Assembly (NCBI GenBank): GCA_027382625.1
Contig: JAJKFJ010022255.1
Span: 1 to 64,000, forward strand
Length of the DNA: 64,000 bases
Direction: 5' to 3'
Source: Tetmemena sp. SeJ-2015
Taxonomy: Eukaryota; Ciliophora; Spirotrichea; Sporadotrichida; Oxytrichidae
Shown piece by piece: positions 1 through 64,000 of this stretch. Position 1 is the first letter of the stretch. The number at the start of each line of letters is the position of its first letter. Both the position numbers and the translations under genes were made by a program. Below the pieces are notes generated by a model. That model was not told the origin of the DNA and made no database searches. It worked only from the letters and a program-made list of their open reading frames with translations.

Positions 1-1294
1 GGGGTTTGATAAGCAGCTTCTAAATTCAAATACAGTATAAGAGGTCTCCCCCTTTTAATAGAGTACATTATAGAAACTAACTTTGGACCATTCACTTTTA
101 GATTTAGCAGCACCCTCTCCGCTCTTCGCTAGCCTGCACTCATACTGCTTTATTTTCCCACTTTCTTTAGCTACTCCACCCTTCTCACCATGATTTCATA
201 TATTCAGATTTTAGGGACATAGATGACTTTCTGAGGACGTTTTGACGATACGCCAAGGACCAAACCTAAGGATCTGCTGTTTTCAATCGTCACTCGCTTT
301 CCAGTAGTCCTCTATAAAGTGGTTTGTCAAAGCCTTAGAATGGTAAAAGCATGAAGCCATCTTGATTCTTACTCTAAATTCCTAAGTGCTTAAATATACC
401 TAGACAATTCGCACAGCATGTACCTCGCCAATTCGCACCATTCCTGCCTAACCTATTCGCACTAATTAATTAAGCCTTTGCCTTAGCTTACAATTCTATG
501 GAAAGCTGTACTTGACTGTTTAGCATCTATTAGAATGTTATCTGCTCCTCTAATATGCCTATCTATATGGTGGCCTAATGAACCTGCTCCAAAGATCTAT
601 ATTGATGAACTAAAACGCCTTTATTATATCAATGCGGAGATGCTTATTGATAGAGCTTATTCAAGAGGCTTGCATTGAGTCAAGTCCACCCTGCTCCAAA
701 GTGCACAAAGCAATGTGCGATATTGGCTCGATGGACCTGCAATCAAAATGATAAAGTATTAGTACATGAGGAAAGCAAAGGTATTCGAAGAGAATGACAA
801 TAAGCTCTATTTATAAAAGGATCATCTTAGTAGGACATATCGGTTAACGTCTAATTATCAAACGACTTCCATTATCGTAGTAGATTAATAAAACCCAAGT
901 TTTAATTACGTAAATACGAAATAACCAGCTGTTAATTTAAGTATTTTTAAAAATTTTAACATCACCCTAATTTTCACAATAATGCGTAATGTTTCAGATT
1001 AATAAAGCACATTTACTTTATTTTTTTTTCTCATTTAAATCCCATCTTGATTAAAAATATCATTCCAACAGAAAGAGACTAGAACCCTCCCATCAGATCA
1101 CTTAAATCGGTTATTTCAAAGTACATTTAACTTTTGACTGCCCCTGATTGTTAGAAAAATAGTTTATTGTAAATTAGAGTAATATTGTATTTAAGTGTTT
1201 TTCTTACTTAGTAAGTGCAAAAACATAAGTTATAATGATAACATAGACTTTTTAGTGACACTTACTTTGAAATGTTAATTTGGTTTTATAAGTC
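1..1294. other. no convincing gene; degenerate 24-bp repeat at 407-462
   Basis: No frame open under the TGA-only stop code looks like a conserved protein here. A 47-codon frame at 538-681 (+) ends in TGA but is unrecognised. The motif attcgcac occurs at 407, 431 and 455, exactly 24 bp apart, each copy preceded by a related acct-containing stretch, so this is a short decayed tandem repeat. The rest is AT-rich, as expected of germline-limited or intergenic DNA. Confidence 0.5.
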
Positions 1295-1411
1295 GTGCGG
1301 TGGGGGGATTGGTGGCACTTCCTCAGACCGCACGTGCGGTGGGGGGATTGGTACCACTTCCCCGGACCGCACGTGCGGTGGGGGGATTGGTACCACTTCC
1401 CCAGACCGCAC
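1295..1411. repeat. three tandem 39-bp GC-rich units with inverted ends
   Basis: Three head-to-tail 39-bp units (1295-1333, 1334-1372, 1373-1411) followed by a partial fourth. Each unit opens with GTGCGGT and closes with its complement ACCGCAC, so each can fold into a hairpin, and unit junctions form ACCGCAC/GTGCGGT palindromes. Units 2 and 3 differ at one base; unit 1 is more diverged. The block is far more GC-rich than its surroundings. Any apparent open frame through it is a by-product of the repeat. Confidence 0.9.
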
Positions 1412-1559
1412 GTGCGGTGCGGGACCCACCACCCATTATTTCTGATGCAGCTTATAGTTTAACTATGAAGGCAATAAATTAGAATTAAGTAAAACTCATT
1501 ACAAAAGCATAATAAGTTTTAATAAATAAGGTATATGATTTTTTAAATGTTTTTTGACT

Positions 1560-2205
1560 GCAGATGAGTTAATTTCGTATATTAAAAATATGAAATTAAA
1601 GGATCTGACCTCATTTTGTATTCGATGGAAGACTTTAGTATCAGGGTTTTTTGAAGAAGTACTTCCTTAAATTAAAATTATTTTTGCCTCTGAAAATCTA
1701 AAGAGTGGTGCTTGCTTTTGATACTTTTGAAACTCTTAAGAATATCTTCGTTAATGATGTTTTTCTGTTAATAAAGCTATCTAAAAGAATTGTTGTAAGG
1801 ATTTGTCAGTATGTAATCAACAATATTTTATTTGCAAAGAATGCATGAAATTCATAAAGCTGTTTGGTACTTAAAGAAATATCTAAATTATACACTAAAC
1901 TTTTTTAAACCAATAGATTAAGATGAAATGTTTTAAATTATGTTTAGAATGAAGTCTGCAAGCAGTATCCTAATCTAGTTTGCTTAGTTAAAATGAAGAT
2001 CTAAGAAGTTTTGGATGTTTCTCAGTTTTAAATAAAAATTGCCAATTTCTAAATAGCTTAATCCTCATGCTGATTTTAATTTCCCTGAATGGTTGATAAC
2101 TTCGGGAATAGAGGTTTTGTCCATTTTAGATTCACTTAAGACCCTGGCGAATAAAAGAGTAGAAGAGGAAATTATCTTCTTTAGGAGGTAGAGATTTTTT
2201 TGTTA
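1560..2205 (-). pseudogene. decayed copy of the Ser/Gln-rich gene at 8.5-9.5 kb
   Basis: This stretch aligns by eye, in the same orientation, with 8783-9475. Shared blocks include ggatctgacct, agagtggtgcttgcttttga, atgaagatct and a run near the upstream end, ttagattcactta. The copy is full of small deletions and substitutions and no long frame survives even with TAA/TAG read as Gln. It is best described as a degenerate germline paralogue of the intact segment. Whether it is ever retained in the macronucleus cannot be judged here. Confidence 0.75.
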
Positions 2206-2507
2206 AATTTTAAGTACATATCTAAAATCTTTAAATTGTATGTAAAATTAAGTTTAACATTCAATTGCAATTTACTAACTTCAATATTTTTAATCGGTCA
2301 ATTTATCTGCTCTTCATAACTTCATACAAATAGATTAAGCAAAATGTATCATTAAAATATTAAATTTTGAATTTGAATTTATATAAAAGCAAAATTAAAG
2401 AGAGAGAGAGAACTTTGAGTAAGGACTACATTCGCACATTTTTACATTAAAATTCAAAATAGACTCAATCATTCTATAATTACTCATTATCTAAATTTTA
2501 CTGTAGA

Positions 2508-4702
2508 ATGCAGAATAATCAGACAAATCAGAACAACAATGGAGCTGGAACGGGTTTCAAGTTTACTCCAAATTCAGGCAGCAATTAGAACGGATTCTAA
2601 TCAAACTTTCAAGCCAATCCTAATTCAAGCAACAACAATGGGTTCGGCTAGAACTCTTCTAACAATACCTCAGGCTCACAATTTTTCAAGCCTACTTTTG
2701 CAGGCAACAACAACTTTGGCAACTCAAACTCTAATTTTGGGAACAATAGTGGCAACGCAGGCCAACAGTAGAGTTCGTTCAAGCCAACTTTTGCCTCTCA
2801 AAATACTCAGAGTAACTCAAATGGATAGCAGTAATTCAATCCAGTGACAACAAGCTCCAATACTCAGAGCAACTTCGGCAACAACTCCTAATCAACAAGC
2901 AACAACAATCAGCCTAATGCCAGCAACTCTTCAACTTCTGGTTTCAAGTTTGTGTAGTCATCGAACACCACTGGAGGCAACTTCCAAAGCTTTGGAAGGA
3001 ATAATCAGTAATCTCAAAACGCATAGGGAGGGGCTCTGAACTTCGATAGCATAACTTATATTTTTAGTAAGTTGCAAGAGCACGAGCAAGAAATTAAGCA
3101 TGCTTTGGAGAGATAGATGATGATGTGCTCTCCCACTTGCCAAGAGAACCTTTTCAAGGATATTCTCTTGAATAGAATACCTACATCAGCGACCTAAAAA
3201 GAAAGAGACGACATCATCGCATAGTCAAACTAGGCTATTTTTGTCAGGACTGCTGATAACAATGTCACTTATCCCATTGACATCAACCGCAGAAACGAGA
3301 TCATGAGCAATTATCGGTACTAAGATAAAACTATTTGTTAATTATTGTAAATAAACATAATTAAAAAAATATTATGAGATAATTTGAGGTGTTAATTTTG
3401 ATAACTTGAATTTTTTGTAAAAATAAATATATCGGTTATATCGGTAAGAATTTGAATTAAATTATCGAAAGTGATTCCCAATTTATTAAGCTTAAAACTA
3501 TATAATTGGATGATTTTAAACTTCTTTAATCAAGCATACTTCTATCTGACAATTTCTTATATGATTTGACTTACAAAATTTAAACTTTAATCTAAGTGAA
3601 ATTTGATAATTAAAGTAAGATAATTTATTAATTCTAATAATATTTCTAAGATAAATATTATCCAGTGTAGATCTCGACTATTGAGGAGGCCACCTAAAGA
3701 CTTAAGGCTACATATGCTCGTTCGGAATAAATTGCAGCTCAAATTTAGAACGAACTCATTAATTCAATAATTAGTGAAAGATATTTTAATAACTAGAGGT
3801 GGCAGCAGCGCTTGAGACGGAGACCATTCACACCTATTTTGGAACTCTTTCTAAGATAATCAAAAACTAAGGCATCATCTCATCAAATTTCTTCAACATT
3901 ATCAAAATACAATTTCAAATCAATTTAAAATAAAAGGTATTTCATTAAAAGATAAATTCATTTCGTTTTCAGAATTTATATCAACCAATGAAATTGATTT
4001 AAATATTATAAGTTAACAAGATTATGTTTTCCTGCCATTATAGCTTCTTCTTTAGAGAAGTTATATCACCAGATAGAAGCAATAAATGAGTTAACTTTAT
4101 TTTAATCATGGCTTGAAATGGCTGACCTAACTTAATTGTGGTTTTTAAGAAAAGAGAAATGAATCCTGAACTTGAAATAGATCATTAATTTATTTATTGC
4201 ATTTACTCTTATTAAAATATGAGTAGATTGTGATAATATTTTGATAGGCCTGTATGAGATTCTGATATATCAATATGAGAAAGAAGGCCCAAGATCTGTC
4301 AGGAATTTCAACATCCAAGATTTGAAAGCAATTATGAAGGGAATTGACTAGTAGGCTGTTAAGTCACTTGCAATTCTTACCCCAACTCAAGGGTCAACTT
4401 CACTTGTGTTGAAGAACCTCATCTCGCATCTCAAAAGTCTTCTCCACAAGTAAATTGAGCGCGTAGCCACAATAGAGGTTGTTGAGCCTGTGCTGGATGA
4501 AGATGTCAAGAAGTTGCTCAACGATATAGAGAAATCAAAAGAGGCTGATAAAGTTGCAAACTAAATTGTTGAGAGTATCCAAATTCAAATTGCAGCCATC
4601 AAGGCTCTTTTGAAGAGATATATTGAAGCCAAAGCCACTTTGCAGTCCATTATTGAGCAGGAGAAGGATTTATCAGACTCTCGCAATGCAAGAGAAATCT
4701 GA
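2508..4702 (+). CDS. FG-repeat nucleoporin-like protein, three MDSs
   Basis: MDS1 (2508-3329) starts at an ATG followed by an Asn/Gln/Ser-rich region with scattered GF, FKPTF, FGN and GFKF motifs, typical of FG nucleoporins that line the nuclear-pore channel. The frame then passes into a helical, coiled-coil-like region carried by MDS2 (3646-3841) and MDS3 (4237-4702, TGA stop). MDS1 joins MDS2 through the 10-bp pointer CTAAGATAAA and MDS2 joins MDS3 through TATTTTG; both joins keep the frame (RYQDKYYPVQ and PFTPILIGLY). TAG and TAA occur as Gln throughout. FG repeats followed by a coiled coil resemble the Nup54/Nup58/Nup62 group, but I cannot assign the exact member. The MDSs are in the normal order, so the gene is interrupted but not scrambled. 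Confidence 0.85.
3330..3655 (+). other. IES between nucleoporin MDS1 and MDS2
   Basis: AT-rich spacer flanked by the direct repeat CTAAGATAAA at 3320-3329 and 3646-3655. Deleting one copy and the spacer restores the frame across the conserved helical region. No GT-AG pair gives the same clean join, which argues against an intron. Confidence 0.9.
3842..4243 (+). other. IES between nucleoporin MDS2 and MDS3
   Basis: AT-rich spacer flanked by the pointer TATTTTG at 3835-3841 and 4237-4243. The join reads ACA CCT ATT TTG ATA GGC, in frame on both sides. Confidence 0.88.
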
Positions 4703-5619
4703 ATAACTGTGTATACCATATAAAAATCTTTAACTTTTGCATTTGATTAACATTCTTGATTTTTCAAATATTCTTTAATAAGAAGCAAAGTAAAGCGACC
4801 ATTAAATAATGAGAAATAAAAAAAAATCATTAAGAATCTCAGTCATAAAATCCTACTTATCTTTAGTTAGGATGGAAGGGCTAATCTAATTTTTTTTGTT
4901 GATCATTATTTCAAAATTAAGAATTATTTTAGTCTGCCTAGTCTTTGTATCTACCTGTTTTCGAGATCTTAAAAGTCGTTTTAAAACTCAAATCTGTATT
5001 AGATGCGGCAGTTTGTTTTTCAAAACAAGATTTAAGGCATTCTTAATGAAAAAGATTTTATCAAGGCTTTTTTTTAAAAATAGATTAGCTGCACTATTCT
5101 GTATTCTCTATTGTCTGAATTATTTGATATTTATTGCTAATTTTTACTTAATATTGGCAGTATTTTAATTGGTTTGCTGATTTAAATTGCTAGAGGATAT
5201 TAATCTTTACCTAAGATAGATTTTAAGAATTCTTAGCACTCATAAAAACTTTAGAACCTCAAATTTATAGAATAGAAAACTATTTCAGCTCTGATATTGT
5301 CCCATATTTTGAATAAGGTGAGTCCCCAAACGACTTTAGTCGATATAAAATATAAAACAAACGATCTTGCTTTAAATCATTAACTGAAAATTATTCAATT
5401 AGTTCTCAAAAACAAATTAAAAATACTGTTATACATAAGTAAAGAATATTTTAAAAATCTATTTCTGTTACTAAAAAAGTAGCCCTATCTAATTCATTCC
5501 AGTGATTTTAATAACCTAATTATCTGAATTAAATATATGAGAGCAAGGATAAGTAGTATAAAAGTTTAAAAGTATTAAAATTAAAACCCATTAATCAGTT
5601 TTCAATTTCAGAGAAATTT
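4703..5619. other. AT-rich, no supported gene
   Basis: Standard-code frames here (for example 4896-5168) are Phe/Leu/Ile-rich translations of AT-rich DNA, without motifs or a matching neighbour. I see no gene and no repeat that I can support. Confidence 0.5.
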
Positions 5620-5915
5620 TTTGGCAGATCTTTTTCTTTAAAGAGTTAGCATTCTCCATTAGTTGTATTTTCATAATCACATGATTAATTGTGTACCTTG
5701 TTGATTCTATCTCCACATATCTCTTGCTCTCTGCGGTCTCTCCCAGTCCTCAGATTTTAGAGATGCTTGTACCTTAGTGGTTTATGTGGTCAAGTCAAGA
5801 ACTCAAAAATTGGTACCAATTTAGAATCGGGGGCAGTGTATTTAAGGGTTTTATGATAGCTGAAAGTTAACCAGTACTAATAAAGGGCCTGTCAGAGTGG
5901 AGGGAAGCAGCTTGA
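5620..5915 (+). CDS. possible membrane-protein segment (weak)
   Basis: With TAA/TAG as Gln, the forward frame from about 5640 has a hydrophobic stretch (LIVYLVDSISTYLLLSAV) and then a polar region with several Trp (WFMWSSQELKNWYQF, GLSEWREAA), ending at TGA at 5913-5915. Base composition rises locally above the flanking AT-rich DNA, which fits an MDS. There is no start codon I can defend and no recognised family; it may be one segment of a gene whose other parts lie elsewhere. Confidence 0.35.
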
Positions 5916-6635
5916 TTGCGAGAATGCTTGGAGATTAGAATTAAGCTGCTCTTTGATGTGATCCATAATTTACACTTAAATCCGCAGCACACAAGCATCA
6001 ACATATAACTACAAAATATTTTATAAAAAGGGAAGATTAACGCTCTCTAACGAATAAATTTCTTTATTTCTAGTTTTGAAATATCATTTCTAAATTTATG
6101 ATATGATTTATAAGAAAATTTGATCAATGTTGATCTTAAGTTAATTATTTTTAATAAACTTTTATTTAATTGAAATTAGATAATATCCTCTCTTATAAGT
6201 ATAAAATTAATGCTTAGTTATTAAATAAATTTTAATTTGTTTCTTCTTAATTTAATATTAAAGGTCAATCTTAATCTGAAATTTCTTATTTTTTAAAAAC
6301 ATAAATTACAACTATTACTTTTTTAAAAAATAAAAATTTGTAATTTGATATAAAAATAAGTGGACCTCTAAGTTCTAATTTCATTAAGTGCACGACTTTG
6401 AGACCTAAACTATCCAGAAATAGTTTCACTATGAAATTTAAGAGTCTATAAATAAAATCAATTTGTAATGAAATACAATACACCTCTATTTAAATAAAAA
6501 AAGTTATTCCCGTCAGATAACAATAATATTGAGGATTTTAAAAATAATTTTCTATATAGAGTTATATCTAACCATAGTGAATCTTTCCAGTTAAATTCGG
6601 TGTTTATATGATATACTTCAGATAATAACAAAGCC
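5916..6635. other. AT-rich spacer, no gene seen
   Basis: Very AT-rich. The minus-strand frame at 6286-6483 is low-complexity and has no support. Probably intergenic or germline-limited DNA. Confidence 0.5.
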
Positions 6636-7503
6636 TCAAATCAGAATAATTGAGGCAGAGTAAATTCCACAAAGTGCAATAATAAATTGTGAAGCAAAGT
6701 CTGTGAAGGCAAAGGAGGCATCCCCTATGTAGAAGCTTGCTTAGCCGAAATTTAGAGAGTGCTCTTTAGCAACTCCACCACTAATTTTCCCATAAGCCCA
6801 GGTCAGAGAGTTTCCAAAGTTTGCTTTCAAATCTGAATCTTGACCAGCGTTGGTGTCAGATGTTTATAATGGGCGCTCAAAAGTAGAAAAGGCATCTAAT
6901 AAACAAAATATATCGTGAGACTAAACTTTCTTATAAGATTATATTTTACTTAAATGCCTGTTGTTGGGTCCTTATAAACTTTGATGGCTGAGTCAACCAT
7001 ATTCAAATTTTGAGTGTCGTCTAATACGGGTTGGGAGTCACCAACAAAGTATAATAAATTTGCAAAGAGAAAATGAATAGTAGCTTATAAATAGTTTAGG
7101 AATCGGAGCAGGGTACTGTATCAGAAGGACTTGTGTAATATAGAGTGCAATATGTAGAATCTCCTTCTTGCATATCGTAGACATTTAATCTATATTGTAG
7201 AATACCGCAGCTTATTCTTTAATTTTATAATTGTAGCCTACTCCCATATAGAAGCCATCTGTTCCGCTCTTACCCCAATTGATCATTGGAAGACCTTTAA
7301 TTCTAAATGTCATTCTGAGAGTTTCTCTTGCAAAAAATGTGCTTAAAATTAAAGGATAAAGTTTGGTCAAAATAGAGCTCGAGATTAAAGGTTAAAAATA
7401 AAACTGGAAGGCTCTGAGATAATTAACGTAATTAGCTTTGAACTTTATTAATCAAACTATAATTAGATCTTATATTCTCATGCACCTGAACAAAACAGTT
7501 ATA
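6636..7503. CDS. DOMON-domain protein 1, split and probably inverted
   Basis: The minus strand encodes a DOMON-type beta domain: a GFYMGVGYN-VYDMQEGD core (as in heme- or sugar-binding DOMON folds, W/F-x-G-x-G followed by D), a Cys-containing strand (STYCTLYY), LYFVGDSQPVLDD, then FSTFERPLQTSDT and a tail ending in TGA at 6636-6638. The C-terminal 20 or so residues are hydrophobic, suggesting a lipid or membrane anchor. IESs interrupt it, one at 7186-7232. A signal-peptide-like start (ATG at 7480, MHLNKTVIVLLGFANLG) lies on the opposite strand just upstream, the same arrangement as the better resolved paralogue at 10.9-12.0 kb. The join between the inverted start and the minus-strand body was not resolved. 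Likely secreted or cell-surface; ligand unknown. Confidence 0.7.
7186..7232 (-). other. 47-bp IES in DOMON gene 1
   Basis: On the minus strand GGCTACAAT is followed by an AT-rich insert and then AATGTCTACG. Collapsing on AAT restores GYN-VYDMQEGD, which aligns residue by residue with the GYNVQDMSAGD of the paralogue. Confidence 0.8.
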
Positions 7504-8462
7504 GTACTACTAGGATTCGCAAACTTAGGCTAATTTAAAATAGATAGAGCTAAATTAAGTGATAAATTAAAATTATCATTTGTATTAGCTAATTATTTAT
7601 TTCCTATTATTTGATAGTTAAGAATTTAGTAGAAAGTAGGCACACACAAACATTAATGTTTATAATATAATTTTTCAAATTTAAATGAGAAAAATTGAAA
7701 AAATATTAGCTGCTTTAGTCAGAAAAAGGCCTCAATGAATTTATATTATGCCTATGAAGTTGATTTCAAGGAAGTAAAACATTTCTGAAACCATTACAAT
7801 TCTTTAAAATTAAATTATAAGAGTTAAGGTTTCTAACTCTGATAAAGGAAATATTTAGATTTTAGAGATTCTAACTGCTCCTCAAAAAAAGTTTCAATGG
7901 AGCTAAATGAAATGTGATAACCTAAGGAAATAAATTCTGAAAACAGCATAATTAAAAAAAAAACTGAGCTATTTTATGATAAATACTAGTCATTTTATAG
8001 TGATTTGCAAAAAATTTGTTTTTTAAATAAGAATATCTCAAAATATTTTTGTTTTATTTATATTTTAGAAATTTCAAAGCAAGAGATCTCTAAATGCTCC
8101 ACAAATTTTTTTAAAATAAAATCGTTCTTAACCTATTTTATATGATGAGTTCTATTTTTAAAAAAAGGTATTTATAGGCTTTTATTTGAAATTATTGTTC
8201 TCTAGATATTTCTTGAAAATACATTACCTTCTCTTTGTAGGAATTTGGATTTTCCTCATATGAGGCTTTTAAACTTATTATACAAAAACACATAAAGTGA
8301 TTTGCTTTCAATAAAAGTTAACATTTTGAAAGTGCATTTTATTCTCAATATCCTATCTTCTTAATATTTTTTTTATTTTATATTATTGATTATAATACTT
8401 TAAACTTAGCCTTATTGAGCTGCAAGTCAATGGTCAGACATTCCAACTATACTAACAGCTTT
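7504..8462. other. AT-rich spacer
   Basis: Long AT-rich stretch with poly-A and poly-T runs. No coding region, RNA gene or repeat that I can support. Confidence 0.5.
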
Positions 8463-9500
8463 TCAAGTGAGTGGTATACCTACGATAATGCCGGCACTGA
8501 AACTCTCAAATATAGTTAGCATATAAACAGCTATAAACCAATTTGAAGAATAAAATAAGTCAAGAAATAATATAATCTCAATAAAAATACTAGAATATAA
8601 AAAAGCATCACAAGTTTTAATCAATAAGTGCTCTAATTTTTTGAAAATTTTCACTGTATATATGCTAATTCTTTGCTCTTTCAACAGATTTGTCATGTGT
8701 TCTCTCAACATCTGAGAAATTAAGAGCTCTTCTTCTCCTTGCTCGTGAGGGTAGCTTTGCATGTGATTGTGAATACTCCTTGACTGCAGAATAGTTTATC
8801 TCATTTCTTGCATTTAAATTTGGAATTAACGGATCTGACCTTAACCCGAAATCAATAGGAAGCTTAATTTGGGCAGCAGCATCATTTTAAGGTAGAACTT
8901 GTTGAGATTAAGATTAAAAAGGCTCTAGTAAATTATCTTTGCTCATTGTTATCTTAGGTGCAGAAAAATCTATAGAGTGGTGCTTGCTTTTGAAAGGCTT
9001 AGGAGGGTCTTCGTTGCTGATGTATTTCTACTTCATAATTCTATCAAATAGATTCTCTCTGTAAGGAGTCTACTAATTTATCTTTTTAAAAAATAACAGT
9101 GGCTTTAAACTATTAGGTACTTAATGAAGTAGCCTGATTAGAAACTGAGCTGCTCTACAGCCAAGATACCAATGATGGATTGTTTTAATTGATACTAGGA
9201 ATGAAGCCTGCGGAGCCTTAATCTAGCTTGATCGGTTCAAATGAAGATCTTTGACGCTTGTGGATTTTTATCTAGTCAGAAAATAGTTAGTCATTTCCAA
9301 CAAAGCCGGAATCCTGCTGTTGTAAATATTCTTGAATGGCTTGCTAATTTCTCTATTTGATAGCCTCAGGAATGGAAGTTTAGTCCATTTTAGATTCACT
9401 TAAAATCCTTCTGTGGGCAATTGAAGAGTAGGGATCTTTGGGAAAATTATCCCCTTTAGGAAGAAAAGATTTATTCAGTTTATTCTTTAAAATAAAAACT
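8463..9500 (-). CDS. Ser/Gln-rich protein with C-terminal membrane segments
   Basis: With Q at TAA/TAG the minus strand from about 9500 is open through a polar, Ser/Gln/Asn-rich region (SFLPKGDNFPKDPYSS, ILSESKMDQTSIPEAIKQ, SNEDPPKPFKSKHHSIDF). The last part (8463-8762, TGA at 8463-8465) has a charged stretch, then two hydrophobic segments (FLYSSIFIEIILFLDLFY and WFIAVYMLTIFESFSAGIIVG). The frame changes near 8760 and near 9500, so at least two IESs or further MDSs are involved and the true start is not identified. Looks like a tail-anchored membrane protein with a disordered cytosolic part; no family recognised. A decayed copy lies at 1560-2205. Confidence 0.6.
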
Positions 9501-9800
9501 CAAAGACTTAAATTTTGAGTTGATCAATGTATGGAGTATAAGATAACATCTTTTTAGGGGGAGTTTAAGACTCTATTATTGACTCGCCTAGTTTTTATAT
9601 TGCTGGTAAGCTCCTTTGAAAAATATAATTGAATGATTGGACTCTCTTGCCTCTCGATTTGAGGTAGTGTAGAGCATAATTTTATTATAAAATAATAAAT
9701 AGCCTGATTCTGTAGTAGCTTGCTTGAGTTGTTATCCTAAGAAATCATTTCTCAGGTACATTCTTCTTTACCTGACCCCTGGTTCCAAACTCGAGAGATC

Positions 9801-10790
9801 ATGAAGAAGAACTCTTTGTTCATCTTTTTAAATGGAATTCAACTTTCCACTTTATTAAGAGCCAATTTAGCTGATCCTTCTGTACTAGTCATCAGCTAAA
9901 CTCAAGTTGATGTAATTGTTTTGGTTGGATCCTTTATTGGACTTAAGTAGACTGATCTGATTCCTTTCTTTAAATCGCTTTTGCTATATTTTATTCTATT
10001 GAACACCAAGGTTTAGATCAAAAAATATATGAATAGCTAATATGAATCAGAATCAAATTATCCTCTTTTCTGCCTGTTGATTAGCTGCTCTATCTACTAT
10101 TTGCTCTCATTTATGCTTTCTCTTACTTGGTTAGCTTAAATGAGTAGTAATAAATGGAATATATATGTTAGGTCTTTCTTCTTTGATATTTGGCTTGAAT
10201 AATTATCCTTAGTATATATTCATTTAGTTACCACCTTGATTAGGTAAAAAGGAAGCTCTGCTTTCTTAAAGCCTCACAACAGGTTCAATCTTTTTGTATA
10301 GCGAAGTCTTGGTCTAAACTTTGTGAGGATCGTCATTCCTGTTTCTTGGATTCAGAGTTGGAATGATAAATAAATTAAAATGTCTTTCCCCATGCTCATA
10401 AAGGTATATTACTTGGCATTGGCTGCTGGCAAATGCTCGAGGGAAGAATAGCGTTTATCTGCCATTATATAGAAAATAGATATTTTTGCTCTTAAATGAT
10501 AATTTTATTTTATTTATTTTTTTACTCTAATAGGTATGGTGCATGCATTTAATTGAGATTTAAATAATGAAATTCAATAAATAGGACATCATGCAATTTA
10601 TTTTATAGGATCCAATAATGTTGTGGAGTCCAAGTTTGAAGATACATTTTTAGACTGCGAGGATGAGAAAAGAAAATGCCTAGAGAAAGTGGAAACAGAG
10701 AGAGGAGAGAAAAAATAGAAAAACAAGCAATGGAGAAGGTTGGAGAAGTGTTCATTTAAAGGCAAAAAATTGCAAAAGTTTGATTGTTGA
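9801..10790 (+). CDS. multi-pass membrane protein, two MDSs
   Basis: Forward frame open from ATG 9801 (possible upstream extension SSLPDPWFQTREI) with Q at TAA/TAG. It contains several hydrophobic segments (SLFIFLNGIQL, VLVISQTQVDVIVLVGSFIG, FKSLLLYFILL, LFCLLISCSIYYLLSFMLSL, YVRSFFFDIWLEQLSLVYIH) and a conserved-looking polar loop with WIQSWNDKQIKMSFPM. A 129-bp IES bounded by ATAG separates the body from a basic, charged tail (FEDTFLDCEDEKRKC ... WRRLEKCSFKGKK) that ends at TGA 10788-10790. Family not recognised; probably a transporter or other integral membrane protein. The opposite strand is also open when TAA/TAG are Gln, but the forward translation has far better protein character. Confidence 0.65.
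10480..10608 (+). other. 129-bp IES with ATAG pointer
   Basis: Pointer ATAG at 10476-10479 and 10605-10608. Joining gives ATA TAG AAA ATA GGA TCC AAT, in frame from the membrane body into the charged tail. The insert is strongly AT-rich. Confidence 0.75.
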
Positions 10791-10912
10791 TGGTAATTAT
10801 AATTGTCTACAAGTTTATAACATTAAGCTGGATCTTTATCTTTCAATACTGGCTGGTGCTAGTAAGCACCTGTGTAATAATATGCACTCTTTAAATTAAT
10901 AGCGTTCAAATC

Positions 10913-11981
10913 TCATAATGCAAACTAAAGAGCCGCAAGCGAAATCAAGACTCCACCAGAAATTAACTTGTAAACCGAGTCAGAAGTTATATAGATATTT
11001 GTAGAGCCATAATTGCCGATTGCGTGTTGGCTAGGTGTACCACTTACTAATTTATTAATTACATATCTTTTCATTAAGAGTTAATATTAAACTGCTCATC
11101 TCTCCGAAGGCGAAGATTACGTCCATATTGCTATCTGGAGTCAAACTGGTGTCTTGATTGCTTGTATCAGTTGTGACAAATGGCCTTGTAAATGTTGCTT
11201 CAGCTCTATATATCTTTAAATACTAAAATGGTCTATTTTATCACATAAAATATTTATATGGAATGATGATATATAATAAATCTATATGTGACCTTGTTTG
11301 ATGTTCCTTTCTTAGTGCTGGTAAATGTTGCCACATCCTTGGTGTCTCTCTAATTATCTAGGAGGGGTATTTTGTTTCCTTTCAGGTAAATCTGCAATCA
11401 GAATATGAATTCGATGAAATCGTATTTTCTGATTGCTCTATGTTTATCTGTCCTCGCACACGAAGGCATCTGAGTCAGTATTAAATAATAAATTGTTGGT
11501 GAAGAAAATTCTGCAAAGAGTAACATCGCCTGCAGACATGTCTTGCACGTTATAACCTATTCCCATCCAGAGACCGTTGTCTCCTTAAGAAGTCCAACTG
11601 GAGATGTCGTACCCTGTCAGCCTTAGAAGAACTTAGAGGTAGAGATAAAAATAATGATCATGAGCTAGTTACAAGCACAAAACGATCAGATTGAATCGTA
11701 AGAAGGGATAATAAAAAAGTTTTTCAATATATTTATAAATTATATAATGAAAGCGGCTGCTTCAAAACAAAGCCAAGTTTTTAAAAATACCTGCACAGCT
11801 AGATTCTCTAGCTTGATAGTTGCAACCCTAGTTCTTCTCATGAAAAATTTATAGCTTTATATTATATAGTTTACAAAAATGAATGAACCTTCAAGCTACT
11901 GAGGCTGTAGTGAGATATGCCAATTTCACAAGTAAGTTCTCTGCTGAGTGGGAAACAGTCATTGTTGGAACTGATCTCTAC
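10913..11981. CDS. DOMON-domain protein 2, scrambled gene with inverted 5' MDSs
   Basis: The protein starts on the plus strand: ATG 11747 and a signal peptide (SSLIVATLVLLM) in MDS1 (11747-11844), then MDS2 (11883-11981) with YANFTSKFSAEWETVIVGTDLY. MDS2 ends in the pointer ATCTCTAC (11974-11981), which recurs inverted at 11639-11646. From there the gene continues on the minus strand, reading GTDLYLQVLLRLTGYDISSW in frame. The minus part has the DOMON core LWMGIGYNVQDMSAGDV, a Cys strand, IYLKGNKIPLLDN, VTYRAEATFTRPF, and a hydrophobic C-terminus ending at TGA 10913-10915. Genomic order is therefore last-to-third MDS reversed, then 1-2 forward. One join (near 11400-11440, after CEDR) could not be placed in frame. 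Likely secreted and membrane- or lipid-anchored; ligand unknown. Confidence 0.85.
11045..11097 (-). other. 53-bp IES with AGT pointer in DOMON gene 2
   Basis: Minus strand GAGATGAGCAGT is followed by an AT-rich insert and then AGTGGTACACC. The join gives GEMSSGTPSQHAIGN in frame. The pointer is only 3 bp, so the exact edge is uncertain by a base or two. Confidence 0.7.
11212..11287 (-). other. 76-bp IES with ATATAGA pointer in DOMON gene 2
   Basis: Pointer ATATAGA (minus strand) at 11281-11287 and 11205-11211. Removal gives NKVTYRAEATFTRPF in frame across a conserved DOMON strand. Confidence 0.88.
11845..11887 (+). other. 43-bp IES with ATGAA pointer in DOMON gene 2
   Basis: Pointer ATGAA at 11840-11844 and 11883-11887. 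The join reads CTT CTC ATG AAC CTT CAA, carrying the signal peptide straight into the mature protein. Without this join the ATG at 11883 would look like the start. Confidence 0.85.
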
Positions 11982-12149
11982 TTCTAATTTAAAATTGATT
12001 GTGATGATTTCTTAAAGTTGTAAGTCTAATTCATTTTATTTTAATATATTAGGTGTTGTAGTAATAAATTGCTTTCTTCATATTTGATCCTCAATGTTAT
12101 ATATTTAAGATACTATCCTTTTAATAAAGAATAAAAAATATTATAACTC

Positions 12150-12864
12150 TTTTGTCTAAGGTGCATCCCACTAAATAATCTGGCACATCCTTTTCTCTTT
12201 GCAGATCTATTAGTTTGCCAAAGAAGAAAATTCTTTAAATGGATATTTTAATAAGAAGTGTGAGGGATTATCTATTGCCATAGTATCCTTGGTTCGCTTC
12301 TCTCCTGGACTCTAGCCAATAGCAAAATTGAAAAGCCTATCAAATCTTTTCAACTATTTGAGGCTGCTCATTTGATTTTGCCTTCTCCTCATGAATTAAT
12401 TTAAATCCACATAGAGGTGGTAGAGCTTCTGTTAGGCTTGCACTAATCTCTAACTATCTCTTAGCAAATTTTATTGAGCTCTTTGGATCTAAGAGACTTC
12501 CAAGTCTTCCAAGTCAAAATCCATACAGGCAGAGGAGCTGAAAAGGGGGTAAGGTTTAATGGCTAAAGTATTTTATGATTCCTCATCTGTTATTCCTTGC
12601 TATTCTACTTGAAGTTGGCGTGCTTTCTTCCTTGGAATTTCTTCTTTGAAGCAATTGAAAGCACTGTAACTTTCAGTTTCACCAAGTTTCAAGTAAGTCT
12701 CTTAAGATACCTCTACTTAAAGGTACTTTACTTTATGAGAGAGCAAGAGGAAGCAACTCAGAAGATCAATGTTCACTAAGTTAGTTGACAGGATCTTAAA
12801 GCACAAGATTTATAAGCATTTGGAACAGGCTAAGGGCAAAATAATCGAAGACTAAAAATTGTGA
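12150..12864 (+). CDS. possible leucine-rich protein, partial
   Basis: Forward frames with Q at TAA/TAG give LLVCQRRKFFKWIFQ, IKSFQLFEAAHLILPSP, IEVVELLLGLHQSLTIS and LSSLDLRDFQVFQVKIHTG between about 12150 and 12560, then a frame change and a Leu-rich stretch, then KLVDRILKHKIYKHLEQAKG ending at TGA 12862-12864. The spacing of Leu and Ser-Leu-Leu looks like degenerate leucine-rich repeats but I cannot prove it. The start was not found; the plus-strand ATG at 11883 belongs to the DOMON gene instead. At least one IES lies near 12560-12600. Confidence 0.45.
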
Positions 12865-13638
12865 ATTAAAATTAATTTAAAAGACTCAGCTATGCTTTTG
12901 ATGAAATCTTTTTAGGAAGTGTTTAGATCAAGATTATCTTAATGCTTGTGCATAAATCGCAAAATATCTCTTTCTGTAGCAAAATTAAAAACAAATTTTG
13001 AATGAATAGAGCAAGAAGTTTTTATTCTCTATCCTTAGCTACTCTTTCTCCTTCAGAAATATTTTTCCTCTTGTCATTCTCCTTATTACTATGATCCTTA
13101 AATGGGACAGTATTTATTACTCTGTCTGCTAAATAGATATCCTAAATTCTCTTGCAGTCAGTTATTTGTGCACTAATTATTTAAGATGGCCCACATTTTA
13201 AGCAAGTGAGTTAAAATACATATATAGTCTTTGTAAATGATAGAAACTTTTAAATTAAGTGAAAAGAAAAACAGAAGGATGAGAAAGGTTGTCGTCCGAG
13301 ATATTAGAATGTGTCTTCAAATCAGTTTCCTAAAACCTTTAGAATCTTGCAGGAATAGAGCCCTAATTCTGATTATTGTATTAGTTTTACTAAGGATAGT
13401 GACTATCATTTCTCCCAAATAAATAGTTCCTTTGTTGAGTTGGATTCATTTTTATGCGCAATGGTTTAATTTTGAATTTAAATTTGCAATTAAAATAATC
13501 ATGTGATATGTTGAGTGAGTAAGGAATTTCAAAAGATATAATGATAAAAAATTATATTGCAAACTGCTGTCTTATTGTAACATTTCGACTATAGTAATGA
13601 TTATTTAAGTCCTAGTCTAAAATATCCTTAAATTATTA
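12865..13638. other. spacer with a minus-strand coding-like fragment
   Basis: Between about 13018 and 13185 the minus strand reads CKRIQDIYLADRVINTVPFK and NKENDKRKNISEGERVAKD, polar and protein-like, but without start or stop context. It may be a stray MDS or gene remnant. The rest is AT-rich and no other gene is supported. Confidence 0.35.
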
Positions 13639-15090
13639 TCAAGAGCTGCTCTCCCTTTTAATCACTAGTATCAAAGATCCTGCAAGACAAAGACACATCC
13701 CACTCAGTCCAAGTATATTTATTGTGATATTGCATATTTATTGATATTTGGATACATACTGAGGACTAGGATCTCAAGTAGGAGTTAGAACGGAGCTTAG
13801 AGTTGAATCATAGCCTGGGCGGGCCCCGCCTTTAAATTAAATAAGTTATCACCTTTCCATATTGCATGGCTACATTATAAGAAAGATGGCCGACTGTATA
13901 CACAAAAGCCGCACAAAGCATGTACACAAATTCATTTGAGGTATAAGGCTGCACTTAAACATGAGTGTAGTAAGCAATAGCAGTCATGAGAATCGATACT
14001 ACTATTTGCTAGTCTCCGCTGTATTGTATTTAAGAATTAAACTAGAGAATATATAATGTATTGGGCTAGAGTAATGCCTTCCTTCTTGGCTTCTCTAAGT
14101 AGAACGCCATTGAATATAAAGATAGTTTGAGTAATGAATGCAAGGGAAATAGGTATAACGACACTCATCTAATTAGACCCACTTATTTCTCCCTCCATGA
14201 TGGGTATGTTTTGCTCATAGTCTCCATTAGCTATGAGTACTACGCTTATCATAACCAGCACTATACCTGCTAGATGTCTCCTAGTGATGAATCTTTAAAT
14301 GATATTTGTTTGATGATCTCGTTGTATAAGAAGTAAAATATGACTGCTGAGATGAGGGAAGAAGCGGAGTAAATAGAGAAAATGATGGAGGTATTAATCC
14401 CAGATCTTAGTGAAGTCTCATAGATAAGGTACAAGAACAGATTCGATATCACCTTATAATCTTAAAAAAAACTTATCATGATTTTAACCTGAGTCAGGAA
14501 TCTCACTACTAAGATCACTATCAGCCTTCTTTTAAGTAAGCCGGTTGAATGATTGAAATATACCGACTCCTCCTTACACCAAAGTGTATTCTTTCTCTTG
14601 TATAGGTCTGCAGCTTTGTAGCTATGGAAGATTACGAAGTAGAGTATTTGACTATATAATATAACCTCTTATCATGATTAATTTGGAAAACATTGATGAG
14701 AAAGATGCATCTCAAAGAAATATTCCCATCATAGGCCATCTGCAAAAAGAAGTAGTGAGAGCCGAAGCAGATACCTGTGAAGAGGGCGAAATACAAATAG
14801 TTTTTCCTGTAAAACTGAATCTTAGAGGCTTCATTAAAATTGGTAATGTTAATTTTAATTTCAGTATTGGTGTTTATTTCATCTAAATTTTCTTAGATTT
14901 TGCATTCTGGGGTACCAAGTTTAAGCTAGATGGAATCTATTTTGTGCTTGCCCTCTGAAACTATAAAAATATATCTCCTATTAGCGGTTCAGTAAAATAT
15001 TTCTAATGCTTTATAAGTAAGACTGCTTGATTTTGAGGAGAAGTAGCAACCGTCTTAGCTTGCATCTGTTGATTGACTGCTCTTAAGCAT
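13639..15090 (-). CDS. drug/metabolite transporter-type membrane protein A
   Basis: First of six related genes. Start ATG at 15090 with a Ser/Gln-rich cytosolic leader (MLKSSQSTDASQDGCYFSSK); stop TGA at 13639-13641. Several hydrophobic helices are visible, among them GINTSIIFSIYSASSLISAVIFYFLYNEI, a motif shared with gene B and typical of the EamA/DMT superfamily, where small Gly/Ser residues and an Asn-Glu end a helix pair. Members move nucleotide sugars, metabolites or drugs; substrate not predictable here. The frame shifts several times, consistent with IESs between helix-coding segments. Confidence 0.75.
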
Positions 15091-15643
15091 TTTGGAACCT
15101 TCTTAGTAAATCTTAATGACAATTAACTTAGTGATTAGCTTTTTAAATATTCTTAAACAAAGAAGCAAAGATAAACAAATAGTTATCCCATATCATTTAT
15201 AATCAGCAATTCAAAATGATATTTTAATATTTTTAAAAGAAATACATTAATTTTACTTTATTAAAATAAAATTTCCTTCAATATTATATCTTTAAATTTG
15301 ACTGTCTTAGTTATTTAAAAACGTTAAATTTGTTGAGAAAAGTCACTTTCTATTCACTAAAGCTTTAAGCATTTGCATATAGGAAAATATAAGGAAAATA
15401 ATAAATCTAAAATACTCATGATAGATATTCATACTAACTGTGCTCAGAGATTAAAAATTTATTCTTTTTATGGTCTTAAAAATTGATTTAAGCATAATTA
15501 CTAAAATAACACCTCCTTAAATTAAATATAATTCTGTTTTATATTAAATAAGAATTCACTATTCTATAATAAATCGAGATGATTTAATTTATATTAATTC
15601 TAGATTACTCAGTATATCTTTAATTTTAAAACGAATCATAGAC

Positions 15644-17079
15644 TCATTTGACTCTTCTAATTTAGTGGAATTTTAATGCTTGAATATTTTCAAGAGTGAT
15701 TGTCTTTCTGATGACTAGAACTAAAGAACCCGCCAAGCAAAGGCACATCCCGCTCAGTCCAAACATATTTAGCAATAAATAAGCTTTATTATTTGGGTAG
15801 AGATTAAGGATAAGAATTTCCAAAATCAATTATACTGGCGCGTGAAGTTAAATCAAAGCCTAAGCAGGGCCTGCTTTCCCATACTGCATTGCAAAATTAT
15901 AGAGAATGTGTCCTACTGTATATCCAAGAGCAGAGAAACCCATATACAAAAGCTCATAATAAGTATATGGACTATCATTTAAGTGAGTATAATAGGCTAA
16001 GATGAGCATTAGGATTGAGGCTGCAAATTGCTAATCACCGCTGTATTATAATTTAGCATTTAATTAAAAATATATATTGTGCGAGAGTTATACCTTCCTT
16101 TTTAGCCATCCTTAGTAAAATACTGTTGAAAATAAGAATTGTTTAAGTAATGAAAGCGAGTATAATCGGTACAGCTACACTCATTTAGCCACTCTGATCA
16201 ATTGCTGTCTATGGCTTCTGATTATCTCCATTTGCAATAAAAACCACACTTATCATAACAATACAAATCCCTATTAAATGTCTCTTAGTGATTTAAAATT
16301 AATCAATAATTGAATTCAAATATTATTGATAACTTCATTGTAGAGGAAATAGAATATCACTGCAGCTATCAGTGAGGAGGAAGAGTATATTGAAAAGATA
16401 ATGGATGCATTTATGCCAGACAGGAGGGATGTTTCATAAATTAGATAGAGGAAGTAGTTGGATATCACCAATAAAACATTATAAATATTTACCAAAGTGA
16501 AGAATCTCACTATCAAGATTGAAATAAGTTTTTTCCTAATTTTTCCGCTAAGTGGATCAAAGTAGGCAGAGTCTCTCTTACTCCAAAATAAACCTTTTCT
16601 GTTATAAAGAGAAAGAGATTGATATCCATGATATGCAAATGAGTAAGGTATTAAATAATAACTTTAATTTATATTTTTATCTGGAACAGAGTGATAAGGT
16701 AAATACACTTAAGAGATATATTTCCATCGAATGCCATTTACAGAAAGAAATAATGGATTCCAAAGCAAATGCCTGAAGTTAGTGCGAATATAAGGTAGTT
16801 ATTTTTAATGAAGAGAATACTTTCCATATGATTTGGAGATTCCAGTTTGCCATTCTATTAAAGCTATTTTTCAGAAATTATTTGCTTCTCGCTCTGATTA
16901 AAAGAAGAAAGATTTTCCTTTTGACTCAAATCTTCTGGCAAATATATTTAAATAAAGCATCTCTAATAGAGGCTCAGTAATTTAAATTATTGTGTAAAAT
17001 TTTTGGTAAGGTTGCTTGATGTGAATAAATAGGAATCATTAGCTTTGATATGCTGCTATGGCTTATTCCTGCTGAACAT
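15644..17079 (-). CDS. drug/metabolite transporter-type membrane protein B
   Basis: Closest to gene A: the helix GINASIIFSIYSSSSLIAAVIFYFLYNEV (16316-16516 region) matches it almost residue for residue, and 15690-15760 aligns with 13660-13740. Start ATG at 17079 (MFSRNKPQQHIKANDSYLF); the polar leader continues through NQSEKQIISEKQLQQNGKLE into a first helix (IKNNYLIFALTSGICFGIHYFF). Stop TGA at 15644-15646. IESs interrupt it. A tandem duplicate of A; about ten helices would be expected for the family. Confidence 0.75.
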
Positions 17080-17266
17080 CTTTCTTTATAATTTCTGTAA
17101 ATTATTTTTTCTCAATTAGCTTTTTGATTAGATATTTAGTGGATATTTTTGAAATCTTTAAAATCTAATTTTCTAGAATTAATAAAATCTCAATAAATTT
17201 GATCATAAAAAATCAAAATTATATTCTAAATTTGAGCCATGATAGTTACAAAAATGAAAATTAAAT

Positions 17267-19161
17267 CACTTCTTACTGTATATCAAGTAGAGTGCACCTG
17301 CAATACATAGAAACATTCCAGACGCACCAAATATCTTTATAGATGAGAAATTAAATATAGTCAATGAAAAGTTAAAATAATTAATGAGAGTTTGACTCGT
17401 TTTTCTAGATGTATCCTAAATTGTATGAGAGCTTTTCCTACATGAACTAAATTAATTTTCATTTCTATGTTTAAGAATTTCTAGTAAGAAAGAATGAATT
17501 AATACATAATAAAACTATTTTTTTAACTTAGATGATATTATAATTTTAAATTTTTAATACTCTCAGATATCTCTATAGATGAAGGATTATAATTTAATTC
17601 AAATGCTTAAACTGTGTTTAAATTTCCGAAATGATAACTTAATTGCATCGTTAATTAGATTATCCAATAATTTTAGCTGTATAATCTATTTTTATAAATA
17701 TGCCTGGGATCTAGCCCAAGAATATGATCTCAAGCAAAAGCTAAGTCGGAGCAGATGTTTACACCATGGCATGAGTTGGACCCGCTTTTCCATAAGACAA
17801 GGCTCCATTTAGGGAGACAAGCCCAAGCACCTAGAATAGAGAACAAATTAGAGTGGGAATGTATTCATTGGGAGTGTAAGGTTGACAAAGAAGTGCTCTC
17901 TTATTCCAAAAATAGTTAAAACTAATGCTGCTAGAACAGATGAGTCAATCGATTATTTATATTTTTTAATGATCGAATACTGAATGATAGATATCCCAGA
18001 CTTTCTTGTCTCTCTCGCAAGTACACTGTTTATAATTGTTGCCTTTAAAATAATGAGTGTTGAAGGAGAAGATAAAGCAGTTTAAGATAGCTATGGCTAT
18101 TGGGACTAGGGTACTAGTATGATAACTTCAGTGTCTTAAGTTTAATTTGGTGCAACTGCTGCTGTCTGAGTATTAGTCTACTAAGTTTGAATTTATTTGT
18201 CTTCATTGGCTATCAAAATAACACTGATAGAGCATACTATGATGCCAACTATATGCTTTAAACTTATTTACTCTCTATAGATCACGTAAAATGTTGCAAA
18301 CTCTTCTTATTCATTAAAGATATTAAATGTGAGTCCGCAGATTATCGAAGTTGAAGAGTAGATAGAGAAAATGATTGAGGAGTTTATTCCTGAATTAAAA
18401 CGAAATATCAATTTATTTTATTGAATCTACGATAGCTATGACTAAATAGTAGAGAGTAAAAGCCTAGAAGAAGCTAATTATATTTCTTCCCACTGTGATT
18501 ATAGTCAGATAGGAGTCAATTTACATTCTTTCTATACCATTATAATTTAAAACCACTTTCTATATTTTAAAAATTCCATCCCTATCTGTTATTGTCTTAA
18601 TGTATGATGATCTTTTCAACTCCCAAAAGCTTCCATGTTTCTATTTAGCTTGGTACGCAAGTTAAATATGGTAAAGCATCCAATAAAAGACTAGCGCTAT
18701 GCTTATTAAGTAAGAATAAATTTCATAAATGAATAAGAAATAAGTACATGATTCTAAGGTTGCTTTCTTGATTCACAGCGAAAGTGATTAAATAGTTGTA
18801 CCCTCCATAGTTAAAGCCAGCAAAAGCTCCGCATATCAAATAGTTTTTCTGGTAGAATTTTCCAAGTCCACTCAGTTTCATAAATCGAACTTTAAAAATG
18901 GTTTTATAAAAGTTCTTTAATTTGCTGTCCTTGAGGATCAGATTTTGGTAGAAATGGCTCTTTCAGATCTTAATTAATGGAGAACTTTTCTTAATCGAGC
19001 TTTTAACCTGTTTTCTGTGTGGGATACATATCATTCTAACTGCTTGAGCTCGCATTTATAGTCATTTGATGATGGGAACTATTCTATGTAGAATTTTAGC
19101 CCTTCATTTGAGAATAGGATGTTTCGTTGAGTTAATCGTCAGAACCGCTTTTCAAATTCAT
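17267..19161 (-). CDS. drug/metabolite transporter-type membrane protein C
   Basis: Start ATG at 19161 with a Ser/Gln-rich leader (MNLKSGSDDQLNETSYSQMK); stop TGA at 17267-17269 after LIYSKK. Hydrophobic segments occur in the same order and spacing as in A and B, and the C-terminal block resembles that of gene D. AT-rich interruptions, for example near 17380-17600, look like IESs. Substrate unknown. Confidence 0.7.
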
Positions 19162-19308
19162 TTCTGTAAGATTTTAAATATCTAATAGATTTTATGGTGA
19201 ATTTCTAATGGATATAAAAATGGTGTGAAATTTGAATAGTAAGGATCAACAAATTCAGAATATTTTCTTGTAATGGAATCTGAGGAGAGAATTTAAATTT
19301 GAAAATTC

Positions 19309-20822
19309 TCATCTCTTACTGAATATCAAAAATATAGCCCCTCCTATGGAAAGAGTCATCCCTAGCAAACCATAAATGCTTGTTTAATAATTCAAATAAA
19401 TTTATTTTTAATACTGCTTGGGACGAGTTTGAGGTATATGAGCTCAATCAAAAGCTAAGTTGGTGCTGAAGTTTAAACTATGGCTTAAACAGGGCCAACT
19501 TTTCCATATTAAATGGCTCCAAAATGAGAAATCTATCCGAAAACTACCAGTAGAGAGCTCATAAGGACTGGAAGGGTTTCTTAAAATGTGTATGGCTAGA
19601 TGTAGAGATGTTCACGAACACCTAGGGCCAAGAGCACCAATGAGAATAAAATTTGAGAGTCTGCAATGAACTGGAAAACACTCATTTAAGTCTTTTTGAG
19701 TTCTCTTGCCTGAATTGCGTTACAAACTTAGAAAAGTAATTTATTTTGAAACAAACGAAAATGATGCAGTTTAAGAAGGCTAGGCCAATGGGAATAAATG
19801 GACTTATCTATGCTACTCTGTCATATTAAGATTCTTCTCTTTAAGCCTTTTGATTTTCTGCGCTGTAAATGAGAGGTCCTGAAGTTTATCTATCCTCATT
19901 TGCTATAAGGATGACACTGATCATACATATGACTATTCCTATTATGTGCTTCGTAGTCAATTTCTCACTATAAATGATTAAGAGATATTTAAAAGCTTAA
20001 TTTAAATGAAGTAGAAAACGAGGGCACTAATGAGCGAAGAAGTTGAGTAGATTGAAAAAATGATAGAGGGATTTATTGCCGCAGAGATCGCTGCTCCAAC
20101 TATGTAGTAGAATATAAGTATAGCGAGCACTTAGCATGTAGTTCTACAAGCGATGATTATCAATAGCCTCTTGTCTAGAAAGTATTCCCTTCTATCGAAA
20201 ATAAATATAGATTATTTGAATAGTATGATTTTTATAATTTCGTCGTGCTCTATTGTTCTGAAATAAGCTGACGTTTCAATTTTCCATAAGTAACCATCTC
20301 TGTATTTTTATTTTAGGGCTGAGTTTATATGATAGATCAAATAGAAGGCAACAAAGAATTTAATCTTGTATAATTTAGGTAATTTTTAATGCGTTTGAGA
20401 GATAGATGACTCTAAAGCTCATCTTATCATTGAGAGCAACTGACATAAAGTAATTATATAGCCCATAGCAGATTCCAGTGAATAGAGCGAACAAAGGATA
20501 AAATTTTTGGAAAACTTATTGAATCTTATCTGGCCTTTTGACTCTCTCCTCTCCCTCAAAATTATTATCCTTAAATATAAAAAGAAGATAAATTGTTGAG
20601 AAAGATCCCATTTTAAAATTAGCTTCCCTCCATACCTGAACTATATCCTGCCTCAGAACTTTCTCTAGTCCTTTATGAATTCATATCTTCTGACTAATTT
20701 CCCTTCCTTTTAATCAAGGATTCTCGTAGAAGTTTACGTGTTTCAGAGATATCCTATCCCCCAGAGAAATAAAAATGTTCACTCTCTTATTTGTCCTCCT
20801 TTGGTTTGGATCTTAAGTTCAT
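19309..20822 (-). CDS. drug/metabolite transporter-type membrane protein D
   Basis: Start ATG at 20822 with a polar leader (MNLRSKPKEDKQESEHFYFS), which echoes the MNLKS start of gene C; stop TGA at 19309-19311. The transmembrane part follows the family pattern, including a block related to the others by the words for small-residue helices and a terminal short basic tail. Tandem paralogue of C. Confidence 0.7.
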
Positions 20823-21008
20823 AATATTTATTCTAACTCCCCAATTTAAAAATTCTATTCATCCATTTCTAAAATAGCTTAAATTGATATTAAAGTTATA
20901 AGTTAATTAACTCGATTCCATTTAGCAATAGGAAATAGAGAACTATCTATATTTGATACTTCTTTATTATAAAGTGTCCTTATTCTACTTGAAGGGTTGT
21001 TACTTAAA

Positions 21009-23247
21009 TCACCATTTTCCAAGGATAATAACCACAGCTCCTATAATTGAAATGAACATTCCTGCAAGGGCATATCCATTGGGGATTAGGTTCATTATCA
21101 ATATCTCTAGACCAAGTTCATATAACTTTTAATAAAAAGGATTTTATTTATAAAGTTGAATGGGAGATTGCATTTGAATGAGGGCCTGGCATGGTCCTGC
21201 TTTTCCGAAGGCAATGGCGCCATTTAGACAAGTAAGACCTAGCATGTAGATCATTGAGTTTCCTGTTATGCACCAAAACATGAACGAGTCTATTGGTTAT
21301 ATATAAATAAATATGTTTAAGGTTTGACATTGAAATGTTCCCAAATAGCTAGTGCAACTAGAATACCGTTCGAAATAATTTGGCAGTCAATGGAATCCCT
21401 ATGAGCCATAATTTACTCAATTTTATTTTATCTATCTTAATTAGATAAATTATATTATGAGTGCTTATCCTTTACAATTTATTCAATGAATCTAATGATA
21501 ATAAGCTTATATTTACTTAAAAAAAATTATACACTTTTTAACATAAAGCAAATTCTTTTGTTATTAGAATTTAAAAGTATAATCCTTGCATAGAAAGAAA
21601 AAATGAGTGCAAAAAGAGAAATTATAAAAAGCAACAATTATACAAGTATTTTTTAAAAAAATGATATATACATTTAAATCTTAGTTTCCATCATAATTAA
21701 CCCGAATAAAATTCCAAAATACAGTTTAATTCATAACTATAAAATCTTTATCCTTAGACTTTTAATGAAAATAATTGAGAAATTCGGATATAAAAGAAGA
21801 CTTATATATTAAAATCTGATATATATCTAACTATGAGTTAACCATTTAATATCTGTCAGTTTCAAAAAGAAATTTAGAATAGCTTTATTTTCACAATAAG
21901 ACTTTAAAATCATATTTTAGATTCAATAAGATTTGTTATGAAATTTGGATCAAATCAAAAAATAATGTAAAAAAATAATTATTAAAAAAAATTGAATTCA
22001 ATGATTATAAAAATACTTACTCATTATAATTTAATCTCGATTCGTAAATTCTAATAAAATGATTTATCAATTAAATGATATAAAATCAAACACCTTTTTG
22101 AATAGAGGGAATACTAAGCAGATGTCATCTTGGTGAGCTTTACCTTCCTGGTGACTATGTTTTAGAATGTGACGACTATACTCGCAGCCATGGCTAGCAT
22201 GATTGGAATGATAATACTCATAGTTTATTACTCCTGCTAATTGTTTGCTGTAAAAATTAACTTATAAAATTGAATACAACACATTTTTATAAATCAAATT
22301 AAGAAAACATACATCAGTATATTTATATTTGTTTGCTGAGGGTGTTTTACCGAAGGATATTAGAATAATACTTCCCACGATGAAAAGCATTCCAAAGAGA
22401 TGTCTTATGCTCAGCTTTTCTTTGAAGATTAAGTTGAATGCGATAGAAGTTACATAATTATGAATAAATTAGCAATTATGTTACAATTAAGTTAAGAGTA
22501 TGCTTCCCGCATAGAGAGAGATGATAATTGAGGTGTTTATGCCTGAAAGAGATGAAGTGTGCATCACTAGGTAGTTACAGATTTAAATAACCACTCAAAC
22601 AATTGAAATAATTTGCATAGATGATTAGAGCTATTGATAACATAGTTCTTATAGAGAGAAGATTCACAACATTCCAGTCTATTTGTCCATCACTTTTAAA
22701 TTCAAATATTGGATGATCTTAACAAACTTTTATAATAGGCTGAGTACTGTCTATCCCAGTACTTTCCTTCTTTACGCTTTAGCTGAATTGCGTTGTAGAT
22801 GTGAAATACGAAGTACGTTACAGTTGGACCTAAGCCTTGCACGTACATAAAGTTAAAACTAATGCAATTTATATATAATTATTGCATAATAGTTTAACAA
22901 TGGGATCCATATAATCCTTGATGAAGAAATCCATAATAAAATTCCAGAAGCCATAAGATATAGCGCTTATAAACGCAACTGCGATGTAGTAGTTACTTAT
23001 AAGTCCTTCCAAAATTGACTTCTTAAATATTGAAATACAATAAAAGTAAATAATTTACTATCTTTAATTCTTAGAGGCCTAGCATTCCTCAATTCGGTCA
23101 TCTCTACTTGCTAAAGACATAAAAAAAATTATTAAGCCTAAAAAATAAAGAGTCGGTATCAGAGTCGTATCTGGTTGAAGGCAGATCTGAGAGAAGAGGA
23201 GCTTTTAGAGCTTCAAAGTTCTCCTCATTTGAATATTTTCTGCGCAT
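21009..23247 (-). CDS. drug/metabolite transporter-type membrane protein E
   Basis: Start ATG at 23247 (MRRKYSNEENFEALKAPLLS, then DLPSTRYDSDTDS); stop TGA at 21009-21011. The last helix (around 21010-21110) is nearly identical in design to that of gene F: PNGYALAGM-SIIGAVVII followed by a short basic tail. A 0.7-kb AT-rich stretch (about 21420-22105) divides the gene and is best read as a large IES. Gene E pairs with F as a separate subfamily from A-D. Substrate unknown. Confidence 0.75.
21420..22105 (-). other. large AT-rich insert (probable IES) in transporter E
   Basis: About 0.7 kb with almost no G/C-rich codons and no coding character, lying between two blocks that are adjacent in the protein of the paralogue F. 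Edges and pointer were not resolved. Confidence 0.55.
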
Positions 23248-24062
23248 TTATATCTGTACTAGTAGGGTAATTATAATTATCTCTATATTATATTTAAAAA
23301 AAATGTTTTACTCCCTAAATCTAGAAGAATTTTTAACCAAAATTGCATTAATGTGCAAGCTGTATACTATAGTATTTATTTTCAATCTTAAATTAAAAAA
23401 AGAATTTCAAGTAAATCTAAAATGCTATTATTGATTTATTGAAAACCAAAATATAATTAAATGTTTCTGAAATTATTTAATAATTCTAAGACCTTTGAAA
23501 ATATAAATATTTAGCAACTCCAATAAAAAAAAATTAAATAAAAATATTCCTCCTTATAGGAAAATTGGAGTGAAGTATAGAAAATGTTAAAAGATTAGAA
23601 AGCGAAAATAATTTTGATTTAAGAGTAATTAGAGATGTCTTCTTAAATAATAAAAAGAATTTAAAATTTTAAAAAAATAAAGTAGATTTAAAATACATTA
23701 TTTTCATTCAAGAATTTTATTGATAGAAGATTTACTTATTAATCTGAAAATATAAGTTAAGAAAAATTTAAAGATTTGTTCATAAATTATGATAGAACAT
23801 AATCTTTTTATCACTATTAAATATTTTGATAACAGACTAATTTTCTAAAAGAAAAAATAGCACATAAATTAAAACTGAGCTTAAGAAAATATATACTTAC
23901 AATATTACTTAATCAAACAATTTGAAGATAAATTTAATGTAATTTCTTCACATTTAATTTATTTCCATTAATTAAAATAAAAAGTTCTAATAAAAATAGA
24001 GCTTCAATAGTAATTTATAATTCTATAGAATAAAGTTTTATTTTTATATTATTCTTTGTATT
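23248..24062. other. AT-rich intergenic spacer between E and F
   Basis: About 0.8 kb of strongly AT-rich DNA between the start of E and the stop of F. No gene, repeat or RNA seen. Confidence 0.55.
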
Positions 24063-25537
24063 TCACTTTCCGTATATAATAACTATCGCTCCAATAATAG
24101 AAATAAGCATGCCTGCTAGTGCATATCCATTTGGCACTAATGAAAGAATCAATATCTCCAACGCCAATTGAAAATAAAGAAAGAAAGATTGGAAATAAAA
24201 TATTGAATAGGAGATTGCATCTAGATAAGGGCTTGGCAAGGACCAGCTTTTCCAAATGCTAGAGCTCCGTTCAAACACAATAGACCTAAAATTTGGAGGA
24301 ATGAGTTTCCAGTCAAAACCCAGAACAGCTTAGTCTCGTAGGGCTCATTTAATGGTTCAATTCTATTTATTAAATTCTCATTTGAGTAATGTTCCCAGAT
24401 TGCTAAAGCGGTGAGGATACCGTTCGAAATAAGCTAGCTGTCTGCAGTGTACTGAGCTGAAAAACAAATGAGACTAAATTATTAGAAGAAGTCATCTTAG
24501 TTCTTCTAATATATCTGGTGACCACACTTTGAGAGGTAATGACTGTGCAAGCTAGGACAGCTATCATGATTGGGTAAATTATGCTGAGTGATTCATCGTC
24601 AGTGCTGCTGGACAAAGAGATAAGTTTTAACTATTTTAAAGAGGCATCTGGATTGGTAGGAGGATTCTTTCCGAAAGATATGAACACGATGCTTATGATG
24701 ATTGCAAACATTCCAAAAAGATGCTTGATGCTTAGCTTCTCATTGAAGACGAAGTTAAATGCGAGAGAAGTTATAAAATAAAATATAAGAAAATAGTTTA
24801 GTTGTAAGGACGTTTCCAGCATAGAGGGAGATAATGACCGAGCTGTTTATGCCTGAGAGTTTGGAGGACATTTATTCATTTTAATTAGAATGAGGTGTAC
24901 ATGACTGCATATATGAAGATGATTTTCCAAATACATTAATGTTTTTTTTATGATCAGCAAGATTGAAAAGACCGATCTGCTGAGAATGATTTTGACAACG
25001 AGCCAGTCAATTGACCCATCTGCCTTGTAATAAGCAGAATCAACCTTAGACCAAATATGAAATATTATATTTTATATATGAAATATGTCCTTTGGAGCTA
25101 TAAAGCGAAATAGCTGCGTAAATGTGGAACACAAAGTAGTACGCTATCGCTCCTACTCCAGCTAAGTACATCACTTAATATAAAAATGCTAATATAATAT
25201 AAATATACTCTGAGGTCCATTGCATCTTTGACAAAGATGTCTTGAATGAAATTCCAGGAGCCGAAAAACATCGCGCCCAAGCATGCGAAAAGTATGTAGT
25301 AACCGCTGAACAACCTCTCTAAAAATGACTTCTTCTCAATCATGATATATATCTCCACAGATTAAAAATCTTGAGTTTAAATGATTAAATGGCCTTAGCA
25401 TCATATGCAGCTGAGGCAGTTCTAGTTGAGTCAGTGGTGTTTTGCATTTTGCTGGAAGCAGGCAGATCGGAGTGAGGCGGCAGCAATTGCACCTTAAGTG
25501 AGTCCTTGTCACTTTCTTATGAATTTTTTCTGCTCAT
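24063..25537 (-). CDS. drug/metabolite transporter-type membrane protein F
   Basis: Best preserved of the array. Start ATG at 25537 with a polar leader (MSRKNSQESDKDSLKVQLLP); then helices: SGYYILFACLGAMFFGSWNF, YLAGVGAIAYYFVFHIYAAI, KLSGINSSVIISLYAGN, YFITSLAFNFVFNEKL followed by IKHLFGMFAIIISIVFISFG (the classic DMT pair ending in NE and a Gly-rich helix), IIYPIMIAVLACTVITSQSV, FLQILGLLCLNGALAFGKAG, and PNGYALAGMLISIIGAIVII. Stop TGA at 24063-24065. Frame changes at 25160-25210, 25040-25090 and 24780-24900 mark IESs. Family: EamA-like DMT superfamily, about ten helices, Golgi/ER or plasma-membrane exporters of small solutes. Confidence 0.8.
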
Positions 25538-26389
25538 GTTTACACTTAGAAATTAGATTTCTTATTGATTTTAAAATATATATTTATTAATTATAGACTG
25601 GCTATTTAATTCACCTTTATCACTAATATTTGTATTCCTATTAGATTTACTTTAACATCATAAAATAGCTTTTCTTTGACAGATCATTAGACATATTTTA
25701 GTTAGTGGGAGATAATTAAATTAATATTTTTCAAACTAGTTCATCTTTTTGAGAGCCACTTCCAGCAGTCTTTCCTGAAAGCGAAGCTTGATCGATTATC
25801 AATTCAAGATTATTTACAGAACGGAGCATGCTAGAATCTATTTGCTAACTTTAAAGATTTATTATAGGGAAGATATAAATAGGTGATACAATTTTTTTTG
25901 ATTAGCTAAGAAAGAGATTTAATTCATGATTTTATCATATAACAAATCATTTTCATTTTTAATTTCAGATTTAAAAAAATGTTTTCTATGCAACTCAGAT
26001 TGAAACCGCACCGGCTCATTTAGGCAAAATGCTTCTCTTGTTATATATTATTTAACCATGAAAAAGAATCATGTCCTTGAAATCATAAACTAAATATGGT
26101 AAGCTTATTTTATGTTCATATTTTATAAAGAAAGTGACAGACTTATGAGAGCTTTTAAGCTGACGTAAAGAAGCAAAAGAACTCGATTAGCATAATAAAT
26201 CCTCAATATTAAAAGATATGCTCTTTATTGATATTTTGCGTTGAAATATTTGCCAGTTACCTTATTCTAAGAGTTAATCCTGCATTTGAATATAAATATT
26301 TTCAATCACTTTTTCGTATCTTCCCTATAAAAGAGAAATTGTGAATAATCACCATTATATACTTTAAAGCTTTTTCATATTAAGTGCAG
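25538..26389. other. mostly AT-rich, with a minus-strand coding-like piece
   Basis: At about 25745-25855 the minus strand reads QIDSSMLRSVNNLELIIDQA and GKTAGSGSQKDEL, protein-like. It may be a distal MDS of the coiled-coil gene upstream (26.4-30.2 kb). The remainder is AT-rich with no supported feature. Confidence 0.4.
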
Positions 26390-29300
26390 TACTCACTAGC
26401 TGAAGATGAGTGATTTCTTATTATTGCACTTTCCTGTTGGTCTTTATTCCACTTGGTGCTGCTCCTATATCTTCAGAATCGATTTGTTATATTGTAACGT
26501 TTTTCATTCTCTTTCTACTCTTTGAGCCGATATTTTAATTTGGAGTCTTTGACCTAAGAAAACTTTGAGTAAGTCTTAAATCTAGCTAAAATTATTCCAC
26601 TATGGCATTATATTTTATAATTTTAAATCAGGATTTTAGCTTTCAAGACCAGGGCCAAAGCTGTCAAGTTTATTCCTTCTTGAAGCTCTGGTGCTGCTTT
26701 TAAAGTTTTAATACTTTTCTATTAGCTTTTCCTTTCTGAGTTCTTTCATTTGCTGCTTTATACTCTGATGATTTAAATCTTGGGAAAGAGAAAGCATATC
26801 TAAGTTGAACTTAGATGCAGTGCCTGGCTTGGATAGCTAGTTAACTTGTAAAGTGCTCCCCAGTAACTCACCACCAGGGTCCTCCTGCATATTATACTAG
26901 CTCAAAGCGGACAAAAGTAATTAACCTTAGGACTATAGCTTAAAATCAAATGAGAAATATTTACAAAGTGGTTTTTAAAACTTCTTTCTCTTCAGCATGT
27001 ATTCTTGTAGCTGAACTTTGAGCAGTAAAGGCTATTTGGATTTCCTTTACATATACTTTTGCAGCAACTAGTCTTCCTGAGAAGAGAAATTTTACGGTTA
27101 GCCTTTTCCTTCAAGAAAGCTGTCTCTTACAAAAATTAATGAGCAATAATCAACTTGGTAATCCTTCCAATTAAACTCCAGCGAGGTTTTCAGTTTTGTC
27201 CTAGAAAAGTTTTAGATTGACTTGCTTCACATTATAAGACTCCCTATCTTTGCCAGCGATCTTGAACTCGGACAAAAGTTTGAAGATCGTTTCATCTTAT
27301 TCATCCAATGTCATTTTCTGATCCAAGTTCACGTTTAGAAAGTTAACTCCATCAGAGCCTTGTGAGGAACTTTAACCTCCATGTCCTTATCCGCCCTCAG
27401 AGAATCTTTAGAGATTATACATATTTTCTAAGCCCTTATCCAGCACTTAATCTATCTCACTCTGAGCTGCATTTTGCATTATTCTCAGAAGTAGCGTCTT
27501 CTACTGATGGGTTCTTTGCTTCAACAAAAGCACTGCCTTCTTTAACTCTATTCGAAGCTTTTCATTTCTTTCATTCAAGCTCTTTATCTGAGATCCCTGT
27601 TATGAAATTCTCAAATAATTCACTATATATTCATCTTAAAATATCTCATCTCTAGTTCCTCTTTCATCTTTCTCTGCTCTTCTCTTACTTTAGCAATGGC
27701 CATATATATTTGGTAATCTATAGAAGCCTGCTGTTAAAGTTCAATTTCCTCTTTAACTTCTTCTTAAGGCCTAGGTGGAATGCCCATTGAAAGAATATCG
27801 ACAATTATGCCTTTGCTATCTCCTCCTTCCCTTTATAGTTTTGAATTTAATTTACTTTTTAATTAAAAATAGTTGCTCTTGCTGAAGTGTTTTGATTAGG
27901 ATATTTTCCTCATAAGTTGATCTCCTTCTATTGATAATTTCCTGTTACTTTTACCTTAAGAACTTTTCCTTGAAGGTTTCCTGACTCTTCTTATCGTCTA
28001 AAGATCCTTCAGGTTCGCCCTCTTATTTCATAAGCTCGCTCATATCAAGGTACTTGTACAAGCCGTATGAACAAAATATATCATAAATAATGCTATCTCC
28101 AATTGAAGCAGCACTTGCTATAGGTTAAACACTCTTAGATCGCTCCATGTTGATGGGCCCAATTTGATTCAGCTGCAGTAGTTTCTAGTTTAGAGCTTTC
28201 TTCTTTTGCATGGTAGAATGAATTTCTTGAGCACTTCCTGTCTCTCTGAATAGTTGAGATCAAAAGAAAAGAGAATAAATTTAATGAGTTTAATTCATTT
28301 AGATTTAAGTACCCTATTTTGCTGAACAAGGAGCTAGTTTTGCATTTCTTGATCCTTTAGTTTCGACTTTAAGTCTATGTATTCACTAGTTTCAATCTCT
28401 ATTTTGTCAAGCTCAAATTAAAAAGAGTACTATATAAATTGTTTCTTCTGCTAATCTTGCTTAATTTTAGTTATGTCCAGCATATTTAGTTAGGGCTCTC
28501 TGTCGAACTCGAGATAGAGTCTGAAATCCTCGCTCGATAGTTAAATCTCCTATTTTTAGCAAACCTTCAATAGTTTTGAGATTAAACTTTCCTTTTTCTT
28601 CAGCTACTACAATAAAAATAGACCCAATTAGTTTAAGAAGAGTTATTTATATCTCTGATTATTGAACTGATCTTTAAAATTTTTAAGTTCCTTAGAGTAG
28701 GTTTCTTTGAGTGAGGTGATTCTTTTATTGCTCTCTTTTTCTAGATTATCTCTGATGTTTTAAACTTGCTTTTTCAGCGAGGATTAATAATCTTCCTGCA
28801 AGTGACGCTTATAGTCTTATATCTATTTCCTATAAACCTTGTAAACAATAACGACTTTTAACTTACTGCACAACTTAAGATTAAATAATTTTAGAAGAAA
28901 AAGTAAGAAAGTAATAAATACATTTATAAGTGCTGAGAATCTCTTTGAGCCTTTATTCCTTAGCCTCTATGCTCTCAGCTTTGTCTAGTTAAATTTATAA
29001 ATTCTTTAATTAAAAAAGTTTAAATTCCTTTACTATACTTGGCACCCTATGATTGCTTATCATCCCATATCGAATTGAGCTGATGAAAAGTCGCGTCTAA
29101 GTTATTGTATAGATGAGCTTCCCTGGGTGAGTTCAGGTTAGAAGTATTTTAGCCTCTCTAATTTTGCCCTTCCAGATAAGTGCTATCATTTGCCTTCTTA
29201 GTCAAGATGTTGTATGACACACTTTTAGAGTTTTTCTGCAAAATTAAATTAGTTTCATACATTTCATATAATATTTCTATAACTTGATGCCAGAATTGCT

Positions 29301-30185
29301 TCTGTTTGAACCTAATTCTCAAATATCATATACAATCTAATTGGGAGGTTGAATGCTCAAATCGATTTAACGAAGCAGGCATATCCAATGAAACATCTTG
29401 TGCACCTCTGCTTCTTAAAATTTAACTTTAAATATCAATGTAAATTCCCACAACCCTTCGAGCTTTTATTTATTCTCCGTTCTGATTCTAAACATTCTGA
29501 AATGTTGGTGTTTTGAACTGCAGACTATAAAAGGTCAAGAGTTTACAAGTTCTATTGCTTCTCATACTTAATATGATCTTTAAATATTTTAAATTTTTTA
29601 CTGGGAGGGCGTGCCAGCATGATTAAGTGTTATCTTTGGTAATGATCTATCTAGAATATCAGATTGATTCTTTGAGGCCGATATCCTAAGTAAATAATAT
29701 ATTAAATGTATAAATATCTCTATGTTGAAAGACTGCTCTATTCTCTGACTATGAATGTATGGCATGGATTGCTAGAGACTATAACTAATTAAATGAATGG
29801 CCTTGATCATTTAGACTCCCCTAATGTTAGTAGTTTTCTATCGAGTTAATGTGTTCACTGTTGTCAGTTTGAATCAGGCTGTCATGCTTCTATAGCAAAG
29901 TCTTGGACTGGTTTATCTTTTCTATTCTGCTCTTCACATTTCGATTTTATCCCATGAATCTCGAGGTGCTGCTTGAACCTCTTAATTTAAGATAAAACAT
30001 TGTCAAAATTTCTGCCAGTTGATCTACGTTTGACTATTTTACATTTGCTACTGTTGCATAACTTGTTTGGTCTGAGTAGAAGAGGATACAATAGGGCTCG
30101 TAAACTCTCTGAAATAGGAAAAAAGTATTTTAAGCTTATATTTAAGCTTACTAGGCTAATAAGGAAAGAGAGTTACAATTGATGT
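26390..30185 (-). CDS. large hydrophilic coiled-coil protein, IES-interrupted
   Basis: Read with Q at TAA/TAG, the minus strand is coding in many blocks: FYSDQTKQVMQQQQMQNSQT, KSRIEKINQSKTLLQKHDSL, IQLDKAESIEAKEQRLKEIL (heptad-like), SIKQQMKELRKEKLIEKYQN and, near the end, LRSKTPNQNIGSKSRKRMKN. The blocks change frame and are separated by AT-rich gaps (for example 28850-28920), as expected of several IESs. Composition (Gln, Lys, Glu, Ser) and heptads indicate a long coiled coil, perhaps cytoskeletal or basal-body related, but there is no diagnostic domain. Start and stop are approximate. Confidence 0.6.
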
Positions 30186-30750
30186 GCTTAACTGTTGCAT
30201 CTGCTGTCCTCTATAAGTTTTTGCTCCATTCTTAGTTTAGCCAGCTAACTTTGATTTTAGCTGTGCAGATGATATTTACTATCCATTCTAATCCTTATAC
30301 GAAGATTCTTAGTCTAAAAAGTTAGAGTTTTTATTGGATAATGTTGGTTGAGGAAAGTTTTAGTGAGGCGGTAAGAAGGACATTTATTGTTTTAAACCAA
30401 CTACAATGTATATTTAACTCAATTTATATCATCATCTCTAAATGTTATATATACTCTTGTGTTTCGAGAATCTTACTTATAAGAAATTGGAATGAATTGA
30501 TTCAAAATAGTGTTCAAGCAAGATAAATTTAGATCAGTCTCTTAAGCTCTGAAATATTTAATGGCTTCAGTAAAATTTTGTTAAATAACTTCTTTAACTC
30601 TTATTGTAATCAAGCATATTAAATTCGATAAATATAACTCATTAGAAATTGTAATAATTTTTGAGGATGCTCTCATCCCCAGATATATAATTTTATGAGT
30701 GGATCTAAATAATTTTAAAGATAGAAGAATCATAGAGAGATCTTAATAAT

Positions 30751-33700
30751 TCATAAATTAAAATTTCTTTTTCGAAGATCAGAGGTTTTGGGGAGTTTTC
30801 TAATTTCTTAAGCCATTTCATAGCCGTTCATAATCGGCATTTGCATATCACTTATCACTAGCTTGATTCCTTTGTGATTTTTGCAAGTGGTGGAGTCAGT
30901 TCTTTTAAGCCTATCTCTAATTAATTTATCAACTCCTTATTTCCCATCAAGAGCGGTGTCACACTTGAAAATATTTAACTCAGCCAAAAGCCCTTACAAC
31001 ACCAAAATATAAAAATATGAAAATGTTGAATGGCTCGTCATCAACTAAAAGTATTTAGGGGCATTAGCAAATAGCTCTCTGCTCCTCAATTGAGCAAGAT
31101 TTAGTAGTCTGGTTTAAGCCGGTTGAATTTAGATTTATATTTATTGTTTCCTGAGGACGTTCTATATTAATATGGATCTGCGAAGGACAAGTCATGTTTT
31201 CTTATGTGCTCTTAATCTGCACTTGAATTTTATAATTCAAAAAATATAATTTAGTTAAGAATGTGGGTTGTAGGACTAGCTACGTGGTTACCTTGATTTC
31301 TATAATAAACAACATCCTGTTTGGATCTGAAAGTTTTAAACTAATATTTTTTTTTGTTTCCAGTAGGGATTTGGATTTTATATTCCTGAGAGTCTTGAGC
31401 CTGTCTCCTCTGTAATCTTTGAGCTTCTCTTTATCAACAAATAAATTTTATCCTAGTAAGGACTCTGATCTTAAATTAATGAAATGCGATATCTTATACG
31501 TAATAAGAGATTAGGTCCTTCTATAAATGCTTTTTGAGAGTAGTTTGTTTTCTTATACCCTCAATTTTACTATAAACTATATTGTTTTCCATAATGTCAT
31601 CACTCTCAGACAAAATAGCCTAGTTGCATATTGAACTATGGTTTAGAGATTAGTCATCTCCCAAAAGAGCCATTTATTTTGGTGAATTCTCTATCTATTC
31701 TGAAAAGTGCGAAGAAGACTAACCATAAATCGGAATGAGCATATAATTGAGAATAACAAAATATTCCTAAAAGTAGAGATTTTTGTTTTTTAAGCATTCA
31801 TCATAGAGATCTTCATTATTCTTTCAAAATTGTTTAGTTTGAATTATCTGTTTATGCATTTAAAAATTAATGGAATTTTTCAATGAGATCATCAGCAGCA
31901 ATTCTGATTTTCTAAACGTTGTAGTCATGTAAGGGAAACTTAAGCAAGTAAATTATAATTGAATTTTGAAAGTATTAATTTAAGCTAGAAAGCCGAGCCT
32001 TTCCGATTAGAAAAATTCTTAAATTCCTTTAATAGATGACAACCTTTGCTATAATTTCATTCTTAGAATCACTTCTCTGATTGAGATTAATCTTATTAGA
32101 ATCTTAAAAGACTGATTAGAGTCTTTCAATCTGACTCCAGTTTCTATTCTTAACTCAATTCTACAATTTTATCTAAAATAAGTTAAAATTAAGATAAATT
32201 TTTTCTTTCCTTCTAATTTGCAAGAAACTTTGACGTGGAAGCAAGGAATGGAGTTCACATACCTAACCACCGCATTTACTTGAAAAACTTCAGAATTTGC
32301 ATGAACCTGATGACCTCATGGTGAGAAAAAGATATCCACAGACTTGCAGCAACTTGTTGTACCTTGCAGTAGAGAGCAGCTATACTATCTCAATAGACAT
32401 GAAGTAAGATGAAGAGAATATAAGGAGAATGGGAGAGCAAATGCGATGAGGATCTCTGAAATCTTGAAGAAATGCTTAAAGAAGAGCCAAAACACTGCGC
32501 TCCTTGCTTTTAGGAAGCCTTATTTGTCGTGTATTTCTCACTAATTTACATATCAGCTTCAATTCCAGCAATTTTTCTTTACACCATTAAATCAAAAGAG
32601 CCATCATATCTAAATAATTTTATTTACTAAAGATAAAAAATATTTTTTACGCCCATCAAAAACTTATTATAAAAAAAATTTGTTTAGTTGAATTATTTTT
32701 TCATTTTAAAATGAAATGAATTCAAATAGATCATGCGCTTATTCGTCTAAACATTGTATCTATGTAAGAGGAAACTTAAGCAAGTAAATTATAATTGAAT
32801 TTTGAAGGTACTAATTTTATTGTAAGCTAGAAAGCCGTGCCTTGTCCCGGAGTAGAAAATATTTGCATATGACCATTCAAGAGATGAGTCAACCTCTTGA
32901 CTATAATTAATCCCAAGCCAACTCCCTCTCTGTTAAGATGTCTATCTTACTTGAATTTAGTAAAAGGACAGAAGAGGCCTTTCACCTGCTCCTCAGTCAT
33001 CCCGACTCCAGTGTCCTCTATTTTAACTGAAAATAAACTATAGACAAATAACTTCTCTCTTCAAATTATGGATGAAAATAGAGATGAATCTTTCCCTTCT
33101 AATTTGCAGGAAACTTTGACGTGGCCTTGGCTAGTATACTTTATTGAATTAGAGAGCAAATTCATCATTATTTACTGGAATCGCATCCCATCTATTTCCA
33201 CCTTCTCTGGGAAATCATCACTGAACTCTTCAATCATTTAAATCTAAAGATAAAAATAGAATGAGAGCTATAATTGTATTTGTAGTCCCTTGATCTCAGA
33301 TTTCTAGTTCAGGATTTCTAAGCTAGAAGCAAATAAAAGAAATGGATATTTTTATAAAGCAATTATATCCTAGAGTGAATGCAAATCATAATTTAAGATG
33401 AGGCTGTCTTATTCCAGTTAAGAGAGATCAAGTATGTCGTTTATCAAGAAAAGCATCAGCTTAGAACAATTAACTGCTGTATTATAGAGAACTCTTCTTA
33501 AATAAAATTATCATAAAGTTTTAAAAAATACTTAGAATTCGAATTTTAATTTTTTGAAAAAAGATAAACTCATTTATTTTTAAAAATAAAATATATGAAA
33601 AATTGTAGAAAATTTAAATTGTGAATCTTCCCTCTGAGGCAATCTTTTTATCTAGTAAGTACAGAGAGGTATTTATAGCATTATTGCTTATTTGCTATAT

Positions 33701-36457
33701 GTTGTATTCATTATATATCGTTAATTTAAATTAGCAATAAGTGGGTTCCTAAATTCATGAGCTGCTTAGGCAAAAGCAATCGACTTAGTCTTGAGTAGAT
33801 TCTTCTGCTATTCCACTTCTATAAGAGAAGACTGGTCTCTTATGGTGGTGAGCACTAAATCTTTTCTTCCTATTTAAATTTAAACTCACTTAAGAAAGAT
33901 GATTAAAAGTTTATTTTGAGTCTCTAATTGAAGACTTAGAGGACATTTATCACCCTTAGACTTATGATGGGCATCTAATTTACTTCCCCTTCGCACTTTA
34001 AATTTGAACTAAATCCCTTCTTGCTCTTGAAGCGCCTTAGAATTCTCTGATATGTCACTCTCCTAAAAATTCTTCTTTATAAGTCCCCAGATATTTTAAC
34101 ATCAGATATTAAGCTACTATATTGGAGAATGTAATATTTTGAGAAGCGAAACCTAATTTTGTATAGAAGGAGCCTTCTCTCTTGAAGTCTTAGGGATTCT
34201 TCGGAAAGGAAAATCCTCTGCTGCTTCGCTCTTACTCTTTTTCTTTTGGCTGAAGTGACCTCTTTCTAATCTGTGTTCGCTGCAAGTACTCTATAAGCTA
34301 ACTGTTTTTCAACTACTATTACTCTCCGCATTTTAAATTAAATAAAGCATTCTTGCTTCACTTCTGAGTTATTATTGCAAAATATTTGGCCCACTGATTG
34401 ACAAAATAAAATTATTCGCCTTTTTTATCCATATTAAAATTATCTTTCTTTAATGAAAATTTAAGAATAATAATGTTCTGTTCATTATAAAAATTAATAG
34501 CTATCTACAAATTTATTTGCAATATATATAGAATCATTATAACTCTTGTTAATTTAAAAATAGAATCCATTAATATCAATAAGTAAGTGTTAAATTAAAT
34601 AATAATTGGTTAGCAAATAATATATTCTCTTTGCTGTCAGTTATGATAATCCCGTCGTGGAATATTTTGATGAACTCTTGAAAACTACTCAATTAAATTT
34701 ATTATATTGAAAAAGTGCAAGAAGCTGTTTTTAATTATTTTCCCTCTTAAATAGCTCTCTATCATTTTGGGCACTTAAGTAACTGAAAATGTAAATAGTT
34801 ATTAGCTCCACCACTAGCTACGACCAGAAAATATTACTTCTATAATTGTCGTGCACAAAGACAAAATAAATTAAATTGATTCATAGATTAAAAGAAGTGA
34901 GATCTCAACACAGCGTAAATGAGCTTAAAAATAAAATGAGTACAGAGAAGTGACTCAAGGCCAAAAGCAACGAGTTATAATGGCACATTGAAAGGATCGC
35001 TATGAGAGCGAGCTGTGAGGGAAAGAAATCCTACACTCTCTCAAAGTTCTTATAGCCTAGAATAAACAACTCCATACTCAACACGTAGTACATAAATAAA
35101 CCTTACTTAATATAATCAAAAATAACATATTTTACTTTTTTTTACCTAGAGCTCTTTATGTTATTAATTATAAAAAAATTCCTTGAATAACAGTATTTTA
35201 TTGATCTCTGTAGTGTAGGCTGATAATTTGAAAAATAATTCATAATGAATGAATGACTATGTAATATAGTCAAAATTTAAATTCAAATCGGAATTAAGTT
35301 AAAATAATAAATGAAGAGTTTTAAATTGTTGGCCTTTAAATTGAGAAGTATCTGTGCCAAGATGAGGCTTGTTCGATAGCTTATTAAATTATAAGAATAG
35401 TTTGCTCTTTCACTATGAAGAGATTTTGATGCCACAAACTCTGAACCAAGAAATTAGCCAAATTCAAAAACTTATGACCAAGGTATCTCTTTGCACTAGC
35501 CTCCACGAAAAAGTTGCAAGGATGAAAGTTGCGTAGAATTTATGCTTAATCTAATGATAATAATTTCAGGTCAATATCTCACACTTCAACTGCCACGGAT
35601 TTTAAATTTATTTATTTAATTATCTTTTTTATTAAATTCTCTGCTATAATTTGATGTACCTTTTTTAGAGAAAGAAGATGATTATTGCCAGAACCGCTAA
35701 GACGGATCCATATGATAATGCTTTACTGAGGTTTACAATACACTTAATGCTAAACATTTTGTTCTCGAACAAAATAGTCTGAGACACGATGAATGACAAA
35801 CACTGATAGAGCTAGATGCAGAGCATGGGAATTCTCCTCCTGTTAACCTTTTCATGATAGGACTACAGGTACTATGACTCAAAAAATATTTAGCTCAATG
35901 TCTGGGTCAGTGAACTAGCGAGTGTATTTGTACTTATCGTATTGTTGCTCTAAGATGTCGAGTAAACTATCTACTGTCATCATATCTGGAGCCTTTTCCG
36001 TCTCCTATCCATAGGCATCTTCTTTATTGGTGTTTGAACTTTAAACATTAAAGGATACCAATTTATTTTGGAGAACCTTTACGTCTTACTTCTTTTTGTA
36101 CTTTTTCCCTGCAAACAAGCTCTTTCTATTTAATTGAGAAGCAGTCTCTATGAGTGTTCCGAAAGAGCTCTTGCTATGAAGAGTATGGCCTTATGGTGAG
36201 CCGCTTAATTTAGAATCTGCTGACTTGTAATTGAAGTTGATAAAAGCCTAACTCTAACCCAGAGGAGAATTTTACCCACTTTCATATTGGTGGTTATCTT
36301 AATTCCCTCCATCGATAATTAAACAACAAAGAAAGTAATTTTTAAATGAATTCAAGATACTCCTCTCTTTAGAAATGTTTCTTTCCGAGAACTCTTGAGG
36401 ACTTTAATTTTCAATGTCTTCCGGCGTAATATTAAATCTGGGTAGGTCTTAGTTCAT
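30751..36457 (-). CDS. membrane hybrid histidine kinase with receiver domain
   Basis: ATG at 36457 opens a polar N-terminus (MNQDLPRFNITPEDIENQSP ... SPQGHTLHSKSSFGTLIETA). Hydrophobic segments follow (about 35840-35640, ALSYGSVLAVLAIIIFFL; 35090-34930, SQLALIAILSMCHYNSLLLA). The HisKA box AHEFRNPLIANLN at about 33740-33790 carries the phospho-accepting His. The ATP-binding domain at about 32840-33200 shows EDTGVGMTEEQVKGLF and REGVGLGLIIVKRL (G1/G2 boxes). The receiver domain at 30780-31110 shows LLVDDEPFNI and VISDMQMPIMNGYEMAQ, with phospho-acceptor Asp. Together these make a membrane-bound sensor relaying His-Asp-type signals. Many IESs interrupt it; one of 16 bp was resolved. The receiver C-terminus (Lys motif) was not found and the frame ends at TGA 30751-30753, so the last MDS may be elsewhere. 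Confidence 0.85.
31009..31024 (-). other. 16-bp IES in the receiver domain
   Basis: Minus strand GAGCCATTCAACATTTT is followed by a tiny insert and then ATTTTGGTGTTG. Collapsing on the pointer ATTTT (31020-31024 and 31004-31008) gives DDEPFNILVLQGLLAEL, the expected start of receiver helix 1. Confidence 0.85.
31925..32275 (-). pseudogene. decayed duplicate of the kinase ATPase region
   Basis: Aligns by eye in the same orientation with 32755-33127: shared aagcaagtaaattataattg, aagctagaaagccg and ttgcaagaaactttgacgtgg. The copy has lost the G-box coding sequence by substitution and deletion, so it cannot encode a working domain. It sits immediately downstream (in gene sense) of the good copy, pointing to a local tandem duplication followed by decay. 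Confidence 0.75.
32235..32640 (+). CDS. opposite-strand coding-like segment inside the kinase gene
   Basis: The plus strand reads PPHLLEKLQNLHEPDDLMVR, KRYPQTCSNLLYLAVESSYT and DMKQDEENIRRMGEQMR, then, after a frame change, CDEDLQNLEEMLKEEPKHCA and a hydrophobic end (VVYFSLIYISASIPAIFLY). The polar, Glu/Asp-rich composition with locally higher GC is typical of MDSs here. It lies between the decayed and the intact copies of the kinase ATPase region. It could be a small separate gene or an inverted MDS of something else; no family recognised. Confidence 0.45.
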
Positions 36458-36836
36458 TCAATCAAAATTTTAGGTATTATAGCACCTTAGAAATCTATAA
36501 AATTATGATTCCTCACTTATACAATTAGAAGTTTTATTTTAAAAAAGAAATTTCCTATTATTTCTTGAATTTATATCAGTTTAATTTAATCATATGTGAA
36601 GTGCATTTAAAGATTTGTAATAACTTGAAAGTTAATATTTTTAATCAATCTTGTTCCAAATAATTTTTGGCATCATAAATCATAGTAATTTTAAATGAAC
36701 TCGTATTTTCCAACTTTAAAGACAGTCCTTTTGATTAAAAATTTTTTTTGCTATTTATTGAGATGATTGCTTTTCTTTTTAAAACAATAAAATATATTCT
36801 CTTATTATCACCAAATACAAAAGATTTCAATTTTTG

Positions 36837-38305
36837 AAAATAGCTTTAATTTAGGGAGAACCTTTTATTGGACCCTTAGCTTTATCTCTAATTTCACATT
36901 ATGAAAATAAGTTAGCGAGCTCTATCTCATTGATATTGCTTTTGCTGTTCTCTTACTTTTTGGTTTGGGTTCTAAATAGTGATGACTAATGTTTGTCCAT
37001 CGCAGATTGTCTCTGCTTGCTATTTTACTGATTAATAGTCTTTGCCCTTTCTATCATTCTCTATTTAGAGTCAGATTCCTAAATCAGATTTTGAAATTTA
37101 CTACTAGTCAGGGGTGATAACTAGTTTTTCTCTATCACGATTGAAGTGTTAAAATCTTTACTATCTACAATAAATAAATTACAATAAAAGAAAACATAAA
37201 ATTATTATAAAAAATAAAGTAATTTTAGCCAAAATAAAGATAATCACATAACAAATTTTTCTAAACATTCTTTAAAGTAATTAAAAATATATAAAAAGGA
37301 GAAAATATTTACTTTAAATAAACTTAAACTGAAGTCATTTTATTTTCAAGAGAAAGCATTTATGATTTATTATAATAACCATTCATGTTTTTTTAATAAA
37401 TCTAGCTTATTAGAAAGATCATGTTTATCAATCACTTTGCTAATAGTAGTAGGAGTCTATTCTTGTTCTTTATGATATTTAGAGTTGGTTTGTTACATAA
37501 TCTTTTTCTATTTTAAAGTACTTTTCTATGTTTTGATAAGAGTGATGGCTGGACTATTCTTTTTAAATAGCTATTTTGGCTCAAAGATTTTTAACAAATT
37601 AAAAATAATCACTTGCTATTAACTTTATAAAGCCTTTTTGAGTGAGATTCTTATTTAAGTCACCATCTATTCCCTTTTATTGAATAATTCCCTCTTCCAA
37701 AAGCAAGTAATCTAGTATACTTTTGCTAAGTTTATCATTAAATTAAATAGATCACTCTTAGCACTCTCGATTAAATTCTATAAACAAAAGGTATGCTTTC
37801 GTTTGTCTTGTAGTCCTCTTAGTTTTGGAAGTCAAGGGTGATTTATTTTTTAATTTAAGAGAAGGTTTAGAAATCGATTGTTTAAAGTTAATATTCTAAG
37901 GAATGTCTCTGATATTAAATGTAAATAATTCATAGAGTTTTAAATTTTCTGATGACATTCAATAATGATATGTCATTTACCTATAATACATTTAATAAAA
38001 TATACATTGCTTCCCTTTAGCTGAAGAATGGATATCTGTTCTTAAGATAATAGAACATTAGTCAAGCTTAAAATATTATTTCTATAAGAATATATAATTT
38101 GTGCTGTCATGCAAGTTAAAAACATAAGTTTATTCTCTTCAATAACTTGGATTATATCAAATTAATTTGCCAGCAATTGCTTTGCATTCATATTTTGAGA
38201 TTTATTTAATCTCAATGCAAATTGATTTATTATGATTTAAAAATAAGGAACTACTTCTTTCTTTTCAATCGGTATAGAGTAGCTATTGAGCGACATATTC
38301 TGCAT
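36837..38305 (-). CDS. hydrophilic Gln/Lys/Ser-rich protein, IES-interrupted
   Basis: ATG at 38305 (MQNMSLNSYSIPIEKKEVV), then blocks such as SILDYLLLEEGIIQQKGIDG, LNKNLTQKGFIKLIASDYFQ, KTQKSTLKQKKIMQQTNSKY and QESDSKQRMIERAKTINQQN, ending with NEIELANLFSQCEIRDKAKG and TGA at 36837-36839. Blocks alternate with AT-rich gaps of IES size. No domain recognised. It starts about 380 bp upstream of the kinase stop side, on the same strand. Confidence 0.6.
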
Positions 38306-39499
38306 TCTAACCCAAAAAATTAAGACCACGTTACCAGCCTGATAGCAGGGTTGACTCTCTTTCCTAGACTCTATTTTAACTGCATTAAAAATATCATTAT
38401 CGTTTCCTCAGAGTAGCTATCATAAACTAATTTATTATTACAATAAAATAAATAAATAAATTATATGAAGCGTCGGGTTATAAAGAGGAAGTCACCAAAT
38501 ACTTGCAATATACTTTAATTTTACAGTCATAAAGATACAAAAATTAGTTTGGTTTATTATAAAATTGTTGAAAATTAATTAGGAATTAAATATCCTTAAT
38601 TAAAATTTGTATTATTTTTATTGTGTTTTTTACTCGAAATTATCTTAAATTTGACCAATTAAAGTTTATTTTCTGTCATTCAGATTTTAAAAGCAAGAGA
38701 ATTAAATTTAAACGTAATACTTAGCTTTACGGAAAATAACTTACAGAATTCTCTAATTTTTATATTTAAATTACTGTTTTTTAAATTAAAAAAGCTTTAA
38801 AATTGTTTTGTTTTATTATATTTTAGCTATTGACATGCTGATTTTAATTAACTTCTATGAGACTATTTTGATGTATTTAGGTGCTTGCAGGTTGGTTTAA
38901 TTCAGTGGAAACCTTATTAAATTATTAGGAGGGCTATATTTAGCCATTTTTATTAATATTAAGTTCATAGTTCAGTTCCTAGTTATTATGGGATTTTTGA
39001 AATAAAATTCACCTTTTTAAATTTACCTAAAATAAGTCTGTACTTATATAAAGTAAAGTAAAAGGAAAATTTGAGGAATGTAAATTAATAATCATTTTCC
39101 AAAACCAGCACTTATCGTACTAGTTAAGAATCACGATATACCATCCTATGTAACTGTACTTATATAAATAAGGGCTAAATCTTTATTAATTTTATGTTGA
39201 TTTGAAAAATAAAATCATTTATCTATGCAAATTTAAACAAAAAATATTTTATATTTCTTTAATAAATTAAATTTTGAGAATAGCATTATTTGATCTTTAG
39301 TTGCCATTCTATTTAAACAAAATCATTTTAATAAAGGCTAAATATAAATAATTTATGATTCTTCTTATTTTTATTTATTTACTATCATGAACTATCGCTC
39401 AAATTATTAAACTAAAATATCTTATAATTTAATTAATTATATAAAAGAAAAAGACTAAATATGAGTCTAAATATTGTGAAAATTATTGTTTTTATAAAT
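38306..39499. other. AT-rich spacer
   Basis: More than 1 kb of very AT-rich DNA without coding character, tandem repeat or RNA gene that I can support. Likely intergenic germline-limited sequence. Confidence 0.55.
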
Positions 39500-42308
39500 T
39501 ATAAAATATCATGCACTGCATTTCTCTTGTTAGATGAATGATCTTAGCTGCTTTGGAGAGACTCGCTTTCTTCCTACAGCTGTTCTATTGAACCTCCTTC
39601 GTAGATTTAATCATTTTATTTGGATCTCCTGGATATACTCTATATAAATTAAAGTAAAGTGGAGCTGCCTTTTTAAACCTTGTAGAGTTTGTTTATTAGA
39701 GATTCCTTCAATAGCTATCTTTATAATCAAATGAAATAATTTGATTAATTAAGATCATAATAAGTACTTTGAAAAGATCTTTATTTTGAAATTTACTAAA
39801 TGTTTCATTAAACCTATTTATACTTTTTATCTTTAAAGCCTGCTGATGAAAATCTTGGCTAAGAGAGCCATAACACTAGAAAGACCTCCTGTTAAACTTA
39901 GATATTCCATGACACTATTGACTGTGCGAGTAGTCACATCCTTAGAGTAAGAGCTCATTAATTAAATGCCCGTCCTTGCCATATTTCTAGCCTCTGGTTA
40001 ATAGTGATAAGTAGATCCTTTGTGAATGTCTAAGTATTTGTAGTGGCTATTTCCAAACATCGGACCCACCCAAGAATCCTGGGTTACTAGTTCATTCTCT
40101 GACAATACTATATCCTGAGTATAGGCTCTATCGTAAGACATAGAGTACGTAAGAGAAGAGTACAAATTCTTTATAGGCTTCTTGTTAAATTCAAAAGCAT
40201 CGAAATAGCTTGACATCAGCATTATATGTACATCTGTCCTATCAAATACATCCAAAATTTTACTACAAAAATATTTTTTTAGAATTTTTCTTTTCATCCT
40301 TTATCTAGTCTAATGGAGCACATGAAAAATTAGCTCCTTAACTCTTAAGCGACGAGTTAGAGCAAGGACTTATGTAGGCTGCAAACTGACCTGAAATACC
40401 TGTTTATGATCCAAATATTTGGTAGTCGATAACCTCCGGGCAATAGAAATTATTTAGTGACATCGATTCAAATATATGTTCATCTCCTGAAAATCGAGAT
40501 CTTTAGATATAATATTCATTTGGTTAAAATAAATCTATTACAATTTATTGTCTTATACTCAGTAGTATTTTATTTCATTTTCCTATCTACATCGTATTTA
40601 CTAAAAATAAATGGGAAAGTTTTTTATTTTTTTAAGTTTAAACTTAAAATAGTAGTTTTAGACTTGAAAGAGCCCAATTTTGTAGTATTTGAATGGATGT
40701 GTATCTGCTTCATACTTGTGTTGGCCTATTATTATAAATTTAGAATTGATTTTCAAAATTAAGAAATAAATAATTAATTCGTTGGAGTGCGTTAAATACC
40801 CCCCCGCCTGAATTAAATAGTTTGTAGTTTGAATTCCATCTATTAGATTATAACTGTGCCATTCAGTTGAGTAGTGCATTAGTACAATTGGGTACTTTTA
40901 AAAATCCGTTACACCTCAGTTGTACAGTTGCACTAGTGAACTACTCAGCCGATTCACTTTCGCATGCTTATTCAGGCGTACCGTTCAGTCCTCTACAGTC
41001 ACTGCGGTTGTTCCCCATTGGTCTAGGTGGCTAGGATAGGGCGGGTCTACCCCGGGGCAGGGCGAAGGTAGGTGTCCGGGGTGTCCCCCTTGGCCAGTGC
41101 GGAGTACCCCCCCAGGGGGAGGGGGTTCGAACCCCGCCGGTGACCAGAGGACGGTGTGTAAGTGTGAGCCGGAGTTTACAGAGAGGACTAAGTAAGGATG
41201 AGTAGAGCAACAGTAACAGTAAGGGCCGGTTGGGGGAGGTCACCGGCGGGGTTCGAACCCCCTCCCCCTGGGGGGGTACTCCGCACTGGCCAAGGGGGAC
41301 ACCCCGGACACCTACCTTCGCCCTGCCCCGGGGTAGACCCGCCCTATCCTAGCCACCTAGACCAATGGGGAACAACCGCAGTGACTGTAGAGGACTGAAC
41401 GGTACGCCTGAATAAGCATGCGAAAGTGAATCGGCTGAGTAGTTCACTAGTGCAACTGTACAACTGAGGTGTAACGGATTTTTAAAAGTACCCAATTGTA
41501 CTAATGCACTACTCAACTGAATGGCACAGTTATAATCTAATAGATGGAATTCAAACTACAAACTATTTAATTCAGGCGGGGGGGTATTTAACGCACTCCA
41601 ACGAATTAATTATTTATTTCTTAATTTTGAAAATCAATTCTAAATTTATAATATTGAGAATCCTATTGCCAAATCGAAGTTCTTTTCAGTCAAATGAATA
41701 GATGAGGAATCCACGAATGGATCTTTATATAGAGTCTTCTTCACTATATTATTCAAGTCAAAATATTCATTTATAAATGGTGTGTGTTTTTTTCTGCTCA
41801 GCCAGCCTGACCAGCTCGGTGCAATAGTTTTTTTTTCTTGCTGTGGTTCTTCCGGCAGATTCAGTGTCTCAGAGTGTGAGCCAACGGGGGTGTTGGAGGT
41901 CAAGTCCACTTAGGGATTTTCTCTCGTCCCTAAATGAGAGCGGTGCGTCACTCCGACTAAATGACGTCATGGGTTAACACTTTGCATGAGGGACCGGTCA
42001 CACTAGTTATGAGCGTGTTTTAGTGGGTGATATAAAAGCCATATAAATACCCTTGCAGGATTCTTATTCTGCTAATCTAATCTAATCTAATTATTTACAA
42101 ATCGAATATTATTCGTTTTATTGACTACATCTCTGAGGCCATAAGCAAAGAATGCCAGCAGAAGCAGTCTTGTTATTATTGAGAAAGTACCGCCTAGCAC
42201 TGTTTGATAAGTAAAAATTTTGTTTAAAAATTGGCAAAGTTTAAAAAGTCTCGTTATTTTTGTATTAGAGAGTGATGGGAGCACCATATATATCACTTTT
42301 CTTAACAA
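39500..42308 (-). CDS. ciliate-type membrane protein split by a palindrome
   Basis: N-terminal MDS (42308-about 42090): FKLCQFLNKIFTYQTVLGGT then a transmembrane helix (IITRLLLLAFFAYGL). A second block (41909-41646) has KKHTPFINEYFDLNNIVKKT and ends NFDLAIGFSI exactly where the palindrome begins. Downstream of it, 40490-40300 reads FYCPEVIDYQIFGSQTGISG and YISPCSNSSLK, then 40297-39900 gives SSYFDAFEFNKKPIKNLYSS, a Ser/Thr-rich region and YLSLTGGLSSVMALLAKIF (second helix). From memory, this two-helix layout with YCP...SGxF..Y.SPCSNSS motifs occurs in a large uncharacterised ciliate family; function unknown. An apparent frame slip occurs near a run of seven A at about 40270. The part between the palindrome and 40490 has no agreed frame. 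The C-terminus is approximate. Confidence 0.65.
40730..41653. repeat. perfect 416-bp inverted repeat around a 92-bp spacer
   Basis: Left arm 40730-41145 and right arm 41238-41653 are exact reverse complements as far as I can check by eye. The outer part is AT-rich and the inner part very GC-rich, with C and G runs. The inner arm contains GGTTCGAACCCC, which matches the B box of Pol III promoters and is itself near-palindromic; no complete tRNA is evident. No transposase is encoded. The element interrupts the coding sequence of a membrane protein. Standard-code frames in the two arms are mirror images and not genes. It could be a fold-back element (MITE-like), a large IES, or an amplification chimera. 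Confidence 0.9.
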
Positions 42309-43262
42309 GCTTAAAGAATCTACTCTTTATAGTCATGTAAGTCTTGATAAATATAATTTAGTGTTCAAATAATCTGAGATGAAATTCTTTATTCTAATAT
42401 ACATGAATTCAGATACATTTATTAAAAATATAATGATAGCTTTAATTATCTTAAATAATTTCAATTTGACATTAAAATTGAATTTCAACTCTTTCTCTCA
42501 TCTGCCAATATTGTTTATATTTATCCTGAGTACTGATATATCACAAATAATTGAAAAGTATAAATTAGGAGTAGAGATTTGAATTCAATGTTTGGTGAAT
42601 AATTCTTTTAAACATTTGAAAGCAGAATTTTAATATTGATGTATTTAATCAGGGAAGGGAGTCGCAGCTCCCCCTCTCTATTTAATAAACTTTAATATAT
42701 AATATCGCGAACCCTCTCAGCACCTTTTAATTAATTTACCTATTTACTCACTTTCGATTATTGTTCTAATTCCAAAATACCTCTTATTAATCCGAAATCA
42801 TTAGACAAACAAAATACTCATTAAGGATAAAATAAATGTGCTTTATTATTAGAGTTTGCAAAAAATGATTTATTCGAGTTGAAGTTATTTAAGGGTTCGA
42901 TAATTGTGGTAATATAAGAAGTGCAGAGAGTTAAAGTCTAGAGTTCACGTGTAGCAGAGAACTCATTTCAGTTAGGTTTAACAATTTCCCATAAATTAAA
43001 AGTCAGAAGGCGAGTAACTTAAAAATTATTCCTTCAGATTGTGGAGTTCACATGTAGAAATAAAGCCGCCTAAAAGATTCTGGGAGTGTGAATTTAGGTT
43101 ATATTGCTTAAAGTTAAAGAAGAAGTTATCATCATTTGCAAAATAATTTAAAATAAATGGATAAAATTGAATTCTTAGTAAGAGTTTATTGATTGTGATA
43201 TATTTTTCCTCAATTAGTTACTTTGATATTTTAAGAAGTTATCTTCCTTTTTATTTATCTGT
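42309..43262. other. AT-rich spacer with a 95-bp spaced repeat word
   Basis: No supported gene. The word gagttcac(a/g)tgtag occurs twice, about 95 bp apart (near 42952 and 43047). A short GC-richer patch at 42650-42680 (gggagtcgcagctccccctc) is unexplained. Confidence 0.45.
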
Positions 43263-44145
43263 TCAAGCTACTTATTTTTAAGTATTGTTCTTGAACGCTT
43301 TTCCTGGACGCACCCTTAAAAGCATTTAAGATAACATTTTTAAATTGTCTTAGTGGAATTTCTCAATATGTTTATTTAGCTGATACTACCTGTAATACTT
43401 CGAGTGACACTAGGTGCACTCGTATCGCCTAAAAAGCAGAGATTAATAAAAAGACAGCATAAAGAAATAAACGGGCGTACTTATTTTGGAGATGGCGACG
43501 GGTGTGGTCTCTCATGTTTCCAATACTCTTAAAAGACTTTCCACATAAATTGCACTCGAAGGGTGTCTCGCCGCTGTGGATGCGCATGTGCACTTTTAGG
43601 TTACCCTTTTTGAAGAACGGTTTTTAGCAAATCGGGCACAAGACACTCTTCAATATTTAAAGATCCAATTTAATAATTGCCTTTATAAAGAAATAGTGAC
43701 ACTCTTGTAATTATACTTTCTCTTTTTCTATGTTTACTCCTTTGTGGATAGCTGTTATATTTTTTTAAGTCTCTTTTAAGAAACTTAGACGTCAAATAGT
43801 TTCTAGAAGGAATCATTTTCTATTAAGCTTTTGCACTAGATTGAGTCGTTGAGCACAAAATTTAAATACTTAGTCGCAATTATTGTTGTTGAGAGACTCA
43901 GCAGTGGCAAAAGATTCAATAGAGCAGTTCGAATCATGTTTGCCAGCTTGAATTTTAGACTTAAGGAGGCTTATCGCATCATTTTAAGCAGGAGGTGGGT
44001 AAATTAATTAGCAGCTGGGCTTAAAGAAGTACCGGGGTTCTTGGGATTACTTCTCATTCCTCATCGTAGGAAGTTACTGTTGCGATTAGGTTTGAATGCT
44101 AAGGTTGGAGTTTACCAGACACTATTATATAGTTTCTCTATTCAT
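43263..44145 (-). CDS. C2H2 zinc-finger protein, three fingers
   Basis: ATG at 44145 (MNRETIQQCLVNSNLSIQTQ) opens a Gln/Asn-rich N-terminus (KSKIQAGKHDSNCSIESFAT). An IES-like gap (about 43670-43800) follows. Finger 1: CPICQKPFFKKGNLKVHMRIH; linker SGETPFE; finger 2: CNLCGKSFKSIGNMRDHTRRH; a 52-nt intron; finger 3: CTQCHSKYYRQYQLNKHIEKFH. All zinc ligands are present and the H-S-G-E-T-P linker is close to the DNA-binding consensus (TGEKP). Stop TGA 43263-43265. A nuclear DNA-binding regulator is likely; target unknown. The gene shows both kinds of interruption, intron and IES. Confidence 0.88.
43429..43480 (-). other. 52-nt spliceosomal intron in the zinc-finger gene
   Basis: Minus strand CAAAATAA|GTACGCCC ... 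CTGCTTTTTAG|GCGATACGAG. Removing it joins LQNK to RYECTQC and reveals a third complete C2H2 finger. There is no pointer-like direct repeat at the ends, and GT-AG edges with a pyrimidine-rich 3' end fit an intron rather than an IES. Confidence 0.8.
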
Positions 44146-44948
44146 AGGTTTTATGGGCTGAGTGTAGCTTATCACGTGAGAAAATCAAAGTTATTTTTAA
44201 ATAATAATATTCATAAAATGAAATACGAATGTAGTGAATCAGTAAGAAGTTTTTTATTGCAATACAAGCCTATATCCTGAGGCTAGAATATAACTAAGTT
44301 TACTAATAAATTATCTCGCTTATTTTTTTATAAGTTTTTTCTCATGGTAGCATATGTTTGTAATAATAGTCCTCACTCACTTGGTGAATTAAATATGATG
44401 AATCACTACTTCTCTTATAAAAATAATAGTAATGATTATCTCAAATGCTATTTACAAAAAATTTAGTCTTAGAGAGAGAGACTGGATGGGAAGCAATAAA
44501 GATTTATTGATAAATTCTTGTTTAAAATTAGTATGCATGCTATTTTACGATATAGCTAGTATATTAAGTTTGCAAAATGGACAGTTATAGGATATCTGAT
44601 GATATGCACTCCACGTTTTAAAATGCCTGATGAGGAAAATATACCACATCACTCTTAAAACCATATTTACTAACTCCAAAAACCAAAATGAACAAAATAT
44701 TTACTACACTTATAAAAATAGACTATATTTTATTATGAGTGTTTTCGGATGCAAAAGAAAGCCACATCAGACTTAATGAATAAAGACTTTTCTGAGAATA
44801 ATTAGGAAGCAAGTTTTTCATTTACGCATTTTATATTATCTTTTTACTTGTGGTCGAATCATTCGTTCGTTTAGAGTACAAAGAAACAAGAATTTTCTAT
44901 CAATCATTTCAAGATTAAACTATTACAATTAAATCATCGAAGCCAGAA
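44146..44948. other. spacer, no supported gene
   Basis: Contains a standard-code frame 44041-44280 (+) that overlaps the 5' end of the zinc-finger gene on the other strand and is a shadow. The remainder is AT-rich and without features. Confidence 0.5.
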
Positions 44949-46862
44949 ATGAGTTTTTCCAACCCCGCAGTGCAGTAGCACTCTCTAGAAGGTCTCCACA
45001 GATATCTTATATATGAAATCCTTCAATTCCTCGAGCTCGGATCTACAATCAAACTTTCCTAAGCCAATAAGTCGTTTAACTCTTTGGTTTGCAAGCTTGA
45101 AGAGGGAAAAAGTCTACTGAAGTAGACAATTTGGAAAGAACTTGGACTGATCAAAGATGTATAGTTCGAGAAAGAGTTCTTGAGAAATACTTTGAAGGAC
45201 TCTGAAGATAAGTTAAGCTCAGATATCTTAATAGTTAAGATTTTTAAAAATTCATCTCTTGCTACAACGATTTAGAGTTTTGCAAGGATATGTATGCTAG
45301 AGTGCTTAAATGGTGGAAGCCTTCATGCCAGAGGCTTTTCGCATTTCGGTCGACTGGAGGAATAGACCAGAATTCCATCTATTATTATTTAAGCCACATC
45401 TTCAACCGCAGCTATTCTCACTTTGCCTATTGCTCAGAGATAAGTCCCAATGTAGACCTAACTGGTGTCTTTCTTAACTAGAGATAAGATGACATCCGTA
45501 AGGCTCTATTTCTCTTTAATATAGGGTAGATACGAATGGATGATCGAGGGTAGAACAATAAAGTGAAGAGCTTCTACTAGCCTCTACTTGACTGCAGGAT
45601 AGAGAAGCAAGAAGAAGGCGACTGTTAGCTCAAGCTTAAAAAAGAGATTAGTAATGTTTTTAATCCTTAATAAATTATTCGTAAATATGGTCTTTAACCT
45701 CCTTCTGAGTGTAAATCTTCTTAACATAATTAATCTCAGCCAGTTTAGCACACTCTCTCCCCACTCCTCCTCCCTTCCTCACTCCAACTGCTCCTTCCTC
45801 ACCCACCACTCCCTCTCTCCCCACCCTCTCTCATCTTCACTGAATTTCGCACCCTCACTCTGTTTTCTCTCTCTTAAGTACTTAAGAGAGAGAAAAGAGA
45901 GTGAGGGTAGCGAGCAGTGAAGATGAGAGAGGGTGGGAGAGAGGGAGTGGTGGGTGAGGGAGGAGCAGTTGGAGTGAGGAGGGAGGAGGAGTGGGGAGAG
46001 AGTGTGCTAAGCTGGTTGAGATCATTTATGTTAAGAAGATTGTCACTCAGAAGGAGGTCAACGACCATATTTATGAATAATTTATTAAGGATTAAAAACA
46101 TTACTAATCTCTTTTTTAAGCTTGAGCTAACAGTCGCCTTCTTCTTGCTTCTCTATCCTGCAGTCAAGTAGAGGCTAGTAGAAGCTCTTCACTTTATTGT
46201 TCTAACCCTCGATCATCCATTCGTATCTACCCTATAATTGATCTTTTCTTAAAACATATTTTTATGTTTGCAATGACTGAGGCTCTTATTTTCTTTAGAC
46301 CAAAGAGCTCCCTCAAATATCTTAAGAAACTTTCAACCTCTAGGCTTTTTGACTATGGTTTTGAAATTGCGATGATTTAATATTTCAAGTTAATTTTAAG
46401 AAATATTTAGATGAATTTGTCGAAATCTCCGAGGCAGATTTTTGAGAACTACTACCACTAAGTTTATTCTATTTTTTAATTAGTTTTGGGGAACCCTGCT
46501 CTTTTCAACAACTTTGTGAGTTTGATTCGTAAGCTTGAAAATGGAAGAGCGCTCTCAGAGCAGGAGCTGGTGAAACTAGTAAACTCTAAAGCATGTGAGC
46601 TCTATGACAAGATGAAGGAAATAGCGCAGTTTGTGAGCTACGAATTCAATGAGAGACTTGACCAAAACAGAACTCTGCTTTAATTGTCTTAGATTCAGTC
46701 ATTAATAGATATATCTTATGCTGATGAAGAGAGACTTCCCTCATTATGTGGAACTTCAGCATGCTGATGCGGTTTTGAGGAGTGCTCATTCACTCTTGAT
46801 TTTCGACAGAGTTAAGATATCCAGAAAGGGCAATTTCACTTGTCCCGTTAAAAGCTTATTTT
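44949..46862 (+). CDS. F-box-like ciliate protein, frame-broken
   Basis: ATG 44949 starts SLEGLHRYLIYEILQFLELG followed by QANKSFNSLVCKLEEGKS and IWKELGL, a pattern like an F-box (SCF ubiquitin-ligase adaptor). The frame then must switch near 45250 to continue MYARVLKWWKPSCQRLFAF, FAYCSEISPNVDLTGVF and QDDIRKALFLFNIG. After the palindrome, ALSEQELVKLVNSKACELYD and, in another frame, MKRDFPHYVELQHADAVLRS and KGNFTCPVKSLF complete it. The stop was not fixed. Two frame switches plus the palindrome mean either a pseudogene, sequence errors, or MDS segments not yet located. F-box assignment is by pattern only. Confidence 0.5.
45521..46236. repeat. imperfect zero-spacer palindrome, arms about 358 bp
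   Basis: Left arm 45521-45879 and right arm 45880-46236 are near-complete reverse complements meeting at CTTAAGTACTTAAG with no spacer. Scattered mismatches and small indels show that the arms have diverged, unlike the perfect palindrome at 40.7-41.7 kb. The inner half is an extreme polypyrimidine tract (left) and polypurine tract (right). The outer half of the left arm carries in-frame F-box-gene coding sequence (FYQPLLDCRIEKQEEGDCQL), so the right arm holds an inverted duplicate of it. Confidence 0.88.
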
Positions 46863-46924
46863 AAACTCTTAACTTTGATGATAAGTATCATTATATTCAA
46901 TTTTTGAAGCTTAGCAATCTTTGC

Positions 46925-47290
46925 CCACAATCAGGATATCGACTTCAAAGAAAATCAGTTGCTCAAGAAGGTTTTAATAAATGAGTTAATTCTTAATTGA
47001 TAGAAGCTGAATGACTGCAAGGAAATTTCTGACTTGGTTGAGCTAAGGAAGTTGTACCCTGAAATAATTCCTCCCATCCTGAACAAGGATCATATTTTAC
47101 TTTCAGATCATTTTCAAATTATTATCTTTTAATTTATAAATCAAGGGAGCTTAATCTCGGAGGGATCGCTTCCACAAATTAATCAAACAGTTATTTTCGA
47201 CCAATCATTTTATTAAGACCAGAATCTTCAGTTTTTATAATATAAAAGCAAAAGATATATTGATATGAGTTTAAGGAAACTCCTTTGAGA
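46925..47290 (+). CDS. coding-like segment, unassigned
   Basis: Forward frames give DIDFKENQLLKKVLINELIL and then, past a TGA, KLNDCKEISDLVELRKLYPE, IIPPILNKDHILLSDHFQ. The composition is protein-like and polar. It could be the C-terminal part of the F-box-like gene or another gene; neither start nor stop is secure. Confidence 0.35.
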
Positions 47291-47849
47291 TTGATTTTGT
47301 GGACCAAATTTTTAAATAGAAAGATTTCAAAGGTCTCAATTATCTCAATCTTATTATAATTTCATTTGAAACAATTGTAAGAATTTAAGCATCATTAAAA
47401 TATTATAGAAACTTTCCTAGAAGGTTGCAACCAGGTACATTACAGTCAAGTTGATAGAGGTAGACAACAGAATGCAAGAATTATATCTTCTTTTCATATT
47501 TATGATTGAATTAAACGATGAGCATCCTCAACCTAATTTATAGATAATAAATTTATAATCCATTTTTTGAAATTTTGACATAAAGCATATCTAATTCTAT
47601 GGCGACACAATTCCTGCCCACCTTTCCTAAAATTTTATTTGATTACCATAAACATTTCTGTATAAATTGTCTTATCAAGCAATAAACTGAATTTAAGAAT
47701 TTAAAGATCAAAATTTGCAAAAGCAATTTTATAAGAAAGCAATATTTTTGTACTAATTGGTTCAGCGCATTAGTTTATCTATCTTTGCTTGATAGTCTAT
47801 GATCTTTTACTTTAAGGCCTTCCTACTATTGATGGGCTAAAGTAATATG
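47291..47849. other. AT-rich spacer
   Basis: No coding region with start, stop or motif support, and no repeat seen. Confidence 0.4.
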
Positions 47850-50800
47850 AATAGAATAAATAATTACTGAAGAAAAGGTAGACTCAGAGTCGGAATGAGG
47901 GCCACTGCCTGGATGCTGTTCATGAAGATTCTCTGTTTCTATCCTTTTAAAACTTCGTTTCTTTGTTTCTCTATCATTCTAGGTCGATAAATAATTTATT
48001 TAAGGTAGATTTTGTAGAAGTATTGGAACTATTAATCTAGGCGAATTAATCCTCATTCAAATGTAGGCTTAAAATAATTATGATGCTTTGGTCGTGAGAA
48101 GGCAGGTAAATCTAAGTTGGCTTTTAGCTCTATATGCAAAGTTTTTTCTTCATGTGATGGGAGTCATGCTTTTCTTATATAATGTGCACCACTTTGAAAT
48201 AAGTTATAAGCATAATGAAATTAGTTAGTTTATACTTGAGGTTGCTGATTGACTTTCTTATCAAGGCACTCCTCAAGGATCTTAATAAACTACTGCTGAC
48301 CATTTTGTAAGCCAGCCTTCGGGGATCCTATATAAGACTAAGGACTTGGATCTAATTTGGCTATAATCTACCCTTGGCCAGCTGATTTAAGCTGATCTTA
48401 TTTCAATTAAAAATCAATGAGTATACTTAATCTTAGAGACTCTTAATTTTATACTTATACTTAATATTCTTCTAGTTGATGGTTAAATTGGTTTCCTTTA
48501 AGTTCTTTATTACATCTTTCTGCTTGTCTATCTTTCTTTGCTATTCCTCAGCTTAAAATATAAGGATGTACAATTAAACTTATGTCTATACAGAGAATAC
48601 TTTTCATTTAGAGAAGCTATTTCATTCTCTTGGTAGTCCATAACTGTCTACGCTTACTAGTTCAGATGTTTTAGCTCTTCTGAGAAGGCCTGAGCCTTTA
48701 AGAAATTTTCATCTACCTCTCTCAGGTGACTCAATTGATTAAGTTCCTCTGCAAGTCTTTAATTTTCTTCCTGCTGTCTCATTACGGCCTCTTAGAGGAG
48801 CTAATTTTGCTACTGCTGTTGTTTCAGCTCTTTCTTGGCCTTAGAAAAGTTAGTCTTCACTTATTCTTTCTCCTCTTAGTCTCTTTCATTAAACTAAGGC
48901 TTTAAATATGGCTCAAAACTTAAAATGATAAGTTTAGTTTATATCTTGAGACTTTAATAGTGCTATTGTAGCATTTTAACTTGGTCTTTCATCTCAATCA
49001 GCTTCTGCTCTTGGGAATCAACTTGCATCTCCTTGATCTGCAGTTTTTACTCTAAGTTTTGCTTGTTCCTGGTCAGTTCTTTCTTCTCATTCTCGTAGTT
49101 AACTTAAGGAAAATGGAAAATTGTAAAAAATGTTGGTAACTTCTATGCGAGCCAGTTTTTCCTTAAAGAAGGCGATTTGAAGTTCTTAAGATTCTATCTT
49201 TTCCTAATTAAGCCTCTCCTTCTCCCTGTAGTAGTTTGTCTCAGGTGTCTTGTTGATCTGCCTCATTGGAGAAACAGATTCAATAAATTTAAATACCCTA
49301 TAAAATGAGATTTGTATCTTGTGTTTATCTAAATATTATAAGATTAATGCTTAAGCTTACCTCTTAACTTATAGATGTGAGATTCTAATAGGCAAAGTGC
49401 TACCTCTAATTAAGCATGTTTTCCTTATCTTCAAGTCGGTTGTATGACTGCTGATTGTGATGTAGCGACTAGTTAGTCTGTGAGTGAAATAGTCTTTATA
49501 ATCAAAGCTTAGCTGAGAAGAACTCTTATCCCTTTCTCTGCCCCGCTCATTCCTCTACTATTGAAGACTTGAATGTTAGTTGTGCGGCAGTAAACTGAAC
49601 TTGTTGTTGAGACCTAGTGGTGTAACTAACTTAGAGAGTTCAGATCTGCTATCCTTATCTAAGTGCTGATTCTAATCCACTCCGCTGATATCGTCATGAG
49701 ATTACTGCTCTCTATCTGAACGATAAATTAATTATAGACTCCTAATACTTTTTAGGATAGGGCTGTTCATCAAAGAAAGAGAGGACTTATTAGGGTCAAA
49801 GTTGCTCACTTGACTTCTATCTAGACTTTTTTATCTCTGATGAATGCTTGATGACCTCAAACCGCTGCTTTGTAAAACTCCATTACTGAATCCTACTCCA
49901 CCCATATTCCCTAAAGAGGGCAAAATTTGTGATGAACTGGTGTGAAGATTGCTAGATTAAGAATTAAAGCCAGTTTATGTTGCTCCTAAGGCAATTAGGA
50001 AATTACCTCCAGTAGAAAAGCTTTGAATGCTATCCTTCATCAGCACTTTAGCTCTTTCACTGCTGAATAACTCCTTGATCTTACTTTAATATAATTCTTA
50101 GCCTTAGGTTAGAAACCAATAAAAGTATCTGTAAATTGCATAGCATTTTATAAACCACAAGCTTTGATTCTTTGATTAAATATCTTCTACTTTCATATCC
50201 TTCAATGAAATGATATTTGGTATGAGCAAGTTTCCAATCCCCCAAGCATAAACTTGTCCCTAATCATCAAGAGCTGCTGAGAATTCTCCTGAAATTATCT
50301 TTTCGATATTTTTGCCTTTCAACTGAGGAATCTCTTTAGGATAGTAAGCTGCTTTATTATGACCCAATCCCAGCTGAAAACTTTGATTTCTTCCAATTCC
50401 AAATACTCTATGACTCTGAGTTAGGCATATAGTGAAAAACTAATCTCCAAAAGCTATTTGCTTTACTTTTTCTCCCTCTATCGCAAATTCTTTCATCTCA
50501 GGGGATATTGTCTATATACAAAATAATAACAAATTTTGGTCTCTTATTGTGAAAGATTGAGGCAGTTATCATCATTTCTTCCGCATAAAAAGGCCTTGTC
50601 TTTGGTAAGTATTCCTGAATTTAAATTAAAATTACGCTAAATTGTGCTTGCCAGTTACTATGCTCATTATTTTTCCAAATAAAGAAAATTTATCTTAACA
50701 AATGAATGGTTTGAGATTGCTCTTGGTGAATTTTGACTCTCAGACTCTGCTTAAAACCCAAGAGCGCCATCCAGGGAGAAGCCCCAAGAAAAAACTTGGT

Positions 50801-51437
50801 TGGATGCTATTAAGACAAGGCTATGATTTTGGTTGAAGCTTAGGTCTACAATTTAAGAGCTTGCAAGACTGCTGACAAGCATAGGGGCCTTTACATTTGA
50901 TAAAGCCTGCTGACTTTAGCCTACTCCTAGCTTTCCGTACTTATTTGAGCCCATCACAAAAAGAAGACCCTCAACTAAAATAGTTATAGAAACTAAATTC
51001 TCACCAGTCACAAAGCCCGAATGATTTAATCATTAATCATTAAACTTCTAGTATTGGAATTTAGAAACTTAAAATTCCATAATTAAGAATAAAGAAGATT
51101 TTATTTCTGATGCAAAACGAAATATCTAAATTTACGAATGAGATAGGACTAATTATTCACTTTAAATTTAAGATATTTTATACTCAGAAAATTATAAATT
51201 TTAGGAATATCATAAAAACATATATTGCATAATGATCTAAACCGCATGAGACTTTGAGGATTTGAACATCAAAGCTAAAGCTTTTAACTTTCTCAATCTC
51301 TTTCTAATCACTCTAGATTCCCAATTAGCCTTTTCGGTTGTCTCCCCACAAGTATATTTAAGTAAAACCTATAAAAAGCCTAAGAGCAGGAAAATGAAAA
51401 GTAATTCTCTTTGATAAAATAAAAGACTTACTCTTCA
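47850..51437 (-). CDS. RCC1-repeat protein with C-terminal coiled coil
   Basis: ATG at 51437. RCC1 beta-propeller repeats follow: YLWGDNRKGQLGIQSDQKEI ... VSCGLDHYA, FVMGSNKYGKLGVGQSQQAL, NHSLVLIASNQVFSWGFSLD, HRVFGIGRNQSFQLGLGHNK and AALDDQGQVYAWGIGN. Each has the expected Gly-x-x-x-x-Gly-Gln-Leu-Gly and hydrophobic-Gly-x-x-His/Phe-Ala/Ser-Leu elements. A Ser-rich linker (SNLHTSSSQILPSLGNMGGV, SSSIHQRQKSLDRSQVSNFD) comes next, then a long coiled coil (about 48300-49250). RCC1 folds act as guanine-nucleotide exchange factors or protein scaffolds; the coiled coil points to a scaffold, possibly cytoskeletal. AT-rich gaps (for example 51040-51230, 50520-50580) are IES-like. The 3' limit is approximate. 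Confidence 0.8.
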
Positions 51438-51571
51438 TTTTGAATTTAAATTTATATTGTTGATAATTTTAAATATCCTAGCAAGGACTTTATTCTATCA
51501 CATGCAGTTTTGTACAACTATAAAGTCTTAAATTATGAAATAAGATAATTCGAATAAGAGGTAATTTGTAT

Positions 51572-53756
51572 TCAATTTTTATCCGTTAAGGTTTGATAAT
51601 TCTACCAAAAATGCGCACCATCTCCACTTTAAAGCAAGCTACTAATTTGATTCAAGATCCCCTAGTTTGCATTATACATCAGTATTTCTTATTCTGTGTT
51701 TTCAGGCGCAGTCTAAGTCTAAATTCCACTAAGGAACTGTTATTAACTGCTTTCTGGAGAAAGCACATTCGGATATTTATTTTGATACTGAAGCTCCTCA
51801 TTTTATTGGTCAATCTCTTGAAAGCGCAATTACTTTGTAGAATCAATTTTACTCTCCCCTATTTGAAGATGAATTGCTCCCTTTTGAAGTATAGAGTAGT
51901 CAGTTTCCTAAGCTACTTAATCAAGAGCAACTTCTATAAGATTTTGATTAACTTGTGCTAACTCTTCATTTAGATTAACTCTTTAACTCAGATTATCTGT
52001 CTAGATATTTATTATAGTGTTATCTTCTATATCATCAAATGAGAGTTCTTTATCAAAGATACCGTCGTTGCCTTATTTTATGCTTGCCATTTAGCGGAGT
52101 CCTTGTTCAGAATTTTCTCTTGCTAAGCTCAATATTTTATTATTCTCCTCCTCTTCCTTGAATTCCTCACTTCATTCTTGTTGTTCCTATTATCTGAAGA
52201 TATTTTACTCAAGCTCTGAATCCTAAAATGCTCTATCATCCTTCCAAGAAGGCTTAATCTCATTCTCAAACCTCTCCTCCACTAAAAGAAAACTCATCAT
52301 TCGTTAAATCTTACTTTAAGTTTTAATCGAGCCTTTATGACTTTGTTTAATCTATTAAACTTGATTAGCACCATCCAAGATTAAAGCTATTTGAGACTAG
52401 TGTCCTTTTTTGGGATTGATCTTTGAAATTATATCCGGCCACTACTCATAGCTCAACTTATATTTCTTAGCATATTTTTAGATGAGCTCCTCAGAATAAA
52501 TATCTCTCCTTCTTTGTGCCTTTACACTCAATTTTAAACTCAACTTTTTTATACACTAAAATAATCATTACAACACTGGCATTCCCTTTTTAAAACAAGC
52601 TCTAATATAACAAGAATTTATATTGAGAACACAATCATCCTCTTAACTTAGATACAGTGAGATTATATATAAATACCAAAAAAAAGCATTAAAGAGAAAT
52701 GATTTCTTTCAAGTTTTAATTCAATTTATAGACAAAAACAAATTGCATAATAAGCTATTGATATTTGTAAATAAATTACTGTATTTTAAACAAATCAGAA
52801 TTTTATTTTTTTTAAATCCTTTATTTGATAGATTTTCACCAATATTTCCAATATTGAAGACTTTATTCTAAGTATCTTTGTCGATAAGTTCAAGCATTAA
52901 AATCATTCAAAAGAAATTTTTTAAGGCCTAAAACTTACTTTCTTTATAGCTTTAGACTACCTTTTCCAGAGTGTGTCAGTTATTTTCTTAGCATTTTCTT
53001 CATTGAACTTATCTATATATTTTAAATACATATTATAAGATTACCTCCTAAATAGTCTTAGATGTGATCTTTTATCCATGTTGCAAAAACTTTGCCTGGA
53101 AATACTTAGTACGGCTACTTTGGTATCTTTTTGTGCTTCTTATTGCTTAGAACTATACTCTTATCAGATTTACACGGCTTTTCACAATTGATTTTGGACT
53201 CTTGAAGGGGAATATCTCCTATTCTTTGCAATTTTGGGCTTTCTATTGTAGCTGCCCTTGATTATTAAGCCTTCATCTGAATGATCTAAGCAATTGGTAG
53301 AGGCTTTTATAATCTTCGCTTATCTGATTTTTTCTATTCAGAGTTAACGCTCTTATGCTTCGAGCAATCAGACTTTTCTCTTTTTTGCTTTTATAGTAGA
53401 AAATTTAAGTAAAATCGGTGATTGGATAAAATAATAAATGAAGACTTGCAAAATGCTGTCAGTAGAAATAGCTCAAGCATCCTCGATCTGCAACTTGCTC
53501 GATAGCAGATCAAAAAATAAAATGGGTTTCTTCTTTAATAATCGCCTCAGCTTCTCTCAGCAGTGAGATATGGTGCGCGCAATTTCTAAAATTCAAAATA
53601 CTCATACTTACAAAACTTGTGTCACTTATAACTCTTGAGTGAGCGCTCCCACACAAAAGTTGCAATGATATAAAATTCTTAAAATTCCTCGCTGAATCGA
53701 ATAGTCTAATAATATTCAAATTTGGACACACTTTAACTGCCACTATTTGATTCCAT
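51572..53756 (-). CDS. acidic Gln/Glu-rich nuclear-type protein, function unknown
   Basis: ATG at 53756 (MESNSGSQSVSKFEYYQTIR); basic blocks KKREKSDCSKHKSVNSEQKK and KKHKKIPKQPYQVFPGKVFA followed by WIKDHIQDYLG; then KYAKKYKLSYEQWPDIISKI, an acidic block (QQEQQEQSEEFKEEEENNKI) and FDKELSFDDIEDNTIINIQT, ending NYQTLTDKN and TGA 51572-51574. Gaps of AT-rich DNA (about 52560-52920, 53450-53700) are probable IESs. The mix of basic and acidic blocks resembles chromatin or transcription proteins, but no domain is diagnostic. Its start lies only 42 bp from the stop of the next gene upstream, same strand. Confidence 0.6.
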
Positions 53757-53798
53757 TTTAATTAAATATATAAATTAATTAGATTTTCTATTAAATTC

Positions 53799-54760
53799 TC
53801 AGCTATAGTTAGACTTTTAAGACTTAGCATCACCTTGAAGCGGAAATTGTGTAGTAAGTCTGCAATCATTAAGGAGTTCATTCAAATCGAATTTTAGAAT
53901 CCCCTTAGTATCTTTCAAAATAGTGGACACTATGACTCTCTTTTCTGAATCCATTGGCTTATCAATTCTAAAATTACATTATAAAAAGAGATATTATACT
54001 ATATTTGTTCAGTGATATACTAGTGAATATAACTTACTTACTTCATATTAGTTTGTTCATTTGTAGTATTGAGAGTTTGATTTTGCTCATTATAATCCAT
54101 AAACTCGCAATCCTAACTATTCTGATGATTAAAGTCCTCATACTCCTTCATTTCTAGATCGATATACTGCTACTTAGCAAGCGTTTCTTGTTCTTCCTCG
54201 TGCTCCAAAATTTTTTCTATCAGGTCCATATGCTATTCAGGGTTTTACCGCACAGCTTCAAACTATTCAGGGTTCAGAAAAAAGTTGTGAGGTTGTGTTT
54301 ATATTTGAGGTGTGTCTTTGAAACAAGCTTCATTCATATATTGTTCTTAAGATGTGATTTAGTGAGTCTATCTTAAAACCTAGTTCTCTTAGGCCCCAGA
54401 TTAGATGTACTATATATTCTATGTTTGGCTTTGGCGAGTAGGGCTGTGCTAGTACTATATGTATGGGACTATACCTTGATTGTGTTCAGGATTGAGAGTT
54501 TAATGAAGAAGGTTATTAGCCTGAAAATTAATATGATTCTGCTGTTTATTAGCTTATAGATTGCAGTTGTTAAATTAAGAGTTTATCCCTCCTCCAAAAT
54601 ACTGTTGCTGCTAAACTTATTGCATCTGCTGTTGCAAGTATGCTTATTGGATATGGCGATTTTGTAACTCCTCTTAAAACTTTGAACTCCTGATATCTCT
54701 AGCAAGGTCAAACAATTTTTCAAAAACTCTCTTGCAAAAATGCAGTTCTGGATTTTGCAT
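53799..54760 (-). CDS. Gln-rich helical protein, function unknown
   Basis: ATG at 54760 (MQNPELHFCKRVFEKLFDLA), then DIRSSKFQEELQNRHIQQAY, a poly-Gln-like tract (LQQQMQQVQQQQYFGGG), NPEQFEAVRQNPEQHMDLIE, KILEHEEEQETLAKQQYIDL, and, after an IES-like gap (about 53975-54055), DSEKRVIVSTILKDTKGILK ending at TGA 53799-53801. Unrecognised family. It abuts the even-numbered MDS cluster of CCT2 (nearest MDS ends at 54879), without overlap. Confidence 0.6.
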
Positions 54761-54851
54761 GATGGATCTTAACAAAGCTTATAAAATGAGGTTGTTATAT
54801 TTACAATTTGTTGAGTGTTATATTTTACAAAAACAAGGTTTAAAGATAAAT

Positions 54852-55506
54852 TATGACTCTTGACAGCTGAAACTAGCACCGAATATTCATTCATATTCAA
54901 ATGAGAATTTAATTAATTGATGTGGGAGATTTCCAGATCCCTTCAGTCTAAGAACAGCATACTTTAGTTACTGAAGTAAAAATAGAGATCCATCTCCAAC
55001 CTCTTCATCTTGGCAAAATATGATATACCTTAGAGGTAATAGCTCCAACAAAGGATTGCAATCATAAATACTTTATAAGCAATTATGTAATGTTTTCTAT
55101 TATATGAAACTCAAGTTTTCAACGAGAATGCTAGCGAATTCTAATAGATCGTTTCTATATCTTATATTTTAGGAAAGTATACAGTGGTATAACACTTAAT
55201 CCTAGAATTATTGACAAAATCAAGATCTTCGGCTCAAAGGTGAAGTGCAAACTTTGGATAATTAAAAGATTCTAAATGCTGGTTATGACAGTGCAGAGAT
55301 CGTTCAGAACCTCAGAAGTGAAATCTACAATGGAAACACCCACATAAAATATTTTGAATTTTAATTAGAATTTAATTTTTGATTTCAGAATTGTAGCGCC
55401 ATCATTTGAAGATCAGGATTAAAAATGCTAGGTCTTAACAAGATCAGCAACGGCAATAGCTATGTTAAACTATTTATAATCCAAAAGGACTCATTTTTGG
55501 CTGAAG
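54852..55506. other. CCT2: CCT2 cluster A: even-position and linking MDSs
   Basis: Ten segments, coordinates with strand: MDS2 55110-55138 (+); MDS4 55038-55060 (-); MDS6 55431-55461 (-); MDS8 55381-55408 (-); MDS11 54989-55015 (-); MDS17 54926-54960 (-); MDS19 55485-55506 (+); MDS21 55213-55245 (+); MDS23 54852-54879 (-); MDS25 55275-55340 (+). All are short (22-66 bp) and separated by AT-rich spacers. Each supplies the few residues missing between two consecutive segments of clusters B and C, for example MDS4 (QSFVGAI), MDS21 ([10 protein letters not shown]), MDS23 (VLVSAVKSH). Confidence 0.95.
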
Positions 55507-57592
55507 TAAAAGCGAAGCATTATAAAAATATATGCAAGAATGAGTCCTTGAGGGTTCCTCCATTTTTCTTGATGAGCTTAATGTAGTCGAGATTTTCAAT
55601 ATACGAATGAGGGAGTCTAAGTTTGTATCTCAATTGGAGCTGAGGGTGGTCATAGCGATGTTCTTAAGATCTCTTCTGAATGCTTCCTCGTCTCCAGAGT
55701 TGTCCATAGCTGAGTCTCTCAAGGTCTTAAGGGCAACATCTCTGGCTAGTCTCCATCAACTATTTATAATCCTAACTCAGATAAATCCTTTTCTGGTTGA
55801 CAAGCTTCTCAGCTTCTCTGATGAGCTCTCCAGCAATAGTTATAATGATTGGATTGGCACTTTGAGATATCGATGAGAATCTTGGCGGCAGGGTTGTCTA
55901 CGTGAATAGATTTCAGAAGCTAAACTGAAAATGTTTAGTTTCATCATCATTTGTGACAGTGATGGATCTCTTAGCAGTGGGGTCACCAACGCTTTGGAGA
56001 ATCTTATCCATGCCCTTGGGTCCGAGAGTGGTCTTTACTATAACGGCAATAGCTCTTTATTAAGGATTGCATTCTAGCAAGTTCACCCTTATCTTCGCTA
56101 GCATTAACTATTATTTGCATGTTAAACTTGAGGAAGGACATTGCCAACCATATCCATATCGTGCGACGCCATGAGTTTATAATTGAAATTTAAATAATTA
56201 TTAAGACTTCGCTCCTTAAATTTATTATTAAGTATGCTCACTCACTCCATTCGCTCAGTTTGAATTTACTACTTATCATGTATTTTATAATTAGGATATC
56301 TCAAAGTGCCAAGATTGAGCATCTTAGATTTCATTAGAGATGGAACCACCACTGTTGCAGTACTTGCTGGAGAGTCAAAAGAGAAAGTTAACCAGAAAAT
56401 TCACCCCCAGATCATCATTCAGGGATGGAGGCACTCCAATTATCGTAAACTCAGCTCCAAGCTTCTGCTTGAAGATAGAGAGCACTTCTCTAACCTCGCA
56501 GTCGATGCTGTTCTTAGACTCTCATAATATCATTAGATGTTGTTAACTTATTTGGCTGAAGGTTTCATCTTGGAGAAGAGCATTTCTACCGGATGCCCCA
56601 GGAGAAAGGAAAAGCCCAGAATTCTCATCGCTAACACCCCCATGGATCAAGACAAAATCAAATCATGAGTACTCTCATAAAATATGATGTCTCAAAGGTG
56701 AAGGTCGACTCTATGCTTAAGGTCGCAGAGATTGAAGAGGCAGAGAAGATGAAGATGAAGAAGAAGGTCGAGCAGATCCTCGCTCTCAAGCCTGACGTTT
56801 TCATCAACCGTCAACTCATCTATAACTACCCTGAGCAATTATTGGCAGAGAAAGGAATTATGGTTATTGAGCATGCCGACTTCGACGGCACTGAACGCCT
56901 CGCAGCCGTGCTAGGAGCTGAGATTCTTTCCACTTTCAATAGCACTGGTTTCTCAGAGACCCAACAGCCCAAGCTCGGAAGCTGCTAAGTGATCGAGGAG
57001 CTTATGATTGGTGAAGACAAGGTCATCTGCTTCAAGGGTTGCGCTGCTAACGAGGCTTGCTCAATCGTTCTCAGAGGCTCAGGCTCTCACATCCTCGACG
57101 AGGCTGAGAGAAGTATCCACGACGCTATCTGCGTGCTAGTTTGAATGAATACAACTACAAATGAAGTCTATTTTATGAATGAGTAAAGAGTCATAGAGTT
57201 CTATACGGCGGTGGCAACAGTGAGATCAGAATGTCCCTCGCTGTTGAGGAGCTCGCTAAGTCCGTGAGAGGAAAGCAGGCTCTTGCTATTCAGTCCTACG
57301 CTCACGCTCTCAAGCAACTACCTACCATTATTTCCGATAATGCTGGTTATTAAAATTGTCATTCAAGAAATAGTTCTCTTAATAGCATTATTTGGATTTC
57401 GATTTGATTGGAAACACCGAGGCTGGCTTGAACATGTTCAAGGGAGAAGTGGATAACATGAGGGAGCTTGGAGTAACCGAGTGCCTAAGAGTGAAGGAGC
57501 AAGCCCTGCTCTCCGCCTCTGAAGCAGCCGAGTTGATTCTAAGAGTGGACGAAATCATAAGATGCGCCCCAAGAAAGAGAGAGGGCCAGTGA
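54852..57592. CDS. CCT2: chaperonin CCT subunit beta, scrambled gene of 26 MDSs
   Basis: Joined in macronuclear order, 26 segments give one uninterrupted frame of 545 codons (544 residues plus TGA), close to the usual length of about 535 for CCT2, a subunit of the TRiC/CCT ring that folds actin and tubulin in the cytosol. The total of MDS lengths (1897) minus the 25 pointers (262) is exactly divisible by three. Landmarks: [22 protein letters not shown], the GDGTT nucleotide motif (built from MDS11 and MDS12), [81 protein letters not shown] and a C-terminal [15 protein letters not shown]. Pointers are 6-18 bp, mean about 10. Start ATG at 56172 (minus strand), stop 57590-57592 (plus strand). 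Segment maps are in the next three entries. No frame conflict remains. Confidence 0.97.
55539..56172 (-). other. CCT2: CCT2 cluster B: minus-strand MDSs
   Basis: MDS1 56172-56124 (start codon first; upstream limit not seen), MDS3 56105-56062, MDS5 56055-56042, MDS7 56035-55945, MDS9 55918-55854, MDS13 55836-55789, MDS15 55757-55634, MDS18 55595-55539. Pointers (5' to 3' in gene sense): 1/2 CTCAAGTTT, 2/3 AATGCTAGCGAA, 3/4 TGCAATCCTT, 4/5 GAGCTATT, 5/6 AGCTATTGCCGTT, 6/7 AAGACC, 7/8 CAAATGATG, 8/9 TTCTGAAATC, 9/10 GATATCTCAAAGTGCCAA. Gaps between successive segments here are small (about 6-42 bp). Confidence 0.95.
56295..57592 (+). other. CCT2: CCT2 cluster C: plus-strand MDSs
   Basis: MDS10 56295-56315, MDS12 56337-56374, MDS14 56390-56430, MDS16 56450-56520, MDS20 56551-56661, MDS22 56691-57142, MDS24 57186-57350, MDS26 57409-57592. 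Pointers: 10/11 TGCCAAGAT, 11/12 GAGATGGA, 12/13 TTGCTGGAGAG, 13/14 AACCAGAAAA, 14/15 GATGGAG, 15/16 CTCAGCTCCAA, 16/17 ATGCTGTTCTTAGACT, 17/18 AAATCTC, 18/19 AAGGACTCATT, 19/20 TTTGGCTGAAG, 20/21 GACAAAATCAA, 21/22 CTCAAAGGTGAAG, 22/23 GTGCTAGTTT, 23/24 AAGAGTCATA, 24/25 AATGCTGGTTAT, 25/26 TGGAAACACC. In cluster C the last four gaps are filled by plus- or minus-strand segments of cluster A. Confidence 0.95.
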
Positions 57593-57779
57593 ACAATAAA
57601 TAATAGTATCATCTATGAGTGCAGTGTATATCAGTTAATTAATTTAACTTCTATTCATACTACAATCACATATCTTCAGACTCCATGTAGTTTGACTAAT
57701 ATAGATTGCCATAAGTTTGAGAAAAAAGTAAATATAAATAATTTAGTTAACTTCCGCAATTATAAATTTGTGAATTAAA

Positions 57780-59649
57780 ATGGAAAACTAAAATATCTCT
57801 AAAAGAAACAGCACCTTCAATGACAGGCCTCTTTCATCAAAGATTGAGAAGAATGAAACTAAATCTCAAAATATTGGGTTCGCTCCTTTCGCCTCGACAG
57901 CAAACCCTTTCTCTAAGAATTCCTCTTCAATCAAATCTCCCTAGAAAGCAACTTTAGTTGAGGAATCAAAGATTTATATTTTTATTCTTGAAAGAATTTT
58001 ATCAAAGAGAATTTCAAGGAAGAGATCTTTGTCAGACTTTGATTAAATGAATGACCAAGAAGAAGTTAAGAACTGCTAATCCTCTCTAGTTTCCTCTAAG
58101 AGATCTTTTACGATTTATTTTTTAAAAAATTATGATATAACATTCCAATCTTTTGCTTAGAAATGCAGTGCTTTCAAACCTTTCAAGCCCTTGCTTGAAT
58201 TTTTCCAAATGTCGCTTCCTATTGAGGAGAATAAATCTTCAGAGAGCTTGGAGGATGTGAAGTCAGATGACTTGGTGCAGCCTCGCATGTAAGTTGCGGG
58301 AAACTAATCTTTAGGAGATTAATCTTCTGAAGTCACTACTTAAAATCAGAGAGATCCCTCACACTTTATCAACAATGATGCTCCCAACTGCTCTCTCAAC
58401 CTGAGAGATGAGGTTGATGAGTCTCAACAACAGAGTGAGACTATCAAAGATCTTGATGAGGAGAGAAAAGTTCACGCAGATCAAGAAGAGAGCTCCTCTA
58501 AAAGTACTGTGACAGCCGAGGTAGCGGATTCTAGTCTTCTTGATCTGAATCAGATGAGGATCGTGACTTAAAGCAGATCTAAGCTTTGATTTAGGAGTTG
58601 GAGCAATAGTAAAAGTAGATCTCCTGGCTGCTCATTGAGAATGAGTTTTGTAGGCAAGAAAACTAGGATCTCTAAGAAGAAATAGAAGATGTCCTTGAGT
58701 TCACAAATCAGAGGAAAATGTGCAAAGATAGAAGGCCTAGTGATAGAAGCAAGAGATGGAGTAATGCAGAGGTAGGCTATGATGAGAGGGTTTGCAACTT
58801 TGACCATTTCATTTCCCTTCATCTTGAGAATTGCGGATTTGAGTTGAGTGAGAGATATTCTTTCGACAGAGCCATGACAAAACCCACCAAGAACGCCCTC
58901 GCTCTAAGGCTTTAGTAACCACACACTACTTAAATAATTGAAAGTAATTTGATTCTTAAGCTGAGTTCAGTCTTTAGTTTTCACTGTACCTATTATGGAA
59001 TACATATTTTACTAAATCTATGATATGTTATAGTGAACATCTTAGGAGCGAAAGAGATCCTGAAAGATGGAAACATGCTAACACAACTAGAAGCTTACCA
59101 CTAAAGTGTTTTGAGCGAGAAGAAAGCTCAGTCGGAAGATCAGCAAAGCTTGCTACTGAAGGAGATTGAGTTATCAAACAGCAAGTGCTATCTGTTGGTT
59201 GAGATTGAAGGAGTCATGAAGAAGGGGCACTTTCAGTTTCCTTATGAGAAATCTGGATCTATCTTGACCTCGCAAACCAATTTGAAAGTCTTGCTTTCCT
59301 TCCTTAAATCAGTAAAACTCCAGTCCCTAAAGCTGTTCAATTATAAAGATCTATAATTATTTTTGTTGATGATGAGAGCCTTACTTCTACAAATAAGAGT
59401 GCTCAAGCAACTTAGAAAACCTATAAAGGGAGTTTAAGGGCTGTTAAGATAGAAGAAGATAAGAAGAGATTAAATGCTTCCAGAAGTTACTTACCCAAAT
59501 CCACTAAAGGCACTCAGCGTTCTAACCTTGCAAACTTCTCATACTAACCTTTCTTTAAAGCATCCCCTCAATACGCTTTTGCAGATCACTCAGAGTTTAG
59601 GTCATTCTTGGAAGCTATGAAGGATTTATTTCAAAAGATGCGATTCTGA
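57780..59649 (+). CDS. Ser/Glu-rich coiled-coil protein, IES-interrupted
   Basis: ATG 57780 (MENQNISKRNSTFNDRPLSS); two IESs removed by pointers give ATLVEESKRISRKRSLSDFD and SSKRSFAQKCSAFKPF. A long polar region follows (DEVDESQQQSETIKDLDEER), then a helical stretch (QIQALIQELEQQQKQISWLL), CKDRRPSDRSKRWSNAEVGY, an IES-like gap (about 58920-59040), AKEILKDGNMLTQLEAYHQS, EIELSNSKCYLLVEIEGVMK and a C-terminus SEFRSFLEAMKDLFQKMRF with TGA at about 59647-59649. Frame changes near 58540 and 59350 remain unexplained. No family recognised; possibly a nuclear-envelope or cytoskeletal coiled coil. Confidence 0.65.
57973..58008 (+). other. 36-bp IES, pointer ATCAAAGA
   Basis: ATCAAAGA at 57965-57972 and 58001-58008. 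The join reads GAG GAA TCA AAG AGA ATT TCA, in frame. Confidence 0.85.
58110..58154 (+). other. 45-bp IES, pointer ATCTTTT
   Basis: ATCTTTT at 58103-58109 and 58148-58154. The join reads AAG AGA TCT TTT GCT TAG AAA TGC, in frame with TAG as Gln. Confidence 0.85.
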
Positions 59650-59794
59650 TTTCTTGATTCAGCTAAGTTTTAGAAGTACATCAGCTTATTTTTATATAAT
59701 TAATTTGGAATTGAATTTGAAATTGGCCTGAACTATAATCCTTAAAAATGAAATTTTGCAAGAAGGTAATCAGATATTATAATAATATTATTGA

Positions 59795-62105
59795 ATGATG
59801 GATCCATCTATCTAGAAAAAGTTTAATTTGATAAGCTTGATGGGAATAAGTTTATTTTCCCTTTCCACTGCCTATACGTCCTCTTACTATCCTTACCCTA
59901 GAGCTTCTTTGGATAGCGGATCTTACTCGAATATTGACACTGCAAGAATGATAAATATCTTAAATTTAGATTAATAATCTATTGAATGTACCACTTCGAG
60001 CTCATAACCGCAGTTAAGATATATTTGTTCTTTATTGAGTTGACTTTGACAAGAAGGTGCTAAGTGGACTGCAGACAGTATACTTTGATGCCTTGCAAGA
60101 CGTATCTGAAGTGGTTTTAGATATCCAAGGCCTCAATATTACCAGATGTACATATCAACCATAAGTTCAAAAAGCTCAGCCACTTTAAGTTGATCCAGGC
60201 TTCGTTGAGGCAAACTATGATGTTTTTGAGGATACTCAAATGAACACCAATATAAAAACATTGAGAAAGGTATTTTCAAGTTGCTCATTATTATTTAAAT
60301 TAATGGACTCATAATTTACTTGACCGATAAGATTTTTAGAGGTTCTAAGTTCTCTGTTCAGATTTCTTATACTGTCTTAAGTAATAGTGTATCCGTGAAT
60401 TGGTTGGATCCCTCTTAAACAGCTAGCAAGACGCTACCTTATATGTACACTAAGTGCACTCATAAAAATTCATAGTCATGTTAGATTTGTATCTGAATCA
60501 ATAAATTGCCATCCACTGTAGATCAATAGCCCCACTCCAAGATTATTTATTTTGGTAGATACTCCTGCAGTAAAGGTCACATACGCTGGTGCTGTGTCTG
60601 TTAAGGATACTTTCCTTGCTAACATGAGCGCTCCATTCGTCTCATAGGAGAGCAACAATCCAGGATGGATGACTTATCATTTCCAACTGTCAGACTAAGA
60701 TCCCTCCTTATTTGCTAGCCATAGCAGTGGGAAACCTAACTTCCAAGAAAATTGGAGATCGCACTTATGTTATCAGCGAGCCAAATGTGATTGATGATTA
60801 TGCAGATGTCTTTTCAGGCCTAGAGGTAATCTTGAATCAGACTGAGACTTATATGAAGCCAGTGCCTTACTTGTGGGGAACTTATACAGTTCTCGTGCAA
60901 CCACCCAGCTTCCCAGTCGGAGGAATGGAGAATCCTCACCTTACCTTCGTCTCTCCCTCTATAATGCAGAAAGATAAGTCACAGGTGTTCGTTGCAGCTC
61001 ATGAGATAGCTCACTCCTGGTCAGGAAACCTAGTCACTCAAAGAGATTGGCACAACCTATGGTTAAATGAGGGTATTACTGTGTTCATTGAGCGCAAGGT
61101 GAGCTCTATTCTCCATGATGCCGATTTTGCCAAGATTGAAAATTATCTGGGGAACTTGACAGTGTGGGATGACATTAACTCTTTTGGAGCAAGCAGCCCC
61201 GATTCAAGTCTATACCCTCCCATTGGCAATAACCCAGACTCTGCCTATTCAGAACTACCTTACGAAAAGGGAAACCAATTCATGGACTACTTAGAGATAG
61301 TCTTGAATCAAAATGGGAAGAATACTACTGACAACATGCAGATCTTCCTCTCAACCTATATTAACAAATACAAGTACATGTCTCTCAACTATCTCGATTT
61401 CAGAGCATAAGAATAAGCTTTTTTATTTTCTAAGCATTCTTCAACTCTTTCGTTGACTCTTAATTTGCACCAGCTGATGCTTTAACTTACAAGGGTATGG
61501 TTGATTGGGATGCCTGGATTACCCAGGGAGGCAATAACCCTTATCAACTAGACTTTAGTTCCCCTAGTGCCACTGTTTATCAAATGCTAGCTCAAGAATA
61601 CGTATCCCTAGATGGCACCGATTAAAGCCCAGTTAACATTACTCTTTACCAAAAGGAGACAAACATAAACCTCAAAGTGATCTTCCATCAGCAACTTCTA
61701 TAAAGTGCTAACTACTTATCATACCAGACGGTTGCTAAAATAGATAAGGATCTCAACTTGCACAACTGATTAAAATCCTGAGGTCGGATAAAGATGGTTC
61801 CCCCTTGCCATTCAAGTCGGTTACCAAGCTGCATTTGATGCTGCCAATGCCTATGTAGGAGCCTATGGAAGACAAAAGTACATCTTGCCAGTCTACACTG
61901 CTCTTTGTAGAAATGGATACAGATCACTTGCTCTCAAATTATTCCACATTCTTATCTATCTTTGTTTTGTAAATGGTATAAGCAATACGAGACCTTCTAT
62001 CATCCCATCGCTGCTGCAAATATCAGAAAGATAATTTTGGCTACAATGGGAAGAGAAGAAGCTCTGGAAATGATTACTCCATCAAGAAAGAGTATTGACA
62101 AATGA
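59795..62105 (+). CDS. secreted M1-family zinc aminopeptidase (LTA4H-like)
   Basis: ATG 59795 with a signal-peptide-like start (FNLISLMGISLFSLSTAY). MDSs joined by pointers give IDTARMYHFELITAVDFDKK, VLSGLQTVYFDALQDVSEVV, GSKFSVQISYTVLSNSVSVN, then AIAVGNLTSKKIGDRTYVIS, the substrate motif GGMENPHLTF, the zinc site HEIAHSW with the third ligand in NEGITVF, PYEKGNQF, YLDFRAFFNSFV, MVDWDAWITQGG and a C-terminal helical domain (LKWYKQYETFYHPIAAANIR) to TGA 62103-62105. The order of motifs and C-terminal domain match leukotriene-A4-hydrolase-type aminopeptidases, which remove N-terminal residues. The signal peptide suggests a lysosomal or secreted enzyme. Residual breaks: around 60455-60550 (unplaced segment), one base near 60700 (CTAAGATCCC) and one near 61760 (TTGCACAAC). 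Confidence 0.88.
59951..59988 (+). other. 38-bp IES, pointer GAATG
   Basis: GAATG at 59946-59950 and 59984-59988; join gives GCA AGA ATG TAC CAC TTC, in frame. Confidence 0.82.
60016..60041 (+). other. 26-bp IES, pointer AGTT
   Basis: AGTT at 60012-60015 and 60038-60041; join gives ACC GCA GTT GAC TTT GAC, restoring the conserved VDFDKKVLSG strand of M1 peptidases. Confidence 0.85.
60267..60340 (+). other. 74-bp IES, pointer AGA
   Basis: AGA at 60264-60266 and 60338-60340; join gives ACA TTG AGA GGT TCT AAG, in frame. GT-AG edges also occur here (GTATTTTC ... TTTTTAG) but splicing there would break the frame, so IES is preferred. Confidence 0.75.
61409..61437 (+). other. 29-bp IES, pointer AGCAT
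   Basis: AGCAT at 61404-61408 and 61433-61437; join gives TTC AGA GCA TTC TTC AAC, in frame. Confidence 0.85.
61940..61974 (+). other. 35-bp IES, pointer AAAT
   Basis: AAAT at 61936-61939 and 61971-61974; join gives CTT GCT CTC AAA TGG TAT AAG, in frame. Confidence 0.85.
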
Positions 62106-62248
62106 TTTATATATCTGAGTTTATTTCATCACTAAAAATAATTTAGCCTCAACATTTTAATGATTAATTTTAACATTGTTAAATAATTAAGAAATCAAAA
62201 TTAAGATAATGATAAATCATTAACTCTTGAAGAGTATTATAAAGTTAT

Positions 62249-64000
62249 TCATGTCGATTTTGATGATGTTGAACTGAATTGGCAGTATCTGCCTTCAGCG
62301 TATTGCTAAAATATTTGGGTTTCAAGGAAGTTACTTGCAAAGTCGTAGTCTTTGATAGAAACATTTCTTAAAATTAAAGATTTGACATCATCCAACTGCT
62401 TTAGTCTTTATTCCCCTTTTAGAACTCTTTAGAGGAAGCTTATTCATGAGTTCTGAAATTATTGATTGCTTAAGTAATGCTTGAATTCGATAGAGCATAT
62501 CTATAAGTAGTTCTTCATTAGCCTCTTCATTCTTTAAAATGCTAAACTAAATAGAAATTTGCAATTATCAACATTATTCAAGTTTAGAGTTTATCTAACT
62601 TGTGGAAATAATTCCTAAGAATATTTTTGAGATCATTAAAGTAGGGCAAGCGATACTAAAATCCATTTGTTTCTGTAAACTCTAATTTATTAGTTTCTTG
62701 TTTAATTTCAATAAGTAAGCAGGAGTTGGTTATCTCGTCGTATTCGATCTACTATTCATAATCCCTCAATATTCCAACTATAAATGGAGTTGGCGAGGCA
62801 ACTATCTCCAATAGATCTTTAGGGAGTATAGATATGCAAGTATGACACCAAGAAAAAGGCTCCATGAAAGATTGAATTCCTTTGTGATTGAGCATAATTA
62901 AGGAAGTGAATCTGCAACAACAATCAATGAAGTCTCGCACAAAACTGCGTAAACTAGCTTATAGAAATCTTCGAAATTGAGAAGCTTTAAAAGTAGAGGG
63001 GCATGCCATATTAGATCATTTTAATCTAGCTGCTTCTTTTGAGCTGCAAAATTTTGCTTTAGCTTCTTTTTCTCAAAAGCCTCTTTTGAATCTTGATGAT
63101 TATTTGAAGTCTCTATTTTTACTAGAAATCATCTTAAGAGGCCTTGATTTTAAAGTAGCTGTCTAAAAGTTTAGAGACTTCATTGGTGATTAGAGGCATT
63201 TTGACTTGCACTTCTTTCTGTAGATCTATCTCAGAGAATATTTATTTCTTGAGTTTGCTTTCAAGTCTTAGCTTCTCTACTTTGTAGAGTGAATGAATGG
63301 AATTGAGAGCTTGCAAATGCAAATCATAAAAGTTGTAAAGGGACATCAAGCAGATTGCTTTCTAGACATAAAAGAAATAGCGCTTTCTGCCTACATTTAT
63401 CTCAATTAGATCATCCATTACTACGCAGACAAAGTAAAAGCAAGGATTAATGCTAGTGTTAAATCCTTCTTCCTCCGAAGTTGGGATTGTGAATACAAAA
63501 CTGTTTTCCTTACTGAAGTTAGAACTATCCTTTCTCATATTTTCAAGGATCTACTAGTCTTTTGCTTGACGAGCTGAGACTCCATTGGGGAAGCAGAAAC
63601 TTTTAGCTTATATCTTTCTCTAATCCTGTGTGTTCAAATTTTTCTCTTTGAACATGTAAACTATTTTTGAGTCTATCAAAGCTTATCTTTAATTGCTTTT
63701 GGCTATATCTTCTGGATTTATTTGCGATACTTCTCCTGTTATAATGAAGAAATCTTCGTATAGCATGTCTTTATTGTTTTTGATTTCGATGATGGATTAT
63801 GACGGCTCTAATGATTGAAATGACACCTAGCTTTGACGAGATAAGTGTTCAAACAAAATACTCTCTTCATTTCTAATTTCTGAATATCGATTAGGCTTTT
63901 AATTTGGTTATTTTTTACTATTTCTATCTTGCTCTAATTTGACCTTACTTTTCTGTTTCTCTCTTCCAGAGCTATTCTAGGATTTGATTTCCAGACTTTT
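62249..64000 (-). CDS. DENN-domain protein, 5' end beyond the window
   Basis: Runs in from the right edge. Polar leader (PNQKPNRYSEIRNEESILFE), then the uDENN-like part DMLYEDFFIITGEVSQINPE and FCFPNGVSARQAKDQQ, the core (CFYFVCVVMDDLIEINVG, CLMSLYNFYDLHLQALNSIH), the cDENN strands KLVYAVLCETSLIVVADSL, FSWCHTCISILPKDLLEIVA followed by SPTPFIVGILRD, and dDENN-like DYDFASNFLETQIFQQYAE before TGA at 62249-62251. DENN proteins are exchange factors for Rab GTPases in membrane traffic. A one-base deletion (ACAAAGGAATTC, near 62880) separates two frames of the highly conserved cDENN core, and shorter IES-like gaps occur (about 62520-62590, 63095-63160). Confidence 0.8.

Follow-up and report, generated by a model that had tools for sequence, protein, structure and literature searches.

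Positions 54852–57592 of the window (the whole 64-kb stretch of DNA that was analysed) hold, as judged from sequence, almost certainly a germline (micronuclear) scrambled CCT2 gene, for the TCP-1 beta chaperonin, of a hypotrich ciliate. The locus is complete for the coding part. When all six frames were translated with the ciliate code, in which TAA and TAG stand for Q, CCT2 fragments appeared on both strands of this interval, which also contains abundant short exact repeats in both orientations. The best PDB match of the assembled protein was CCT beta, with 660 bits over residues 15–541 of a 542-residue query from which the last two residues had been left off; the best non-beta CCT subunit, eta, scored 283 bits. 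With its interleaved arrays, inversions and AT-rich spacers, the locus is a spirotrich-type scrambled micronuclear gene of the Oxytricha/Stylonychia kind. This interpretation, put forward in an earlier reading of the letters alone (hereafter the sequence-only reading), is supported by segment order, pointers and AT-rich spacers. The kind of phenomenon is ordinary and already well known in the group. CCT2 is a highly conserved housekeeping gene, the map is complete and checkable, and at 2.7 kb the locus is compact enough for PCR at each join.

Reconstruction of the CCT2 coding sequence

We rebuilt the gene manually by way of exact repeats, which gave 26 segments (MDS 1–26) on both strands, 25 joins and an intact coding sequence (CDS) of 1635 nt that reads as 544 residues followed by TGA, with TAA used once for Q and TAG never (Table 1). 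The sequence-only reading had counted 545 codons, which is right with the stop included, and had placed the gene between the same limits, the start of MDS 23 at 54852 and the end of TGA at 57592. Its proposal that apparent gaps are filled by micro-segments from a cluster that it called A also held, the pieces being MDS 2 (before NASED), MDS 4 (between SLI and AIA), MDS 23 (after CVL) and MDS 19 (KDSFL to AEGF). The segments, the repeats, their order and one intact product are direct observations.

Table 1 Segments of the scrambled CCT2 gene in coding order, with window positions and the pointer that joins each to the next.
Segment	Position	Strand	Out-pointer	Pointer length (bp)	Remarks
MDS 1	56124..56172	-	CTCAAGTTT	9	starts at ATG; 5' leader outside map
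MDS 2	55110..55138	+	AATGCTAGCGAA	12	
MDS 3	56062..56105	-	TGCAATCCTT	10	
MDS 4	55038..55060	-	GAGCTATT	8	
MDS 5	56042..56055	-	AGCTATTGCCGTT	13	14 bp, skippable
MDS 6	55431..55461	-	AAGACC	6	
MDS 7	55945..56035	-	CAAATGATG	9	
MDS 8	55381..55408	-	TTCTGAAATC	10	
MDS 9	55854..55918	-	GATATCTCAAAGTGCCAA	18	
MDS 10	56295..56315	+	TGCCAAGAT	9	21 bp, skippable
MDS 11	54989..55015	-	GAGATGGA	8	
MDS 12	56337..56374	+	TTGCTGGAGAG	11	
MDS 13	55789..55836	-	AACCAGAAAA	10	
MDS 14	56390..56430	+	GATGGAG	7	
MDS 15	55634..55757	-	CTCAGCTCCAA	11	
MDS 16	56450..56520	+	ATGCTGTTCTTAGACT	16	
MDS 17	54926..54960	-	AAATCTC	7	
MDS 18	55539..55595	-	AAGGACTCATT	11	
MDS 19	55485..55506	+	TTTGGCTGAAG	11	22 bp, core length 0 (its 11-bp pointers abut)
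MDS 20	56551..56661	+	GACAAAATCAA	11	
MDS 21	55213..55245	+	CTCAAAGGTGAAG	13	
MDS 22	56691..57142	+	GTGCTAGTTT	10	largest, 452 bp, residues 261–412
MDS 23	54852..54879	-	AAGAGTCATA	10	
MDS 24	57186..57350	+	AATGCTGGTTAT	12	
MDS 25	55275..55340	+	TGGAAACACC	10	
MDS 26	57409..57592	+			ends at TGA; 3' trailer outside map

As had been claimed from the letters, an exact repeat (pointer) was found at every join (25/25), 6–18 bp in length with a mean of 10.48 bp, in direct orientation at 12 joins and inverted at 13. Seventeen of the 25 pointers were at least 10 bp long and all were at least 6 bp; pointers usually measure 2–20 bp according to PMC4702850. In 200,000 draws of two random ends from this locus, at least 6 bp were shared at a frequency of 0.00219 and at least 10 bp at 0.00003. 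Exactly two copies were present for 24/25 pointers within the locus and for 17/25 within the window. The frame was kept throughout, again as claimed; this is required of any correct assembly and adds little alone.

Because the segments had been picked for having repeats, shuffled controls are the fairer test. An automatic alignment could continue from any position to any other, whichever the strand, provided that both shared a repeat of 6 bp or more. Guided in turn by three references, P0006 (91% identity), P0004 (90%) and P0086 of Pseudocohnilembus persalinus (69%), it returned each time a 544-residue protein identical letter for letter to the manual one, and the claim of a traceable scrambled CCT2 was thereby upheld by the manual map and the automatic alignment together. 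The CCT2 locus scored 2217, compared with 322–367 for 16 dinucleotide-preserving shuffles, 325–383 for 12 other 3-kb stretches in the window; with the reference reversed, the score was 380. Human CCT2 was rejected as a guide for the automatic alignment: MDS 1–2 and the C-terminal tail were missed, with spurious short jumps there, and at the loosest setting further spurious jumps appeared near reference residues 336–342.

Germline architecture of the locus

The germline order of the segments, with a minus sign for the minus strand, is −23 −17 −11 −4 2 21 25 −8 −6 19 / −18 −15 −13 −9 −7 −5 −3 −1 / 10 12 14 16 20 22 24 26. Array 1 (54852–55506) has mixed strands; array 2 (55539–56172) lies on the minus strand with strictly monotonic, descending segment numbers, and array 3 (56295–57592) on the plus strand with strictly monotonic, ascending ones. 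Consecutive segments never share a block, and the sole germline neighbours with consecutive numbers are 18 and 19. This layout is the odd–even pattern with inversion known from spirotrich scrambled genes, for which PMC9797194, PMC4702850, PMC2394655 and PMC10901763 were consulted. Together the 25 spacers amount to 844 bp (median 29 bp), and their G+C content is 24% versus 47% in the segments; one of them, 56173–56294, takes in the unmapped 5' leader. Since the untranslated ends lie outside the map, the whole CCT2 chromosome may have more than 26 segments. The longest contigs of four close relatives (P0002–P0005) measure 1653–1765 bases, a length that suits a chromosome with one gene. No telomere-like string (CCCCAAAA or GGGGTTTT) and no telomere addition site was found in the 64-kb window.

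Elsewhere in the window, a perfect 416-nt inverted repeat (40730–41145 / 41238–41653, 92 nt between the arms) is among the most G+C-rich parts, and the long open frame in it (40750–41517) matched no Pfam family. A second inverted repeat of 228 nt (45548–45775 / 45980–46207) is 96% complementary with 204 nt between its arms, and a G+C-rich tandem repeat at 1294–1423 has 3.3 copies of a 39-bp unit with 93% matches. Parts of other genes were also present: RCC1 repeats at 49090–50568 on the minus strand, and, in two open frames at 60673–62070 on the plus strand, an M1 peptidase whose C-terminal part is that of leukotriene A4 hydrolase. Neither tRNA genes nor Rfam families were detected when the window was scanned for them.

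Number of segments

The 26-piece map works as the sequence-only reading had drawn it, but the number itself is a modelling choice and is not forced, given that MDS 5 and MDS 10 are redundant. The two pointers that flank MDS 5 (8 and 13 bp) overlap by 7 bp and cover all of its 14 bp; those of MDS 10 (18 and 9 bp) overlap by 6 bp and cover all of its 21 bp. When both segments were left out, the CDS was identical, by way of repeats of 7 and 6 bp that join MDS 4 to MDS 6 at AGCTATT and MDS 9 to MDS 11 at TGCCAA. MDS 19 behaved differently: without it, the same letters were obtained only by an end-to-end join that lacks a repeat.

The same scrambled gene might accordingly work with 24 pieces, MDS 5 and MDS 10 being leftovers of an earlier arrangement. 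This route needs fewer joins for the identical CDS and is the one chosen by the automatic alignment with all three references, yet it leaves unused an 18-bp exact inverted repeat (55854–55871 / 56295–56312) and a 13-bp exact repeat (55449–55461 / 56042–56054), and puts pointers of 6 and 7 bp in their place. No exact repeat of 18 bp arose in any of 200 base-composition shuffles, which makes MDS 5 and MDS 10 somewhat more likely to be real segments. We therefore lean towards all 26 segments being in use and regard a 24-piece gene as a possible but less probable arrangement.

Since MDS 5 and MDS 10, with their overlapping pointers, can be skipped with the product unchanged, and MDS 19 has pointers that only abut, the locus could also be midway between architectures of 24 and 26 pieces, so that both routes would run in development. 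We consider this unlikely; if true, it would show that piece number can change without effect on the gene. The term 'overlapping pointers' was not found among the matches listed in the open-licence literature. In either case, the two skippable segments offer a defined place for asking about the gain or loss of segments.

Comparison with a deposited Sterkiella nova CCT-beta

A protein search returned first the CCT-beta of Sterkiella nova (UniRef Q9U4E0, P0001; 544 residues), which was 98% identical over the full length. It has the same length and order as the product assembled from the window: 533 of the 544 residues are identical, there is no gap, and all 25 join regions are identical (25/25). 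The gene order predicted in the sequence-only reading is thereby matched at the amino-acid level by a deposited protein, and the joins are confirmed against this record at that level of sequence, not at the nucleotide level. Q9U4E0 is a continuous gene product, whereas the window holds the germline arrangement; as the record, of which name and sequence were seen, is continuous, it probably stems from a macronuclear gene or cDNA.

The 11 differences (residues 301–306, 316, 321–323 and 328) all fall within MDS 22 and none lies at a join. With agreement at every other residue, S. nova or a very close relation of it (family Oxytrichidae) is the most likely source of the window. Other frames of the window DNA at residues 301–328 give PSTHL and MP, as in Q9U4E0, and because they supply part of its letters, the comparison suggests that Q9U4E0 carries paired one-base reading errors in this patch. 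No relative of this protein turned up when viral_contigs was scanned.

One CCT2 locus found in the assembly

One might suppose that the window holds a decaying scrambled copy and that the working macronuclear CCT2 derives from another, unscrambled locus, the more so as scrambled genes tend toward more paralogues in three spirotrichs (PMC9797194, section 8). Yet the 544 codons form one unbroken frame, and the product is identical to Q9U4E0 outside one patch. A family search with PF00118 (Cpn60_TCP1) over the 146-Mb assembly (5213 contigs) gave 39 matches, which were spread over 14 contigs; three fell on the CCT2 contig. On 11 of the 13 other contigs, the best stretches were 24–48% identical to CCT2 over at least 50 residues, a level that fits other CCT subunits or chaperonins; the remaining two (C3068 and C4945) had no CCT2 match at E 0.001. 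In this one PF00118 search of an assembly that may be incomplete, no second CCT2 was found among the places listed on the 13 other contigs. A decaying copy is very improbable on these grounds. Still less credible is an assembly artefact, in which misassembled reads made the order and strands: nothing was found in its favour, misassembly would not give repeats at 25/25 joins, AT-rich spacers and two monotonic arrays, and the pieces of 14–30 bp are far shorter than reads.

Predicted rearrangement and origin of the scrambling

PMC9797194 and PMC4702850 describe RNA guidance, pointer recombination to one copy, spacer loss and telomere addition as established in Oxytricha. By analogy, RNA templates from the old macronucleus would guide the CCT2 segments together in the developing macronucleus, recombination at the pointers would keep one copy of each and invert segments where needed, and the spacers would be discarded. 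The addition of telomeres would then complete a gene-sized chromosome, on which CCT2 would be transcribed. Both the RNA guidance and its timing are carried over here from Oxytricha.

For the origin of such loci, the duplication-and-decay (paralogous-MDS) model of Gao et al. 2015, as described in PMC9797194, expects a spacer to resemble the segment exchanged for it. At the CCT2 locus, the lengths of spacers and exchanged segments were uncorrelated (rho 0.14, p 0.65, 13 pairs, 12 of them with both flanks on one strand), and only one of the 13 pairs showed similarity at p<0.05 (pair 13, p 0.018). The idea that these spacers are decayed segment copies thus met an essentially negative result, in a test weakened by the shortness of most cores. 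The result bears on the origin of the locus, not on its identity. Section 8 of PMC9797194 itself reports only weak spacer/segment correlations in Oxytricha and Tetmemena. MDS 5 and MDS 10, which have no letter of their own, could look like partly decayed duplicates of the kind that the model invokes; the uncorrelated spacer lengths and the 12/13 pairs without similarity at p<0.05 differ from it.

Relation to known scrambled genes

Nothing was found in the open-licence literature on scrambled micronuclear CCT2 in ciliates or joining Sterkiella nova with chaperonin, though a published map may exist. Scrambled germline genes with pointers have long been known in Oxytricha-type ciliates, far larger cases included. 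The CCT2 map is a clean additional example of this known phenomenon. Like the odd–even genes of Oxytricha, Stylonychia and Tetmemena (DNA polymerase alpha, actin I and TEBP alpha), CCT2 has shuffled and inverted segments, joins at short exact pointers, and AT-rich spacers, and its alternate segment numbers are split between arrays that lie on opposite strands; the gene concerned is a different one. In size it is modest: according to PMC9797194, the most scrambled genes have 195 scrambled junctions in Oxytricha and 204 in Tetmemena, compared with the 26 pieces of CCT2.
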